Shown piece by piece: positions 1 through 64,000 of a DNA stretch of 64,000 bases. Position 1 is the first letter of the stretch. The number at the start of each line of letters is the position of its first letter. The stretch is from Salinibacter ruber DSM 13855 (GTDB lineage Bacteria > Bacteroidota > Rhodothermia > Rhodothermales > Salinibacteraceae): assembly GCF_000013045.1 (NCBI RefSeq), contig NC_007677.1, positions 558,001 through 622,000 on the forward strand. The letters are read 5' to 3'. The translations under genes and the position numbers were made by a program. Under the pieces are notes generated by a model. The model had not been told where the DNA came from. It was given only the letters and a program-made list of their open reading frames with translations, and did no database searches.

Positions 1-357
1 GAGCCGGTCGGCGTGCGGGAGAAATTGTTCGTAGACGGACTCGCCCCCGCCGATGAAGACGGTGGCGTCGTCGGGCAGGGCCGCCAGGGCCGCGTCGACG
101 GACGCGTAGGTGTCGACCTCGGGATACGCCTCGTAGTCGTCCTGCGTGGTGAGGACCACCATCTTTCGGTCGGGCAGCGGGCCGCCGAACTGGTGCACGA
201 TGGACTCGAACGTGCGGCGGCCCATCAAGAGGGGGTGCCCGGTGGTGAGTTGCTTGAAGCGCTTCAGGTCCTCCGGGATGTGCCAGGGCAGGTCTTTGTC
301 CTGACCGATGACCCGGTTGTCTTCGGCGACGGCGGCGATGATGACGAGCTCGGGCAT
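1..357 (-). CDS. folA: Dihydrofolate reductase (partial, 3' end beyond window)
   Basis: Reduces dihydrofolate to tetrahydrofolate with NADPH in the cytoplasm, recycling the folate oxidised by thymidylate synthase. The visible 119 residues begin MPELVIIAAVAEDNRVIG and contain the substrate-binding stretch LPWHIPEDLKRFK, in which Glu29 sits where DHFR has its catalytic acid. They also contain the NADPH-binding pieces LLMGRRTFES and FIGGGESVYEQ. The ATG is at 357 and the frame is open to the window edge, so roughly the last quarter is missing. The gene lies 51 bases downstream of the amidase gene on the same strand and may share its transcript. A thyA gene lies about 9 kb away on the same strand, not adjacent as in many bacteria. 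The family assignment is firm. Confidence 0.93.
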   Translation of the reverse strand, partial: MPELVIIAAVAEDNRVIGQDKDLPWHIPEDLKRFKQLTTGHPLLMGRRTFESIVHQFGGPLPDRKMVVLTTQDDYEAYPEVDTYASVDAALAALPDDATVFIGGGESVYEQFLPHADRL

Positions 358-408
358 GAGGGCAGCGGCAAGATCAAAGGTTGGAAGAGAAGCGGAAGAG
401 AACGCCAT

Positions 409-1863
409 TCAGGCGCTGTCGTCGGTACGGGGCGCCTCGGCGAGGGACGCAGGGGCCGGGTCACAGCCTAGTACTGCTTCCAGGCGTCGGCCCGCCGCGA
501 GAAGTGTTGCGTCCGCTCCGTGGCGGGCGTGCACCTGGAGGCCGATGGGCCGCCCGGTCGGCGTGCGTCCGGCGGGCAGGGTGAGGATGGGGTGGCCCAG
601 GACGGCGGTCGGGCAGTTGTAGGGGGCGATGGGGAGGGCGTAGGGCACCGAGACGCCCTCAAGGGTTCGGGCGGCCCCGGTGGGGCGGTGCGTGAAGGTG
701 GGGGTGGCGGCCACGGGCGTCACCCACAGGTCCCAGTCGTCGAAGAAGGCGTCGAGGCCGTCGGCGAGGGCGGCCCTGCGGTCGAGGGCCCGAAAGTAGC
801 CGCGGGGGCCGAGCGAGGCGCCCTTCGCCATGCGTCCGGCGAGCGAGCCGAACTTGGACCGGACGTAGCCCTGCCACACGAGCTGCTTCAACGGCGGGGT
901 GCGCAGGGGGGCGGGCAGGCCGGCCGTGAGCTCGAAGCCCTGGATGCGGGCCCAGGTGTCAAACGCGTCCTCCACGTCGAACGGAGCGGGCCGGCGCTTG
1001 ACCTCGCACCCGGCGGCGCCCCAGGCGGTGGTGGCGTCGCGGAGCACACGCTGGGTGTCGGTGTCAGCGGGGACGCCGCCCAGCTCCGGCGTCACGGCGA
1101 TGCGGAGGGCATCGGGGGACGGCGTCGCCGGTGCGGACGCTGCCGGGTCGGCCCCACAGAGCGCCGCCCACTCCAGCTGCAGGTCCTCTACCGTGCGGGC
1201 CATGGGCCCAGCGACGGCAATGTGGCGCACGGTGGCCGGGCGGTCGGGCGGGCGGATGCCCCGGAGGGGCCCGTCCTCGGTTGGACGCAGGCCCGCCACG
1301 CCGCAGAAGTGGGACGGAATGCGGATCGAGCCGGCCACGTCCGCGCCCAGCTCCAGCGGCGTGAGGCCCGCCGCAAGGGCCGCCGCGGAGCCGCCCGAGC
1401 TGCCACCGGGCGTACAGTCGAGCGCCCATGGGTTGTTGGCACGGCCAAAATTTGGATGGTCGCACTGCCAGTCGTAGGCCGCCAGGGGCAGGTTCGTCTT
1501 GCCCATCAGGACGCCCCCGGCCTCCTTCAAGCAGGCCACCTGCGGGGCGTCCGCGGCGGGCACAAAGTCGGCGTAGTGGGGCAGGGCGTACGTGGTGCGC
1601 AGGCCGGCCGTCGAGAACTGGTCCTTGACGGTGAACGGGACGCCGTGGAGGGGGCCCCACACCTCGTCCCGGGCCAGGGCCGCGTCGGCGGCGTTCGCCC
1701 GGGCGCGAGCCCGCTCCGCGTCGAGGGTCACCACGGCGTTGACGGCCGGATTTTGGCGCTCAATGCGGTCCAGGTGCGCCTCCAGTACCTCGACGGCGGA
1801 GACCTCGCGGGCACGAATGCGACGGGCCAACTCAACGGCGGAGCAGGATGTGAGGTCGGGCAC
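409..1863 (-). CDS. Amidase signature family hydrolase
   Basis: Hydrolyses a carboxamide bond; the substrate cannot be read from sequence. With the GTG start at 1863 (484 residues) the amidase-signature triad is visible: Lys80 in PFTVKDQF, cis-Ser155 in TPGGSSGGSA, and the nucleophile Ser179 in DVAGSIRIP. The frame stays open upstream to a TTG at 1992, but that extra stretch looks non-coding, and homologues normally begin near the DLTSCSAVELARRI segment, so the shorter form is preferred. It lacks the features that would identify it as GatA (no gatB/gatC nearby), so a stand-alone amidase is more likely. It sits just upstream of folA on the same strand. Confidence 0.85.
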   Translation of the reverse strand: MPDLTSCSAVELARRIRAREVSAVEVLEAHLDRIERQNPAVNAVVTLDAERARARANAADAALARDEVWGPLHGVPFTVKDQFSTAGLRTTYALPHYADFVPAADAPQVACLKEAGGVLMGKTNLPLAAYDWQCDHPNFGRANNPWALDCTPGGSSGGSAAALAAGLTPLELGADVAGSIRIPSHFCGVAGLRPTEDGPLRGIRPPDRPATVRHIAVAGPMARTVEDLQLEWAALCGADPAASAPATPSPDALRIAVTPELGGVPADTDTQRVLRDATTAWGAAGCEVKRRPAPFDVEDAFDTWARIQGFELTAGLPAPLRTPPLKQLVWQGYVRSKFGSLAGRMAKGASLGPRGYFRALDRRAALADGLDAFFDDWDLWVTPVAATPTFTHRPTGAARTLEGVSVPYALPIAPYNCPTAVLGHPILTLPAGRTPTGRPIGLQVHARHGADATLLAAGRRLEAVLGCDPAPASLAEAPRTDDSA

Positions 1864-2452
1864 GTTGCGGAACACGGGGAGGCAAAAACCGACGAACCTT
1901 TGCTCGTACGGGGGGACGGGCCGCGAGATTCCGTTCGGCCTCCGAACTGCCGGCCCAGGCCCAAAAAATAAGGACCCGAAGCCCCCGGTCAACCGTCGAC
2001 CGGGGCACTTCGGGGCCCCACCGCTCGAAAAGTCTGTGTGGATGCGTACAGCCGTCCTCGATGAACGTCGGGCCGCCGGACGCCCGGGGACACCGCAGAC
2101 GCTGGATTCATAAGCATACGTGCCATTTTCGGCCAGCGCAAGGAGGCTTCGACGAATGGGGACTGCGGTCGATGAGCGGAGGAATGGCCCGACGAACGAT
2201 GATGCCCGGACGCAGTCGCGTCTCGTCTTTTGATCTTCCCTCGTGGTCGAGGGCGGGACGACGGACGGCCCCGGCCGTGACGCCTCCCCAGCGAAGCCTC
2301 GCCCCGCTCATTGAAGGGGGCCATCTCCCCGCCGGTGCCGGCATGCTGACCCCGTCACGTGGTGCCGACGCCCCTCCGAACCTGACGGCCCACTCGACCC
2401 GTTTGTGGACATCCTCGTTCGAGCCGACACCCTCCCGACGACCCCCCCGACG
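1864..2452. other. Divergent intergenic region between amidase and sensor kinase genes
   Basis: About 590 bases with no convincing gene. It should hold the promoters for the leftward amidase and the rightward kinase. A perfect 8-base inverted repeat with a 7-base loop (CCCCGGTC/GACCGGGG) lies at 1983-2005. Frames open across the region translate to arginine- and proline-rich low-complexity sequence typical of GC-rich non-coding DNA. No tRNA or riboswitch was recognised. Confidence 0.5.
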
Positions 2453-3538
2453 ATGTCTCGGAGACACGCCTACTGGATTTGTCAGCTCGGCGGGTGGACC
2501 GGATACTCGGTGATGCGCCTCACCCTGTATTCGTTCTTCCAGACCATTACCTGGAAGTGGGGCGTGTCGTACGTCGTGTTCATTGCGGCAGGGGTGCTGT
2601 ACACCCATCTTTACCGGCACCTCGCGAAGCGCCGCGAGTGGACGCAGATGTCGCTGGGCCAGTTGGCGCCACGCGTCGTGGGGGCGACCCTCACGGTTGC
2701 CCTCCTGTTGCACCTCACGATGGACGGCGTGGGACGCTACGTGCTGGAGCGGGACTTCTACGAGGAGGTCCAATCGGAAATCGGGATGCTGTTGGCCTCC
2801 GTCGTAAACATGTGGATTCTGTTGATGCTGTGGTCGCTCATCTACTTCGGCGTCCACTACTTCTGGAGCTACCGGCAGGCCGAGGTGGACAAGTGGAAGC
2901 TGGAGGCCCAGGCCGAGACGGCCCGGCTCAAGGCCCTGAAGCTGCAGCTGAACCCCCACTTCTTCTTCAACAGCCTCAATAGCGTCCGGGCCCTAATCGC
3001 CGAAGATCCGGACGGCGCACAGCGCATGGTGACGCGTCTGGCCCGCCTGCTCCGGAGCACCCTTCAGGCCGACGACATGAAAACCGTACCGCTGGAGGAG
3101 GAGCTGTCGACCGTGCGCACGTACCTGAAGCTCGAGAAGGTGCGCTTCGAGGACCGGCTCCGTCACCGAATTGAGGTGGACGACGAGGCACGCTCGCACC
3201 CGGTTCCGTTCATGCTGGTGCAGACGCTCGTGGAGAACGGGATCAAGCACGGGGTGGCGTGCTGCCAGGAGGGCGGCGTCATCACGGTCCGGGGCAGGGT
3301 GGTGGACGGGGCCCTTCACATCCGCGTGACCAATCCCGGGACCCTCGACACGGAGGAGGGCGGAACCGGGCTGGACAATGCCCGCGAGCGCCTGCGGTTG
3401 CTCTTCGGGACGGAGGCGTCGCTGACCGTAGAAAATACGGACGCCGAGACCGTCTCCGCGACCGCGGTGCTTCCGGTCCGGGCCGTCCCCGAATCGACCG
3501 TGGTGCAGGGGAGGGTCTCCCTTGCGGCCCGCGACTGA
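2453..3538 (+). CDS. LytS-type sensor histidine kinase (His_kinase family)
   Basis: Membrane sensor kinase that should phosphorylate the LytTR regulator encoded 60 bases downstream. The ATG at 2453 gives 361 residues. Residues 1-140 contain four probable membrane helices (near 10-30, 36-53, 75-92 and 110-135). A short coiled segment leads to the kinase core, with His169 in LKLQLNPHFFFNSLNS, the hallmark of the His_kinase (PF06580) family. A HATPase_c domain follows, with the N box VQTLVENGIKHGV and the glycine loop GGTGLDNARERL. There is no periplasmic or PAS sensing domain, so the signal is probably sensed by the membrane region itself. A GTG at 2405 would add 16 residues of unlikely sequence. 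Confidence 0.9.
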   Translation: MSRRHAYWICQLGGWTGYSVMRLTLYSFFQTITWKWGVSYVVFIAAGVLYTHLYRHLAKRREWTQMSLGQLAPRVVGATLTVALLLHLTMDGVGRYVLERDFYEEVQSEIGMLLASVVNMWILLMLWSLIYFGVHYFWSYRQAEVDKWKLEAQAETARLKALKLQLNPHFFFNSLNSVRALIAEDPDGAQRMVTRLARLLRSTLQADDMKTVPLEEELSTVRTYLKLEKVRFEDRLRHRIEVDDEARSHPVPFMLVQTLVENGIKHGVACCQEGGVITVRGRVVDGALHIRVTNPGTLDTEEGGTGLDNARERLRLLFGTEASLTVENTDAETVSATAVLPVRAVPESTVVQGRVSLAARD

Positions 3539-3598
3539 CCAGAGAACGAAGCCCAGCTCCGACATGCTATACGACCGCACAACCCCGTAGCATCCGGC

Positions 3599-4354
3599 AT
3601 GGCGTCTCCCCCTGTGCTCCGTACCCTCATCGTGGACGACGAGCGCCTGGCGCGCCGAGAGCTTCGGCGCCTGCTGGAGCCCCACGGGGCCGTGACGGTG
3701 GCCGGCGAGGCCGCCAACGCCGACGCGGCAGAGGCCGCCGTCCACGAGGAGAATCCCGACCTGCTGCTGCTCGACGTGCAGATGCCGGGCGACAGCGGGT
3801 TCGACCTGCTGACGCGGCTTGATGCGGTGCCGCACGTTGTGTTCGTAACCGCCTACGACGAGTACGCCATCCGCGCCTTCAAGGTCAACGCGCTGGACTA
3901 CCTCGTGAAGCCGGTGGAGCCGGAGCGCCTGGCGCAGGCGATCGAGACGGTGCAGGCGCGGGCCGCCGAGGACGGGCCGCAGGCCGCAGGGGCGGGCGAC
4001 GAGGAGTCCCGATCTCCCCTTGCGGCCGAAGACCAGGTGTTCGTGAAGGACGGGGAGCGGTGCTGGTTCGTGCGGCTGGCGGACGTGCGCCTGTTTGAGG
4101 CGGCGGGGAACTACACGCGGCTCTACTTCGACGGGGAGGAGCCGCTCACCCATCGCTCCCTCAGCTACCTCGAAGAACGACTCGATCCCGACCGCTTCTT
4201 TCGGGCCAGCCGCCAGCACATCCTCAACCTGCGGTGGGTCGCCGACGTGACGCCGTGGGCGACGGATAAGCTGAAGGCCACGCTGGAGGACGGGACCGAG
4301 GTGGAGCTGTCGCGCCGCCGGTCCCGTGCGTTCCGCGAGCAGCTCAGTCTCTGA
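3599..4354 (+). CDS. LytTR-family response regulator
   Basis: DNA-binding response regulator of the LytR/AlgR type, 251 residues, partner of the kinase just upstream. The receiver domain (about 7-125) has the acidic pair Asp13/Asp14, phospho-acceptor Asp59 in LLLLDVQMPG, the Thr of FVTAYDEYA and the Lys of YLVKPVEP. A linker near 125-145 leads to a C-terminal LytTR DNA-binding domain (about 147-251) with the typical LFEAAGNYTRLYF and RFFRASRQHILNL segments. Targets are unknown. The neighbouring surface protease gene (4654) is on the same strand, but a 300-base repeat-bearing gap separates them. Confidence 0.92.
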   Translation: MASPPVLRTLIVDDERLARRELRRLLEPHGAVTVAGEAANADAAEAAVHEENPDLLLLDVQMPGDSGFDLLTRLDAVPHVVFVTAYDEYAIRAFKVNALDYLVKPVEPERLAQAIETVQARAAEDGPQAAGAGDEESRSPLAAEDQVFVKDGERCWFVRLADVRLFEAAGNYTRLYFDGEEPLTHRSLSYLEERLDPDRFFRASRQHILNLRWVADVTPWATDKLKATLEDGTEVELSRRRSRAFREQLSL

Positions 4355-4653
4355 TTTTGCCGTTCGGGGCCGATTCGACGTGTCGCGTGGTGGTCCCGGA
4401 ACCGGAGTTCCGATCTGAACGAGAGAATGGGGAAGGGGCGAATGGGGGAGGGGGAGAAAGGGCGAATGGGAGGATCTCCGACTCAGCTGTCTGAATAATC
4501 CCGACTGAGCTCCTACTCCACCCCTCATGACTCATCTCTCATGACTCTTCCCTCACGCCAACACAGCTTCGCCCCTTCTCCCATTCGCCCTCTCGCCCAC
4601 GCCCAAGACACCAACACCCCAGCACCAAAACACCTCACCGCCTCGACCCGACG
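4355..4653. repeat. Intergenic region with C/G-rich repeats and a distant inverted repeat
   Basis: No gene seen. The left half is purine-rich, with two units of a GGGCGAATGGG-type motif near 4430-4472. The right half is pyrimidine-rich. A perfect 14-base inverted repeat, AGGGCGAATGGGAG at 4459-4472 and its complement at 4578-4591, could pair across 105 bases. Between them, near 4526-4550, TCTCATGACTC is directly repeated. The C-rich end of the region forms the leader of the gene at 4654. Confidence 0.5.
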
Positions 4654-7602
4654 ATGACCATCCGCAACGTGGTCGCCGCTCTCCTGCTCCTCTGTGCGAC
4701 GACGGGCACCGCCCAGGCCCAGAGCTTCAGCACGGTGACCGGCCGCAATCACCCCGAGATCGACTGGCGTGTGGCGACGACGGAGCACTTCGAGGTCGTC
4801 CACCCCGCCCGCCTCGGCGACATCGCCGCCGAGGCCGCGCCGATCGCGGAGGCGACCTACGACACGCTCTCGGCCACCCTGGACGTGGCGTTCGATGAGC
4901 GGATCCGTGTCTATCTGAGCGACCAGGATGCCATCGTCAACGGCTTTGCGGTCCCGTTCGGCACCGGCTATACCGACATCTGGGTCAATACCAACGACTG
5001 GGCCGCCTCCTTTTCGGGAGCCACCTCCTGGCTCCGTCTCGTGCTCGCCCACGAGCTGACCCACATCTTCCACTACGAGGCGGCGCGGTCGGGCCTGGGC
5101 GTCTGGGCGCTCGCGCTCGGCGGCTCGTTTCCGCGCGTCTGGACGGAGGGCCTCGCGCAGTACCAGGCGGAGACGTGGAACGCGCAACGGGGCGAGCGCT
5201 GGCTCCGCGCCGCCGTCCTCGACGACGCCCTCGCCTACGACGACGGCCGGTCGCTCTGGAACGGGCGCCTCCTCTACGCCTCCGGCCACAGCCAGGTGCG
5301 CTACTTCGCCCAGCAGCACGGCGACTCGACGCTCACGGACCTGCTCCACCACAAGACGGACGTGCTGTTCGGGCTCGCCGAGGTGCACGACTTCGAGGCG
5401 GCGTTTCGGGCGACCGCCGGGCAGTCCTACGAGACGTTCTACGAGCAGTGGCGGCGCGACGTGAACGTCTACTACAACACGCTCGCGAGCCAGCTCGAAA
5501 CCCTCGACTCGCTCCAGACCGACACGCTTGCGGTGCCGGGGCGGTACGTGGACGGCCTGGCATACAGCCCCGATACGTCGCGCATCGCCGCGCTCACCCA
5601 GCATTCGCCGGCCCGGCCGGTGCGCCGCCTGCATGTGATCGACCCGTCGACCGGCGCCGTGACGAGGGGGGCGGAAGGCGCGATCGAGCCGCCCGTGGCG
5701 TGGCATCCCAGCGGCGAGCGGATCGCGTTTAGTCGGCGGACGCGGGCCGCGCACGGCTCGCTCGTGGACGATGTGTTCGTGGTCGATGCGGACGGGACCG
5801 ACGAGCGCCGCCTCACACACGGCCGCCGCACCTCGGCCCCCACGTTTGGGCCGGACGGGGACCGCCTCGCGTTCGTGGCAACCGAGGGCGGCACGGCCAA
5901 CGTCCACCTGCGGGCCCTGAAGACGGGCGGGACGACGCGGGTGACGGACTATGAGGGCGACGTGCAGATCACGGCGCTCCGGTGGCACCCCACGCAGGAC
6001 ACCCTGGCCTTCGCCCGCGTTTCCGAGGCCGAGCGTGAACTGGTCCTCTACGACCTGGACACGGGGGCGTCGACCGCCCTCACCGATCCCGCGACCGACG
6101 ACCGGCGGCCCGTGTGGAGCCCCGACGGCTCGCAGCTGGCCTACACCTCCCTCCGCGACGGCGTCCCCAACGCCCTCGTTTACGACCTGTCAACCCACAC
6201 GCACCGCCGCGCCACCCACCTCGTCCGCGGCGCCACGGTGCACGACTGGGTGCCCGCCGACTCGGCCTTCGGGGCCGAGTCGAGCCGTGCCGCTCCGGAG
6301 GGGGCGCTCGTGACCTCTACGGCCCTCTCGAAGGCGCGCGACGGGGCCTTCCGCCTTCCTGCCCACCGCACGGCGCGGTCGATCGCCCCCGCGGTGCCGG
6401 GGCAGTACGACGACTGGACGACGACCCGGCCGCCCCGCACCATCCCACAGCAATTGGCCCCCGATCCGTCGCTGATCGAGACCCGAAGCGACTACGACGC
6501 CCTCTCCAACCTCACGCACCGGGCGTCGGGGGCGCTGCCGTACTACACGTCCACCGACAATTTTGGCATTGCGGGGGTGACGTCCTGGACCGAGCCGCTG
6601 GGCACACATACGTTCAACGCGGCGGGCAGCGTCTCCTTCACCGACCCGGACGAGAAGAGCGAGGTCGTGGCGACGTACCTGAACCGGCAGCTACGCCCCA
6701 CGATTGGCCTTAGCCTGTTTAGCGCCTCCTCGTCGGGCCGCATCTACGGGAACGACCTGCTCGTGGAGGACCGAACGGGGGGCGCCCTCACGGTGCGGTG
6801 GCCGCTCGACTGGCACGTGGCGCCCTACGTCTCGACCTCGTTTTCTACCCGACTGCGCTACGCCGACCTTAACCCGCTCGACCCGGACGATTTTACGGCC
6901 CTCGGGCCCCTCTCCCCTCCTCAGGCCGGGCAGCAAGCAAGCGTGCGTCTCCAGGTTCTGCGCCGCAAGAAACCGCCGTCCCGGCACACCCTCGTGCACC
7001 CGCTGGACGGGTGGGGCCTCCGGCTCCGGGCCACCGGCGCGGCCGAGGTGCTGGGCGGCGACCGCTCGTTCCTGCGCGGGGACGTGGCGGGATACGCCGT
7101 GTATCCGAGCATCGGAGACCACCGGGTTTTCCTCTACGGGCGGCTGCAGGCCCAGACCGGAGCGTCGTTCCCGCAAGACTACATTGGCTTCTCGCGCTAC
7201 GACGCGATCGACCTGCCCCTGCCCGGCGCCGTGCCGGTCTCGCTGGGCGACGCCGAGCGGGTGCGCGGCTACCGGCAGTACGTGTTGGGCAACCGGGCGG
7301 CCTTCGGGCGTGCCGAGTACCGCGTGCCCGTTGCCTCCAGCCTGCAGACCAACGTGCTCGGGCTCATCGGCCTCGGGCACACGACGCTCTCGGTGTTCGT
7401 GGACGGGGGCATGGTGTGGCGGGACGCCGACCTTCGGGGAGGAACGCGGCAGCTTGGGACGGGCGTGGAGGTCAAAAATGCCCTGCGCCTGTTCGGCGTG
7501 CGGGTCGGGCACGCCCTGGGGGTGGCGCAGCCGGCCGCCCAGGTGGGGACGCGCGATGACGTACAGCTCTATTACCGTGTGCAGACGGCGCTGCCGTTCT
7601 GA
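4654..7602 (+). CDS. Secreted gluzincin-like protease with TolB-type propeller and C-terminal barrel
   Basis: A 982-residue exported protein. A signal peptide (hydrophobic LLLLCATTGT core, likely cleavage after AQA at residue 22) precedes a peptidase-MA-like domain. That domain contains HELTH (His133, Glu134, His137) and a downstream WTEGLAQ whose Glu165 fits the third zinc ligand. Residues of about 275-560 form TolB/WD40-like propeller repeats (VDADGTDERRLTHGRR, WSPDGSQLAYTSLRDG). The last 350 residues or so look like an outer-membrane beta barrel of the surface-antigen/Omp85-like type and end in an aromatic residue (ALPF). The likely location is the outer membrane, with the protease and propeller parts exposed. 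Substrate unknown. The domain order is clear; the barrel assignment is an inference from alternating hydrophobicity. Confidence 0.8.
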   Translation: MTIRNVVAALLLLCATTGTAQAQSFSTVTGRNHPEIDWRVATTEHFEVVHPARLGDIAAEAAPIAEATYDTLSATLDVAFDERIRVYLSDQDAIVNGFAVPFGTGYTDIWVNTNDWAASFSGATSWLRLVLAHELTHIFHYEAARSGLGVWALALGGSFPRVWTEGLAQYQAETWNAQRGERWLRAAVLDDALAYDDGRSLWNGRLLYASGHSQVRYFAQQHGDSTLTDLLHHKTDVLFGLAEVHDFEAAFRATAGQSYETFYEQWRRDVNVYYNTLASQLETLDSLQTDTLAVPGRYVDGLAYSPDTSRIAALTQHSPARPVRRLHVIDPSTGAVTRGAEGAIEPPVAWHPSGERIAFSRRTRAAHGSLVDDVFVVDADGTDERRLTHGRRTSAPTFGPDGDRLAFVATEGGTANVHLRALKTGGTTRVTDYEGDVQITALRWHPTQDTLAFARVSEAERELVLYDLDTGASTALTDPATDDRRPVWSPDGSQLAYTSLRDGVPNALVYDLSTHTHRRATHLVRGATVHDWVPADSAFGAESSRAAPEGALVTSTALSKARDGAFRLPAHRTARSIAPAVPGQYDDWTTTRPPRTIPQQLAPDPSLIETRSDYDALSNLTHRASGALPYYTSTDNFGIAGVTSWTEPLGTHTFNAAGSVSFTDPDEKSEVVATYLNRQLRPTIGLSLFSASSSGRIYGNDLLVEDRTGGALTVRWPLDWHVAPYVSTSFSTRLRYADLNPLDPDDFTALGPLSPPQAGQQASVRLQVLRRKKPPSRHTLVHPLDGWGLRLRATGAAEVLGGDRSFLRGDVAGYAVYPSIGDHRVFLYGRLQAQTGASFPQDYIGFSRYDAIDLPLPGAVPVSLGDAERVRGYRQYVLGNRAAFGRAEYRVPVASSLQTNVLGLIGLGHTTLSVFVDGGMVWRDADLRGGTRQLGTGVEVKNALRLFGVRVGHALGVAQPAAQVGTRDDVQLYYRVQTALPF

Positions 7603-7739
7603 CCCCGAGTGGTCTCAAAGAATTTTCTCCTTGCGTGCCGTTGCGGACCGGTAACACTTTTGAGCGTGATCGGTAGAGCTGGTTAACAATTTCGTTACCT
7701 CACAGCCGCCGCTCGACGTTCCGGTTCGATATCTCCCGT

Positions 7740-8999
7740 ATGAGTACCGCCTGCCCACGTCTGTTCGTCGTTCTGCTCGCGGTCCTAGGGGGAGTCGGGA
7801 TCGGGAATCTGGGAATGGCGCAAACGGGCGGTGCGTCGGGGGCGGGCGGGGACGCGCAGGCGGGGAAGGAGGGGTTTCGGGTCGTGTCCGGCGACGGTGC
7901 GTTTGCACTTCGCCTCCGGGGCGACCTCTACGCCGACGCGCGCTTCTTTTCGGGCACGACGGAGCCGGCGGGGGCCGAGCGCTTTTTCCTCCGGCGTGCC
8001 CGGCCCCGCCTTCAGGGGCGCGTCTACGACCGGTTTGCGTTCAGCCTCCGGAGCGACTTCGGGATCGGCGGTCCCGAGATTGACGACGCGTTCGTCGAGG
8101 CCCGGTTTGCCCCGGCCCTCCGGCTGCGCATGGGGCGGTTCAACGTGCCGGTGGGGCTGGAAGTCCTATCGTCGTCGACGGGCCTGATGCACGTTGAGCG
8201 GGGGTTTCCGTCGGGGCTCGTCCCGGAGCGCGATGTGGGCGTCATGCTTGCGGGCGATGTGGGGGCGGGGCGGCTGCACTACGCGCTCGGGCTCTTCAAC
8301 GGGGCGCCCGGGGCGTCGGAGCCAGGGGGGGACGTGGACGACGCGAAAGAGGCCGCGGGACGGGTGTTCGTGGTGCCGTTTGCGGGCACGAACGGGATGT
8401 GGAAGGGGCTCGGCGTGGGGCTGGCCGGGACGGTGGGGACGGTGACCGGGACGGCGGGCACGCCGGCGCTCACGGGACTGCGCACGACGGGTCGGCAGTC
8501 GTTTTTCGGGTATCGAGACGAGGCGCGGGCGGACGGCCGGCGGTGGCGCCTGGCGCCACAGGCCCGGTTGTACGCGGGGCCGGTGGAGCTGCTGGGGACG
8601 TACACGGTGACGACGGAGACGGCACGGCGCGGGCCGGACCAGGAGACGCTCACGCACCGCGCGTGGCAGGCCAGCGCCGCCGTGGTGTTGACGGGAGAGG
8701 ACGCCCGGGAGGGCGAGGTGGTCCCCGACGATCCCTTCGGCGCCGAGCGGGGGACGGGCGCGATCGAACTGGGAGGACGCGTCCACGGGGTCACGTTCGA
8801 CGACGAGGCGTTTCCGGCCTTCGCGGCGCCCACGGCGGCGTCGGGGGCAACGGCCTGGGGGCTCACCCTGAGCTGGTACCCCAACGCCATGGTGCGTGTT
8901 ATGCTCGGGATGGAGCGCACTGGGTTTGAGGCCGTCGGGGCGGGGCCCGCCCGTGACCCCGAGACGCTGCTCCTCACGCGGATGCAGATCTCGTTCTGA
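7740..8999 (+). CDS. Phosphate-selective porin-like outer-membrane protein (OprO/OprP family)
   Basis: A 419-residue predicted outer-membrane channel. A signal peptide (hydrophobic FVVLLAVLGGVGIGNLG, cleavage near MAQ) is followed by a Gly-rich linker, then a barrel with the OprO/OprP-like features RGDLYADARFF, FFLRRARPRLQG, DAFVEARF and LRMGRFNVPVGLE. The protein ends QISF, a C-terminal Phe typical of outer-membrane barrels. Such porins admit phosphate or other anions; specificity cannot be read here. Its stop lies 15 bases from the end of thyA, with which it converges. The leader 7603-7739 is relatively AT-rich and probably holds its promoter. Confidence 0.8.
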   Translation: MSTACPRLFVVLLAVLGGVGIGNLGMAQTGGASGAGGDAQAGKEGFRVVSGDGAFALRLRGDLYADARFFSGTTEPAGAERFFLRRARPRLQGRVYDRFAFSLRSDFGIGGPEIDDAFVEARFAPALRLRMGRFNVPVGLEVLSSSTGLMHVERGFPSGLVPERDVGVMLAGDVGAGRLHYALGLFNGAPGASEPGGDVDDAKEAAGRVFVVPFAGTNGMWKGLGVGLAGTVGTVTGTAGTPALTGLRTTGRQSFFGYRDEARADGRRWRLAPQARLYAGPVELLGTYTVTTETARRGPDQETLTHRAWQASAAVVLTGEDAREGEVVPDDPFGAERGTGAIELGGRVHGVTFDDEAFPAFAAPTAASGATAWGLTLSWYPNAMVRVMLGMERTGFEAVGAGPARDPETLLLTRMQISF

Positions 9000-9014
9000 G
9001 GCAGGCCGCATGTT

Positions 9015-9899
9015 CTACACGGCGATTGGGGCCGTCAGGGCGGGGTGGTGCTCGTAGTCCTCAATCGTCACGTCGTCGGCGGCATGCTCGAAGATCGAGT
9101 CGCGCTGGCGGAGGCGGAGTGTGGGCCGGTCGTAGGGCGTGCGGGTCAACTGCTCCTCGACCTGCTCCACGTGGTTCTGGTAGATGTGGCAGTCGCCGCC
9201 GTTGAAGATGAGCTCGTGCGGCGTGAGGCCCGCCTGCTGGGCCAGCATGCGGGTGAGGAGGGCGTAGCTGGCGATGTTGAACGGAAGGCCGAGGAAGCTG
9301 TCGACACTGCGCTGCTGCCACATCAGCGAGAGGCGCCCGTCGCCCGGCTCCCCCTCCACGAAGCACTGGAACGCGTAGTGGCACGGCGGAAGCGCGGCGT
9401 CCTCAATCTGAGCAGGATGCCAGGCGCTCACGACGTGGCGGCGCGAGTGGGGCGTCTCGCGGAGGCCACGGACGAGCCGCTCGATCTGATCCACCCGCCC
9501 CTCCGGCCCCTCGAAGTCGCGCCACTGTGTGCCGTAGACGGGTCCGAGGTCGCCCCACCGCTCGGCGAAGGCGTCGTCTGTGGCGATTCTTTCTTCGAAA
9601 GCCTCCTGGCTGATCTCGTCGCCGGTCTCGTCCCGGTACCGTTGCAGGGGCCAGTCCGTCCAGATCGACACGTCGGCCTGCACCAGGGACTGGATGTTGG
9701 TCTCCCCCCGCAGAAACCAGAGCAACTCCTCGGTCACCCCGCGCATCCACACCCGCTTCGTGGTGAGCAGCGGGAAGCCCTCGGTCAGGTCGAACCGAAG
9801 CTGTCGCCCAAACACGCGAATGGTGCCCGTGCCGGTGCGGTCCTCGTGCCGCGTGCCGTGGTCGAGGATGTCCTGGAGGTAGTCGAGGTATTGGCGCAT
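9015..9899 (-). CDS. thyA: Thymidylate synthase
   Basis: Converts dUMP to dTMP using methylene-tetrahydrofolate. The ATG at 9899 gives 294 residues starting MRQYLDYLQDILDHG; longer in-frame starts would add unrelated sequence. Visible hallmarks are the RTGTGT phosphate-binding loop (21-26), the Arg pair of HSRRHVVSAWHP (153-154), the catalytic Cys173 in LPPCHYAFQCF, and GLPFNIASYALL plus NGGDCHIYQNH for the nucleotide. It is about 30 residues longer than the 264-residue E. coli enzyme, with extra sequence near 92-112. It is monocistronic here and convergent with the porin gene. The dihydrofolate reductase it depends on is at the left edge of the window. Confidence 0.97.
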   Translation of the reverse strand: MRQYLDYLQDILDHGTRHEDRTGTGTIRVFGRQLRFDLTEGFPLLTTKRVWMRGVTEELLWFLRGETNIQSLVQADVSIWTDWPLQRYRDETGDEISQEAFEERIATDDAFAERWGDLGPVYGTQWRDFEGPEGRVDQIERLVRGLRETPHSRRHVVSAWHPAQIEDAALPPCHYAFQCFVEGEPGDGRLSLMWQQRSVDSFLGLPFNIASYALLTRMLAQQAGLTPHELIFNGGDCHIYQNHVEQVEEQLTRTPYDRPTLRLRQRDSIFEHAADDVTIEDYEHHPALTAPIAV

Positions 9900-10100
9900 C
9901 TGGGCGTGGGGGGAGAAGAGCGAGGGGCAGCGAGAAGATGGTTCGAGGACCCCAACGCGTCGGCGGGGTGCAGGTTGTGGGGCGCAGAGGGGGCGTGTCT
10001 CCGTTTTCAGAATGTCTGGCACCGATTCGGGGCGGTCTGGAGTGTGCCCGTGCTTGACGAGGATCGAGGGGCGATGGGGCATGCCCGGCACGTCCGTGCT

Positions 10101-10165
10101 CTCCACCCCTGCACCCCCATGCTCCTACACGCTCTACCCCCGCGCCCCCATGCCCCTGCCCGGGA
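10101..10165 (+). repeat. C-rich short-repeat tract in the thyA/10232 divergent intergenic region
   Basis: The 332-base gap between thyA (leftward) and the small gene at 10232 (rightward) holds a tract of imperfect CTCCACCCC / CACCCCCATGC-like units of about 10-16 bases. Similar tracts precede two other genes (60236-60306 and 61113-61175). The rest of the gap shows no gene and should carry the two divergent promoters. Confidence 0.55.
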
Positions 10166-10231
10166 ACGTGCCGCCGAGCCCCCTCGTTGAGCGCAGCCAC
10201 TCGGTATTCTACGGACGCTGCCGCCTCCGAC

Positions 10232-10519
10232 ATGGCCAATCTCGACTCCGACATCCCCGAGAACAAGCACCTCAAGCAGGCGATCAACCACCTCGAAAAG
10301 GTGCTCGAATACGCGCCGATGGTCGCCGAAGGACGGGACGCGACCGTGCACCTCACGCCGGAAGATTGGCAGGTGGTGGCCGACGCGCTGTTCAACATGA
10401 GCGCCCCGGACGACACCTTTCCGGACGCGATCACGGACTACGGGCTCACCAACGAGAACCAGACGATCACCCTTACGACCGACGACTACGACATCGAGAT
10501 TGAGGTCGTGGCGAGTTGA
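10232..10519 (+). CDS. Small acidic protein of unknown function
   Basis: A 95-residue, very acidic soluble protein. It starts at the ATG at 10232 (MANLDSDIPENKHLKQAI) and ends IEIEVVAS. The first half is predicted helical (KQAINHLEKVLEYAPM). The second half looks like beta strands (QTITLTTDDYDIEIEVVAS). There is no signal peptide, membrane segment, cysteine pair or known motif. Coding is supported by halophile-like composition and third-position GC bias. It is followed by the inverted-repeat element at 10588 and converges with apaG. I do not recognise the family. Confidence 0.65.
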   Translation: MANLDSDIPENKHLKQAINHLEKVLEYAPMVAEGRDATVHLTPEDWQVVADALFNMSAPDDTFPDAITDYGLTNENQTITLTTDDYDIEIEVVAS

Positions 10520-10587
10520 TGGACGCGGCATCCGCTCGGGGACCCGCCACTGATTCTGCGGGAACGACGCTCTCTCGGAGAGAACGG

Positions 10588-10666
10588 TGCGTATTGCGCG
10601 ACGCGTATTGCGTGGAATTGCTTCCTCCACCAGACACGAAATACGCAATACGAAATACGCAACACG
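10588..10666. repeat. Intergenic inverted-repeat element, copy A
   Basis: The left arm (10588-10615) carries two gcgtattgcg units. The right arm (10634-10666) carries complementary cgaaatacgcaatacg-type units. A 17-19 base loop lies between. Pairing is imperfect but extensive. The element lies between the 3' ends of the convergent genes at 10519 and 10668. A related copy lies at 14157-14223. Confidence 0.7.
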
Positions 10667-10667
10667 C

Positions 10668-11051
10668 TCAATTCGCCGCGGCGTGCAGGGGGAACGGCGG
10701 GACCGAGACGCGGAACTGCTCCCCGTCGGCCCGCTGCACGAGGTAGTTGCCCTCCACCGTCCCCCTAAACGACTCGATCGTGCAGGACCCGTCGTGGACG
10801 TGGGTCTCGCCGGGCGCAATCACCGGATGGGGCCGGAGCGCGCCGTCGCCGGTCAGATCCTGCCGGCTGCCGTTGCCCGCCTCGATGATCCACCGACGCC
10901 GGAGCAGTTGGACCTCGTTCGGACTGGTGTTTTCGATTTGGATGGCATACCCGAACGCAAACTCGCGCTCCAGAAGGTCGGACGGCTCGTCCAGGTAGAT
11001 GGGCCGTACGGTGACCGTGATGCCGCGCGTGGTGGAGGCGTAACTGATCAT
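10668..11051 (-). CDS. apaG: ApaG domain protein
   Basis: A 127-residue ApaG family protein, a small fibronectin-III-like beta sandwich of poorly defined function, linked in enterobacteria to Co2+/Mg2+ effects and Ap4A metabolism. The ATG at 11051 gives MISYASTTRGITVTVRP. Family features are FAFGYAIQIEN, VQLLRRRWIIEAGNG and the glycine-containing VIAPGETHVHDGSCTI. Length matches the family (about 125). It is divergent from cysH with a 251-base shared upstream region and is not in an operon with ksgA/apaH as in E. coli. Confidence 0.93.
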   Translation of the reverse strand: MISYASTTRGITVTVRPIYLDEPSDLLEREFAFGYAIQIENTSPNEVQLLRRRWIIEAGNGSRQDLTGDGALRPHPVIAPGETHVHDGSCTIESFRGTVEGNYLVQRADGEQFRVSVPPFPLHAAAN

Positions 11052-11302
11052 GGCGTTGGGGACAGCGTCCAGTGGGTCCGAGCCAATACGGAAAAACGAA
11101 GGCGTCTCCGAAAAATGCACGGCCACATTGTTACCGGCCGGCAAAGAATTACGCAATGGAGGGGCCGCGGATTTCACAGAACCGCTTTCGCGGGCCCGGG
11201 CGGTTGACGACCATCGCGCCAGCCCCTTGTTTTGAATCAATCTGGTGCAAATCGGGTGCCAACCCAGGTTCTCCTGCTCTTCGTTCACGGTCCCTCGCCG
11301 CA

Positions 11303-12061
11303 ATGGCCTTCGCCTCCGACGAAAGTGCCTCGCCCTGGTCGAGTACGCGACTGGCGGCCCTGAACGCGCAGTTTGAGCCGCACGGCCCGAAAGCCATCCT
11401 CAACTGGGCTACGCACACCTTCGGCGACGACCTGGCGCAGGGGACGGGATTCGGCCCGTCGGGGATCGTCATCATGCACATGCTGGCCGACCTCCGGCCC
11501 GGCACGACGGTCTTCTACCTCGATACCGACCTGCTCTTCCCGGAGACCTACGAGCTGTGCGACGACCTGGACGAGCGGCTCGACGTGGACGTGACGCGGG
11601 TCCACGGGGGGCTGTCGCTCGACGAGCAGGCCGAGCAGGAGGGGGAGGAGCTGTGGAACCGAAACCCGAACCGCTGCTGCTTCCTCCGCAAGGTGAAGCC
11701 GCTCCGGAATTTTTTGGACGACCGCCGGGCCTGGATTACCGGCGTCCGGCGTGACCAGTCCGAGCGCCGCGCCGACACGGACATCCTGTCCTGGGAAGGC
11801 CAGTACGGGGTGTTCAAGATCAACCCGCTGGCGAACTGGACGCAGAAGGAGGTCTGGAAGTACCTCTTCGAGCACGACCTCCCCTACAATCCGAAGCACG
11901 ACCAGGGCTACCCTAGCCTCGGCTGCGTGCCGTGCACCGAGCCGGTGGACCAGGCCGACGGCTATTCGCGGGAGGGACGCTGGAGCGACCGGGACAAGAC
12001 GGAGTGTGGGCTCCACACGTCACCGGAGGACGAAGACGGGGCACACGCTGCGGAGTCGTAA
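11303..12061 (+). CDS. cysH: Iron-sulfur phosphoadenylyl/adenylyl sulfate reductase
   Basis: Reduces activated sulfate to sulfite in assimilation. A 252-residue protein with the PAPS-reductase fold: a SGIVIMHML loop, YLDTDLLFPETY, and the C-terminal ECGLH with redox-active Cys235. It also has the two extra cysteine pairs Cys125/Cys126 (RCCFLRK) and Cys208/Cys211 (LGCVPC). Family knowledge says these bind a [4Fe-4S] cluster and mark enzymes that use APS (EC 1.8.4.10) rather than PAPS. The ATG at 11303 fits; the frame extends upstream without good coding character. Other sulfate-assimilation genes are not in the window. Confidence 0.93.
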   Translation: MAFASDESASPWSSTRLAALNAQFEPHGPKAILNWATHTFGDDLAQGTGFGPSGIVIMHMLADLRPGTTVFYLDTDLLFPETYELCDDLDERLDVDVTRVHGGLSLDEQAEQEGEELWNRNPNRCCFLRKVKPLRNFLDDRRAWITGVRRDQSERRADTDILSWEGQYGVFKINPLANWTQKEVWKYLFEHDLPYNPKHDQGYPSLGCVPCTEPVDQADGYSREGRWSDRDKTECGLHTSPEDEDGAHAAES

Positions 12062-12216
12062 CCGGCAGAGGCGATCCCGACCGGCGCGCCCTGGCGGCGT
12101 GAACCCCAGTTGAAAGCAGCGGGGGGACGACCCCGCGTGCGGCCCCGCACTCGAACCTTCGGGTGGGGACCAGCGTTGAACGTGCCGCCAATTTAGAACG
12201 GATCTAAACGATACGG

Positions 12217-14115
<1,899 letters not shown>

Positions 14116-14156
14116 CTGTCTGCCAGACTGAGATTCGTTTGCCCTCTTCCTTTCGC

Positions 14157-14223
14157 CGTATTGCGTGTTTCGTATTGCGTATCGGTCCGAGGCGGAGGTG
14201 CGAAATACGCAATACGAAATACG
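14157..14223. repeat. Inverted-repeat element, copy B, between korA and korB
   Basis: Left arm 14157-14185 contains cgtattgcgtgtttcgtatt. Right arm 14199-14223 contains its near-complement cgaaatacgcaatacgaaat. A short GC-rich loop (near 14186-14198) separates them. It would form a long hairpin in a korA-korB transcript. It is related to copy A at 10588-10666. Confidence 0.75.
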
Positions 14224-14267
14224 TCGCTCCAGGAAAGCATCCCCACTGACGGACCCGACACGAACCG

Positions 14268-15632
14268 ATGAGCAACGACACGCCCGACCCGAGCCCAAAC
14301 GGCCAGACGCCCGACGGCACCAAGAAGCCGGACCTCCCGCCCGGCCTCGCCGATGGCAGCGACGATCAAGACCAGGGCGCGTCCGACGAGGAGACATCGC
14401 CCGGCACGAAGAAACCGGATCTTCCCCCGGGGCTGGGGGGCGAGAACGGCGAATCGGACGCCCCGGGCACGAAAAAACCGGCCGGGCCGCCGGGGGCAAA
14501 AAAACCCGCGGGCCCGCCCTCGCCCGGCAGTGATGACGACGGAGACGACGGCCCCACGCTCCCGCCCGGCTACGGCGGCGACGGGGCGGGCGAGGCCCTG
14601 TCCCGCGAGGACTTCCAGTCCGACCAGGAGGTGCGCTGGTGCCCCGGGTGCGGCGACTACGCCATCCTGTCCACCGTGCAGCGCCTGCTGCCGGACCTGG
14701 GGGTGGACAAGGAGAACGTCGTGTTCATCAGTGGCATCGGGTGTGCGGGGCGCTTCCCGTACTACATGGACACCTACGGCATGCACGGCATCCACGGCCG
14801 GGCGCCGGCCATCGCCACGGGCCTCAAGACGAGCAACCCGGAGCTGGACGTGTGGGTGGTGACGGGGGACGGGGACGCGCTCTCCATCGGGGGCAACCAC
14901 CTGATCCACGTCCTGCGCCGCAACCTCGACACGCAGATCCTGCTCTTCAACAACGAGATCTACGGCCTCACGAAGGGCCAGTACAGCCCCACCTCCGACG
15001 CGGGCACCATCTCGAAGAGCACGCCCTACGGCTCCGTAGACCGTCCCTTCAACCCCGTCTCCGTCGCGCTGGGGGCCGACGCCTCGTTCGTGGCGCGCAC
15101 GATGGACCGCGACCCGCAGCACATGAAGGCCATGATGCGCGCGGCCCACGACCACGATGGCACCGGCTTCCTGGAGATCTACCAGAACTGCAACATCTTC
15201 AACGACGGGGCCTTCTTTGAATTCACCGAGCGGGAGACAAAAGACGAACGCGCGCTCTTCCTGGAGCACGGCGAACCGATGACGTTCGCCAACGGCACGA
15301 GGGGCATTCGGCTCGACACCCTCCAGCCCGAGGTGATTGACCTGGAGGCCGACGACTGGTCGGTCGACGACTGCCTCGTGCACGACGAGACTTCGCAGGA
15401 GCTTGGTACCATCCTCGGGCGCATGTCGTGGCAGGACGACGACGGCGACCCGATTCCCCGCCTCGACGAGACCGGCACACAGCTGCCCCGCCCGTTCGGC
15501 GTGATCCACCGCACGGAGCGGCCCACGTACGCGGAGCGCGTGCACCAGCAGATCGACACCGTCACCGCGGAGCAGGGCGACGGCGACCTCGACGCGCTGC
15601 TCCGCTCCGGCGAAACGTGGACGATCGAGTAG
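14268..15632 (+). CDS. korB: 2-oxoacid:ferredoxin oxidoreductase, beta subunit with repeat-rich N-terminal extension
   Basis: Thiamine-diphosphate-binding beta subunit partnering KorA. The catalytic part starts near residue 117: Cys125 and Cys128 in RWCPGCGDY, GIGCAGRFPYYM with Cys159, the TPP motif VVTGDGDALSIGGNH (197-211), and NNEIYGLTKGQYSPTS. The 454-residue length exceeds the usual 290-350. The first 115 residues or so are a low-complexity extension with repeated TKKPDLPPGL units (near 18 and 47) and a degenerate TKKPAGPPGAKKP, interspersed with Asp/Glu/Ser. The ATG at 14268 is the first in frame. The coding bias of the extension matches the rest, so it appears to be translated. Confidence 0.88.
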   Translation: MSNDTPDPSPNGQTPDGTKKPDLPPGLADGSDDQDQGASDEETSPGTKKPDLPPGLGGENGESDAPGTKKPAGPPGAKKPAGPPSPGSDDDGDDGPTLPPGYGGDGAGEALSREDFQSDQEVRWCPGCGDYAILSTVQRLLPDLGVDKENVVFISGIGCAGRFPYYMDTYGMHGIHGRAPAIATGLKTSNPELDVWVVTGDGDALSIGGNHLIHVLRRNLDTQILLFNNEIYGLTKGQYSPTSDAGTISKSTPYGSVDRPFNPVSVALGADASFVARTMDRDPQHMKAMMRAAHDHDGTGFLEIYQNCNIFNDGAFFEFTERETKDERALFLEHGEPMTFANGTRGIRLDTLQPEVIDLEADDWSVDDCLVHDETSQELGTILGRMSWQDDDGDPIPRLDETGTQLPRPFGVIHRTERPTYAERVHQQIDTVTAEQGDGDLDALLRSGETWTIE

Positions 15633-15738
15633 GCCCCTTCGCGCCGCGCCTCGGGGGGCTCTTCGACGCGGCACGCGGGACTTCTCCCCCCACGTTGTCT
15701 CCGACCAGACGACCCCGCTCGACAAACTGCCCGCCGTT

Positions 15739-15748
15739 TTCTATACTT
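15739..15748 (+). promoter_or_regulatory. Candidate promoter element upstream of doxX
   Basis: TTCTATACTT lies about 40 bases before the doxX start at 15790. The same 10 bases occur at 19284-19293 upstream of the betaine transporter. It resembles the Bacteroidota -7 element (TAnnTTTG) only loosely. The assignment is a guess from recurrence and position. Confidence 0.3.
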
Positions 15749-15789
15749 GAAGCGGGTTCACCCAGCTTTCTTCAACTGCACGTCGAGCT

Positions 15790-16200
15790 ATGATCTGGAC
15801 GCACCTCAGCAAGTTTCGCGACCTGGGCCTGCTTCTGCTCCGGGGGACGATCGGGTTGTACATGGCCATCGGGCACGGATGGGGCAAGATCCTCGGGGGG
15901 CCCGAACAGTGGGCCGGACTGGGCGGCACCATGGAGCTCTTTGGTCTCGGCTTCGTCCCGACCTTTTGGGGGTTTATGGCCGCCTTTGCGGAGTTTGCGG
16001 GCGCCCTGCTCGTCGTCCTCGGCCTGTTCACCCGCCCGGCCGCCCTCCTGCTCGTGATCAACATGGGGGTCGCCGCCACCGCGCACATGACCGGCATGAT
16101 CGACGGCAGTCCGGAGAGCGCGCTCGTCTACGGCTTCGTCTTCCTGAGCCTCGTTTTCGTGGGCCCCGGCAAATACAGCGTCGACGAGATCGCGGGATAG
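15790..16200 (+). CDS. DoxX family membrane protein (first of tandem pair)
   Basis: A 136-residue integral membrane protein with four predicted helices (about 10-30, 55-78, 80-98, 110-128). It has DoxX family features: an early GLYMAIGHGWGKILGGPEQWA segment and AFAEFAGALLVVLGLFTRPAALLL. DoxX proteins are linked to thiosulfate:quinone oxidoreductase or to general redox protection; the exact role here is unknown. A close paralogue follows 80 bases downstream, and a flavin amine oxidase is coupled to that one, so the three probably form one operon. Confidence 0.88.
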   Translation: MIWTHLSKFRDLGLLLLRGTIGLYMAIGHGWGKILGGPEQWAGLGGTMELFGLGFVPTFWGFMAAFAEFAGALLVVLGLFTRPAALLLVINMGVAATAHMTGMIDGSPESALVYGFVFLSLVFVGPGKYSVDEIAG

Positions 16201-16280
16201 CGCCCGTACGGCCCTTGCGGGCGACGAGACACGGCCCGCAACGGCCCCTCGCATCTACGAACGTTCAGGCAGCAGCGGAT

Positions 16281-16715
16281 ATGGATTCGTCCCGGTGGAC
16301 CTCCGTCGATCTCGCCCTGCTCGTGCTCCGCGTCGGCATCGGCGTCTCGTTTGTGTTCGTGTACGGGTGGGACAAGATGGCCGGCGGTCCGGGGACGTGG
16401 GCCGACCTCGGACGCACCATGGAAATCTTTGGGATCACCTTCTGGCCCACGTTCTGGGGCTTCATGGCGGCGGCCACGGAGTTCGTGGGCGGCCTCTGCC
16501 TCCTGCTCGGCCTGCTCTTCCGGCCCGTCCTCGGGCTCCTGCTCGTGGTGATGACGGTCGCTTTTTCGAGCCACCTCGCGGCCGGCGAGGGGCCCTGGCA
16601 CGCCACCGAGATGGCGACGGTGTTCGTCGCGCTCCTGCTGACGGGCCCCGGCCGGTACAGCGTAGACGCGTATTTTCGATCGTCGACCGGATCGGGGGAG
16701 GCCGAGCGTGTCTGA
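16281..16715 (+). CDS. DoxX family membrane protein (second of tandem pair)
   Basis: A 144-residue paralogue of the preceding gene with the same layout: SFVFVYGWDKMAGGPGTW, MEIFGITFWPTFWGFMAA and EFVGGLCLLLGLLFRPVLGL, giving four predicted membrane helices. The ATG at 16281 was chosen because the frame upstream is the antisense-like tail of the previous gene. Its last codons overlap the GTG start of the amine oxidase by eight bases, which implies translational coupling. Tandem duplication followed by divergence is the simplest origin. Confidence 0.87.
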   Translation: MDSSRWTSVDLALLVLRVGIGVSFVFVYGWDKMAGGPGTWADLGRTMEIFGITFWPTFWGFMAAATEFVGGLCLLLGLLFRPVLGLLLVVMTVAFSSHLAAGEGPWHATEMATVFVALLLTGPGRYSVDAYFRSSTGSGEAERV

Positions 16716-17790
16716 GTCGTCGTCCGTTCTCGTCGTGGGGGCGGGGCTCGGAGGCCTCGTGGCGGCCACGGACCTGCACGCGGCGGGCGTGTCGGTCCGC
16801 GTCTGGGAGGCGCGTGGGCGCGTGGGGGGACGGTGCCGAAGCCCGGCCGTCGGCCCCGACGAGGTGCGCCTCGACCTGGGGGCCGCCTGGCACTGGGCGG
16901 AGCACCGGCGGGTGCGCGCGCTGGCGGAGCGCCTCGGCCTTGAGCGGGTGCGCCAGCACGAGCCGGGTGTAGCGGTCCAAGAATGGGCCCGGGACGAGCC
17001 TGTGGAGCACTTCGAGTGGCCCGACGCGCCGCCGCCCTCCTGGCGCCTGGTGGAAGGGACCCAGGCCCTGCACGAGCGCCTCGCCGCCACGCTTCCGGAC
17101 GCCGCGCTCCGACGTCGCCACCGTCTCCGGTCCCTACGGCGCACGGGCGCCTCGGTGCAGGCCACCGCCCAGACGCCCAACGGCCCGCAGACCACGTCGG
17201 TCGACGCGGTGGTGCTCGCGGTCCCGCCCCGGCTGGCCGGGCACACCCTTCAGTTTGAGCCCGCCCTCCCGGACGCGCTGGCCTCGGCCCTCCGCGGCAC
17301 CACCACCTGGATGAGCCCCTCGGCCAAGGCGGCCGTGACCTACGCCCGTCCGTTTTGGCGCGAGCAAGGCCTCGCCGGGCGCGTGCGGAGCGCGGCCGGT
17401 CCGGTGCACGACTGGCACGACGCCACGCCCCCCGACGGCCCCGCCGCGCTCGTCGGGTTCATGCATCCCCCGGGCCCCGACTCTCCCACGCCGAGCGATC
17501 CGGGGGAGCGGGAGGAGACCCTCGTTCGTCAACTCGTCCACTGCTTCGGCGAGGCGGCCGGGGCGCCCACCGGCCTCGCAACGGCCGACTGGCGTCACGA
17601 CACGGCCACTACGCCGCCCGCGGGGCCCACGCCGGGGCCGCACACGCCGCCGGACCCGGCCCCCATCCTCCAACGCCCGCACTGGGAGGGGCGGCTGCAC
17701 GTCGCCGCGGCGGAGACGGCTACCGAGCACCCGGGCTACCTCGACGGCGCCATCGAGGCGGGCCGCCGCGCCGCACGGGCGCTGGCGTAG
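16708..17790 (+). CDS. FAD-dependent amine oxidase-like oxidoreductase
   Basis: A 360-residue flavoprotein. It has the Rossmann dinucleotide motif VLVVGAGLGGLVAATDLHAAG, with the acidic residue of VWEARGRVGGRC ending the first beta-alpha-beta unit. A C-terminal FAD-contacting segment (RLHVAAAETATEHPGYLDGAIEAG) is typical of flavin monoamine oxidases and related desaturases. The substrate is unknown. The start is a GTG at 16708 preceded by a strong purine-rich Shine-Dalgarno (gggggagg), one of the clearest in the window, and overlaps the upstream doxX. It is shorter than classical monoamine oxidases (about 450), with a reduced substrate domain. Confidence 0.85.
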   Translation: MSESSSVLVVGAGLGGLVAATDLHAAGVSVRVWEARGRVGGRCRSPAVGPDEVRLDLGAAWHWAEHRRVRALAERLGLERVRQHEPGVAVQEWARDEPVEHFEWPDAPPPSWRLVEGTQALHERLAATLPDAALRRRHRLRSLRRTGASVQATAQTPNGPQTTSVDAVVLAVPPRLAGHTLQFEPALPDALASALRGTTTWMSPSAKAAVTYARPFWREQGLAGRVRSAAGPVHDWHDATPPDGPAALVGFMHPPGPDSPTPSDPGEREETLVRQLVHCFGEAAGAPTGLATADWRHDTATTPPAGPTPGPHTPPDPAPILQRPHWEGRLHVAAAETATEHPGYLDGAIEAGRRAARALA

Positions 17791-17995
17791 TGAGCCGGAG
17801 GGGGCGTGAAGACGTTTAGGTCGACCACGCCGCCGCCCACGCATCGTTGCCGCCCGCCTGGGGCCGGTCCTCGCAGGCTGGAGCTTTTGTGCCGGCCGTG
17901 CGTTACCCTTTTGTCAGGAATAGAATGCCGTCACGGCTGAACTGGCGCAGAAGCACGCACGATCGCGTTCCTTCCACAAATTTCCCGACGCCGCC

Positions 17996-18592
17996 ATGTC
18001 CAAATCCATTCTGATGATCGTTGGCGACTTTGCCGAGGATTACGAGACGATGGTCCCCTTCCAGATGCTCGACCTGGCGGGCCACGAGGTGCACGCCGTG
18101 TGCCCGGAGAAGGAGGCCGGCGACACGATAAAGACCGCGATCCACGACTTTGAGGGCGACCAGACCTACACCGAAAAGCCGGGCCACAACTTTGCCCTGA
18201 ACGCGACCTTCGAGGAGGTCGACGCGGCCGATTACGATGCGCTCTGCCTGCCAGGGGGGCGCGCGCCGGAGTACCTGCGCCTGAACGACCGCGTTATTGA
18301 GATGACGCGGCACTTCTTTGCGGCGGACAAGCCCGTTGCGGCCATTTGTCACGCCGCGCAGACGCTCGCTGCCGCCGACGTGCTCGACGGCCGCCGCTGC
18401 TCCGCGTACCCGGCCTGCGCCCCGGAGGTGGAGGCGGCCGGGGGCACCTACGTCGACGTGGAGATGAATGAGGCGGTGACCGACGGGAATCTTGTCACGG
18501 CCCCCGCCTGGCCCGCCCACGCGGCCTGGATCCGGCAGTTCCTGGACGTGCTCGGCACCCGCATCGAGCACGCCGAGCCGGTCACGGCCTAG
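17996..18592 (+). CDS. DJ-1/PfpI family protein
   Basis: A 198-residue cytoplasmic protein of the DJ-1/PfpI superfamily (class I glutamine amidotransferase-like fold). The nucleophile-elbow Cys118 lies in [12 protein letters not shown], the conserved acid is near DFAEDYE (Glu14/Glu17), and the [12 protein letters not shown] loop is present. Members act as deglycases, chaperones, proteases or isomerases; which applies here cannot be read. It is monocistronic and followed by an intrinsic terminator at 18631. Confidence 0.9.
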
Positions 18593-18630
18593 TGCCGTGG
18601 CGTCAGGCCGTGGTTGCTTCGACGAGCATG

Positions 18631-18664
18631 GAGCGTCGGTCCTGCTGGGACCGGCGCTCTTTTC
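18631..18664 (+). terminator. Intrinsic terminator after the DJ-1/PfpI gene
   Basis: A 12-base-pair stem (GAGCGTCGGTCC with GGACCGGCGCTC, one G-T wobble), a short loop, then TTTTCT. Confidence 0.85.
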
Positions 18665-18757
18665 TATGACGGCGGGGCCCGAGGCGTCCCGGGCACGGGA
18701 AACGGACCGAAGGCAAACGGACCGGCCGCACCGCTAGGGGCGCCGGTCGGACCCCGT

Positions 18758-19153
18758 TCACCCGCGCACCAGGTCGTCGAGCAGGGAGGGAGGCGACCGG
18801 TCCTCGACGAAGGCCCGGCCCTCCTCTTCGCCGTCCTCCCGAATTGTCGTGAGGTCCGGGTCGCTCGTGACGCTTCCGTCGAAGACGATGCCCGCCGCGA
18901 TGTCGGCGAGGCGCTGCCCGAGGTCGCCGTCGCGGGGGAGGCCCTGCCGGCAGCCCCGCTCCAGCGTGCGGATCGTGTGGTTGCCCACCGGCACGTCCAT
19001 TGCGCGGCTCACCCCCGCCGTGAAGCCGACGACGTAGGCGGCGGGCTCGGCCTTCAGGAGGGTGGGGGCGTAGTCGCCGGGCAGGTCGCCCACCTGCAGG
19101 CGCAGGCCGTCGGCGACGGTTTCGATGACCTTCGCGGAGCGATCGTCGGGCAT
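18758..19153 (-). CDS. Acidic protein of unknown function
   Basis: A 131-residue soluble protein with no recognised family. The ATG at 19153 gives MPDDRSAKVIETVADGLRLQ. An in-frame codon further upstream would add ten residues lacking coding character. Notable features are a central AAYVVGFTAGVSRAMDVPVG and an acidic C-terminus, and no cysteine motif or membrane helix is seen. It is convergent with the DJ-1 gene and divergent from the betaine transporter, with which it shares a 397-base upstream region. Composition matches neighbouring genes. Confidence 0.6.
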   Translation of the reverse strand: MPDDRSAKVIETVADGLRLQVGDLPGDYAPTLLKAEPAAYVVGFTAGVSRAMDVPVGNHTIRTLERGCRQGLPRDGDLGQRLADIAAGIVFDGSVTSDPDLTTIREDGEEEGRAFVEDRSPPSLLDDLVRG

Positions 19154-19550
19154 GGAGCACGAACCGGTTGATTGGAAATGCAAGCAGTCGGTCTACGAAT
19201 CGGGCCCCCGGGCGTTCGGGCCCGACGCCGTCGGGCGGGCCGTGGGGCGGCGACGCCCGAACGTTCTCTGGCTTTTTGTTTGGTTCTATACTTCAAACGC
19301 TTTTTCGAAGATTCTTGAGGCATAAAAGGCCAAAAATGAGAAGGTAGGCCTTTATCCCTGTGATTCTTGATAAGGTTGTATGAAAGAGGGGGAGAACACA
19401 GGAAACCGTCCCCGTTTCCTAAACATGTTCCCTTCGAGGAGCTAATTAAGTAGAGTCTTGGGAACAGGAGAGAAACGTCGCGTCCGCCTGTCGCCCCGAG
19501 GCAGTGCCTGTCCCACCACGCTCACACCCAGCGAACAAGCTACGTACGCC
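19154..19550. promoter_or_regulatory. AT-rich divergent regulatory region upstream of the betaine transporter
   Basis: No gene seen. This is one of the most AT-rich stretches of the window. It contains TTCTATACTT at 19284-19293 (also found upstream of doxX). It also contains an imperfect inverted repeat at 19322-19355 (ATAAAAGGCC/GGCCTTTAT, one extra A) that could be an operator or leader hairpin. Osmotic regulation is expected for such transporters, but no specific regulator site is recognised. Confidence 0.5.
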
Positions 19551-20648
19551 ATGGCTGTTATTGAGGCAGAGGGACTTTGGAAAATTTTTGGGGGGGACCC
19601 CGAGCGCGCTCGCACCCTTGCGAAGGAGGGCATGTCGAAGGCCGAGGTGAAGGAGGAAACCGGCTCCGTGATCGCGGTCGACGATGCCAACTTTGAGGTC
19701 CAGGAGCAGGAGATCTTCGTGGTGATGGGCCTTTCGGGCAGCGGCAAGTCGACCCTGCTCCGGTGCGTCAATCGCCTGATCGAGCCGACATTTGGGAAGG
19801 TGCACGTTCACGACGACGAGGTGACGGCCTTCGATGAGGATCGCCTCCGCAAGTTGCGCCGGACCAAGATGTCGATGGTCTTTCAGAACTTCGGGCTCTT
19901 TCCCCACCGGACGGTCATCGGGAACGTGGAGTACGGCCTGGAGGTGGCGGGCATGGACAAGGAGAAGCGGCGCGGAAAGGCCCGCCAGTCGCTGGAGCTC
20001 GTGGGGCTGGACGGATACGAGGACAGCCAGACCAGCCAGCTGAGTGGGGGCATGCAGCAGCGGGTGGGGCTGGCCCGTGCCCTCGTCAACGACCCCGAAA
20101 TTTTGCTGATGGACGAGGCGTTCAGCGCCCTGGACCCCCTCATCCGGGCCGACATGCAGAACGAGCTGCTGGAGCTTCAGGAGCAGTGGGACCCGGCCTG
20201 TACAATTCTCTTCATTACCCACGACCTCGATGAGGCGCTGAAGATGGGCGACCGCATCGCCATCATGAAGGACGGCCGCATCGCCCAGATCGGCACCCCC
20301 ACCGAAATCCTCACCGAGCCGGCCGACGAGTACGTTCGGTCCTTCGTCGAAAACGTGGACCGCACGAAGATCGTCCCCGCCCGGACCGTGATGCGGGCCC
20401 TCGGCGACGACGAGACGGTGGCCGCCGACGGGCCGTCCGTTTCGCCCCACACGCCGATTGCCGAGCTGCTCCCGGCACTGGTCGACGCCGACGGGCCCCT
20501 GGCCGTTCGCGACTCGGGCGGCACCCTCCAGGGCGTCGTCAGCCAGGATGCCGTGATGGAGGAGGTCGTGCAGAATGCCGACGGGGCGCGGCGGCGAGAC
20601 GCCCGCGCCGGCCGGACCGACGAAGACCCCGAAGCAGCGGTGGCCTGA
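19551..20648 (+). CDS. opuAA: Glycine betaine/proline ABC transporter ATP-binding protein
   Basis: ATPase of an osmoprotectant importer, 365 residues. Walker A GLSGSGKST (60-68), signature LSGGMQQR (164-171) and Walker B ILLMDEA (184-190) are all intact. The N-terminus has the ProV/OpuAA-specific insert GMSKAEVKEETGSVIAV that precedes the usual ABC core. After the ABC domain a C-terminal segment (about 275-345) resembles one CBS-like unit (VVSQDAVMEEVVQNA), where OpuA senses ionic strength in other bacteria; a second unit is degenerate or missing. The start is the ATG at 19551; upstream in-frame codons lie in the AT-rich leader. First gene of a four-gene transporter cluster. Confidence 0.92.
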   Translation: MAVIEAEGLWKIFGGDPERARTLAKEGMSKAEVKEETGSVIAVDDANFEVQEQEIFVVMGLSGSGKSTLLRCVNRLIEPTFGKVHVHDDEVTAFDEDRLRKLRRTKMSMVFQNFGLFPHRTVIGNVEYGLEVAGMDKEKRRGKARQSLELVGLDGYEDSQTSQLSGGMQQRVGLARALVNDPEILLMDEAFSALDPLIRADMQNELLELQEQWDPACTILFITHDLDEALKMGDRIAIMKDGRIAQIGTPTEILTEPADEYVRSFVENVDRTKIVPARTVMRALGDDETVAADGPSVSPHTPIAELLPALVDADGPLAVRDSGGTLQGVVSQDAVMEEVVQNADGARRRDARAGRTDEDPEAAVA

Positions 20649-20712
20649 TCCCCGACGACGGACTGTCCGTTCCCTACGCGTATCGCCCTGAACGAAGACA
20701 CTCGAGTGCACA

Positions 20713-21597
20713 ATGCAGTTGGACCTCGGCGGCGCCTTTGCGTCCCTCATCAATTGGATTCAGAACAACTTCGGTCCGCTTCTCGACGGGATTGAGCTCG
20801 TAATCGGAGCGACCATCCAGGGGGCGAAGGACGTACTGCTCTTCCTCCCAAGCTGGGCGATGATTGTGCTCTTTACCGTCCTCGCGTGGTGGGTGGCGTC
20901 CCGCGGCGTGGCCCTCTTTACGGTCGTCGGGCTGACCCTCCTGGAGGACGTCGAGTTTGCCCTGTTCGGGATGGAGATTGCCTTCGGCATGGGGCTGTGG
21001 GAGTTTGCGATGCAGACCCTCGCCCTCATCGCCACGGCGACGCTAATCTCGCTTCTCGTGGGCATTCCCGTGGGCATCTGGGCGGCGAAAAACGATGTGG
21101 TGGACGCGATTGTCCGGCCGGTGCTCGACTTCATGCAGACGATGCCGGCGTTCGTGTACCTGATTCCGGCCGTCGTGCTCTTCGGGCTGGGGGCGGTGCC
21201 GGGCGTGATCGCCACCTTTATCTTTGCCACGCCCCCGTGCGTGCGCCTGACCAACCTCGGCATCCGCCAGGTGTCGGAGGAGGCCGTGGAGGCGGCGGAG
21301 TCCTTCGGGTCCACCCCGAGCCAGATGCTCTTCAAGGTGGAGCTGCCGATGGCGCTGCCCACCATCCTGGCGGGTGTGAACCAGACGGTGCTTCTGGCCC
21401 TGTCGATGGTCGTAATCGCCGCGCTCATTGGGGCGGGCGGGCTCGGGGACCCGGTCGTGGAGGGCATTCAGCAGCTGCGCATCGGGGTCGGGTTTGAGGG
21501 GGGACTGGCCATCGTCATTCTGGCGATTTTTCTGGACCGCATCACGCAGGCCGTGGGGGAGAAGGCGGGCGCCTCGACCCAGCCCACGACAGGGTGA
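20713..21597 (+). CDS. opuAB: Glycine betaine/proline ABC transporter permease
   Basis: Inner-membrane channel of the importer, 294 residues with six or seven predicted helices. The binding-protein-dependent transport motif lies near EEAVEAAESFGSTPSQMLFKVELPMALPTI, the coupling helix that contacts the ATPase. The extended N-terminus, with a helix near SWAMIVLFTVLAWWVASRG, is typical of ProW/OpuAB. It follows the ATPase gene by 64 bases. A hairpin at 21638 separates it from the first receptor gene. Confidence 0.93.
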   Translation: MQLDLGGAFASLINWIQNNFGPLLDGIELVIGATIQGAKDVLLFLPSWAMIVLFTVLAWWVASRGVALFTVVGLTLLEDVEFALFGMEIAFGMGLWEFAMQTLALIATATLISLLVGIPVGIWAAKNDVVDAIVRPVLDFMQTMPAFVYLIPAVVLFGLGAVPGVIATFIFATPPCVRLTNLGIRQVSEEAVEAAESFGSTPSQMLFKVELPMALPTILAGVNQTVLLALSMVVIAALIGAGGLGDPVVEGIQQLRIGVGFEGGLAIVILAIFLDRITQAVGEKAGASTQPTTG

Positions 21598-21637
21598 CCC
21601 GCGCCTGCTGCTGAAAGGGGGAGGCTCCTGCAACATG

Positions 21638-21682
21638 GCCCGGACGAGGGCGTCAGGACTGGCCGTCGTCCGGGCACTCTTC
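21638..21682 (+). terminator. Hairpin/possible attenuator between permease and receptor genes
   Basis: A perfect 10-base-pair stem (GCCCGGACGA at 21638-21647 with TCGTCCGGGC at 21666-21675) is followed by a weak T-rich run (actcttcttt). Inside an operon this could set different levels for the permease and the receptor. Confidence 0.6.
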
Positions 21683-21737
21683 TTTGCTTTGCCGTACGAC
21701 TTGGACACTCATCATCACAAGCAAAAGCCCTAACGCT

Positions 21738-22730
21738 ATGAATCTTTCTTCGACATCACTTCGCTCGTTCATCGCCGTGGTCGCGGCCGTTGGTCTCCTC
21801 GGGACCGGACTCGCCGGCTGCGGCGGGGGCGGGGATAGCCAGGACGTGTCCCGCAAGATGAACATGGTCACGGTGAACTGGATCGAGGGGATGGCCTTCA
21901 CCTACGTCCAGGAGCAGATCATGGAAAACCAGTACGACATGGAGGTTGACGTCCGGGAGGTGGGCGGCGGCGGCATTGCCTTCTCGTCGGTGGCCGAAGG
22001 GGACCGCGACTACTTCAACGAGGCGTGGCTCCCCACGACCCACCAGGACCCGTGGAGCAAGGCGCAGGGAAATGCCGCCAAGCTGGGATACACCTACAAG
22101 GGCACCTCGGTGGGCCTGACCGTGCCGGCGTACATGGACATTTCCAGCGTCTCGGAGCTGGAAAACTACCGCAACGAGCTCGGTGGCGAAATCAACGGCA
22201 TCGAGTCCGGCGCGGCGGTCAACGACCAGACGCGCAAGATCCTGGAGAACAACGGCCTCAACGACGAATTTTCGGTCGTGGCGTCCAGTGGCCCGGCGAC
22301 GTGGCAGGCGCTGGAGAACGCGGTCAACAACGAGCAGCCCATCGTCGTCACGGGCTGGTACCCGCACTGGAAGTGGGGCTCGTTCGACCTGAAGTACCTC
22401 GAAGGGGCGCAGACCGGACAGTCGCCCGTCTTCGGGGACCCCGAGGATGTCTTCAAGATCGTGGACAGCGAGTTCACGGAGGAGTTTCCGAAAGAGGTCG
22501 TGTGCTTCCTGAAGGTTTCGGAGGTGACCGACGAGGAGATCGAGAGCCTCATGGGCAGCTTCCGCAACCGCGGCGACATGAGCAAGCGGGAGGCCGCTAG
22601 CCAGTGGATTGAAAACCACTCGGAGGACGTCAACGCCTGGACCAAGCAGGCCGAGGAGTGCGCTGCCTCCGACGGCTCGGTGGAGACGCTTCCGGACGAC
22701 GCCACCTACTCGCGCAAGCAAAGCACGTAG
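21738..22730 (+). CDS. opuAC: Glycine betaine-type ABC transporter substrate-binding lipoprotein (1)
   Basis: A 330-residue periplasmic receptor anchored as a lipoprotein: lipobox LAGC with Cys28 after a hydrophobic signal. The OpuAC fold is visible: MVTVNWIEGMAFTYVQEQI, YFNEAWLPTTHQD, TGWYPHWKWGSFDLKYL, and aromatic residues (Trp, Tyr) that in this family form the cage for quaternary ammonium compounds. Betaine-like substrates are inferred from family. The ATG at 21738 gives the best signal peptide. It is followed by a strong terminator at 22759 and then by a paralogous receptor gene. Confidence 0.92.
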   Translation: MNLSSTSLRSFIAVVAAVGLLGTGLAGCGGGGDSQDVSRKMNMVTVNWIEGMAFTYVQEQIMENQYDMEVDVREVGGGGIAFSSVAEGDRDYFNEAWLPTTHQDPWSKAQGNAAKLGYTYKGTSVGLTVPAYMDISSVSELENYRNELGGEINGIESGAAVNDQTRKILENNGLNDEFSVVASSGPATWQALENAVNNEQPIVVTGWYPHWKWGSFDLKYLEGAQTGQSPVFGDPEDVFKIVDSEFTEEFPKEVVCFLKVSEVTDEEIESLMGSFRNRGDMSKREAASQWIENHSEDVNAWTKQAEECAASDGSVETLPDDATYSRKQST

Positions 22731-22758
22731 GCGTCTGATTCTGGTTTTGACGACGCAG

Positions 22759-22794
22759 CACCCCCGATTGCCGTCCGGCGGTCGGGGGTGTTTT
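22759..22794 (+). terminator. Intrinsic terminator between the two receptor genes
   Basis: CACCCCCGA pairs perfectly with TCGGGGGTG, extended by five more pairs (two G-T), with loop GTCC and then TTTTAT. It probably ends the opuAA-AB-AC transcript. Confidence 0.88.
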
Positions 22795-22892
22795 ATGGAC
22801 GGACATGGCGCCGACAGGCCCGCGCACGCCCTGCGCGAGCGCTCTTGGTGCCTTGCCTTTCATGCTACTTCTCTGATTAATGCGTCCTTCCA

Positions 22893-23912
22893 ATGAAACG
22901 ACTCATCACTGCGGCACGCGCCCTGTGCCGCTCGTACTGCGCGGCGGCCGTTGCCGCGTCGCTCCTTGCGCTGGGCACAATGGGCTGTGGGGGGGATGCC
23001 TCCGACAGCGCCGGTGGTGGCGCGTCGGCATCGTCGCCCCCCCTGAAGATGGTGACGGTGAACTGGATCGAGGGCCTCGCCATGAGCTACATGCAGGCCC
23101 AGGTGCTGGAGGACAGCCTGAACGTGCCGGTGGACCTGAAGGAAGCCCAGGGCGGCGGCATCGCCTTTTCGTCGGTGGCGGAGGGGGATCGGGACTTTTT
23201 CAACGAGGCCTGGCTCCCCACCACGCACCAAAACTCGTGGGGCGACCTCCAGGGTCAACTCCAAAAGCTCGGCTACACGTACCGGGGCACCTCGGGCGGG
23301 CTCGTGGTGCCGGCGTACATGGACCTTCGCTCGGCGGCCAACATCGGGGAGTACCGCGAGGCGCTCGGCGAAAAGATCTACGGCATTGAGGCCGGCTCCC
23401 CCACCAACGACAACATCCGCCAGGTGCTGGACCAGCACGGCATCGAGGGCTTCTCGGTGGTGGCGGCCAGCGGCCCGGCCACGTGGCAGCGCCTCCGAAG
23501 CGCCATCCAGGACCGCCAGCCGATCATCGTGGCGGGGTGGAAGCCGCACTGGAAGTGGAGCGCGTTTGACCTTCGGTACCTCAAGGACGGGAAGACGAAC
23601 CAGTCGCCCGCCTACGGGCCGCCGGAGGACATCTTCACGGTCGTCGACAACCAGTTCATCGACGAGTTTCCGAAAGAGGCCGTCTGCTTCCTGCAAAAGT
23701 TTGAGGTGACCGATCAGCAGATCGGCAGCCTCATGAACACGTTTCGCACCCGCGGCGACATGAGCAAGAGCGGGGCCGCCGAGCAGTGGGTGCGGAACCA
23801 CCCGGGGTACGTCACCCAGTGGCTCGACCAGGCCGAGGCGTGTGCCGCCTCGGACGAGGCCGTGACGCCCCTCCCGGACGACGCGACCCACTCACGCGAT
23901 CAGGAGGCGTAG
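22893..23912 (+). CDS. Glycine betaine-type ABC transporter substrate-binding lipoprotein (2)
   Basis: A 339-residue paralogue of the previous receptor, with the same blocks (MVTVNWIEGLAMSYMQAQV, FFNEAWLPTTHQN, AGWKPHWKWSAFDLRYL). The lipobox ends at Cys32 (LGTMGC). Differences cluster in the loop after the signal peptide (Ser/Ala/Gly-rich) and in the ligand-lobe region around YRGTSGGLVVPAYMD. No second ATPase or permease follows, so it probably feeds the same transporter with another ligand or affinity. It lies after a terminator and so likely has its own promoter in 22795-22892. Confidence 0.9.
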   Translation: MKRLITAARALCRSYCAAAVAASLLALGTMGCGGDASDSAGGGASASSPPLKMVTVNWIEGLAMSYMQAQVLEDSLNVPVDLKEAQGGGIAFSSVAEGDRDFFNEAWLPTTHQNSWGDLQGQLQKLGYTYRGTSGGLVVPAYMDLRSAANIGEYREALGEKIYGIEAGSPTNDNIRQVLDQHGIEGFSVVAASGPATWQRLRSAIQDRQPIIVAGWKPHWKWSAFDLRYLKDGKTNQSPAYGPPEDIFTVVDNQFIDEFPKEAVCFLQKFEVTDQQIGSLMNTFRTRGDMSKSGAAEQWVRNHPGYVTQWLDQAEACAASDEAVTPLPDDATHSRDQEA

Positions 23913-23949
23913 GGCCGTGCGGCCGGCCGCGGCCCCCGGGCGCCGCCCT

Positions 23950-24031
23950 GATAACATTATCGCAATCTCTTCCCCTGATCTACACGATATGACCGGATCA
24001 CCTCCGGTCTCGTTTGTAGCACTACGCTACC
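23950..24031. promoter_or_regulatory. Cluster of small inverted repeats upstream of the gene at 24069
   Basis: Three perfect short palindromes lie in a row: GATAACATTATC (23950-23961), GACCGGA-TCACC-TCCGGTC (23991-24009... arms at 23991 and 24003) and GTAGC-ACTAC-GCTAC (24016-24030). They could be operators or leader structures for the outer-membrane protein. No known regulator motif is recognised. Confidence 0.4.
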
Positions 24032-24068
24032 CTTTGTGACCCTTTCTCATAACGCACTACGTTCCCAT

Positions 24069-25538
24069 ATGAATCGGTACTGCACTGCAGTTCTCGCGCT
24101 TTTTCTCACCGCTGGATTGGTGCTTCCCGGCTCGGCCCTCGCCGACGACCCGGAGCCCGCCGATGACAGCACCAACGCCACCTCCCTGGTCGCCAACGCC
24201 TGGGAGAGCGACAACACGACGGCGGCGCCCCAGCAGGACGAGCCGACGCTCGACGTGAGCATCAACGGCTCGCTTCGCTTTAACGCCCTTTTTCGCTCGT
24301 ATGGAGAGCAGGCCGATAAGACACTCGGCGACGGTGGGTTCACGTTCGACACGTTTCGCATCGGGGCCAACGGATCGTACGGTGGCCTGATATTCGACAG
24401 CGAGTTGGCTGTTTACCCAGAGTCCTTTGGCGGAGTCTTTCTGCAGAAGGGTTGGGTTGGCTATGAGTTCAGTGAAAATCGACAGATTCAGGTAGGCGTG
24501 AGCCAGGTGCCGTTCGGCATTCAGCCGTATGCTTCCAGTAGTTGGTTCTTCAACAGCACCTACTACGTGGGTCTGGAAGACGATTACGATGCCGGTATCA
24601 AAGCGATGTTTAGTCCTGGCAACTGGGACATCCAAGGGGGATATTACATGAACGCCGAGCAGACGGACTTCTTCGCCGGTAGCAACTTCGGCCGATACTC
24701 ATATGACGTTGTACCAGTGAACTCTTTCCCTCCCTTCGACACACAGGGTGAAGCCAATGGCACGGGTGACGCAAACGATGTCACTGGTGTTGGCGGATAC
24801 GAAGTAGTACCGGGTGTGGATGGTGAAGGCAATCAGATCCGTAGTCCTATAGCGGAAGCGAATCAGTTCAACCTGAAAGCCGCCTACTCCTTCGACCATG
24901 GTGATCTCGGCTTCACGAAGGTCGGTGTGTCTGGTCAGCGAGGCCAGCTCAAGAACCTGAGCACCGGCGATACGGACTGGCACGCTGCATACGCCGTTCA
25001 CTTTCAAGGGCGCTACGGTGGCTTCGGTGCGAAGTTGGAATTCGCGCAGCAGGAGTTGAATCCGCCCCTAACCGATCAAGAGCGAACCGCGTTTCAGAGC
25101 GCCCAGCAGACTGAGAATCAAGACGACGACGGTGTGCCTGGGCCAGAAGGAGACATAAGTGGTGTGAACTATGACGCGGATGATTTCGTGGTCATGGGAG
25201 CATATAACTTCCCCCAGCGCGTGGCGGCCGAGCACACGGTATACTCTTCCAGTGTGTCTTACCGTATCCCGGTGAGCGTTGGGCCGGTCTCTCAGATCAA
25301 GCCCTACTATGACTTCAGCTTGGTGACGAACAAAAACGTCGATTCTTGGAATGACAACGCTACCCACGACATCGGCTTCCTCACCACCGCCGGTCCGCTG
25401 TTCGTCTACACGGACCTGAATATCAGCAAGGGTCACCCCTTCAACCATCCAGGGGCGAACTTTGCCAGCGTGATGGCGGAGCAGAACGACAACGAATGGC
25501 GAACGGCCTTCAACGTGAACATTGGGATCTACTTCTAA
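24069..25538 (+). CDS. Outer-membrane porin-like protein of lower GC
   Basis: A 489-residue exported barrel protein. A signal peptide (ALFLTAGLVLPGSALAD) is followed by an Asp/Thr-rich linker, then a beta barrel with many alternating strands (SLRFNALFRSYG, GWVGYEFSENRQIQVGVSQ, FNVNIGIYF). It ends IYF, a C-terminal aromatic typical of outer-membrane barrels. No close family is recognised; it is generally porin-like. From about 24400 the codon use is visibly less GC-rich than in the flanking genes. It lies downstream of the betaine receptors with a palindrome-rich leader and ends at a strong terminator (25581). The ATG at 24069 gives the better signal peptide than an upstream start. Confidence 0.75.
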   Translation: MNRYCTAVLALFLTAGLVLPGSALADDPEPADDSTNATSLVANAWESDNTTAAPQQDEPTLDVSINGSLRFNALFRSYGEQADKTLGDGGFTFDTFRIGANGSYGGLIFDSELAVYPESFGGVFLQKGWVGYEFSENRQIQVGVSQVPFGIQPYASSSWFFNSTYYVGLEDDYDAGIKAMFSPGNWDIQGGYYMNAEQTDFFAGSNFGRYSYDVVPVNSFPPFDTQGEANGTGDANDVTGVGGYEVVPGVDGEGNQIRSPIAEANQFNLKAAYSFDHGDLGFTKVGVSGQRGQLKNLSTGDTDWHAAYAVHFQGRYGGFGAKLEFAQQELNPPLTDQERTAFQSAQQTENQDDDGVPGPEGDISGVNYDADDFVVMGAYNFPQRVAAEHTVYSSSVSYRIPVSVGPVSQIKPYYDFSLVTNKNVDSWNDNATHDIGFLTTAGPLFVYTDLNISKGHPFNHPGANFASVMAEQNDNEWRTAFNVNIGIYF

Positions 25539-25580
25539 CCGATCCCCGCCGACGGTTCGGCGACACGAACGTCTCCGTAC

Positions 25581-25626
25581 AGGGACGCAGGCCACCGGGC
25601 CTCCGGTGCCGCCTGCGTCCCTTTTG
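25581..25626 (+). terminator. Intrinsic terminator after the porin-like gene
   Basis: GGGACGCAGGC pairs with GCCTGCGTCCC around a smaller CACCGGGCCTCCGGTG hairpin, followed by CTTTTGT. Confidence 0.88.
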
Positions 25627-25766
25627 TATTGGGGCCGTATTTTCTTGAGGCCGGACGCATCTACGGAAGCGCCCCGACCGGCCCGGCTGGATGGGCAGCG
25701 GCGTCGTGGTTATCCTCTAAGAGTACGCCCGCCACCCTCCTTCCTCGCCCCGCGCGTGCCGCCCGT

Positions 25767-26774
25767 ATGGCTCTCCGCCTGATCGACCTCTACCACCCGG
25801 ACACGGACGACGCCCTCGACGTGCCCGACGCCCCCCACGACGTGCTCGGGCACTGGACCTACGCGATCGACGACGGGCAGCGCGTGGACCGCCTGCTCAT
25901 GGAGGTGGAGGACACCGAGCCGTTCCTGGACTGGGTGGAGGGCACCGCGATCACCGAGTATCGGGTGGTGATCCAGGCCGTGGAGGCGACGCTGCCGCGG
26001 CCCGAGGTGGACGCGGACGAAGGCGAGACGCAGGCGGGCGGCGAGGCCGCCGAGGAGGACGAGGAGGAGAGCGCCGCGCGGGTGGGGCGGGCCGAGCTCT
26101 ACGAGTACGCCCGCGATGCGACGGACGTCTCCAGCTACTACTACTCGCTCATCGCCCTTTCGGTGATCGTCGCGGCCGGGGGGATGCTGCGGAACCAGAC
26201 CGCCGTGGTGATCGGGGCGATGGTGATCGCGCCCCTCGTCGGCCCCAACCTGGCCCTCGCGCTCGGCACCACCCTCGGGGACCCGGACCTGCTCAAGCGG
26301 TCCGTCCGGGCAAACGTGACGGGGCTGGCCTTGGCCCTCGGCGGGGCCTTGGGCCTCGGGGTCGTCATGACGGTCGACCCGGCGACGAGCGAGCTGGCGG
26401 GGCGCACGGTCATCGGGATCGCCGACATCGCGCTGGCCGGCGCGGCGGGGGCGGCCGGGGCGCTGGCGGTCACCCGGGGTGGGGCCACGGGCCTCGTCGG
26501 GGTGATGGTGGCGGTGGCACTGCTTCCCCCCGCCGTGGCCACGGGCCTCCTGCTCGGGGCGGGGCATCCCGACCCGGCCCTCCGGGCGGGCCTGCTCACG
26601 GTGACCAACGTCGTCGCCCTCAACCTGGCGGCGGTGTGCACGTTTTTGCTGCTCGGCGTGCGGCCCCGCGATTGGCGCGACGTGGCGCAGGCGCGCACCT
26701 CCACCCGCATCGCCCTTGTGCTCTGGGGCAGTGCCCTGGCCGTGCTTGCGCTCCTCCTCTGGCAGTTTGCCTGA
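25767..26774 (+). CDS. DUF389 family membrane protein
   Basis: A 335-residue membrane protein of the DUF389 (TIGR00341-like) family, whose function is unknown. A soluble N-terminal domain (about 1-95) and an acidic linker (DADEGETQAGGEAAEEDEEE) precede six or so helices. The first of these carries the conserved YYYSLIALSVIVAAGGMLRN and the family hallmark AVVIGAMVIAPLVGPNLALALG. The ATG at 25767 avoids an upstream in-frame stretch of non-coding character. It is convergent with the MFS gene on the opposite strand, 36 bases away. Confidence 0.87.
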   Translation: MALRLIDLYHPDTDDALDVPDAPHDVLGHWTYAIDDGQRVDRLLMEVEDTEPFLDWVEGTAITEYRVVIQAVEATLPRPEVDADEGETQAGGEAAEEDEEESAARVGRAELYEYARDATDVSSYYYSLIALSVIVAAGGMLRNQTAVVIGAMVIAPLVGPNLALALGTTLGDPDLLKRSVRANVTGLALALGGALGLGVVMTVDPATSELAGRTVIGIADIALAGAAGAAGALAVTRGGATGLVGVMVAVALLPPAVATGLLLGAGHPDPALRAGLLTVTNVVALNLAAVCTFLLLGVRPRDWRDVAQARTSTRIALVLWGSALAVLALLLWQFA

Positions 26775-26810
26775 TTGGGCCCCCGGGTCTTTCCGGCCGC
26801 GGGCGGCCCG

Positions 26811-28052
26811 CTACGGCGTCTCCGCGACGCTCGGGGCCTCGGGCGCGGGCTCCTCCACCGAGGCGAGCGGCGGCTCCGGCAGGCCCCAGTGGACGAGGCC
26901 GGCCATCCCGATCATCGCGAGCGCGCCGCCGACGGCATTGCTGAAGAAGCCGTAGGGCCCGTACGTGATGCTGGCCACGAAGCTGCCGAACCCAAACCCG
27001 GCCTGGCCCACGCTCATGGCGAGGCCCATGAGGAGGCCGCGCTGGCGGTCCGGCACGAGCGCCGTAATGAGCGACTGCAGGGGCCCCACCCGAATCCCGA
27101 TCAGCCCCATGGCCAGGAAGAAGAGCACGGCCGCGATGAGGAACCCCGTGATGTAGAGCGGGGCGAGCGCCATCAGCAGGCCGAGGACCAGCGACGCCCA
27201 CACCACGATCGGCTTGCGCCCGATGCGGTCGGAGACCCGCCCCCCGAGCGGGGACGCGAGGATGTTGGCGGTCCCGCCGATGGCGAAGAGGAGGGCAATC
27301 TCGTAGCTCGACACGCCCACCGTGGATTCGAGCCAGCTGGGGAGGAACGACGTGAAGAGCCCGAAGCCGGAGAACATGAGGAGGTACGACGCGACGGCGT
27401 TGACGGCGTCGGAGCCCTGAAGAACCGCCCGGTATTTCTCGACGAGGCGGGCCGGCGTGAGCCGTTGGTCGTCGAGGTCGGCGTCCGGCTGCGGGACGTA
27501 CAGCCAGATGAGCACGGCCGAGACGGCCATGGGCACCGCAAACATGAGGAAGGGCCACCGGTAGCCGAAGCCGGTCGCGAGCACCTTGCCAATCGGGATC
27601 CCGGCCACCTGCCCGAAGGCGGTGCCGCTCATCACCCACCCGTTGGCCCAGCCGCGCTGCTCGTACGGAAAGTAGTCCCCCACGTAGGCCACCGAGCCGC
27701 TGGTGAGCATGCCGCCCCCGATGCCCGCCAGCAGGCGCATGGAGAACAGCAGGACGTAGCTCTCCGCCACCGTGTGGAGGGTGAGCGTGACGGCCATCAG
27801 GATGGTCCCGTACAGCAGAATGAGCCGGCGCCCGATGCGGTCGGACGCCGGCCCCGTGATGAGGGCCGACACCCCCAGCGAGAGTGCGTAGGCCGTCAGC
27901 AGCATGCCCTGCCAGAACGCGTTCACCCCGAGCGTCGCCGCGATCTCGGGGAGAATGGGCACCATGATGATCAACTGGCTGCTGGCCGAGAACATCATCA
28001 GCCAGAGCGCGAAGAGGATCAGGTACGGGTTCGAGGTTTTCGTGTCGGGCAC
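26811..28052 (-). CDS. MFS transporter
   Basis: A 413-residue inner-membrane transporter of the major facilitator superfamily with twelve predicted helices. The loop 2-3 signature is GPASDRIGRRLIL and its counterpart between helices 8 and 9 is GGRVSDRIGRKPI. The central cytoplasmic loop is PDADLDDQRLTPARLVEKYR. The GTG at 28052 begins VPDTKTSNPYLIL. Drug or metabolite efflux is plausible, but the substrate cannot be read. It is transcribed away from the TonB receptor gene. Confidence 0.88.
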   Translation of the reverse strand: MPDTKTSNPYLILFALWLMMFSASSQLIIMVPILPEIAATLGVNAFWQGMLLTAYALSLGVSALITGPASDRIGRRLILLYGTILMAVTLTLHTVAESYVLLFSMRLLAGIGGGMLTSGSVAYVGDYFPYEQRGWANGWVMSGTAFGQVAGIPIGKVLATGFGYRWPFLMFAVPMAVSAVLIWLYVPQPDADLDDQRLTPARLVEKYRAVLQGSDAVNAVASYLLMFSGFGLFTSFLPSWLESTVGVSSYEIALLFAIGGTANILASPLGGRVSDRIGRKPIVVWASLVLGLLMALAPLYITGFLIAAVLFFLAMGLIGIRVGPLQSLITALVPDRQRGLLMGLAMSVGQAGFGFGSFVASITYGPYGFFSNAVGGALAMIGMAGLVHWGLPEPPLASVEEPAPEAPSVAETP

Positions 28053-28445
28053 GAAGGGAGGGGGGCGATGAGGGGGCAGACGAAGTGAGAATTCAAGCTT
28101 CTAAAATCAGGAGGACGCGGCCCACATGCAGGATGCACGCCCAAATATTTGACGAAGTTTGCCGCTCGCCCGCGACGGGAGGGGCCAGGTGGTCGGAAGG
28201 GGATGCATTCACGGGCCGGGTGGCGTTCCGTGCGGCCGGCTGCGTGCCGGGGCAGACGCCGAGACGCAGTCGAGTGAAGACGTCGGGAAACCGGCCCAGT
28301 TAATACAACGGTGATCTGTGCGTAATGGCGGCGTTATACTCGCCCGTTATTGTGTGGAACGAACAACAAATCGATTCGGGGAGTCCGCAAGAACCTGGCA
28401 CACGGCCCGACCTGAACGTTTCCCGTATGAACTGCCGCGTCCAAA
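28053..28445. promoter_or_regulatory. Divergent intergenic region upstream of the TonB receptor
   Basis: 393 bases without a recognisable gene. The part nearest the receptor (about 28300-28440) is AT-richer and includes GTTAATACAACG and GCGTTATACTCG, possible promoter pieces. No clear operator palindrome or riboswitch is seen. Confidence 0.4.
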
Positions 28446-31277
28446 ATGGTTAACGGTTGGTATCGAGACCTTCTGTTGGTTGCGTTTCTTTTTCTGGTGG
28501 GGGCGGGAACGAGCCCACTGGTCGTTGCGCAGGACGCGAGTCCGAAAGAGGTAGATACGAATGGGACAGTAACCGGGGTTGTTGTGGAGGACGGGCGTGG
28601 AGGGCCGCTGCCGGGGGCCAACGTCCGTGTGGCCGGGTCGTCGACGGGCACGACGACAGACCTCAATGGACGATACCGCATTGAGAATCTTGACCCTGGA
28701 ACGTACGACTTGCGATTCTCCTTCGTCGGATTTCAGCAGAAGACTGTGACGGGGGTAGAGGTTACGGCGGGAGGGACCACGGAGATTGACATTACGCTGG
28801 CCGAAGAAACGGAGCGGCTCGACGAGGTGGTCGTGGAGGCCAAGGCCGCTCGCGACTCGGAGGCCGGTCTGATACTGAAGCGCGCCGAAGCGGCTGCCGT
28901 GAGCAATGCTGTTAGTGCCGAGACCATGAGCCGGGCCGGAGCCGGAACGGTAGCAGATGCGATGGGGCTGATGACTGGAGGATCGGTCGTAGAGGGCAAA
29001 CACGTAAACATTCGGGGCTTGCAGGGGCGATACGTCAACGTGCAGCTCAACGGTACGACACTCCCGAACGCAGACCCCGAGGGCAACAGTGTGGCGCTTG
29101 ACATTTTCCCGTCGAGTTTGATCGATAACGTCGTCACCGAGAAGACATTCACGCCGGACAAGCCCGGTACCTTTACGGGAGGCTCGGTCGACATCACGAC
29201 GAAGTCGTTTCCGAACGACTTTTTCCTAAACGCATCGGTCTCCACCTCTTCCAACAGCGAGGTGGGAGTCGGTGGCGGCATCCTGCTTCCCCCGGACGGA
29301 CTGGAAGAGGTGCCGCCCGTGGCGAACAGCAGCAGTGTTCCACCGGGGCCTACGTCGGACCCCGAGCGGCGCGACGCGCTAAACCAAGTGACGCAGGCGT
29401 TTGCCACTGGTGTGTCCCCGCGGTCCAACGACGTGCTCGGAAACCGAAGCGCGGAGGTTTCCCTCGGTGACCGGTTCTCCGTCATGGGAGATCGTTCGCT
29501 CGGCGTCATCGCCTCCTTGACGTACGACCACTCTTTTTCCGGATACAACGGGGGGACGACGGCCCGCTTCTCTCAAACGGGCATCAACGCGGAGCAGCTC
29601 CGCCCTGAGGCCTCCTACACGACACGGCGCGGCGTGGAAGAGACACTGTTCGGGGGGCTTGCGGGGATCTCGTTTCAGCTTACGCCCACGGACGAATTGG
29701 GAGTGCGTCTTCTCTACAACCGCGACGACGAGCACATCGCCCGATACGAATCGGGAATCCTTCCCCGTGACAATATCTCTGGAGACCGGAGATTCGAGAC
29801 GCGGGTGGCCCGTGTGATTGAGCGCACCGTACGGACGACGGAGCTTGACGGCACCCATCAGTTTGGCAGTGGGGCGGAGGGGGTGCGTCTTGAGTGGCAA
29901 ACAGCCTACTCGAAAGTAAGGCGGGAGGAGCCGGACAATCGCTTTTTTCCGAACGAGTTTTCTCCCGGAGAGCGCGACACATCGTTTGCCATCTCCGGGC
30001 CGGTCACCGGGCTTCCCACCCGATATTTCCGGGACCTCACGGAGCAAGATTGGTCGGGCGAAGCCTCGGTTGAGGTACCGGTGGGACCGACCCTCTTCGA
30101 AGCGGGAGGCCGCTTCCGAACGAAAACGCGGGAGTTTCGCGAACGCGTGTTCAAACATGACGCCCCTATCGGACACGGGTTTAGCGGACGTCCGGGGGCG
30201 TACGTCGATGAGCGGTCGGGCCTTCTTTCGGACGGGACGTTCGGCACCTACGTGACTGAAGTCCCATCGCAGGGCGGGAACTACGACGGGGCTCTCGACA
30301 CAGGGGCCGGCTACCTGATGACCGAGACCCCGGTGCCGGGCGTCCCGTCCCTCGAGTTCATCGGTGGGGTGCGGTTCGAGTACACGGACATGTCGCTAAA
30401 TACGCTCGACACCGACACAGAAGGGGCGTTTTCACAATTCGACGTGCTCCCCTCGGTGAATCTTGTCTGGACGCTCCGTGAGGACATGAACCTGCGCCTC
30501 GCCTACGGTCGCACCATTGCGCTGCCGTCCTTCCGGGAGTTTGCTCCGTTCCAGTCCTTCAACTTCATCGGGGACTTTACGGAACGAGGAAACCCAGCCC
30601 TCAAGCGCACGAGAGTCGACAACTTCGACCTGCGCTGGGAGTGGTTCCCCCGGGCCGGAGAGCTGTTGTCGGCGAGCCTGTACTACAAGGACTTCACCGA
30701 TCCGATCGAACGAACGTTCGTCGCGGAGTCCGTTGATCAAGGCATTATCACGTACCGAAATAGGGAAAGTGCAAGGGTCTACGGGGTGGAACTGGAAGCT
30801 CGAAAGCGACTGGGCGGCCTCGCTCCCTGGCTGGAGCACGTGCAGGTGGGGGGAAACCTCACGCTGACCCAGTCCCAAATCGACCGTACTGAGGAGGTGC
30901 TCACCCTCATTCGACAGTTTCGAGATGATCCAGACGAGACACGGCAGCTTCAGGGACAGTCGCCCTACATCGCGAACGTGAATGCGGGCTACGACAACCC
31001 CGAGACGGGCACGGCCGTGAACGTGTTCTTCAACCGGTTCGGCGACCGGCTCCAGACCGTCTCGGCGAACGGGGCGGACATCTTCGAGCGGGCCCGGAGT
31101 ACGCTAGACATTAACTTCTCGCAACGGCTGCTCCCGGGGGTGTCGGCGTCGATTTCGGTCAAGAATGTACTTAACAGCGACGAGGTCGTCTCGCAAACCT
31201 TCAAGGGGGACGAATTCATCAACGACCGGCGTCCACTCGGGCGCACCGTATCCGTCGGCGTGTCTTACAGCTACTAA
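28446..31277 (+). CDS. TonB-dependent receptor with carboxypeptidase-regulatory-like N-domain
   Basis: A 943-residue outer-membrane active-transport receptor. It has a signal peptide (LLLVAFLFLVGAGTSPLVVAQ), then a CarboxypepD_reg-like beta sandwich (about 40-125: VTGVVVEDGRGGPLPGANV, LRFSFVGFQQKTV). The plug domain (about 140-270) includes HVNIRGLQGRYVNVQLNG and GGSVDITTKSFP. The rest is a 22-strand-type barrel ending TVSVGVSYSY. The ligand is unknown. It is not a SusC-type receptor by obvious motif, and no SusD follows; instead a secreted lipoprotein gene lies 185 bases downstream beyond a strong hairpin terminator. Codon use is slightly less GC-rich than in its neighbours. Confidence 0.9.
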   Translation: MVNGWYRDLLLVAFLFLVGAGTSPLVVAQDASPKEVDTNGTVTGVVVEDGRGGPLPGANVRVAGSSTGTTTDLNGRYRIENLDPGTYDLRFSFVGFQQKTVTGVEVTAGGTTEIDITLAEETERLDEVVVEAKAARDSEAGLILKRAEAAAVSNAVSAETMSRAGAGTVADAMGLMTGGSVVEGKHVNIRGLQGRYVNVQLNGTTLPNADPEGNSVALDIFPSSLIDNVVTEKTFTPDKPGTFTGGSVDITTKSFPNDFFLNASVSTSSNSEVGVGGGILLPPDGLEEVPPVANSSSVPPGPTSDPERRDALNQVTQAFATGVSPRSNDVLGNRSAEVSLGDRFSVMGDRSLGVIASLTYDHSFSGYNGGTTARFSQTGINAEQLRPEASYTTRRGVEETLFGGLAGISFQLTPTDELGVRLLYNRDDEHIARYESGILPRDNISGDRRFETRVARVIERTVRTTELDGTHQFGSGAEGVRLEWQTAYSKVRREEPDNRFFPNEFSPGERDTSFAISGPVTGLPTRYFRDLTEQDWSGEASVEVPVGPTLFEAGGRFRTKTREFRERVFKHDAPIGHGFSGRPGAYVDERSGLLSDGTFGTYVTEVPSQGGNYDGALDTGAGYLMTETPVPGVPSLEFIGGVRFEYTDMSLNTLDTDTEGAFSQFDVLPSVNLVWTLREDMNLRLAYGRTIALPSFREFAPFQSFNFIGDFTERGNPALKRTRVDNFDLRWEWFPRAGELLSASLYYKDFTDPIERTFVAESVDQGIITYRNRESARVYGVELEARKRLGGLAPWLEHVQVGGNLTLTQSQIDRTEEVLTLIRQFRDDPDETRQLQGQSPYIANVNAGYDNPETGTAVNVFFNRFGDRLQTVSANGADIFERARSTLDINFSQRLLPGVSASISVKNVLNSDEVVSQTFKGDEFINDRRPLGRTVSVGVSYSY

Positions 31278-31340
31278 AGCCTACTTCGTACCGCTGGGGC
31301 CCCATCGCCCCGACGCACCACTACTCCTTTTCGATTGCCT

Positions 31341-31382
31341 CGAGGGGGCGAGCCACACGTTGGCTCGCCCCCTCGGTGGTTT
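31341..31382 (+). terminator. Strong hairpin between TonB receptor and lipoprotein genes
   Basis: A perfect 15-base-pair stem: arm 31341-31355 (CGAGGGGGCGAGCCA) pairs with 31361-31375 around a five-base loop. Only a short GGTTT tail follows, so it may be leaky and set the ratio of receptor to lipoprotein. Confidence 0.8.
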
Positions 31383-31462
31383 GTGGGAGGAAGTTATGGA
31401 ATTAAAAACTCCGTGCTCCCACGACTAACACCCTACCTCTTCTCTCTAAACCACACGCGACC

Positions 31463-33094
31463 ATGAACTTTTTCCGTACAACCATACTGGAATCGCGATC
31501 GCTTGGACCCCTGTTCGTCGGTCTCCTGCTCATTCCCGCCCTTGTGTTTATCACGGCGTGCGACTCGAATGGCAGCGGCGACAACATGGACTCCCCTCCG
31601 GCCGAGCAGGAGCCAGCACGGCTGGATACAGGGCCGGTAGAGGAAACGGACACCAACGTCGACGTTGATTATGACGACGATGGCACGGCGGAGGTCGTGC
31701 GGGTAACCGACGTGAACAACAACGGAGTCGTGCCCCGTGACGCGAATGGAAGCACGGTCACCTGGAGCAGCGACAAGACATACGAGCTCAACGGCTTCGT
31801 CTTCGTCAATCCCGGGGACACCCTCGAAATTGAGCCCGGTACTGAAATCCAAGGGCGACTCGGCGGGGGGGCAGACGCCTCGGCCCTGATCGTCGCGTCG
31901 GGCGGGGTCATTGAGGCCGAAGGGACGGCGTCCGATCCGATCGTCTTCACGTCTGTGCGTGCCGCGGACGAGACCCTCGGCCGGGACGACCGCGGACTCT
32001 GGGGTGGCGTCATCCTGCTTGGAGATGCGCCGACCAACAACGGGTCGGAGGTCGCCATCGAAGGCGTACCCGACAACACAGGGGCCCGCATTCTCTACGG
32101 CGGTCAGAATGTTGATCACGACGTTGGCACCTTCAAGTACGTTTCCATCCGCCACACCGGCACCCAACTCGGCAACGGCGATGAAATTCAGGGCCTGACG
32201 CTCGGCGGCGTGGGCAGCGGCTCGACCATTGAGTACGTGGAATCGTACGCCAGCGACGACGATGGCTTCGAGTGGTTTGGGGGCACCGTCAACACCAAGT
32301 ACCTGATCACGGCCTACGAATCGGACGACGCCTTCGACATCGATCAGGGCTACCGCGGCAGCAATCAGTTCTGGCTGGCTGTACAGGGCGGAAACGAATC
32401 TGGACGAGCGTCCGAGATGGACGGTGCCGGCTCTCCGGAAAGCGCCGAGCCGTACGCCGAGTCGATCATCTCCAACGCGACGTACCTCGGCATGGGCCCT
32501 GGTGTAAGCGACGCCTCGGGGGACGCGAATGACCCCTTCATCATCCACCGCGACAACAACGCGACCTCTTACCACAACAGTGTCTTCGCCGGCGGACGGA
32601 CGAACGCAGGAATCCAGATCGAAGACCTGGAGGCCGGGAGCGAAGACGCCGCCAACCGCTGGGCGGCCGGGCAGTTGGAGCACCAGGACAACCTCTGGTA
32701 CAACATCGGGCCGGGCTTCAGTGGCCAAACGACGTTCGAGGATCTCATCCAGCTGACCACGGACGACGACGGCACCCCGTCCGGCGACCGGGGCAATGCA
32801 CTCAAGGGGAACCTCGCGGACTACCTCCGCAGCGAGAACAATGCGATCGTAAACAAAAATCCGTACGCGAGCATCAGCCGGACGAACGGAAACGGCGCGA
32901 TCCAGAGCTTCGACCCAACACCGGTCAACGCCGCGACCAGCGGCGCCAACGAGCCGAGTGACTTCGGCAATAAGTCGGCGGGAGTGAATGACAGTTGGAC
33001 AAGCGTCAGCTTTCGAGGCGCCTTCGGCTCAGGGGCGGAGTGGAACTTAGACAGTGACTGGGCGAAGATCACCCAGGACGGCACTGTGCAGTAG
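31463..33094 (+). CDS. Secreted lipoprotein with beta-helix-like repeats, partner of the TonB receptor
   Basis: A 543-residue lipoprotein (signal LLLIPALVFITAC, acylated Cys33) with an acidic linker of about 70 residues. The body is rich in Gly/Asn/Asp turns (FVFVNPGDTLEIEPGTEIQG, ALIVASGGVIEAEGTASDP, GLWGGVILLGDAPTNN), resembling a right-handed parallel beta helix. This architecture is seen in surface lipoproteins that accompany TonB receptors in Bacteroidota and gammaproteobacteria. No catalytic motif is recognised, so binding of a ligand for the receptor upstream is the inference. It is followed by a strong terminator at 33141. Confidence 0.75.
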   Translation: MNFFRTTILESRSLGPLFVGLLLIPALVFITACDSNGSGDNMDSPPAEQEPARLDTGPVEETDTNVDVDYDDDGTAEVVRVTDVNNNGVVPRDANGSTVTWSSDKTYELNGFVFVNPGDTLEIEPGTEIQGRLGGGADASALIVASGGVIEAEGTASDPIVFTSVRAADETLGRDDRGLWGGVILLGDAPTNNGSEVAIEGVPDNTGARILYGGQNVDHDVGTFKYVSIRHTGTQLGNGDEIQGLTLGGVGSGSTIEYVESYASDDDGFEWFGGTVNTKYLITAYESDDAFDIDQGYRGSNQFWLAVQGGNESGRASEMDGAGSPESAEPYAESIISNATYLGMGPGVSDASGDANDPFIIHRDNNATSYHNSVFAGGRTNAGIQIEDLEAGSEDAANRWAAGQLEHQDNLWYNIGPGFSGQTTFEDLIQLTTDDDGTPSGDRGNALKGNLADYLRSENNAIVNKNPYASISRTNGNGAIQSFDPTPVNAATSGANEPSDFGNKSAGVNDSWTSVSFRGAFGSGAEWNLDSDWAKITQDGTVQ

Positions 33095-33140
33095 AAAGCG
33101 ACTGTACGCTGGTACGTTGCGTCACACGAAGCTTCCTTCG

Positions 33141-33180
33141 CCGGGCATCCCCGATTGACGGGGGTGCCCGGTGTTTTTGT
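33141..33180 (+). terminator. Intrinsic terminator after the lipoprotein gene
   Basis: CCGGGCATCCCCG pairs with CGGGGGTGCCCGG (one wobble) with loop ATTGA, followed by TGTTTTTGT. Confidence 0.9.
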
Positions 33181-33299
33181 GTTGGGGCCCCGAGGGCGGG
33201 CCCGGAAGGCCACTCGCCGACTGGGAACGGAGCACCCGCATCTCGTGTGCGTGTGGTAGTCCAGTCGGAATGTCCCACCCACCACGCACCGGCGACGCA

Positions 33300-34451
33300 A
33301 TGGCGCTGCGCTGTCTTTTTGTCGTCCAGGGCGAGGGCCGCGGCCACCTCACGCAGGCGATGGCCCTGCGGCGCATGCTCCGGGACGCCGGGCATCGGGT
33401 CGCCGGGGTCGTCGTGGGCAAGAGCGACGACCAGGCCGTGCCGGCCTTCTTCCGGGCGGCGTTCGAGGCCCCCGTCACGGACGTCGAGAGCCCTGGCTTC
33501 GTGTCGGACGACGCGGACCGCTCGGTGCGGCCGTGGGCCACGCTGCGCCGGGCGCTCGGGCGCACGCCGACCTACTGGCGCAGCCTGTCGGCCCTCGACG
33601 CCGCCATCAAGCGCCATGACCCGGACGTGGTGGTGAATTTCTTTGAGCCCCTGATGGGCCTCTACGCCGTGACGCATTCGCCGTCCGTGCCGGTCGTGGC
33701 GGTGGCACACCAGTATATGTTTTTGCACCCCGCCTACCGATTTCCGTCGGGGCGCAGGGACAAACGGTGGGCGGCCCGTGCGTTTGCTCGCCTCACGGCC
33801 TGCGGCGCCTCACGGCGCCTCGCGCTCTCGCTCTACCCGGCCCCCGATCGCTCCCAAGACGACCTGGCCGTGCTGCCGCCGCTCCTGCGGCCCGGGGTGT
33901 TCCGCCAGCCCCAGGACCGAAGCGAGCCCTTCATTCTCGTCTACATCCTGAACAGCGGGTACGCCGACGAGGTGATCCGGTGGCACGAGCAGAACCCGAC
34001 GGTGCCGCTCCACTGCTTCTGGGACCGGCCGGACGCGGCCCCCGTGGAGGCCTACGACGAGACGCTGACCTTCCACCAGCTCGACGACGAGAAATTCCTC
34101 CGCCTCATGGCCCGGTGCCGCGGCTTCGTGTCCACCGCCGGCTTTGAGTCGATCGCGGAGGCGATGTACCTGGGGACGCCGGTCCAGGTGGTGCCGGTGG
34201 AGGGGCACTACGAGCAACGCTGCAATGCCGTCGACGCGGTGCGGGCCGGCGCAGGGGTGCGCAGCACGCAATTCGACATCGGGCACCTCCGGGCTGCGCT
34301 GGACCGCGGATCGACCCCGGAGGCGCGCTTCCAGGCGTGGGTGCGGCAGGGGCGCCGCCGCTTCGTGCGAGAGCTTGAGGCGGCCGCCCGCCGCCCTGTC
34401 GCCGGGTCTTTGGGGCCGCGGGTGGCGGAGCGAATTCTTGAGGCGGCTTGA
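33300..34451 (+). CDS. GT-B glycosyltransferase-like protein (MurG/UGT type)
   Basis: A 383-residue protein with the two-Rossmann GT-B pattern. The N-terminal lobe begins LFVVQGEGRGHLTQAMALR, where the GxGHxxR-like loop is typical of MurG/UGT-like enzymes. The C-terminal lobe contains GFVSTAGFESIAEAMYLGTP and VVPVEGHYEQRCNA, the nucleotide-sugar-binding region. Acceptor and donor are unknown; related proteins are often annotated simply as glycosyltransferases. The ATG at 33300 was preferred over one 30 bases upstream because the domain begins immediately. It precedes the frameshifted nuclease-family gene by 45 bases on the same strand. Confidence 0.8.
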   Translation: MALRCLFVVQGEGRGHLTQAMALRRMLRDAGHRVAGVVVGKSDDQAVPAFFRAAFEAPVTDVESPGFVSDDADRSVRPWATLRRALGRTPTYWRSLSALDAAIKRHDPDVVVNFFEPLMGLYAVTHSPSVPVVAVAHQYMFLHPAYRFPSGRRDKRWAARAFARLTACGASRRLALSLYPAPDRSQDDLAVLPPLLRPGVFRQPQDRSEPFILVYILNSGYADEVIRWHEQNPTVPLHCFWDRPDAAPVEAYDETLTFHQLDDEKFLRLMARCRGFVSTAGFESIAEAMYLGTPVQVVPVEGHYEQRCNAVDAVRAGAGVRSTQFDIGHLRAALDRGSTPEARFQAWVRQGRRRFVRELEAAARRPVAGSLGPRVAERILEAA

Positions 34452-34496
34452 TGCGGGGCCCGCCCGTCCGTTGAACGTTCGCAACGAGGCATCGCC

Positions 34497-35596
34497 ATGG
34501 GGCTCCAACGCGCATTGCAGGGGCTGGCGTGGAGCGGGGCCGGGCTGCTGGTCGCCGCGTTCCTGATGGGCTACGCGGCGCCGTACCTCCCGCCGGCCCG
34601 CTTCTGGTGGACGGACCTGTTTGCCGTGCTGCTTCCCGCCCTCGCCGGGGCGGTCGGCCTGCTGGGCATCGGGCTGGTGGGCCAAGGGGCCTACTCGGGA
34701 CGGTGGGGGCGCCTGGGGATCGGGGGGCACTGCTCCTGCTCGTCGCACTGCGGTTTGGAACGGTGCCAACGGGGGAGGCGTCGGGGCGCGACGCGGACGC
34801 GCTGCGGGTGATGACGTTCAACCTGTCCCCTGCATTCGCCCGCGGGCCGGACCGCGAGCGTACGCTGGCTGAGCTCGTCCAGCGGGAAGCGCCCGCCGTG
34901 CTGAGCGTCCAGGAGACGTGGATGAAAACACGGTCGGCGTCGGACGGCGGGGGGCTGTTTGTGTCCTGGCCGCTCCGGGTGCTCCTGGAAGACTCGGTCG
35001 GGTACGCCCTTCCACGGGCCCGCCCCCCTGAGACCACGATCTACCGGCCGGTGCTGGGACAGGTGCGATTGGACTCGATGCGTGTGCACCCGTTGCCCCC
35101 GTCCGGGGGATCCGACCCCCGTTCCCGCTACACGCGTACGTTTTTCACCTGGCAGGGGCGTCCCGCCGTGCTCTACAACGTCCACCTCCACACGGTGGGC
35201 ACTCGCCCCTGGGACCTGCCGGGCACGGCCGCCTCGCTTGCGCGCTGGCGCACCTTCCTGCGAACGTACCGGGCGGGGGCGCTGCACCGTGCCGACCAGG
35301 CCCGCCGCATCCACCGGCACATCGAGCAGGAAACGCGCCCGGTGCTCGTAACGGGCGACTTCAACAGCACCCCACACCAGTGGGCCTACCGCCACCTACT
35401 GCAGGGCCTTAGGGCGGCGGGCGGGGGCGCCACCTTTCCGGCCGGGTGGCCCCTCGTACAGATCGACCATGTCCTGGTCGGGCCGGAGTGGCGTGTCGGC
35501 TCGGCCACCGTTCCGGGGCTGGAGGCCACGGACTTCGTGTCGGACCACCGTCCCGTCGTCGCCCGGGTCCGGTGGCGGGACGGCTACGAGGAGTAG
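34497..35596 (+). pseudogene. Endonuclease/exonuclease/phosphatase family membrane protein, frameshifted in a G6 tract
   Basis: The first part (from the ATG at 34497) encodes two membrane helices (GLAWSGAGLLVAAFLMGYAA; DLFAVLLPALAGAVGLLGIG). The frame is then lost at a run of six G (34722-34727). The next frame continues with a third helix (ALLLLVALRFG) and a complete EEP domain: VMTFNLSPAF, SVQETWM, NVHLHTVG, VTGDFNSTPHQ and DFVSDHRPVV, the catalytic metal-binding and His motifs. One extra G would join the two parts into a roughly 366-residue protein of the YafD-like type. The break could be a sequencing error, a real mutation or slippage-based variation. If broken, translation could start near the ATG at 34810. 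The 3' end overlaps phoU by 13 bases, tail to tail. Confidence 0.8.
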
Positions 35597-36294
35597 GAGG
35601 AGCGGAGGGGCGATCTGCTGCCGGGGGCCATCTCCTCCTGCACGCTGGCGTGGCGGATGTCGACGCCCTCGATGAGAAAGACGACGCCCTTCGCGATGTT
35701 GGTCGAGTGGTCCGAGATCCGCTCGATGGCCTTGCTGGCGGTGATCAGGTGGGCGGCCACCTCGGCATGCTCGGGATTCTTCTGGATGTAGTCCACCAGC
35801 CCCCGAAAGTTTTCGTGGTGGAGGCGGTCCACCTCGTCGTCCAGATCGGGAATGCTGCGCGCCAGCTCTGCGTCCTGGTCCAGGAAGGCCTGCTTCGCCT
35901 CGTCGAGCATGCGGCGGGCCGCCTGGCTCATCTCGCGGATTTTGACCGCGTCCAGGACACCGGGGGCCTCGGTCACGTGCTCCGCGTTGCCGGCCAGGTT
36001 GCGGCAGTGGTCCCCAATCCGCTCCAGGTCGGTGTTGATCTTTTCGACCGTGAGCAGGGTGCGGAGGTCGGTGGCGACGGGCTGGTGGCGGGCCAGGATG
36101 CGCTGGCAGTACTCGTCGACTTCCAGCTCCAGGGCGTCGACCTCACGGTCACGGTCCATGATGCGCTCGGCCTGGTCCACGTCGTGGGCGAGCAGGGCGT
36201 CGACGGCGTCGGTAAACTGCTCGGCCACGATGGTGGCCATGTCGAGCAGGCGGCTGCGGAGCTCCGTAAGTTCGCGGGCGAGGCGGTTCGGCAT
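35584..36294 (-). CDS. phoU: Phosphate transport system regulatory protein PhoU
   Basis: A 236-residue cytoplasmic regulator of phosphate uptake signalling. Two repeats of a three-helix unit are visible, each with an acidic metal-binding motif (EKINTDLERIGDHCRNLAGNA; KAIERISDHSTNIAKGV). The start is the ATG at 36294 (MPNRLARELTELRSRLLDMA). Length fits the family. The pst transporter genes and phoR/phoB are not adjacent in this window; upstream (minus strand) lies a glycosyltransferase pair that is unrelated. It is convergent with the nuclease-family gene, overlapping at the 3' ends. Confidence 0.95.
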   Translation of the reverse strand: MPNRLARELTELRSRLLDMATIVAEQFTDAVDALLAHDVDQAERIMDRDREVDALELEVDEYCQRILARHQPVATDLRTLLTVEKINTDLERIGDHCRNLAGNAEHVTEAPGVLDAVKIREMSQAARRMLDEAKQAFLDQDAELARSIPDLDDEVDRLHHENFRGLVDYIQKNPEHAEVAAHLITASKAIERISDHSTNIAKGVVFLIEGVDIRHASVQEEMAPGSRSPLRSSYSS

Positions 36295-36437
36295 GAAGGT
36301 CCCGGTCGGGTCGTCGGATGATATTTGAGCACTGTCATACGACCGGGGCAGCGGAATGTGCCGTCGGGTCGTAGAAGCCCGGGCCCGGTCGTTCCCGACG
36401 GCGGCCCGAGTGGCAAGCGGCTCCGCCCGGCGGGCCG

Positions 36438-37649
36438 CTATCCCGCCGCGTGGGAATGGGCAGGGGGGCGACCGGTCGTGTCGGGGGCGGGCGGGGTGCC
36501 CTGCCGCCACAGGGTGCGCAGGACCGACAGGTACGTGTCGGCGACGGCGGGCCACCCGAACGTGTCCTCGGTGTGGTGGAGGGCCCGCTGTGCGGCGGCG
36601 TCCAAGGCCTCGGAGTCGTTGCGGTACGCCGCGATGGCGTCCACGAACGCGTCGGGGGACTGGGGGGCGACGAGATGGCCGTTCACGCCGTCGGCAATCA
36701 CATCCTGGATGCCCTCGAGGCGGGCGGCGACGGCGGGGGTGCCGCACTGCCCGGCTTCGAGCAGCACGATCCCGAATCCCTCCATGTCGTCCTCGACGGG
36801 CACGTTGGGCATCACGAACAGGTCGGCCCCGCGGTAGAGGGCGCCCAGGGTGTCGTTCGGAATCCGGCCCAGGAGGCGGACGCGAGGAGCCAGGTCGTGC
36901 CGCGCGATGGCGGCCTCGATCGTGTCGAGCTCGGGGCCGTCGCCGGCGACCCAGTAGTGAACGTCGGCGGGGAGGCGGGGCATCACGGCGTCGACGAACC
37001 AGGCCGTGCCCTTACGCTCGACCTGTCGTCCCACGCTGCAGAGCAGGAGCCCGTCGGGTGGGGGGGAGGGGGGCGACGCCTCCACACTCGCGGCCAGGGC
37101 CCGGCGGGCCGTTGCCCGATCGGCGGGCGCCTCGAAGCGATCCGTGTCGATGCCGTTGGGCACGACGCGGAGCTGGGTGGGGGCGGCGCCGCGGTCGAGG
37201 CAGGCCTGGCGGGTGGCCCGGCTGACCGGGAGCACCGCGTCGAGGGCGCCGAACACCTTTGGGACGAACCACTGGTAGGGCGGGAATGGGGTCGTCACGT
37301 CCAGCCCGTGCACGATGGCGGCCGTCCGGACCCCGTGTCGGCGGAGCAGGCCCTGCAGGGGCACCGCGAGGCTGGCCGTCACCATCGAGGAGAAAAGAAC
37401 GACGTCGACGGCGTTCTGCCGGGCGGCCCGGGCAATCTGCCAGCCGGCCCGGGCGAGAAACAGGGGCGTCTTCAGGTGCACCGTGCGCCAGGCGCTGCGC
37501 AGCAGCAGGGCGTCGTAGTCGAGCGCGTTCGCGTCGGCCCGGGCCTCCAGGGTCTCGTGGAGCTTCAGGGCAACGCGCTGCATGCCGCCCACGTTGGCCA
37601 GGGGGCGGCCTTCGGGCGGGAGCGAATGGGAGACGAAGAGAAGGCGCAC
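36438..37649 (-). CDS. Glycosyltransferase family 4 protein
   Basis: A 403-residue GT-B retaining glycosyltransferase. The N-lobe begins RLLFVSHSLPPEGRPLANVGG and includes AAIVHGLDVTTPFPPYQ. The C-lobe has the GT4 features LCSVGRQVERKGTAWFVDAV, VAGDGPELDTIEAAI and NVPVEDDMEGFGIVLLEAGQ, where the E-x7-E-type motif contacts the donor. The start is a GTG at 37649, 29 bases after the stop of the GT4 gene upstream, so the two are probably one operon. It is likely involved in glycolipid or surface polysaccharide synthesis; sugars unknown. Confidence 0.88.
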   Translation of the reverse strand: MRLLFVSHSLPPEGRPLANVGGMQRVALKLHETLEARADANALDYDALLLRSAWRTVHLKTPLFLARAGWQIARAARQNAVDVVLFSSMVTASLAVPLQGLLRRHGVRTAAIVHGLDVTTPFPPYQWFVPKVFGALDAVLPVSRATRQACLDRGAAPTQLRVVPNGIDTDRFEAPADRATARRALAASVEASPPSPPPDGLLLCSVGRQVERKGTAWFVDAVMPRLPADVHYWVAGDGPELDTIEAAIARHDLAPRVRLLGRIPNDTLGALYRGADLFVMPNVPVEDDMEGFGIVLLEAGQCGTPAVAARLEGIQDVIADGVNGHLVAPQSPDAFVDAIAAYRNDSEALDAAAQRALHHTEDTFGWPAVADTYLSVLRTLWRQGTPPAPDTTGRPPAHSHAAG

Positions 37650-37678
37650 GGGGGATGCCGACCGGTGGTGGGAAGACG

Positions 37679-38914
37679 CTACGCAGTTGCGCCCGTCGGG
37701 GCCGGGTCTTGCGGGGAGGGAGACGGAGGATGGGGGAGCACCTCGTCGTAGTACCGGCTCATGCGGTTCAGGACGGCGGGCCAGGTGAAGTCCTGGGCGC
37801 GCTTGCGGGCGGCGGTGCCCATGCGGTCGCGACGCCGCTCGTCGACGACGAGGGTGCGCACCGCCTCGGCAAACGCCTCGACGTGACCGGGGGAGCAGAG
37901 CCGGCCCGTGGTGCCGTCGTCCACGAGGTCGCGGCTGCCGGCCGCGTCGGCACAGACCGTCGGCAGGCCCGATGCCATCGCCTCCAGGGTCACGTTGCCG
38001 AACGTTTCGGTGTCGCTCGGAAACAGAAAGACGTCGGACGAGGCGTAGGCCTCTGCCAGGTCGGTGCCGTCGAGGAAGCCGGGAAAGGTGGCGTTCGGCA
38101 GGCGGGTTTCCAGCTCCTCCCGCGCCGGGCCGTCGCCCACGACCAAACTGTGGTGGGGGACGCCCTGGCGCTCCAGCCGATCGATGACGTCGGCGTACAC
38201 GTCGAGCCCCTTCTCCCACACGAGCCGACTGACGAACGCGACGACCACCTCGTCGGTGCCGATGCCGTGGGCCCGGCGCCACGCGGCGGAGCGGCGGCTC
38301 GGGGCGAAGCGGTCGGTGTCCACCCCGCGGGGCCAGAGCCGAAGGTCGCTGTCGATGCCGTGTCCCCGAAGCACGTCCGCCATGGCGTGGGTGGGGACGT
38401 AGACCTGCCGGCACTGGTTGTAAAACGAGCGCAGGTAGCCCCAGACGGGCGCCTCCAGCAGGCCGAGGTGGTAGTACTTGAGGTAGGAGCTGAAGTGGGT
38501 GTGGTAGGACGTTACGACGGGCGTGTCGGTGTCCTGGGCGCGCTGGAGGGCATTGTGCCCCAGGAGGTCGGGCGTAGCGATGTGGTACAGCGTCGGGGCG
38601 AAGTCGTCCAGCGCCTGCCGAACGGAGGGCGTGAGGCCCAGGGACAGCCGGTATTCCGAGCGGCCGGGCACCGGCAGGGAGGGCACGGACGTGAGCGTGC
38701 CGGCGTGGTCCTCGATGGCCGGGTCGTCCACCGTGGGGGCGAAGACGCGTACCTCAGCGCCTTGTTGCTCCAGGTGCTCGACGAGGCGGTTGAGCGTGAG
38801 CGAGACCCCGTCGGCGATGTGGGTGTAGGCCCCGGCAAAGAGCGCGATGCGCCGGGTAGAGCGGCGGGAGGGACGATCGGCGCGCGAAGATTGCGGGTTG
38901 GGGGCGGGGCTCAT
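37679..38914 (-). CDS. Glycosyltransferase family 4 protein (diacylglycerol glycosyltransferase-like)
   Basis: A 411-residue GT4 enzyme resembling MgdA/sulfoquinovosyl- or glucosyl-diacylglycerol transferases. The segments IALFAGAYTHIADGVSLTLNRL, VTSYHTHFSSYLKYYHLG, WPRGVDTDRFAPSRRS, FVSRLVWEKGLDVYADVI, VVGDGPAREELE and DTETFGNVTLEAMASGLPTV (the E-x7-E region) are all in place. The start is the ATG at 38914. A role in membrane glycolipid synthesis is an inference from family similarity. It is co-directional with the GT4 gene just downstream and separated by a terminator from the metalloprotease upstream. Confidence 0.88.
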   Translation of the reverse strand: MSPAPNPQSSRADRPSRRSTRRIALFAGAYTHIADGVSLTLNRLVEHLEQQGAEVRVFAPTVDDPAIEDHAGTLTSVPSLPVPGRSEYRLSLGLTPSVRQALDDFAPTLYHIATPDLLGHNALQRAQDTDTPVVTSYHTHFSSYLKYYHLGLLEAPVWGYLRSFYNQCRQVYVPTHAMADVLRGHGIDSDLRLWPRGVDTDRFAPSRRSAAWRRAHGIGTDEVVVAFVSRLVWEKGLDVYADVIDRLERQGVPHHSLVVGDGPAREELETRLPNATFPGFLDGTDLAEAYASSDVFLFPSDTETFGNVTLEAMASGLPTVCADAAGSRDLVDDGTTGRLCSPGHVEAFAEAVRTLVVDERRRDRMGTAARKRAQDFTWPAVLNRMSRYYDEVLPHPPSPSPQDPAPTGATA

Positions 38915-39085
38915 GCAGGTGAGGGCACGGGCAAAGGGGCTACGCGAAACGGCGCCGGGGACGTGAACGCAACGCCCGCACGGCACTCGTAGTTGGGAAA
39001 GGATCTTCGAAATTACACAGCCGCCCTCAACCAGAAGAAAGTAACGCAGGCCGTCCTCCGGACGCCCTACACGAGGGACCGGCAC

Positions 39086-39120
39086 CAAAAAGGCCCCAGG
39101 GAGCAGACGTCCCTGGGGCC
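39086..39120 (-). terminator. Intrinsic terminator after the metzincin lipoprotein gene
   Basis: GGCCCCAGGGA (from 39092) pairs with TCCCTGGGGCC (to 39120); on the minus strand it is followed by TTTTT (39087-39091), 60-100 bases beyond the stop at 39184. Confidence 0.88.
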
Positions 39121-39183
39121 TCTGGCGTTTTGGGATGTTGCCGCCGGGGAAACGCGGACTGCTGTTCCCGCGGCCGCCACACA

Positions 39184-41802
39184 CTACTCGGTAGCGGTGG
39201 CCTCGTCGATCAGGTGAAGCACGTGGTCGGTGTGGGCGCGGGTCTCGGCGTTGACGCCGCGCTTGCGATCAATCATGCGCTCGATCTCCTGCAGGCTCTG
39301 GAGGGCCGCGCTCTGGGCCACGTTGTCGTACCGGGTGTTGCCTTCCTCGCCCACCACGGTCGCCAGGGACTCCACGTACGAGACCTGCAGGTTCTGGCGG
39401 AACGTGTTCACGTTGCCCTGCGCGTCGGCCGCAAAGACGGCGTCGGTGAGATCGCGCATGTACGCGGCCAGCGTGTACTCGTTGCCGTAGAGGCGCGTGT
39501 CGGTCATGCGCTCCAGCACGTTCGGGTGCAGGAGGTGGGCCAGCACATTTTCCTGAATGCCGAGCACGCGGGCGTGGACCTTCGGGTCCTCCGACGCGCC
39601 GAAGAAGTTAAACCCGCGTCGCTGCGGCTGCAGGTGGCGGTAGAGCTCGTTCGGAATGATCTCGAAGGCGTCCGGCGCGAACAGGTACTCGTTCAGGAGG
39701 TCGAGGGCCCGCTGCTGCTTCTCGAGGGGCACCGGGCGGTACGGCTCCGTGGCGCCCTCCTGCCCGATCAGCGCGCGGTCGACGTGAACGCCGCCCACGT
39801 AGCGGGAGGCGACGGCGGCCATCTGCGCGTGCTGGCCGGTCACGCTCAGGAAGGCATTCCGCAGCTCCTGGTACGACTGCCCGGGGTCCTCGTATTTCGT
39901 CAGGAGGTCGTCCATCAGGCCTTCAACGAGCTGCATGCGCCCCTCGGCGTAGTCGAGGGCCTCCTTCGACATGTCGCCGATCATCACGTCGGGATCGATG
40001 CCCTTGCCGGGGGCGCGCATGTCGTCCGCGTCGTTCCCGAAGGCAAGCGCCGGCTCCGTGGAGCGCGATAGGATGGCGTCGAGCTCCTGCTCAGAGGCAT
40101 CGGGCGTGTAGCCGTACTCGACGGCCCACACGTCGTAGGGACCGGGGCGGGTCGTGTAGTACTGCCCCTGATCGGTGTCCGGCGGGGCCACGTTCACCGC
40201 GGGGTAGTCCATGACCGAGCCGACGAGCCCCTTCTCTCGGGTGACCGAGGCGTCGTGCACCTCGTCGGTCGGGTGGAGCTGGGACGCCTTCATGTTGTGC
40301 TGCAGGCCCAGGGTGTGCCCCACCTCGTGCAGGGCGAGATAGTGGAGCGCCTCCTCCATGAGCTGCGTCATCTCGCCGTTCAGGTCCGAGGGGCCGCTCT
40401 GCTCGGGGCTCGGGTCCGCGGCGGTGGGGGTTAGGGCGGCCTTGCCGAAGAGCGTGTTCATGTGCAGGAAGCCGGGCAGCGTGCAGGCGTGCTTGGGCAG
40501 GGTCTTCGGCCGCTCGCTGGCGGCCTGGAGCGGCAGCCCGGTCTCCTCGAAGAGCTTGTTCTGGTTGACCTGATTGGTCAAGAACGCGTACTCCAGCATC
40601 ACGTCCGCGCCCATGATCTGGCCCGTGCGCGGGTTCACGAAGCTGGGGCCGTAGCCGCTAAAGGGCGGGTTGGGGGAGGAGGTCCAGCGCAGCACGTTGT
40701 AGCGGATGTCGCCCGCGTCCCAGGAGGCGGTGTCTGGCTGCACCTTGACCTCGATCGCGTTCTTGAAGCCGGCTTCGCGGAAGGCGGTGTTCCACTCCAG
40801 CACCGCGTCGCGGATGATCGGCCGGATGCGCTCGGGGGTCGTGTTCTCGATCCACCACGTGATCGGCTCCACCGGCTCGGAGAGCTCGGCGTCGGGGTTT
40901 TTCTTCTTCAGGTGCCAGCGGTTGATGAGGTCGTGGTAGGGCGTGGCGCTGGTGGAGGTCAGGTTGTCTTTCTGCTGGGTGAAGTACCCGACGCGCGGGT
41001 CCGCGAACCGGGGCTCGAAGTCGTTCTCCGGCACCTCAATGAGGCTGTGGCGCAGGGTGATCGTCACGTTGCGCGCGTCGGTCACCGCGTCGGAGCCCGG
41101 GTTGACGGGGCGCGGGTTTTCGAAGACGTAGTCGACGACCACGTCGGTGTTTTTCGGATAGTTGTGGACCCCCTCCACCTTCGACTTCTTTTGGCTCTGG
41201 CGGCCCAGCTTAAAGTCGGTGGGGGACCCTCCAGGGGTTGGAGACGGCTTGACCTGCGTGAGCGACTCGGTGAGAAACAGATCGTCGGCACTGATGAGGA
41301 GGCGGCCGGTCGAGTCGTTCTCGGCCACAATCTTCTCGACGTGGAGGACCGATGGGCTGACGTTGGCGTCCGAGGCGCGGCTGAGCGTGCTCTCGTCGTT
41401 GAAGTGGAAGTTGGTGTTCACCTCCACGAACTCAATCTGGTCGTAGTGGCGCCGGACCTTGAAGACGGTGTTGTCGCGGTAGGCCCCGCGGAAGGTGCCG
41501 GCCTCCAGCACCCCGTCGACGGTGTGGGTAAAGTAGATGTACTCCTGGCCGATCTGGCTGGGGGCGAGCGCCATCTGGAGCGAGCCGTCGGTCGTGTCGC
41601 GGTAGACGGTAAAGAGGCCGCCGAGCGAGTCGCTCTTGGCGATGGCCTTTTCAAAGTCGCTTTTTTCCTCGTCGGCGTTCTCGGCCTGCTGTTTCGCCGT
41701 CTGCGCCGAGGCGGACGAGTCCGTCATCTGCGCCGAGCTGCTACAGCCGACGATGAGGAGAAGCGTGAGGGGGAGGATCCAGAGGAGTGTGCGGGATCGC
41801 AT
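39184..41802 (-). CDS. Zinc-dependent metzincin-like metalloprotease lipoprotein
   Basis: An 872-residue lipoprotein (signal LLLIVGC, Cys20) with a linker, then a domain found in DUF5117/DUF5118 proteases (IYFTHTVDGVLEAGTFRG, RRHYDQIEFVEVNTNFHF). The metalloprotease core has the extended zinc motif HEVGHTLGLQH (His492, Glu493, His496, His502). An SVMDYPAVNV Met-turn-like segment follows. The C-terminal part is helical. It probably acts in the periplasm or on the cell surface; substrates are unknown. The ATG at 41802 gives a good lipoprotein signal. It is monocistronic, with its own terminator. Confidence 0.87.
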   Translation of the reverse strand: MRSRTLLWILPLTLLLIVGCSSSAQMTDSSASAQTAKQQAENADEEKSDFEKAIAKSDSLGGLFTVYRDTTDGSLQMALAPSQIGQEYIYFTHTVDGVLEAGTFRGAYRDNTVFKVRRHYDQIEFVEVNTNFHFNDESTLSRASDANVSPSVLHVEKIVAENDSTGRLLISADDLFLTESLTQVKPSPTPGGSPTDFKLGRQSQKKSKVEGVHNYPKNTDVVVDYVFENPRPVNPGSDAVTDARNVTITLRHSLIEVPENDFEPRFADPRVGYFTQQKDNLTSTSATPYHDLINRWHLKKKNPDAELSEPVEPITWWIENTTPERIRPIIRDAVLEWNTAFREAGFKNAIEVKVQPDTASWDAGDIRYNVLRWTSSPNPPFSGYGPSFVNPRTGQIMGADVMLEYAFLTNQVNQNKLFEETGLPLQAASERPKTLPKHACTLPGFLHMNTLFGKAALTPTAADPSPEQSGPSDLNGEMTQLMEEALHYLALHEVGHTLGLQHNMKASQLHPTDEVHDASVTREKGLVGSVMDYPAVNVAPPDTDQGQYYTTRPGPYDVWAVEYGYTPDASEQELDAILSRSTEPALAFGNDADDMRAPGKGIDPDVMIGDMSKEALDYAEGRMQLVEGLMDDLLTKYEDPGQSYQELRNAFLSVTGQHAQMAAVASRYVGGVHVDRALIGQEGATEPYRPVPLEKQQRALDLLNEYLFAPDAFEIIPNELYRHLQPQRRGFNFFGASEDPKVHARVLGIQENVLAHLLHPNVLERMTDTRLYGNEYTLAAYMRDLTDAVFAADAQGNVNTFRQNLQVSYVESLATVVGEEGNTRYDNVAQSAALQSLQEIERMIDRKRGVNAETRAHTDHVLHLIDEATATE

Positions 41803-42085
41803 GTCAAACGCAATTGCGTGGTGGAGAGAGTGAAGGGACGGAGGGCTCCGTCGCGGGGACCGGCCGTCGTCGCCCGGGACCCGTTTTAAGTGGGACGGAG
41901 AAGCAGGGCAACTGCTTCACGGAAGCGCTGCCGGGAGGTGAGGTTCCCACGGGTCGTGGGGCGGGTTTGCAGGAAACTGGCGACAATCACTCCCCAAGAC
42001 GTGCCCGCGCTGCTGGTTGTTACAGGGGAAGGGGGTAACCCGGGAAGAGGCCACACTGCTATCGAAGAAACGGTCTGAAGCGGGT

Positions 42086-42457
42086 CTATGCAAAGATCCT
42101 TAGCACCCACCGGACAAGGTATGACAGAGTGACTGCGTACGCGAAGCTCACGAGCGTACCGATGATGACGTACTGAGACCTCTTATGTTGCCTTTCACCC
42201 GAAGACTCACCGAAGCTGTAGATGGACTTGGCCGCAATTAGAAAGCCAATCGCGCTCGGGGCATTGGCCAGAACAAACACGTAGATCAGCAACCGCTCGC
42301 AGTATCCGATGAGGCGTCCTCCCTCCTTGAGCCCAGAATTCTCATCCAGTTGGTCGGCGTAGGGCGAAACGATTCTGCCCACGACGAAGCCCCCAATCCA
42401 TACCGTGACGACTGCCCCGGCGACGGAGACAAGAATGGAGAGAGGGATTTCATTCAT
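42086..42457 (-). CDS. Small membrane protein resembling the C-terminal half of DUF3307 proteins
   Basis: A 123-residue protein with three predicted helices (PLSILVSVAGAVVTVWIGGF; LLIYVFVLANAPSAIGFLIA; YVIIGTLVSFAYAVTLSYLV). The blocks GYCERLLIYVFVLANAPSAIGFLIAA and SQYVIIGTLVSFAYA match my recollection of the tail of DUF3307 membrane proteins, which commonly sit beside SatD. The N-terminal DUF3307 part is absent, so this is a short form or remnant. The ATG at 42457 overlaps the satD-like stop by eight bases, implying coupling. Codon use is less GC-rich than in surrounding genes. Confidence 0.65.
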   Translation of the reverse strand: MNEIPLSILVSVAGAVVTVWIGGFVVGRIVSPYADQLDENSGLKEGGRLIGYCERLLIYVFVLANAPSAIGFLIAAKSIYSFGESSGERQHKRSQYVIIGTLVSFAYAVTLSYLVRWVLRIFA

Positions 42458-43148
42458 CAAGAGTCGGAGTCTGGAGGGAGTGACAGAGGTGTTCGAAGCG
42501 GGTCACTGTGCGCTCGACTCGATTCCAATGTGCTCGCTTGAGGTGGCGATTGATCGCCTGCCGCGTGACCGGTTCGGGCGTCCACTGCGCGGCGATCTTC
42601 TCCTGGGTGATTTCGCGCTCTGTGCCGATTGTGCCGATCATTCCTGCAATGGCCCGGGCCTGGGCCTCGGTCCACTCGTGGAAAAAAAGGTCAACCAGCT
42701 CCCCAATGCATTCACTCGCTACGTGATGAGCCTCGGAAGCGTCGGTAGGGAGGGCACCGTCAAACCATCGCTCGCCGTTGAGGCTTGACAAGAGTCGCCC
42801 GGATCGACGGAAGGCCCGGCCGTCGCTTTCGTTTAAATCCTCCTCGGAGACGAAGTCAACCGTATCGACGACCAGCGCCATCCGCGATGGCAGGCCCTGG
42901 GCGTAGAGGAGCGTCCAGAAGTGGAGGAGACGGGCCAGTGCCGTCGCCGGGTTGCGGACATAGCACTGCCACCCGTCGCCGCCGGTAATGGCCAGCTCGT
43001 ACGGAAGCTCCTCTGGAGCGGTCTGCTGAACTGTTTCGTACGTCGATCGGAGGCGATCGGGCAGTTGCCGACGTCGATCGGCGGGGAGATCCGACGATTC
43101 CACAATGTCACCCGTCGCCACAGCATGCAACTTGGAGAGCTCGACCAC
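42450..43148 (-). CDS. SatD-like protein with C-terminal helix-turn-helix
   Basis: A 232-residue soluble protein. The N-terminal segment HAVATGDIVESSDLPADRR and the following helices resemble the SatD family (PF16264). The later segment ITQEKIAAQWTPEPVTRQAI looks like a helix-turn-helix that could bind DNA. SatD proteins are poorly understood (named from a streptococcal acid-tolerance locus) and usually neighbour DUF3307 membrane proteins, as here. The start is a GTG at 43148; the upstream 43149-43429 is notably AT-rich (a run TTTTTAGTTATTTTTTT near 43166) and should hold the promoter. Confidence 0.65.
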   Translation of the reverse strand: MVELSKLHAVATGDIVESSDLPADRRRQLPDRLRSTYETVQQTAPEELPYELAITGGDGWQCYVRNPATALARLLHFWTLLYAQGLPSRMALVVDTVDFVSEEDLNESDGRAFRRSGRLLSSLNGERWFDGALPTDASEAHHVASECIGELVDLFFHEWTEAQARAIAGMIGTIGTEREITQEKIAAQWTPEPVTRQAINRHLKRAHWNRVERTVTRFEHLCHSLQTPTLDE

Positions 43149-43429
43149 AGCCTGTTTTGCAAACCGTTTTTAGTTATTTTTTTGACATTAGAAACTGCTA
43201 TCGGTTTACGTAGGATAGAGGAACATTTTTCGAAAGACAAGAGGCCCTATCCGTGGGGCGTTTTCGGGCTCAATGCACAAAGGGACTGGCTTCCCGGACA
43301 GATGGACGTAGACGCACTCAGAGCTTCAGTATTCAGGAACCGTCTCGAGTCGGCGGTGCAACGAACAGACACCTCTCGTTTCCCAACACTTTTACTGTTC
43401 CCACCTTCACCCTTCTACACGTCAAAGAG

Positions 43430-46375
43430 CTACAGCACGTCCCGGAGAAAGCGCCCGGTATGACTCTCGTCACAGGCCGCGACCTCCTCGGGCGTGCCGG
43501 TCGCGACCACGTTCCCGCCCGCGTCGCCGCCCTCCGGCCCGAGGTCGATCACGTGGTCGGCGTACTTCACCACGTCGAGGTTGTGCTCGATGATGAGGAC
43601 CGAGTGGCTGTTCTCGACCAACTGTTCGAAGGCGCCGAGCAGCTTCCGGATGTCGTCGAAGTGGAGCCCGGTCGTCGGCTCGTCGAAGATGTAAAGCGTG
43701 CGGTCCGAGGCCCGGCCGCTGAGGTGGCTGGCGAGCTTGATGCGCTGGGCCTCCCCGCCGCTCAGCGTCGTCGACGGCTGGCCGAGCGTGAGGTAGCCGA
43801 GCCCAATGTCCTGCAGGACCTCTAGCTTGTTGATGATTGCCCGCTCGCCCTCGAAGAAGTCGGCGGCCTCATCGACGGTCATGTCCAGCACGTCGGCAAT
43901 GTTTTTGCCGTTGTACGTGACGTTGAGCACCTCCTTCTTGTAGCGCTGGCCGTTGCAGGCTTCGCACTCCAGGTAGAGGTCGGCCAGGAACTGCATCTCC
44001 ACCTTCACCACGCCCTGCCCCTCGCACTCCTCGCAGCGCCCGCCCTTCGTGTTGAAGCTGAAGGTGCCCCGGTCGTAGCCGTGCACCTGCGACTGCCGCG
44101 CCTGGGCGAAGAGCTTGCGGATGCCGTCGAACGCATTCGTGTAGGTGGCGGGGTTGGAACGGGGCGAGCGCCCGATGGACGACTGGTCGACCATCTCCAC
44201 GGCGTCGACGTTTTCGTGGCCGCGGATCGTGTCGTGGGCCCCCACCTTGCCGTCCCCGCTGCCGCCCTTGAGCCGGTGCAGGCCCTCAAAGAGCGTCTGG
44301 TTCGTGAGGGTGGACTTGCCGGAGCCGGAGACGCCCGTGACGCACACGATCTGGCCGAGCGGGATCTCCACGTCGACGTGTTTGAGGTTGTGCTGCCGGG
44401 CGTTCTCGATCACGAGCGTGTCGTCCGGGTCGGCCGGGCGGCGCTCGTCGGGGACCGGCACCTCCTTCCGGCCGCTCAGGTACTGGCCGGTGAGCGAGTC
44501 TTCGGCCTCCAGAATCTCGTCGTAGGGGCCCTGAAAGACGACCTCGCCCCCGAAGGCCCCGGAGGCGGGCCCGAGGTCGACGAGCTGGTCCGCCGCCTCC
44601 ATGGTGACCGGGTCGTGCTCCACCACGAGCACCGTATTGCCGAGGTCGCGCAGGCGCTGCAGGATGTCGATGAGGCGCTCGTTGTCGCGGGGGTGCAGGC
44701 CCACCGTCGGCTCGTCGAGCACGTAGAGGGAGCCCACGAGCGAGGACCCGAGCGAGGTGGACAGGTTGATGCGCTGCGTCTCCCCGCCGCTGAGGGTTTG
44801 TGCGAGGCGGTCGAGCGTGAGGTAGTCGAGCCCCACGTCCACGAGGTAGCGGCTCCGCTCGCGCAGCTCCTCCATCACGCGCCCGGCCACCTCCTGCTCG
44901 TAGTCGGTCAGCGCCAGGGCCTCGAAGTAGTCCCGGGCCGCCCGCGTCGTCATCGCGCAGATCTCGCCGATGTGCTTCTGCTCCACGGCGTCGCCGCCCA
45001 CCTTCACGTACAGGGCGTCGTCGCACAGGCGGTGGCCGCTGCAGTCCGGGCACTCCGAGTAGCCGCGGAAGCGGGCGCGGAAGATGCGGTAGTGACGCTT
45101 GTACGAGTTCTCCTCCAGAAACTCGAAGAAGCCGTGCAGGCCGATGTAGTCGTCCTTCCCCTCCCACACGATCTCTTCCTCCCAGTCCGCCAGCTCGTGG
45201 TAGGGGCAGTCGATGTCGAGCCCCACGTCGGCGGCCACGGCAATCAGGTCCTTGAAGTGCTTGCCCCACTTGTCGCCCCGGAACGGCGCGAGGGCGCCGT
45301 CACGGATCGAGAGCTGCTTGTTCGGGACAATCAGGTCCTCGTCGAGCCCCGGCACGCGCCCGAAGCCCTGGCAGGTGGGGCAGGCGCCGACCGGGCTGTT
45401 GAAGCTAAAGAGCTGTGGCGTCGGCTCCTCGAAGCGCATCCCGTCGCGCTCGAAGTGCGCGCTGAACTCGAACAGGGGAATGGGGCCCTGATGCTGCGAG
45501 GCGTCCGGGTGGGCGGTCTCGTCGTAGCCGCCGCGGGGGGCGGGAATGACGGTGCAGTAGCCGTCGCCCTCGTCGAAGGCCTGCTCCACAGACTCGGCGA
45601 TGCGGGAGCGGGTGTCCGCGTCGCCCGTCTTCACCTTGAGGCGGTCGATGAGGACGCGCAGCCGAGCGCGGCCGTAGTGGTTGACACTGCTGGGGGCCTC
45701 CTGGTTGAGGTCGAGAATCTCGGGCTCCTGTCCCTGTTCTGCCTGCCGCTCGGTGGGCAGCCGCAGGATGCGGTAGAAGCCCCGCTCCCGCAGGCTCGTG
45801 AGCTGGTCGCGCAGGGCCATGTCCGCGTGCTCCGGGATGGGGGCGCAGAGGTAGAACCGCGTGCCGTCGTCCAGCGCATCGTCGAGGCGGTCCGCCACGT
45901 CGTGCGGCGTGTCTCTGCTCACCGGCTCGCCGCTCACCGGCGAGTAGGTGGTGCCGATGCGGGCGAAGAGGAGGCGGAGGTGGTCGTAGATCTCCGTCTG
46001 CGTGGCGACCGTCGAGCGCGGGTTCTTGCCCGAGGTCTTCTGCTCGATGGCGATGGCCGGGGCGAGGCCCGTGATGAGGTCCGCCTCCGGCTTGTCCATC
46101 CGCTCTAGGAACTGGCGGGCGTAGGCGCTCAGGCTCTCCACGTAGCGGCGCTGGCCCTCCGCGTAGATCGTGTCGAAGCAGAGGCTCGACTTGCCGGAGC
46201 CGGACGGGCCGGTGAAGACGATGAGCTCGTTGCGCGGCAGGTCGAGGTCGATGTCCTTCAGGTTGTGCTGCCGCGCCCCGCGGATCACGATGTGGTCCTG
46301 CGCCGACTCGCGGGCGGTGACCGACGCGTTGGCGATGACGGGGTCCTGTGTGGGGAGGCGTTCGGTGGTGGGCAT
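43430..46375 (-). CDS. uvrA: Excinuclease ABC subunit A
   Basis: DNA-damage recognition ATPase of nucleotide excision repair, 981 residues. It has two ABC modules: Walker A GPSGSGKSS in the first and GVSGSGKSTL in the second. Signature motifs are LSGGETQRI and LSGGEAQRI, with Walker B LYVLDEPTVGLHP and LYIFDEPTTGLHF. The C-terminal zinc module is intact (CEECEGQG...CEACNGQ). The first zinc module keeps only its second Cys pair (ACPTCQGFG); the expected first CxxC is replaced by HFERDGMRFEEP near residue 305. The ATG at 46375 was chosen; the N-terminal 25 residues are a variable extension. It is monocistronic. Confidence 0.96.
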   Translation of the reverse strand: MPTTERLPTQDPVIANASVTARESAQDHIVIRGARQHNLKDIDLDLPRNELIVFTGPSGSGKSSLCFDTIYAEGQRRYVESLSAYARQFLERMDKPEADLITGLAPAIAIEQKTSGKNPRSTVATQTEIYDHLRLLFARIGTTYSPVSGEPVSRDTPHDVADRLDDALDDGTRFYLCAPIPEHADMALRDQLTSLRERGFYRILRLPTERQAEQGQEPEILDLNQEAPSSVNHYGRARLRVLIDRLKVKTGDADTRSRIAESVEQAFDEGDGYCTVIPAPRGGYDETAHPDASQHQGPIPLFEFSAHFERDGMRFEEPTPQLFSFNSPVGACPTCQGFGRVPGLDEDLIVPNKQLSIRDGALAPFRGDKWGKHFKDLIAVAADVGLDIDCPYHELADWEEEIVWEGKDDYIGLHGFFEFLEENSYKRHYRIFRARFRGYSECPDCSGHRLCDDALYVKVGGDAVEQKHIGEICAMTTRAARDYFEALALTDYEQEVAGRVMEELRERSRYLVDVGLDYLTLDRLAQTLSGGETQRINLSTSLGSSLVGSLYVLDEPTVGLHPRDNERLIDILQRLRDLGNTVLVVEHDPVTMEAADQLVDLGPASGAFGGEVVFQGPYDEILEAEDSLTGQYLSGRKEVPVPDERRPADPDDTLVIENARQHNLKHVDVEIPLGQIVCVTGVSGSGKSTLTNQTLFEGLHRLKGGSGDGKVGAHDTIRGHENVDAVEMVDQSSIGRSPRSNPATYTNAFDGIRKLFAQARQSQVHGYDRGTFSFNTKGGRCEECEGQGVVKVEMQFLADLYLECEACNGQRYKKEVLNVTYNGKNIADVLDMTVDEAADFFEGERAIINKLEVLQDIGLGYLTLGQPSTTLSGGEAQRIKLASHLSGRASDRTLYIFDEPTTGLHFDDIRKLLGAFEQLVENSHSVLIIEHNLDVVKYADHVIDLGPEGGDAGGNVVATGTPEEVAACDESHTGRFLRDVL

Positions 46376-46661
46376 TGCGGGTGGGGCGTGTGGGCGTCTG
46401 TCGGGGAGGCCTGCGAGGCGAGATGCGGTCCAGTAGCGCGGTGCCTGGGGAGATTAGGGAACGGTTGAACGTAGTGGCAACGAAACTTGTATGCCACGCG
46501 GAAGCGATTGATGCCTGCTCGTCTGTCCAGAAATGATATCCGCGTAACCCATGTGCCCTTCACGTTACGGGCGGGAACGGCGGAAGGGGGGGAGCGTGGA
46601 GAATCCCTCACAACAAGTGCGTTCCTCACGCCCCCCCATGTCTAGCCCCCCTGCCATTCCG

Positions 46662-47831
46662 ATGCGTACCCTCATCGGCCTCCTCGCGCTCGTTCTTTGC
46701 GCCTGTACCCCCGGGAACGGATCGGAGGCGCCCGAAGCCCGTTCGTCATCTCCAGACAAGGAGGTCGTCCTGGAGCGCGTCGAGTCGGAGGAGGAGACGT
46801 TTCAGGTCGTAGAAATGGTTGAGGACCTGGAGCACGCGTGGGCGGTCGACTGGCTCCCCGACGGGCGGATGCTCGTCACCGAGCGGCCCGGCCGCATGCT
46901 TCTCGTCGACGGCGACGGCCCCACCCAACTCGCCAACGTCCCGGAGGTGTGGGCCAAAAACCAGGGCGGTCTGCTCGACGTGCGCGTCGCACCGAACTAC
47001 GAGGAGAGCGGCTGGATCTACTTTACGCACTCCCTGAAAGACGGCGACACGGGGGGGACGGTGCTGTCGCGGGCCCGCCTCGACGGCACCGCGCTGACCG
47101 ACGTCGAAGAGCTGTACCGGCAGACGCCCTTCCTGGCGCCGGACTACCACTTCGGCTCCCGCATCGCGTTCCCCGGAGACGGCACGCTCGTCGTGACGAT
47201 GGGCGAGCGGGGGCAGCGCCGCGAGCGCACCGTCGACATCCCCACGCCGACCACGTCGGTGGGCACGACGGTCCGCCTCAACATGGACGGGTCGGTGCCC
47301 GCCGACAACCCGTTCGTGGGGAGCGACGAGGGCCTCGACGAGGTCTACGCCTACGGCCACCGCAACCAGCAGGGAATGGCGATCCACCCTGAGACGGGCG
47401 CGATCTGGCAGCACGAGCACGGGCCGCACGGCGGGGATGAGCTCAACCTCGTGGAGGCCGGCAACAACTACGGGTGGCCGGCGGTCTCGTACGGCGACAG
47501 CTATACCGACCAGTCGCCCATCGGGGGCACGACGGCGCCCGGCGTGACCGACCCGGTCGAGTACTGGGACCCCTCGCCGGCCCTCTCGGGCATGGCGTTC
47601 TACACGGGCGACACGTTCCCGAACTGGCAGGGCGACCTCTTCATGGGGGCGCTCGCCCACCAGAAGGCGATGCGCGTGGAGCTCGACGGCGAGGACGTGT
47701 CGGACCAGGAGGAACTGCTGCGCGCCGAGCTGGGGCGCATCCGGGACGTGGCGACGGGGCCGGACGGATCCCTCTATCTCCTCACCGATGCGCCGGAGGG
47801 GGCGCTCTACCGGCTGGAGCCGGCGGAGTAG
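46662..47831 (+). CDS. PQQ-dependent sugar dehydrogenase lipoprotein (glucose/sorbosone dehydrogenase family)
   Basis: A 389-residue exported protein with signal MRTLIGLLALVLCAC (probable acylated Cys15). It has a six-bladed propeller of the soluble aldose sugar dehydrogenase (YliI/Asd-like) type: HAWAVDWLPDGRMLVTERPG, HFGSRIAFPGDGTLVVTMGE, YAYGHRNQQGMAIHPETG, IWQHEHGPHGGDELN and YGWPAVSYG. It is expected to oxidise aldoses in the periplasm using PQQ supplied from elsewhere. ATG codons further upstream (46551, 46638) would put the signal peptide internally, so 46662 is preferred. It is divergent from uvrA. Confidence 0.88.
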   Translation: MRTLIGLLALVLCACTPGNGSEAPEARSSSPDKEVVLERVESEEETFQVVEMVEDLEHAWAVDWLPDGRMLVTERPGRMLLVDGDGPTQLANVPEVWAKNQGGLLDVRVAPNYEESGWIYFTHSLKDGDTGGTVLSRARLDGTALTDVEELYRQTPFLAPDYHFGSRIAFPGDGTLVVTMGERGQRRERTVDIPTPTTSVGTTVRLNMDGSVPADNPFVGSDEGLDEVYAYGHRNQQGMAIHPETGAIWQHEHGPHGGDELNLVEAGNNYGWPAVSYGDSYTDQSPIGGTTAPGVTDPVEYWDPSPALSGMAFYTGDTFPNWQGDLFMGALAHQKAMRVELDGEDVSDQEELLRAELGRIRDVATGPDGSLYLLTDAPEGALYRLEPAE

Positions 47832-47891
47832 CGAGCGACCGTCCGGGCCGACGTGACGGTTCCGTTCGGGCCGTGGGGCGGGCGTCCGTGC

Positions 47892-48713
47892 TCATCGGGT
47901 CCGCGAATCGGGGCGCAGCGCCCGCAGTAGCACGCCGCCGACAAGGACGCAGCCGACCCCGATGGGAGCCCAGAGGAGAAGCGGCATCCAGGTGGTTGAC
48001 GGGCCAACCACCACGGCCGCGACGGTGGCGGCGGAGAGGGACAGCATGCAGGCGGCGCCCGCCACGGCCCAGAGCGTGGCCCACACGTAGCCCCACGGGG
48101 GTTGTTGCCAGAGCCACGATGCCGCCAACAACCCCACCGGTACCACCATCGTCAGGTGGAGGGCCGCAACCAGGTGGGCCCGCGGCCCCATCGCGTCGAG
48201 CAGCGCGGGCCCCTGGCCGGTGGCGACATGCCGGAGCGAGAAGGCCCCGTAGAGTCCCCCCAGTGTCACGGCCACCCCCGCCAGAAAGCCGCCGATCCAT
48301 CGAACGGGAAGGCCCGGCTGCACCTGTCTGTGCAGGGCCGTTGCGTCGATCGACAGGAGGCCGAACACCAGCGCCATGCCGGAAAGCGCAACCAGGGCGG
48401 CGTAGACGAGAAACAGGCTGTTGAACGCGGCCCCGAAGAGGTAGAACGCGGCGTTGTGGAGCGAGTACGCCAGCATTCCCATCCACACGAGAACGGCCCG
48501 TCGGGACCCGCCCCACGCCCCCAGCAGGGCGATTCCCAGCAGCGGGGCGGCCACGCCGAGCGTCACCAGGTCGCTCCCGTACCAGCGTGCCGCGACCAGC
48601 GCGTTGTCCCGGTACAGGTCGTAGGCAAACAGGCCGGCCCCCGACGACAGCGCCATCAGGAGGACAACGGCCACCGAGAGGCGGGCGGCCGTTCGGCGGG
48701 GGGCGGGGGTCAT
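47892..48713 (-). CDS. Multi-pass membrane protein of unknown function
   Basis: A 273-residue protein with about eight predicted helices (for example VAVVLLMALSSGAGLFA, LVTLGVAAPLLGIALLGAWGG, NSLFLVYAALVALSGMALVFG, LWAVAGAACMLSLSAATVAAV) and short hydrophilic loops. There is no motif I recognise. It starts at the ATG at 48713 (MTPAPRRTAARLS, basic cytoplasmic end). It lies 150 bases downstream of the M23-like gene on the same strand and may share its transcript. It is convergent with the sugar dehydrogenase gene. Confidence 0.75.
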   Translation of the reverse strand: MTPAPRRTAARLSVAVVLLMALSSGAGLFAYDLYRDNALVAARWYGSDLVTLGVAAPLLGIALLGAWGGSRRAVLVWMGMLAYSLHNAAFYLFGAAFNSLFLVYAALVALSGMALVFGLLSIDATALHRQVQPGLPVRWIGGFLAGVAVTLGGLYGAFSLRHVATGQGPALLDAMGPRAHLVAALHLTMVVPVGLLAASWLWQQPPWGYVWATLWAVAGAACMLSLSAATVAAVVVGPSTTWMPLLLWAPIGVGCVLVGGVLLRALRPDSRTR

Positions 48714-48863
48714 GTCCGCTGTGGGGTAGTGAAACAGAACAGCGCCGCACGTCCCCGCAGACCGGGCGCCACGTCTCGGGTGCTCGGCGCGGCCCTTCCG
48801 GCAGGGCCCTGTGTCTGATCGTCACGAGGCGCGCACGACGAGGGCGGCGTTGCCGGAAACGGC

Positions 48864-49826
48864 TCACCGGCGTCCCGCTCCATTGGTCCGCACCACGTCG
48901 TTGCGGATCGGAAACCGGCCGTCGAAGGTGATCGGGCGCGGGTCGGCATCCAGGAGGGCGGACGTGCCCACCGTGTCTTGGGCGCTGATGTGGAGGTGCG
49001 GTTCCCAGCTGTTGCCGCTGTTGCCCACCCGCCCGAGGCGGGTGTCGGGGGAGACGGAATCGCCCGGTTCCACCCGCACGCTCCCCTGCTTCAGGTGGGC
49101 GAGGAGCACGTACGCCTCCGGCGCGCAGCGGAGCAGTACGTGGTTTCCGGCCTTGCGGGCCGTATCGCGGGCCGGCGGGGAACGGTCGGGGAGGGAGCCC
49201 GCCGTCGTCTCGACGACCCCGTCGCACGGGGCGTATACCGGCGCCCCGAAGACGGCGTAGCGCGCGAGAGCCGTCGGGTAGAGTCCGCTCGCGCGGTTGC
49301 CCGACGGGTAGAGCTGGACGAGATCGAGTCCCCACCGCTGCCCGCGCCACGTCTGCAGCTCGGGGGCGTCCACCTTGAGGTGCGGGTTTGTGATGGACCG
49401 GCTGCCGCCACTCGCCACGTAGACGGGCCCGTCACGCAATGGAACGGTCAGGTTCACCGGCGGGGCGGGGATTTCGCGTGCCTGGCTCCGCTGGCGCAGC
49501 CCGACGACGCTGAGGAGGAGCAGAACTGCCGCGAGCCCCGGCCCGGCCCACTGCCAACCTCTCGGCCGCGTCCAGAATACCTGGTGCCGCATGCGCCAGC
49601 CCCCGTAGCCGGCCCCCACGGCGAAGAGCCCGAGGAGCACATACCGGCCGTGGGTGGAGAGCATGTACCAGCTCCCGAGATGATACGTGAGCCCCACGTA
49701 CCCGCCCACCGCTGCGGCCTTCAGGCCCCACAGGAGACGGCAGGGACTGCGGCGCGTGAGCCAGACGAGCGCGGCCCCGGGCAGAACGAGAAGGGAGAGG
49801 AGGGCGGAGGCAATCAGAAGTGTCAT
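48864..49826 (-). CDS. Membrane-anchored M23-like (LytM) domain protein
   Basis: A 320-residue protein with four N-terminal helices (LIASALLSLLVLPGAALVWL; GYVGLTYHLGSWYMLS; GRYVLLGLFAVGAGYGGW; AGPGLAAVLLLLSVVGL), then an extracytoplasmic LytM/M23-type domain (about 170-300). GAPVYAPCDGVVETTAG, LLAHLKQGSVRVEPGD and EPHLHIS carry the second-half histidines. The first-half motif, normally HxxxD, reads RWGLD here, so the first zinc-ligand His appears replaced by Arg. The protein may therefore be a non-catalytic LytM factor. The ATG at 49826 is preferred. It is divergent from the flavin reductase. Confidence 0.78.
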   Translation of the reverse strand: MTLLIASALLSLLVLPGAALVWLTRRSPCRLLWGLKAAAVGGYVGLTYHLGSWYMLSTHGRYVLLGLFAVGAGYGGWRMRHQVFWTRPRGWQWAGPGLAAVLLLLSVVGLRQRSQAREIPAPPVNLTVPLRDGPVYVASGGSRSITNPHLKVDAPELQTWRGQRWGLDLVQLYPSGNRASGLYPTALARYAVFGAPVYAPCDGVVETTAGSLPDRSPPARDTARKAGNHVLLRCAPEAYVLLAHLKQGSVRVEPGDSVSPDTRLGRVGNSGNSWEPHLHISAQDTVGTSALLDADPRPITFDGRFPIRNDVVRTNGAGRR

Positions 49827-49878
49827 ATCGGAACGGGAGCTCTCATGGACGGCGCATCCGGGCTGGTTTGGGCCTTGT

Positions 49879-49908
49879 GCCCGACGTCGATTCCCGCGTC
49901 GGGCTTTT
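49879..49908 (+). terminator. Orphan intrinsic terminator in the leader of the flavin reductase gene
   Basis: GCCCGACG (49879-49886) pairs with CGTCGGGC (49897-49904) and is followed by TTTTCC. No rightward gene lies upstream, so it would stop a transcript starting in 49827-49878: an attenuated leader or a small RNA. A second inverted repeat (CATGGGCCCT at 49927 with AGGGCCATG at 49947) lies just downstream. Confidence 0.6.
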
Positions 49909-50026
49909 CCCCGCACAAGTGTCGTCATGGGCCCTACGGATATACAAGGGCCATGCGGACGCAGAACCCTTTTGCTACATACGAAATTAAAGACACACAT
50001 TTGCCTCCCCAAGTCTTCCCGGCCCC

Positions 50027-50647
50027 ATGGAGCCCCTGGACCCCGACGCTGTCGTCTCGCTCGACCCCGAGCAGTCGTTTTGGGAACGCTTCTACATGGT
50101 TGCGCCCCTAATCGTGGTGGGCACCCAGAACGAGGACGAGTCCTACAACCTGGCCCCCAAGCACATGGCCGCGCCCATGGGGTGGGACGACTACTTTGGG
50201 TTCGTCTGCACGCCGCGCCACAAGACGTACCGCAACGCCGTGCGCACCGGCGTGTTTACAGTCAGTTACCCGAAGCCGTCGCAGGTGGTGTTGGCGAGCC
50301 TGTCGGCCTCGCCCCGTGTGGGGGCGCCGGAGGGGCCGCGGCGCAAGCCGGCCCTTAACCAGTTGCCCATGCGGGCGGCGGCGGCGGTGGACGGGGTGTT
50401 TCTCGACGATGCGTACCTGCTCCTAGAGTGCACGATGGAGCGGCACGTGGACAATCTGGGGGAGAACAGCCTGCTCATCGGGGCGGTGGAGGCGGTGCAC
50501 GTGGAGAAAGAGGCGCTCCGCGTCTCCGGGAAGGAGGACGACGCCGTCATCCGCGACAATCCCCTTCTCGCGTACCTGCCGCCCGACCGCTACGCGGCCA
50601 TCGACGAGACCAACGCCTTTCCCTTCCCCGCTGGCTTTGAGAAATAG
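50027..50647 (+). CDS. Flavin reductase-like FMN-binding split-barrel protein
   Basis: A 206-residue protein of the flavin reductase-like family. The typical segments are present: FYMVAPLIVVGTQNEDESYNLAPKHMAA, YFGFVCTPRHKTYRNAVRTG and FTVSYPKPSQ, where the FMN phosphate and isoalloxazine contacts lie. Members reduce flavin for a partner monooxygenase or act as stand-alone FMN proteins; no monooxygenase is adjacent. The ATG at 50027 was chosen. It is first in a tight three-gene run (M20 peptidase, P-loop protein) with gaps of about 45-50 bases, so one operon is likely. Its leader contains an orphan terminator and a second hairpin. Confidence 0.85.
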   Translation: MEPLDPDAVVSLDPEQSFWERFYMVAPLIVVGTQNEDESYNLAPKHMAAPMGWDDYFGFVCTPRHKTYRNAVRTGVFTVSYPKPSQVVLASLSASPRVGAPEGPRRKPALNQLPMRAAAAVDGVFLDDAYLLLECTMERHVDNLGENSLLIGAVEAVHVEKEALRVSGKEDDAVIRDNPLLAYLPPDRYAAIDETNAFPFPAGFEK

Positions 50648-50692
50648 GCGGGCATGCACCTCCGTCCTTCGGCGGCGCAATCCAATTCGCCC

Positions 50693-51934
50693 ATGGAATC
50701 TGTTTCTGAGTCCGAACTGGCCCACGCGCTCCGCCGCTACCTCGCGGGGCACCGCGAGCACATGCTGGCGGTGCTGGAGGCCCTGGTGCGGGCCGAGTCG
50801 CCCACCGACGTTCCGGAGGCCCAAGCGGAGGCGCAGGGCATGTTGGCCCGTCTTCTGCGGACGCTGGGCTTTCGCGTGCGGTCCCTGCCCGCGGCCGAGG
50901 AGGAGCGCGGCCACCTCTACGCCCGCCCCAAAGACCGACCGCGGGGCCGGCCCGTCCAGCTCCTCGTGGGCCACAGCGACACCGTGTGGGCCCGGGGCAC
51001 CCTCGACGAGATACCGTTCGAAGTGGACGACAACGAGGTGCGGGGCCCGGGCGTCTTCGACATGAAGGCCGGGCTGGCGCAGATGCTGTTTGCCCTGGCG
51101 GCCCTGCGGGCCGCATCCGTGGAGCCGACGGTCGTGCCGGTCGTGTTCGTCAACTCCGACGAAGAGCAGGGCAGCCCCACGTCGCAGCGTCATCTGCGTC
51201 GGCTCGCCCGCTGTGCGTGCCGGGCGTTCGTGCTGGAGCCGGCCCTCGGGCTTGACGGCAAGATCAAGACGGCCCGGAAGGGGGCCGGGCGGTTTACGAT
51301 TCGGATTCAGGGAGAGAGCGCCCACGCGGGGCTCGATCCGGAGAGCGGGTCGAGCGCCATCCTGGAGCTCTCGCGCACCGTGCAGGCCCTCCACGCCCTC
51401 AACGACCTGGAGGCCGGCGTGTCCGTGAACGTGGGCACCATTGGGGGCGGCACGCACCCCAACGTGGTGGCCGACGCCGGGTCCGCCGAGGTGGACGTGC
51501 GCGTCGCGACCCGCGAGCAGGCCGAGGAGGTGGCGGCGGCCATCCGGGGCCTGGAGACGACCACGCCCGGCACATCGCTCACGATCGAAGGGGGCATCGG
51601 GCGCCCGCCGATGGAGCCGACCCCCGCGGCTCGGAGGCTGTGGGCGCGGGCACGCCACGCCGGCTCCCTGCTCGGCCTTGAGCTGGAAGAAGGCCGCTCC
51701 GGCGGCGTCTCGGACGGCAACATCATCAGCCAGTACGCCCCCACACTCGACGGCCTGGGAGCGGTCGGAGACGGCGCCCACGCCCGCCACGAGTTCTGCT
51801 ACGTGGACCGAATGGTGGAACGCAGTGCCCTGCTGGCCCTGCTGCTCGCCCAGCCGCCCCTGCCGACGACGCCGGACGATGCGGCCCCCACGGCCGAGAC
51901 GCTCGGCGCGCCCGCCTCCACGCAGGCGCCCTGA
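50693..51934 (+). CDS. M20 family metallopeptidase (glutamate carboxypeptidase-like)
   Basis: A 413-residue two-zinc peptidase. Metal ligands and catalytic residues are visible: His94 and Asp96 in VGHSDTVWA, Asp123 in GVFDMKAGLAQ, the Glu157-Glu158 pair in NSDEEQGSP, a Glu in AFVLEPAL, and a C-terminal His in GDGAHARHEFCYVDRM. A lid/dimerisation domain sits near residues 195-305 (TIRIQGESAHAGLDPESG). It resembles carboxypeptidase G2/ArgE-type enzymes that release C-terminal Glu or cleave N-acyl amino acids; the substrate is not readable. An ATG at 50654, six bases after the upstream stop, would add 13 residues and is possible. Confidence 0.88.
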   Translation: MESVSESELAHALRRYLAGHREHMLAVLEALVRAESPTDVPEAQAEAQGMLARLLRTLGFRVRSLPAAEEERGHLYARPKDRPRGRPVQLLVGHSDTVWARGTLDEIPFEVDDNEVRGPGVFDMKAGLAQMLFALAALRAASVEPTVVPVVFVNSDEEQGSPTSQRHLRRLARCACRAFVLEPALGLDGKIKTARKGAGRFTIRIQGESAHAGLDPESGSSAILELSRTVQALHALNDLEAGVSVNVGTIGGGTHPNVVADAGSAEVDVRVATREQAEEVAAAIRGLETTTPGTSLTIEGGIGRPPMEPTPAARRLWARARHAGSLLGLELEEGRSGGVSDGNIISQYAPTLDGLGAVGDGAHARHEFCYVDRMVERSALLALLLAQPPLPTTPDDAAPTAETLGAPASTQAP

Positions 51935-51983
51935 CCTCGGACGGCCCGCGCTGTTCTCGCCCACTCGACTCGCCCCCAATCCC

Positions 51984-53030
51984 ATGATGTCCCCCATCTT
52001 CGACCGGTGCATTTTTGGTTCCCTCGCCCGCATCACGGACCTCAGCGCCCGGCCCTTCGAGATCGAGCCCCGCGTCCCCTCGGAGTGGGACACCGGGGAT
52101 TACGTCGTGGGCATCGTCACCGACACGTCGGGCTATCGGGCAATCGAGCTGCCCAGCGGCCGAAACATGGAGGTGGCCGAGGGCGACGCCGTCGTGGGGG
52201 CCTTCGGGACGCGACACGCGACGTTGGAGATGACGGGCTCGTGGCGTGAGATTGGCGACGATCAGCTCATGCACGCCCTCACCCGAGCCGGGCTCTTCGG
52301 GCACGTCGAGTCGCGGTCGACCCTGGTGCAGCCGCCCCTCGAACTCCGGTACCACGGACACGTCTGCCGGGACGCCACCAAGGTGACAATGGCGGGGGCG
52401 GTGCCGCCCGTCGACGAGCAGCCCTACACCACGCCCACGATCCTCTTCGCCGGTACGTCGATGTCCGCCGGCAAGACCACCGCTGCCCGCATCGTGACCC
52501 GCCGGCTGAAGCGGATGGGGCTGGACGTGCTCGGGGCCAAGGTGAGCGGGGCCGGGCGCTACCGCGACGTGCTCTCCATTCAGGACGCCGGGGCCGACTG
52601 GGGACTCGACTTCGTGGACGCGGGGCTGCCGTCCACCGTCATCCCGGAAGAGGAGTACCGAACCGCCGTGCGCCAACTGCTGGCCCGCATGGCCCAGCCG
52701 CCGGCCGACGTGGCCGTGGTGGAGATTGGGGCGTCCCCCCTGGAGCCGTACAACGGGGCCATCGCCGTTGAGGAGCTGCAGGAGGCCCTGGCCATGACGG
52801 TTCTCTGCGCGTCGGACCCCTACGCCGTCCTCGGCCTGGAGACCGCCTTCGACATGCTGGCGCCCGATCTCGTAACGGGCATCGCCACCAATACGGCCGG
52901 CGGCATCGACCTGCTCACCCAGCTTACCGACCTGCCGGCCTTCAACATCCGCGACAACGACACCCACGACCGCCTCGACGCCCTACTGCGCGACCGGCTC
53001 GGCCTTGCCGAAGAGGTGAGTACGGGCTGA
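51984..53030 (+). CDS. P-loop NTPase of unknown function (MobB/DUF1611-like)
   Basis: A 348-residue protein. The N-terminal 145 residues form a beta-rich domain (DYVVGIVTDTSGYRAIELPSG). The C-terminal part is a P-loop fold with Walker A GTSMSAGKTT (157-166), a switch-like VVEIGASPLEPYNG and FDMLAPDLVTGIATNTAGG. It resembles MobB-like and DUF1611-type proteins, but I cannot assign it firmly. If it is DUF1611/DgcN-like, coupling of acyl-amino-acid chemistry with the M20 peptidase upstream would be plausible; this is speculative. The start is the first of two adjacent ATGs, 49 bases after the M20 stop. Confidence 0.7.
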   Translation: MMSPIFDRCIFGSLARITDLSARPFEIEPRVPSEWDTGDYVVGIVTDTSGYRAIELPSGRNMEVAEGDAVVGAFGTRHATLEMTGSWREIGDDQLMHALTRAGLFGHVESRSTLVQPPLELRYHGHVCRDATKVTMAGAVPPVDEQPYTTPTILFAGTSMSAGKTTAARIVTRRLKRMGLDVLGAKVSGAGRYRDVLSIQDAGADWGLDFVDAGLPSTVIPEEEYRTAVRQLLARMAQPPADVAVVEIGASPLEPYNGAIAVEELQEALAMTVLCASDPYAVLGLETAFDMLAPDLVTGIATNTAGGIDLLTQLTDLPAFNIRDNDTHDRLDALLRDRLGLAEEVSTG

Positions 53031-53235
53031 CGACCGAGGTCATTCGGCTCCAGAGACGGACGCGGGGCGCAAGTCGTCGAACGCCGTCAACGGACACGCA
53101 GGAGGCTCCCCGTGGACGGCAACGAGGAAGCGCGACGGTCCCAATCCATCGCACCGGCTTCCAACGAACATCCGCCTGCGCCGCGGCGTTGAGTCTTGTC
53201 GTTGCTGTTTTACTTCCGCATCCCCGACGACCCCC

Positions 53236-56200
53236 ATGGCGCAGTTCGACACGCCCGATCAGCTCTCGCTCCCCGACCTCGAAGAGGACGTCCTCGACTG
53301 GTGGCAGGACCAGAACATCTTTGAGCGCAGCATCGAAGAGCGGGACGGGCAGCCGACGTTTACGTTCTACGAGGGCCCGCCCACGGCCAACGGCACCCCC
53401 GGCATCCACCACGTGCTGGCCCGGGCCATCAAGGACATCTTCTGCCGCTATAAGACGATGCAGGGCTACCAGGTGGACCGCAAGGCCGGCTGGGACACCC
53501 ACGGCCTGCCCGTCGAGATTGAGGTGGAGGAGGAACTGGGCCTGGAGACGCGGGCGGAGGTCGAGGAGTACGGCATCGAGAAGTACAACGCGGCCTGCCG
53601 CGGGAGCGTCCTGGAGTACAAGGACCTCTGGGACAACCTGACCCAGCGGATGGGGTACTGGGTGGACCTGGACGACCCGTACGTCACGTTCGAGACCGAC
53701 TACATCGAAACCGTTTGGTGGCTCCTGAAGCAGATCGAGGAGGAGGACCTGCTCTACAAGGGGCACAAGATTCAGTGGTACAGCCCCGGCTCCCACACCG
53801 TGCTGTCGTCGCACGAGGTAAGCCTCGGCTACGAGGAGACCCAGGACCCGAGCGTGTACATTCGGTTCCCGGTCGCGGGCGAAGAGAACACCTACTTTCT
53901 GGCGTGGACCACGACGCCGTGGACGCTCATCTCCAACACGGCGCTCGCGGTGGGGCCGGAGCTCACCTACGTCAAAATCCACCACGACGATCCGCATCAG
54001 GGCGAGGAGAAGTTGATTCTGGCCGAGGCACTGCTCGACGACGTGATCGGCGAGGACTACACGGTCGAAGAGACGTTCTCCGGCGAGGAGCTGATCGGGC
54101 AGCGCTACGAGCCGCCCTACGACTACTTTACCGACCGGGCCGAGGCGGGGGAGGAGGCCTGGTACGTGCTCGGGGCCGACGTCGTCTCGACGGAGGAGGG
54201 CACCGGCGTGGTGCACATGGCGCCGGCCTTCGGGGAGGAGGACCACGCGGTGGCGCAGGAGGAAGGGCTGCCGCTCTTTAACCCGATCGACAAGGACGGC
54301 GAGTTTACCGACGCGGCGCCCCTCGTGGCGGGCACGTGGTTCAAGGACGCGGACAAGACGATCACCGACGACCTGAAGGCCCGCGGCCGCCTCTACAAGC
54401 ACGAGACCTACCTCCACAACTACCCGCACGACTGGCGCAAGGGCACGCCCCTGATGAGCTACCCGGTCGAGAGCTGGTTCATCGAGACCACGAAGCTCAA
54501 AGACCGGATGGTGGAGCTCAACGACACGATCAACTGGCAGCCCGAGGCCATCGGCGAGGGGCGCTTCGGGGAGTGGCTGGAGAACAACGTCGACTGGGCG
54601 CTCAGCCGGCGCCGCTACTGGGGCACGCCGCTCCCGGTGTGGGAGAGCGACAAGGAGGATTCCGACTACTACGAGGTGATCGGGTCCGTCGAAGAACTGC
54701 GCGAGAAGGCCGGCGACCAGCTGCCGGAGGACGACGAGGAGATCGACCTGCACCGCCCGTTCGTCGACGAGCTGACGTGGGAGGGCCCCGACGGCGGCAC
54801 CATGCGCCGCGTGCCCGACCTCATCGACGTGTGGTTCGACTCCGGCGCCATGCCCTATGCGCAGTGGCACTACCCCTTCGAGAACGAGGACGACTTTGAG
54901 GCCAACTTCCCGGCCGACTTCATCGCCGAGGGCGTCGACCAGACGCGCGGCTGGTTCTACTCGCTGCACGCCATCGCGACGGTCGTCTTCGACGAGGTCG
55001 CCTACGAAAACGTCGTGGTCAACGGCCTGGTGCTCGACGAGGACGGCAACAAGATGTCGAAGTCGGTGGGCAACACCGTCGAGCCGTTCGAGGTCATCGA
55101 CGACTACGGGGCCGACGTGGTGCGCTGGTTCATGATGAGCAACGCGCCCCCGTGGGAGAGCATCCGTTTCAGCGAGCGGGGCCTGCGGGACCTCCGCCGC
55201 ACGTTCTTCGGCACCCTGGAGAATGTCTACCGGTTCTTCGCCACCTACGCCAACATCGACGGGTTCGCCTACGAGCGCGACCGGATGCCGGTCGAGGAGC
55301 GCCCGGAGCTGGACCAGTGGATCATCAGCCGCCTGCACACCACGACGCAGGCGGTAGAGGCGGCGCTCGACGAGTACGACCCGACCACGGCCGCCCGGGC
55401 GGTCGAGGACTTCGTGGAGGAGCTTTCGAACTGGCACCTGCGCCGCTCGCGGCCTCGGTTCTGGGCGTCGAAGAAAGGCGAGCAGAACGGCCCGGCCGGG
55501 CAGGGCGGCACGGTCGCCGCGGCGAAGAAGGAGGCCGCGTACCAGACGATCCACGAGTGCCTGGCGGCCACGGCGAAACTGATGAGCCCCATCGCGCCCT
55601 TCTTCGGCGAGTGGCTCTACCGCACGCTCGGCGACGTTACCGGCACGGAGGCCGACTCGGTGCACCTGGCCTCCTTCCCCGAGGTTCGCGAGGAGGAGCG
55701 CAACGAGGCCCTGGAGCGCCGCATGGGGCTGGCCCGCTCCATCGCGTCCAGCACGCTCTCGCTCCGCAACCAGGCCGAGATCAACGTGCGCCAGCCGCTG
55801 CCGCGCCTCCTGGTGGTCACCGGCACCGGCGTGCCGGAGGCGGAGGTGGAGCAGGTGAAAGACGTGATCCTCGACGAGGTGAACGTCAAGGACATCGAGT
55901 ACGTGGAGCACAGCAGCGAGGTCGTGAGCCGCTCCGCCAAGCCCGACTTCAGCCGCCTCGGCCCGCGCCTCGGCGACCTGGTGAAGGCCGTGAACCAGAA
56001 GGTGCGCCAACTCGACGACGAGACGATCGACGAGTACGTGGAGACCGGAGCGCTCACGCTGACGGTCGACGGGGAGGAGGTGGAGCTCGGCCCCGACGAC
56101 CTCATCATTCAGAGCGAGGGCATCGAGGGGTGGCTCGTGGAGCAGGAGGGGGACGTGACCGTGGCCCTCGACACCGACATCACGCCGGCGCTCCGGGCCG

Positions 56201-56478
56201 AAGGGCTCGCCCGCGAGGGGGTTAAGCGGATTCAAGACCTTCGCAAAGCGGCGGGCTTCGAGGTCACGGACCGCATCGCGGTGGCCTACGACGGCTCGGC
56301 CCAGATTGCCGACGCCGTGGCCGCGTACGCGGACTGGATCCGGAACGAGACCCTGGCCCTGGAGTTGCAGCCGTCCAATGAGCCGACCGGGGAGGCGGTC
56401 GAGACCTTCGAGGTCGGCGACGAGCGGCTCACGATCGGGGTCCGTCGCGTTGAGGCCGACGAAGCACTGAATGCCTGA
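53236..56478 (+). CDS. ileS: Isoleucyl-tRNA synthetase (long, eukaryote/type-2-like form)
   Basis: Charges tRNA-Ile, 1080 residues. The class I signatures are the HIGH-like GIHHVLA (57-63) after EGPPTANGTP, and NKMSKSVGN with KMSKS at 606-610. The editing domain (about 190-390, WTTTPWTLISNTALAVG) is present. A long C-terminal region with anticodon-binding helices (RRSRPRFW) and an extra beta domain replaces the bacterial C-terminal zinc finger, as in the type 2 (mupirocin-tolerant) IleS. It heads a run ileS, dksA-like, ruvA, prs with short gaps. Confidence 0.96.
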   Translation: MAQFDTPDQLSLPDLEEDVLDWWQDQNIFERSIEERDGQPTFTFYEGPPTANGTPGIHHVLARAIKDIFCRYKTMQGYQVDRKAGWDTHGLPVEIEVEEELGLETRAEVEEYGIEKYNAACRGSVLEYKDLWDNLTQRMGYWVDLDDPYVTFETDYIETVWWLLKQIEEEDLLYKGHKIQWYSPGSHTVLSSHEVSLGYEETQDPSVYIRFPVAGEENTYFLAWTTTPWTLISNTALAVGPELTYVKIHHDDPHQGEEKLILAEALLDDVIGEDYTVEETFSGEELIGQRYEPPYDYFTDRAEAGEEAWYVLGADVVSTEEGTGVVHMAPAFGEEDHAVAQEEGLPLFNPIDKDGEFTDAAPLVAGTWFKDADKTITDDLKARGRLYKHETYLHNYPHDWRKGTPLMSYPVESWFIETTKLKDRMVELNDTINWQPEAIGEGRFGEWLENNVDWALSRRRYWGTPLPVWESDKEDSDYYEVIGSVEELREKAGDQLPEDDEEIDLHRPFVDELTWEGPDGGTMRRVPDLIDVWFDSGAMPYAQWHYPFENEDDFEANFPADFIAEGVDQTRGWFYSLHAIATVVFDEVAYENVVVNGLVLDEDGNKMSKSVGNTVEPFEVIDDYGADVVRWFMMSNAPPWESIRFSERGLRDLRRTFFGTLENVYRFFATYANIDGFAYERDRMPVEERPELDQWIISRLHTTTQAVEAALDEYDPTTAARAVEDFVEELSNWHLRRSRPRFWASKKGEQNGPAGQGGTVAAAKKEAAYQTIHECLAATAKLMSPIAPFFGEWLYRTLGDVTGTEADSVHLASFPEVREEERNEALERRMGLARSIASSTLSLRNQAEINVRQPLPRLLVVTGTGVPEAEVEQVKDVILDEVNVKDIEYVEHSSEVVSRSAKPDFSRLGPRLGDLVKAVNQKVRQLDDETIDEYVETGALTLTVDGEEVELGPDDLIIQSEGIEGWLVEQEGDVTVALDTDITPALRAEGLAREGVKRIQDLRKAAGFEVTDRIAVAYDGSAQIADAVAAYADWIRNETLALELQPSNEPTGEAVETFEVGDERLTIGVRRVEADEALNA

Positions 56479-56556
56479 GCCCTCCCCGGGGCCGGACGCA
56501 GGCCCGTGGAGCGCACGCCACGCATCACTTCCACTGATAGGCCCACTCTGAACGCC

Positions 56557-57033
56557 ATGGCGAACGACGATGCACAGCCCGAGGGGGATGCGCCCGACGC
56601 CCCGCTTCACGCACAGTCGGACACGACCGAAGATGGGGAGGCGCGCACGACGCCCTTCTCCGACGACGAACTGGAGCACTTCCGCGAGCTGATCCTCCAG
56701 CGCCGGCAGGAGGCGAAGTCCGAGATCGAGCAGATGCGCAAGCAGGTCGAACAGGCCAAAGAGCAGTCCGACGACAACACCGCCTACGGCATCCACATGG
56801 CCGACGCCGGGACCGACGCGATGGAGCGGGAGAAGCTCCACCTCATGATCGCCCGCCAGCAGAAGTACGTCGGGTACCTCGACCGCGCCCTCGAGCGGAT
56901 TGACAACAAGACCTATGGCGTCTGCCGCGTGACGGGCAAGCCCATCGCGAAGGAGCGGCTGGAGGCCGTGCCCCACACCGAAATCTCGATCGAGGCGAAG
57001 CGCAAGGAGAAGGCCGCGGGGGACGCGGAGTAG
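56557..57033 (+). CDS. TraR/DksA-like protein with degenerate zinc finger
   Basis: A 158-residue protein of the TraR/DksA type, expected to enter the RNA polymerase secondary channel or act as a related transcription factor. The N-terminal 35 residues are acidic and disordered. The coiled-coil (about 36-118) carries FRELILQRRQEAKSEIEQMR and the tip DAGTDAMEREK. The finger region reads YGVCRVTGKPIAKERLEAVP then TEISIEAKR: only Cys123 of the four zinc cysteines remains. The ATG at 56557 was chosen over an earlier in-frame codon lying in the leader. It is positioned just after ileS, a common neighbourhood in Bacteroidota. Confidence 0.88.
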   Translation: MANDDAQPEGDAPDAPLHAQSDTTEDGEARTTPFSDDELEHFRELILQRRQEAKSEIEQMRKQVEQAKEQSDDNTAYGIHMADAGTDAMEREKLHLMIARQQKYVGYLDRALERIDNKTYGVCRVTGKPIAKERLEAVPHTEISIEAKRKEKAAGDAE

Positions 57034-57197
57034 GCCCCGCCGCGTTGCCGCCGCTGAGCGGGCCGGCCGCTGGCGCGCTGCTAGGGCGTCGGGGCATGCT
57101 GGGGGGAAGACTCAAGTCTCGTATCAACCGTCGGACGCGATCCCGGCCGGCCGTACAGGACTGTGGCCGTCCGCCCCTTCAACGCCCCACCACAGAC

Positions 57198-57806
57198 ATG
57201 ATCGACTACGTCTCCGGCACGCTCGTCGACAAGACGACGGACTCGGCCCTCGTGGACGTGAACGGGCTCGGCTACCGGGTGCACGTTCCCACCTCCACCT
57301 ACAAGCGGCTGCCGGACACCGACGAGGAGGTCACCCTGCACACGTACCACTACCTCCGGGAGGACGACGAGTCGCTATACGGCTTCGCCACCAAGGCGGA
57401 GCGGACGGTCTTCGAAACGATGACCGGCGTCTCGCGCGTGGGCCCGAAGCTGGCGCTGTCCGCCCTCTCGGCGATGACCCCGACCGAGCTGCGCGACCAC
57501 GTCATGGAGGGGGACAAGAGCCGACTGACGCAGATTTCGGGGGTCGGCACGAAGACGGCCGACCGCCTCATCGTCGAGCTCCGCGACCGCCTCGCAGACC
57601 TGGACGTGCTCGAAGACACATCGCCCCTCAGCGGCGGGTCGGACGCCCGGGCGGAGGCGCGGGCCGACGCCCTGGAGGCCCTCACCGAATTGGGGCTCAG
57701 CAAGGCCGACGCCGAACGGTCCATCCGTCAGGTGCTGCGCGACAACGCCGGCATCCAGTCGGCCGACGAGCTGGTCCGGCGGGCCCTGAAGGCGGACCAA
57801 GAATAA
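57198..57806 (+). CDS. ruvA: Holliday junction branch-migration protein RuvA
   Basis: A 202-residue subunit that binds Holliday junctions and loads RuvB. Domain I is an OB-fold (MIDYVSGTLVDKTTDSALVDVNGLGYRVHVP). Domain II has two helix-hairpin-helix motifs (GVSRVGPKLALSALSA; QISGVGTKTADRLIVELRD). A short acidic linker precedes domain III (ALTELGLSKADAERSIRQVL), which contacts RuvB. Length and layout are standard. The start is the ATG at 57198. ruvB and ruvC are not in the window. Confidence 0.96.
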   Translation: MIDYVSGTLVDKTTDSALVDVNGLGYRVHVPTSTYKRLPDTDEEVTLHTYHYLREDDESLYGFATKAERTVFETMTGVSRVGPKLALSALSAMTPTELRDHVMEGDKSRLTQISGVGTKTADRLIVELRDRLADLDVLEDTSPLSGGSDARAEARADALEALTELGLSKADAERSIRQVLRDNAGIQSADELVRRALKADQE

Positions 57807-57843
57807 CACGTCTCACCGTACCCGACGCACTTCCACCTCCCCC

Positions 57844-58821
57844 ATGCCCGACGACCTTCGCCTCTTTGCGCTCTCCGAGAGCCGGGGCTTCGGCGAGGCC
57901 ATCGCCTCGGCGCTCGACACGGAGCTCGATGCCCACCACGAACGGACCTTCACGGACGGGGAGCACGAGGTGCGTCCGGAGGTGAACGTGCGAGGGCGCG
58001 ACGTCTTCGTCGTCCAGTCCCTCTATGCGGACGACACGTGGAGCGTAAATGACAAGCTGTGCCGGCTTCTCTTCATGCTTGGGGCCCTGCGCGACGCCTC
58101 GGCCGAGCGCGTGACGGCAGTTATTCCGTATCTCTGCTACCAGCGCAAGGACCGCAAGACACGCCCCCGCGGGCCGGTCACCACCCGCTACGTGGCGGGC
58201 CTGTTCGAGGCCGTCGGGGTCGACCGCGTTCTGACGATGGACGTGCACAACCTGGCGGTTCTTCAGAACGCCTTTCAGGCCCGCACCGAGCATCTGTTAG
58301 GACATCCGCTGTTCGTGCACCGGCTGACCGACGTGGTCGGGGCCGAGGAGGTGGCCGTGGTGTCCCCGGACGAGGGCGGCGTGAAGCGCGCCGGGAAATT
58401 TGCCGAGGGACTGGGGGCGGTGCTCAATTGCGAGGTACCAACGGCGTTCGTCGAGAAGATGCGGAAGGACGACGGGGTGACGGGGGGAGCGTTGGTCGGG
58501 TCGGTGGAGGACCGCACGGCCATCGTGGTGGACGACATGGTCAGCACCGCGGGGACGATGACGCAGGCCATCCGGTCGTGTGCCGAGGAGGGGGCGGAGT
58601 CCGTCTACGCCGTGGCCACCCATGGCCTCTTCGTCGGCGAGGCAGATGAGCGGTTGGAAACGGCGCCCCTGGATGCCCTTTTCGTCACGAACACGGTAGC
58701 GCCGCGGCTCACGGGCGCGGCGGCCGAGCGCCTACAGATCTGCAACGCGGCCCCTCGATTCGCGGCCGCCATCCAGGCGGTGCACACTGAAACCTCCGTG
58801 AGCGCCCTGAACGAGGTGTAG
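57844..58821 (+). CDS. prs: Ribose-phosphate pyrophosphokinase (PRPP synthetase)
   Basis: Makes PRPP from ribose-5-phosphate and ATP, 325 residues. It has the two tandem phosphoribosyltransferase-like domains. Motifs seen are FTDGEHEVRPEVNVRGRDV, the flexible loop region YLCYQRKDRKTRPRGPVTTR, the metal-site histidine segment TMDVHNLAVLQNAF, and the ribose-phosphate-binding IVVDDMVSTAGTM. The sequence is divergent from the common 310-residue bacterial Prs (GEHEVR in place of SDGEI), so it may be a second or variant enzyme. It lies 37 bases after ruvA. The 3' end GCGCCCTGAACGAGG recurs 46 bases downstream. Confidence 0.88.
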   Translation: MPDDLRLFALSESRGFGEAIASALDTELDAHHERTFTDGEHEVRPEVNVRGRDVFVVQSLYADDTWSVNDKLCRLLFMLGALRDASAERVTAVIPYLCYQRKDRKTRPRGPVTTRYVAGLFEAVGVDRVLTMDVHNLAVLQNAFQARTEHLLGHPLFVHRLTDVVGAEEVAVVSPDEGGVKRAGKFAEGLGAVLNCEVPTAFVEKMRKDDGVTGGALVGSVEDRTAIVVDDMVSTAGTMTQAIRSCAEEGAESVYAVATHGLFVGEADERLETAPLDALFVTNTVAPRLTGAAAERLQICNAAPRFAAAIQAVHTETSVSALNEV

Positions 58822-59005
58822 CCGAGTGAGGAAGTGCTTGTGGAGTGCGCCCTGAACGAGGGGCAATCGAACACGGAGGCCCCTGTCGGACACGTCCCGG
58901 CAAGGGGGCGAACGAATGGGAAGCCGGCCTCGGGCCGCGTCCCAGACGAAGGGGACAACGGGTGCCGGAGTCCCCATCCACGTCTGCGCGCAGGGGGCGT
59001 CGGGC

Positions 59006-59392
59006 CTATAGGGGCCGAAGCTGGACCCGGATGCGGGCGTTCGCGCGGTCGAGATGGTTGCGAGCCATGGCGCGGTACCAGCGCCAGCGCCCGTTTCCGG
59101 TGCGGAGGCGCAGGAGCCATCGGGTCCGCTGCGTCCGGTGACTCACCATGTGTGCCAGGTCCCGCATCACGCGGTGCAGGTTGCGGCCGTGGACGTGGGA
59201 GAAGAAGCAGGGCTCGAGCGTGTCGTTGATCCCGTATTCGAGGGCGCGGCGGGCCGACTCGTTCGCCCGCTGAATGGTGCCACTGCGGTCCAAATACAGC
59301 ATCGGGGTGTGGGGCGACTCCTTCGTCTCGGAAGCGCTTCCACGATCGGGGCGGAATACAGCGGGTACGGATTGCGTGGACATGGCGGACAT
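59006..59392 (-). CDS. Small PAS-domain protein
   Basis: A 128-residue protein that is essentially one PAS domain: PMLYLDRSGTIQRANESARRAL, FFSHVHGRNLHRVMRDLAHM, and the strand pair RWLLRLRTGNGRWRWYRAMAR. No kinase, cyclase or helix-turn-helix is attached, so it would act by binding a ligand or partner. The ATG at 59392 (or 59383) is used; the upstream part of the open frame is low-complexity. It stands alone, convergent with prs and divergent from the dUTPase-like gene. Confidence 0.7.
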   Translation of the reverse strand: MSAMSTQSVPAVFRPDRGSASETKESPHTPMLYLDRSGTIQRANESARRALEYGINDTLEPCFFSHVHGRNLHRVMRDLAHMVSHRTQRTRWLLRLRTGNGRWRWYRAMARNHLDRANARIRVQLRPL

Positions 59393-59775
59393 TGGGGAAC
59401 GTTGGCGGTGGCGAAGGAGGGGGCAGACGCGCGTGGCGCCGTCTTTCCACCCCGCAGTACAACGGCAGTACGACGAAGAGACTGAAGAACGAGAAGCCTC
59501 CCTGTACGACGGAGCGGACGGGCGTTTGTAGGTCTGCTCTAACAGGGAAGAATTTCTAACTTCACCTACTGCAAGATAGCAAATCAACCCAGATACGTCA
59601 AGTCATTCTCCGGAAAACGAACAGGGAGTGCATTCGCGAACGAAAGGGGCCAGATATGGATGAGGACAGTTGCGCCTCAGAGCCCAACCGGGACCAAACG
59701 GTCGAACCTGAAGGCGCTGGGGCTGGTTTGAGGTTTCCTCAACGCGTTTCCACTCATCAGTATCGTCCCTGCGCA
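59393..59775. other. Divergent intergenic region between PAS and dUTPase-like genes
   Basis: 383 bases with locally AT-rich sequence (near 59535-59640). An open frame runs in from 59656, but its first 40 codons do not resemble the family and are treated as non-coding. It probably holds two divergent promoters; no specific site is recognised. Confidence 0.45.
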
Positions 59776-60219
59776 ATGGACACCGCGAACGCCCTCGCGT
59801 CCCAGCTCGACGGGCTCGTTCACCTCGACACCCAGCGGGCCTCCACCGGCATTGACCTGACGGTCGATGCGGTCTTCCGGACCACCGGGCCCGGCCAGCT
59901 CGACTTCGGCGGGGGCGAGTTCCAGACCGTGCCCCGTGAGCGGATTGGGCCGACCCTCGACGATCCGGACGACGACTACGGGTGGTGGACCCTGGAAAAG
60001 GGGGCGTACGTCGTGCAGTACAACGAGTCGCTGCGCCTGGACGACGGGCAGCAGGCGGTCGTGACGCCCCTAGAGCGCACGCTGCGTGCGGGAGCGCACC
60101 ACGGTGCGTTCGTATTGGATGAGGGCCGAGACCCGATTGAAACCCTCCTCGTGGTGAGCCGAATGGGCTGCCGCCTCAAGGAAAACTGCCGCGTTTCTCG
60201 CCTCGTGGTGCTCGACTGA
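59776..60219 (+). CDS. dUTPase/dCTP deaminase-like trimeric beta-barrel protein
   Basis: A 147-residue protein resembling the short dCTP-deaminase/dUTPase-like proteins of haloarchaea and other halophiles. WWTLEKGAYVVQYNESLRLDD corresponds to the strand leading into the conserved core. TPLERTLRAGAHHGAFVLDEG resembles the PRSSLxRxG...W/DAG nucleotide-binding motif but with the central Ser residues changed (PLERTLRAG). A catalytic acid candidate is the Glu/Asp of VLDEGRD. Whether it is active on dUTP or dCTP is uncertain. The ATG at 59776 begins MDTANALASQLDGLVHL. It precedes fpg by 87 bases containing a C-rich repeat tract. Confidence 0.68.
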   Translation: MDTANALASQLDGLVHLDTQRASTGIDLTVDAVFRTTGPGQLDFGGGEFQTVPRERIGPTLDDPDDDYGWWTLEKGAYVVQYNESLRLDDGQQAVVTPLERTLRAGAHHGAFVLDEGRDPIETLLVVSRMGCRLKENCRVSRLVVLD

Positions 60220-60235
60220 TTGTCTAGAGCCACGC

Positions 60236-60306
60236 TGCTTCTACGCCCTCGACCCCCGCGCCCTACGCTCTCCACCCCTACGCCCTCAACCCCCACGCCC
60301 ACACGA
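60236..60306 (+). repeat. C-rich short tandem repeat immediately upstream of fpg
   Basis: Three to four imperfect units of about 16 bases (TACGCCCTCGACCCCC, CTACGCTCTCCACCCC, TACGCCCTCAACCCCC) fill the gap up to the ATG at 60307. There is no purine-rich Shine-Dalgarno. Similar tracts lie at 61113-61175 and 10101-10165. Confidence 0.75.
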
Positions 60307-61104
60307 ATGCCCGAACTGCCCGACGCCGTCGTCTACCGGCGGCGCCTTGCCGACGCGGCCCTCGACCGCCCGATTGCCGACGCCACGGTCGTCGATCCAC
60401 TGATTCTCGGCGACGGCCTGGAGCCGCATCGCCTCGGAGAGGTGCTCCGGGGCCGCACGCTGACCGACACCCACCGCCACGGCAAGCACGTCTTCGTCCG
60501 GTACGGGGAAGAGACCGGCTGGCTCGCCCTCCACTTCGGCATGACCGGACGTGTGCAGGTCGTTCCGGACGGCACGATGCCCGAATACGCGTACGTCCAG
60601 GTTCACTTTGAAGACGGGGGCGCCCTGGCGTTCGAGTGCCCGCGCAAGTTTGCCCGCGTGCGCCTCGTCGACACGCCGGACGCGTTTGTCGAGGCGAAAG
60701 ACCTCGGCCCCGACGCGCGCCGCGCCGACGTCGATGCTTTTCTGGCGCCCTTCGCGTCCCGCCGCGGTGCCATCAAAGGCCGGCTGCTGGACCAGAGCGT
60801 CGTGGCGGGCCTCGGCAACATCTACGCCGACGAGGCCCTCTACCAGGAGGGCATCCACCCGCGAACGACCGTGCCGGAGCTCTCCGAGACCGACCTCCGC
60901 GGCCTCTACGACGCAATTCAACGGGTCCTGGACGCCGCCATCGCGGTCGACGCCGACCCCGAGGCCCTGGACCCGGACCGCTTCATGCTGCCCCACCGCT
61001 ACGGGGACGAGCACTGCCCGAAGACCGGCGTGCCCCTCGACACCGAGACCGTCTCCGGCCGCACGGCCTACTTTTCCCCCACCCGCCAGTCGCCCCCGAA
61101 GTAG
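60307..61104 (+). CDS. Formamidopyrimidine-DNA glycosylase family protein with degenerate zinc finger
   Basis: Base-excision repair glycosylase/AP lyase, 265 residues. It has the N-terminal MPELPDAVVYRR (catalytic Pro2 and Glu3 after Met removal), Lys60 in HRHGKHVFVRYG, MTGRVQVVPDG, and the helix-two-turn-helix DQSVVAGLGNIYADEALYQ with its conserved Asn. The C-terminal finger has the Fpg shape (CPKTGVPLDTETVSGRTAYFSP) but keeps only one of four zinc cysteines, so it would be a zincless finger as in plant MutM or NEIL1. Whether the substrate is 8-oxoguanine or pyrimidine lesions is not readable. The DUF72 gene follows after a repeat tract. Confidence 0.87.
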   Translation: MPELPDAVVYRRRLADAALDRPIADATVVDPLILGDGLEPHRLGEVLRGRTLTDTHRHGKHVFVRYGEETGWLALHFGMTGRVQVVPDGTMPEYAYVQVHFEDGGALAFECPRKFARVRLVDTPDAFVEAKDLGPDARRADVDAFLAPFASRRGAIKGRLLDQSVVAGLGNIYADEALYQEGIHPRTTVPELSETDLRGLYDAIQRVLDAAIAVDADPEALDPDRFMLPHRYGDEHCPKTGVPLDTETVSGRTAYFSPTRQSPPK

Positions 61105-61112
61105 GCCCGGTT

Positions 61113-61175
61113 CCCACACCCTCCACCCCCACGCTCTCCACCCTCACGCTCTCCACCCCCACGCGCCTGTGCCCT
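61113..61175 (+). repeat. C-rich short tandem repeat spanning the DUF72 start
   Basis: Imperfect 15-base units (ACGCTCTCCACCCTC, ACGCTCTCCACCCCC) run from just after the fpg stop through the GTG start of the next gene; the second codon onward (ccctccaccc) still matches the repeat. Confidence 0.75.
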
Positions 61176-61909
61176 CCACCCACATCGGCACCTCCGGCTG
61201 GCAGCACGACCCCTTTGCCGGCCGTTTCTACCCCGACGAAGTGCCTCAGGACGACTGGCTCGCCCGGTACGCCGACACGTTCGGCACCGTCGAGGTGAAC
61301 AACACCTTCTACCAAAGCCCCGAGGCGGACACGCTCCGTGCCTGGCGGCGGCGGACGCCCGACGGCTTCACGTTCGCGGTCAAGGCGAACCAGTACATCA
61401 CCCACTTCAAGAAGCTGAAGGACCCGGACGAACCGGTGCAGAACCTCTACCGCAACGTGGAGCCCCTCGGAGATGCCCTCGGCCCCATCCTCTTCCAGTG
61501 CCCGCCGAACTGGCACCAGAACCTCGACCGCCTGCACACCTTTCTGGAGACGCTCGACGACGCCCACCGGCATGTCTTCGAGTTCCGGGACCCCACGTGG
61601 CTCAACGAGGAGACCTACGACGCGCTGCGGGCGCACGACGCGGCATTCTGCGTCTACGACTTCGGCGACCGCTCCACCTACCGCGTGGTGCCGACCGACT
61701 GGGCGTACGTGCGCCTGCACGGGAGGGGGGAGGCGTACCACGGCCGCTACACGGACGCCGAGCTCGACGACTGGGCCGACGCCATCGCCGACTGGCGGGC
61801 CGACGGGCTCGACGTGTACGTCTACTTCAACAACACCGCGGGCGAGGGCCACGCCCCCCACGATGCCCAGCGGCTCGCGGCCCGGGTCCAGGATCACTTG
61901 GGGCGATGA
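61169..61909 (+). CDS. DUF72 domain-containing protein
   Basis: A 246-residue TIM-barrel protein of the DUF72 (YecE-like) family, of unknown biochemical function. Family blocks are THIGTSGWQHDPFAGRFYP, DTFGTVEVNNTFYQSP, FTFAVKANQYITHFKKL, ILFQCPPNWHQNLDRL, VFEFRDPTWLNEETYDAL, and YVRLHGRGEAYHGRYTD. It starts at a GTG at 61169 since no ATG lies between the repeat tract and the conserved N-terminus. It is 64 bases after fpg and 42 before zapE, so likely in the same operon. Confidence 0.9.
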   Translation: MPSTHIGTSGWQHDPFAGRFYPDEVPQDDWLARYADTFGTVEVNNTFYQSPEADTLRAWRRRTPDGFTFAVKANQYITHFKKLKDPDEPVQNLYRNVEPLGDALGPILFQCPPNWHQNLDRLHTFLETLDDAHRHVFEFRDPTWLNEETYDALRAHDAAFCVYDFGDRSTYRVVPTDWAYVRLHGRGEAYHGRYTDAELDDWADAIADWRADGLDVYVYFNNTAGEGHAPHDAQRLAARVQDHLGR

Positions 61910-61951
61910 GGGGCCCGGTGCACCGATGTCGCGCGAACTGTTCGTCTCCCT

Positions 61952-62977
61952 ATGACCCTGACCCTCCCCGAGCGCTTCCGCGACGCCACGTTCGAGAGCT
62001 ACGAGCCGCAGACGCCGAGCCAGGCCGAGGCCCTCCGGGTCGCCCGCGCATTCGTGGCCGAACTGCGCCGGACCCCGTCGTGGGCCGAGCGGCTCAGGGC
62101 GCTTCTGGGTGTGGGGGACGAGCGGCTGCCGCAGGGGCTGTATCTGGTGGGGCCGACGGGGACGGGCAAGACGCACCTGCTGGCCGCGACGTGCAACGCC
62201 CTGATGCCCGAGAGGGCCTGTGCCTTCCTGCACTCCAGCACGCTGTTTCGGCAGACCGAGCCGCCGGACGCCTTCGCGCACCGGCTGGCCGACCAGTACG
62301 CGGCCTGCTGCCTCGACGAGGTGGAGATCGACGACCCGGCGAACGAGATGCGCCTCGCGGGGGTGATGAAGACGCTGGCGGCCCGGGACGTCCCGCTCCT
62401 GGCCACGAGCAACGTGGCGCCGGAGGAGTACCTGGCGACCCAGCTCGGCGACGGCCGCGTCCAGCGGTTCCTCCGAACGGAGGTGCGGGACGCGTACCGT
62501 GTGGTTGGGGTCCGCGGGGACGACTACCGGCGGACGCGAGCGGTGGAGCAGTCCGGGCGGGGGTGGGTGGGGCCCTCCGACGCCACGCAACGGGCCATGC
62601 GGCAGGCACGGGCGGACGCGACGGGGGCGGCGCGGTGGTGGACGTTTGCGGACCTGCGGCGGGCGACGACGGACACGGCCCATACCGACCTCATTGAGGA
62701 CCTGGTCGGGCTCGACCACCTCTTCATCGAGGGCGTCGCCATCGCGGACACGGACGACGCCTTCCGCCTCCTCCGCGTCGTCGACGCACTGTACCTCCAC
62801 GAGGACGCCCCCAGGCTCTACTTTACCGCCGCCCGGCCGCCGGACGACTGGTTTGATCCCGACCGGCACGCCGGCCTTGCGCGGGCCGTGGCCGAGAAAT
62901 TCGACCGCACCGTCTCGCGCCTCCACGCCCTGTGTCAGATTCGCCCCGTCGAGCAGAAGGAGGCAGGACAGGTCTGA
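61952..62977 (+). CDS. zapE: ZapE/AFG1-like AAA ATPase
   Basis: A 341-residue ATPase of the AFG1/ZapE family, which in E. coli associates with the division ring under stress. Walker A is GPTGTGKTHL (67-76), Walker B is CCLDEVEIDD, and the arginine-containing FLRTEVRDAYRVVG segment follows. The C-terminal domain (LVGLDHLFIEGVAIADTDDAFRLLRVVDALY) matches the family's FD(F/H)LCxxPLG...D replaced by a divergent form. It is somewhat divergent from proteobacterial ZapE, so the symbol is by family only. Confidence 0.82.
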   Translation: MTLTLPERFRDATFESYEPQTPSQAEALRVARAFVAELRRTPSWAERLRALLGVGDERLPQGLYLVGPTGTGKTHLLAATCNALMPERACAFLHSSTLFRQTEPPDAFAHRLADQYAACCLDEVEIDDPANEMRLAGVMKTLAARDVPLLATSNVAPEEYLATQLGDGRVQRFLRTEVRDAYRVVGVRGDDYRRTRAVEQSGRGWVGPSDATQRAMRQARADATGAARWWTFADLRRATTDTAHTDLIEDLVGLDHLFIEGVAIADTDDAFRLLRVVDALYLHEDAPRLYFTAARPPDDWFDPDRHAGLARAVAEKFDRTVSRLHALCQIRPVEQKEAGQV

Positions 62978-63485
62978 TCCCGCACCGGCACGCTATTCCA
63001 CGTCCGGCCCCGCCGCCAAGCACTGGGCGATCTCCTCGTCCGGCAGCGCTGGAGGTCGGCCGGCTCGCCGTTCCGGACGTCCCCGCATGCGCCGGGGGCG
63101 AAGTGGCCGTGGCCGCAGAGGCTGAAGCCAATCGTTTTCCCCGCGCCGGCCCGCGCGAGCGCCCCTCGATCCCCTGCCCGATCACGGTCTGGTGCAGCGG
63201 CACCTGGGCTCCGCCCCGGCGAGAAGGGGGGCTCCTGGTCATCGGAAGTCGGGGGAACGGGACGATGAAGAAGCTGGATACGAGCAGCGAGGTGATTCCC
63301 CGGGCTCGGGCCCGTCGCCCACGAAGTCTACGGCAATTCGGTCCCGAAGCCCTGCTGGGGCGGCTGAGCAATGAACGTCTGCCCGGTGTGTGGGTACCAT
63401 TCATCTATCTAATGCCAATCTGCGCGGGCACGCCGTTGCAACCCGGCGCAGTGCCCCGCAGGACCATTCCAACCGTTGCCCCGCC
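62978..63485. other. Long intergenic region before typA, possibly holding a decayed gene
   Basis: About 508 bases with no convincing intact gene. On the minus strand a frame ending at a TAG at 62993-62995 reads PALPDEEIAQCLAAGPDVE at its C-terminus, which looks protein-like. Upstream of it the frame turns into Arg/Pro-rich sequence with no plausible start, so it may be the remnant of a gene. The part adjacent to typA should carry its promoter. Confidence 0.35.

Positions 63486-64000
<515 letters not shown>

Follow-up and report, generated by a model that had tools for sequence, protein, structure and literature searches.

A membrane-anchored EEP gene split at a G6 tract in two Salinibacter species, with signs that its enzymatic half is retained

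Introduction

What does a bacterium still make from a gene whose membrane anchor and catalytic domain lie in two different reading frames? The 64 kb window of Salinibacter ruber analyzed here (positions 558001–622000 of contig 1, in a genome of 3,587,328 bases and two contigs, G000 below) contains such a gene, in which an anchor open reading frame (ORF) and an EEP-family frame meet at six Gs (Table 1). An earlier note on this DNA had described a one-base frameshift in this tract that splits a membrane-anchored EEP gene; its coordinates and frames hold, and 10 of the 12 loci compared within the genus are unsplit. Among the origins that the note had offered, a real mutation stands, as a change common to two species and not private to a strain, whereas sequencing error is unlikely and a slippage switch finds no positive support. 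The best reading, which we adopt tentatively, is an inherited frameshift that split the gene and left the EEP domain still made from a start of its own. In general terms, the case is ordinary in kind, namely, a frameshift split with overlapping stop and start, and it is more than an artefact.

Architecture of the split gene

Residues 1–75 of the anchor ORF match an intact relative, the L003 protein of Salinibacter altiplanensis, at 68%. The EEP frame is open across the G6 tract, its stop ending at 35596, and the EEP part scores 67.7 bits against PF03372 (curated cut-off 24.5), which places it within the EEP superfamily profile. The N of MTFN, QE, GDFN, and SDH are invariant across seven aligned sequences, including that of the window, so the catalytic motifs of the superfamily are present; we take them to carry the catalytic roles of N, E, D/N, and D-H. 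One added G rejoins the two frames, as had been proposed, and in alignment with the intact relative G002, the junction in G000 is net one base shorter. Taken alone, the G6 run is commonplace: single-base runs of at least six number 60 in the 64 kb window, 13 of them seven long and none of eight or more.

The tract falls inside a membrane helix. The earlier note had placed two helices in the first frame and a third helix with a complete EEP domain in the next. The G6 run cuts helix 3, which begins as WGRLGIGG in the anchor frame and goes on as ALLLLVALRFG in the EEP frame, and the EEP frame alone is below the helix threshold of the Kyte–Doolittle scan. A helix at this place is above threshold in five of the six intact relatives scanned; the exception, L007, passes the scan for just one helix overall. 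An AlphaFold2 model of intact L003 (mean pLDDT 68) has helices at residues 2–30, 33–67, and 70–87, followed by the EEP fold. As read from the alignment of intact relatives, Lys/Arg are mostly missing from the loop that joins helices 1 and 2, and both the N-terminus and the loop past helix 2 have Arg. Because of this Lys/Arg distribution, the positive-inside rule suggests that the EEP domain of the intact protein would face the periplasm.

The setting of the gene, between a glycosyltransferase and a convergent ORF with PhoU domains, is constant within the genus. A PhoU match was found in 13 of 13 genome loci (L010–L022) and a glycosyltransferase match in 12 of these, two of the 12 being short matches where the retrieved flank ends; the remaining locus is cut at a contig edge. 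The EEP and PhoU frames overlap tail to tail at 35584–35596, and the same end sequence is found in L003.

Table 1. Features of the split EEP locus and its surroundings (window coordinates).
Feature	Position	Strand	Description
Upstream glycosyltransferase, PF13528	33171..34451	+	45 bases before anchor ORF; coordinates are ORF limits
Anchor ORF	34497..34811	+	ATG 34497, stop TGA 34809–34811; 104 aa, two predicted membrane helices, frameshifted tail at end
Helix 1	34512..34568	+	Anchor ORF residues 6–24, Kyte–Doolittle scan
Helix 2	34623..34679	+	Anchor ORF residues 43–61, Kyte–Doolittle scan
G6 tract, site of frame change	34722..34727	+	Net one base shorter than same stretch of intact relatives
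Helix 3, second part (ALLLLVALRFG)	34727..34759	+	EEP frame; upstream of likely separate EEP start
Alternative start GTG, EEP frame	34763..34765	+	Would retain whole first EEP strand
GTGATG, possible re-start site	34808..34813	+	TGA 34809–34811 of anchor frame overlaps EEP-frame GTG 34808 and ATG 34811
EEP domain	34811..35596	+	261 aa; MTFN, QE, NVHLH, GDFN, QIDH, SDH all found; PF03372 1.6e-18; omega 0.069
Convergent ORF with PhoU domains	35584..36747	-	Overlaps EEP reading frame by 13 bases, 35584–35596

Distribution of the split

The EEP part was found in all 13 genus genomes. With L021 left out of the frame comparison, as its locus begins at a contig edge, 12 loci were compared: helices and EEP domain lie in one frame in ten of them and are split in two, G000 and G005. 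The split is beyond chance since the same two stretches form one open frame in 10 of the 12 genus loci whose upstream region is present. Across the family, a relative of the intact protein is present in 21 of 27 genomes and absent from six; the two-frame form occurs only in G000 and G005 among the 27 genomes, the other matches being without an internal stop (G013, which matches in two pieces in open frames of equal length, was taken as one frame). A search for relatives of L003 in G000 or G005 (E 0.001) returned no second intact paralogue replacing the split gene, and PF03372 genes number six in each of these genomes, the split gene counted. Scans for the locus in IMG/VR and in a plasmid collection gave no match.

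G005 is the closest relative (97% amino acid identity) and is split at the same G6. In both genomes, six Gs are followed by an identical stretch of 32 bases, and the bases directly before the tract differ. Since G runs are classically prone to one-base sequencing errors, a sequencing or assembly error in the tract might be suspected on general grounds. However, the same break is found in a second, clearly distinct genome; therefore, both a private mutation and a sequencing error, one of the options raised earlier, are unlikely, and we give the error very little probability. Sequence comparison marks G005 as a sister species and not a resequenced copy: DNA identity is 96.5% over 33139–41805, immediately upstream of which lies another gene region, and 92–96% in the other main aligned blocks.

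Several other features of this comparison can be described. The stretch at 28446–33094, which holds two ORFs, one of 543 aa and one of 943 aa that by eye looks like a TonB-dependent receptor, has only a patchy match to G005, with 67–71% identity at about 28.6–32.4 kb and flanks at 92–96%; it is a variable surface-gene region that may have been replaced. Two stretches at 21859–23903 cross-match each other's G005 counterparts at about 72% identity, which suggests tandem paralogues. Of the BLAST gaps against G005, 80 of 96 are not multiples of three, a count that was not converted to a frameshift rate because many gaps form apparent compensating pairs or fall in intergenic or paralogous hits.

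Constraint on the enzyme and the anchor

Provided that the frameshift is older than the divergence of the two alleles, differences between the split copies show selection on the broken gene. Selection was modeled on a fixed tree with our own four-taxon codon likelihood rather than with an established package. In the EEP core, G000 and G005 have 8 nonsynonymous and 22 synonymous differences (dN/dS 0.127). The codon likelihood for four genomes gives an omega of 0.069 (p = 8e-12 versus 1), not different from 0.110 on the intact/other branches (p = 0.30) and similar to the 0.073 of the glycosyltransferase neighbor. There is no further frame break in the core, which has 261 codons in all four genomes compared, at a dS of about 0.11. 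On this evidence, the EEP core is under strong purifying selection between the split copies, and its omega indicates that the enzyme half has been retained.

The anchor half is less clear-cut: the test spans 76 codons and has little power, with 7 nonsynonymous and 5 synonymous differences (dN/dS 0.56) and an omega of 0.33 (p = 0.08 versus 1; p = 0.15 versus 0.127 on other branches). Fisher's test gives p = 0.34 for neutrality of the anchor and p = 0.078 for anchor versus core. The anchor half is possibly less constrained than the core, the loss not being significant against the background.

These figures bear on whether the locus is a decaying pseudogene, drifting with neither half needed. A frameshift common to two genomes would fit such decay, as would an anchor compatible with neutrality in both the likelihood and Fisher tests. 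By contrast, the low omega of the core and the lack of a second disabling change in 261 codons at this dS speak against it; thus, the 'ordinary pseudogene' that the earlier note had allowed for is strongly disfavored and keeps a slim chance.

A second possibility is a reversible or repeated change in tract length, through phase variation or loss in laboratory culture, whereby G6 would have arisen separately in both isolates from a gene that had stayed intact until recently. This would account for a core under normal constraint and an anchor whose constraint has not clearly been lost, and G-tract switching has a precedent in Bifidobacterium breve, where tract-length switching is described at G10/G11 tracts (PMC9187656). 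However, six Gs are short in a window without any run of at least eight, and the ten intact genus relatives, read by eye, have no G run of at least six at the junction. Furthermore, the two sequenced copies agree in having six Gs, in a sampling of one genome per species. We consider such switching improbable.

Possible routes to a separate EEP product

Under the preferred reading of an inherited split, the likeliest route to the EEP domain would be translation re-start at GTG 34808 or ATG 34811, or initiation at GTG 34763. All three starts exclude helix 3, and so the product would be soluble. A soluble start near 34810, as the earlier note had suggested, is plausible, ATG 34811 sitting within a TGATG stop/start overlap (34809–34813) that is also present in G005, as translational coupling would have it; such an arrangement is common at re-start sites. 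GeneTack sorts frame transitions into pseudogene, phase variation, translational coupling, and programmed frameshift (PMC3711429); a stop and start within 10 nt is given there as a sign of translational coupling, which the overlap fits, although its classes require five or more genes and the split is seen here in two genomes. TGATG is found in 8 of the 12 genus loci, including 6 of the 10 intact ones; being encoded by the conserved [VL]MTFN and found in intact relatives too, it is not an adaptation.

Several observations count against the own-start reading: AlphaFold2 models the 261-aa product poorly (mean pLDDT 55, too weak to judge folding), a start at ATG 34811 shortens the first strand by three residues (model strand 103–109, M106 corresponding to ATG 34811), and TGATG is common in intact relatives. 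Residue 1 of E. coli ExoIII aligns with residue 103 of the L003 model. A G-rich, ribosome-binding-like stretch with GGAGG lies at 34770–34777 in both split genomes and is absent from intact G002; it is about 30 bases ahead of the re-start codons, farther than is usual for such a site.

A cytoplasmic soluble product of a formerly periplasmic enzyme may miss its substrate. If the EEP domain is periplasmic, a soluble product would be in the wrong compartment, and this speaks most strongly for some compensatory slippage, the main rival to an EEP product with its own start, which we regard as unlikely though well worth weighing. Ribosomes or RNA polymerase would slip at the G tract in a few rounds, and selection would preserve some full-length anchored protein. 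Consistent with this idea, the core is fully constrained even though an enzyme at the inferred periplasmic site would require its anchor. Comparison of the two copies shows neither a stop nor an indel in the anchor half, whose omega does not depart significantly from the other branches (0.33 versus 0.127, p = 0.15), and the helix-3 stretch past the tract is, by eye, identical over 32 bases in the split copies. There is also a precedent elsewhere: according to a review, low-level frameshifting on a G run makes up for an indel in a different system (PMC5009743).

On the other hand, the slip site reads C GGG GGG, where two-tRNA slippage would leave the first tRNA mispaired and single-tRNA slippage would be the only fit. 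The tract is just six long, and minimum free energy RNA folds near it are no stronger than those of shuffles (z +0.6 to +1.0 here, -0.23 in G005), with nothing unusual downstream. The conservation across genera expected of programmed ribosomal frameshifting is not found: the frame change occurs in 2 of the 12 genus loci, and the relatives are without the G run. The slippage-based switching of the earlier note finds no positive support, given the short tract, the ten intact relatives without a G run, and unremarkable folding. Nothing supports a dedicated slippage switch: there is no conserved run at the junction, no run longer than seven in the 64 kb window, and the minimum free energy RNA folds are ordinary.

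Relation to known systems

The closest counterparts are the intact three-helix EEP proteins of the genus (L003 and others), which resemble the window gene in locus, helices, and EEP motifs, with 50–73% identity to its EEP part, and differ from it in having one continuous frame and a junction without a G run. VanJ is a membrane EEP protein; its family (NF000373, teicoplanin resistance, Streptomyces) has weak similarity at the C-terminal end of the EEP domain (E = 0.0026). VanJ is the only named membrane candidate for the intact family, and it is far below the cut-off, with 17.2 bits against an NCBIfam cut-off of 700, outside that family.

Structure comparison with the EEP part of the L003 model retrieved a similar fold in TDP2, Bacteroides EEP proteins, neutral sphingomyelinase, and ExoIII (Z 14.6–17.9 among the 50 matches listed). 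Among the same 50 matches, EEP enzymes of known structure have 14–24% identity to L003, and its helices are not covered. The fold is that of EEP phosphodiesterases/phosphatases in general. Searched against PDB sequences at E 0.01, the window's EEP frame had no match.

Two metagenomic islands have been described at 249–358 kb and 776–846 kb, outside this window (PMC2800850). The main text of PMC6060240 contains no word beginning with frameshift or pseudogene. Among titles and abstracts on Salinibacter ruber frameshifts, strains/recombination, homopolymer frameshifting, and VanJ, none was recognized as dealing with this gene.

Implications for the EEP family in Salinibacter

The preferred reading, an inherited split, can be rationalized as follows. 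The ancestral product would have been a membrane protein of three helices whose EEP domain most likely faced the periplasm. In the common ancestor of G000 and G005, the junction probably lost one base, which generated both the G6 run and the frameshift in a single event. The EEP domain would still be produced as a working protein, as the purifying selection since the copies diverged suggests, and the anchor ORF would persist as a leader or remnant, possibly losing constraint.

The two routes could also coexist, such that one locus in two Salinibacter species gives two EEP forms, a soluble cytoplasmic one via re-start and a little anchored periplasmic one via slippage at G6. An accidental frameshift would then have become a fixed two-compartment arrangement, a prospect that we consider improbable. 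The locus is a clean example of a gene broken by one base with its enzymatic half under selection in two species. Should the EEP domain now be soluble, an enzyme that faced the periplasm would have changed compartment in one step; if the full-length protein is still made, the locus would show compensatory slippage occurring naturally on a short run of Gs.
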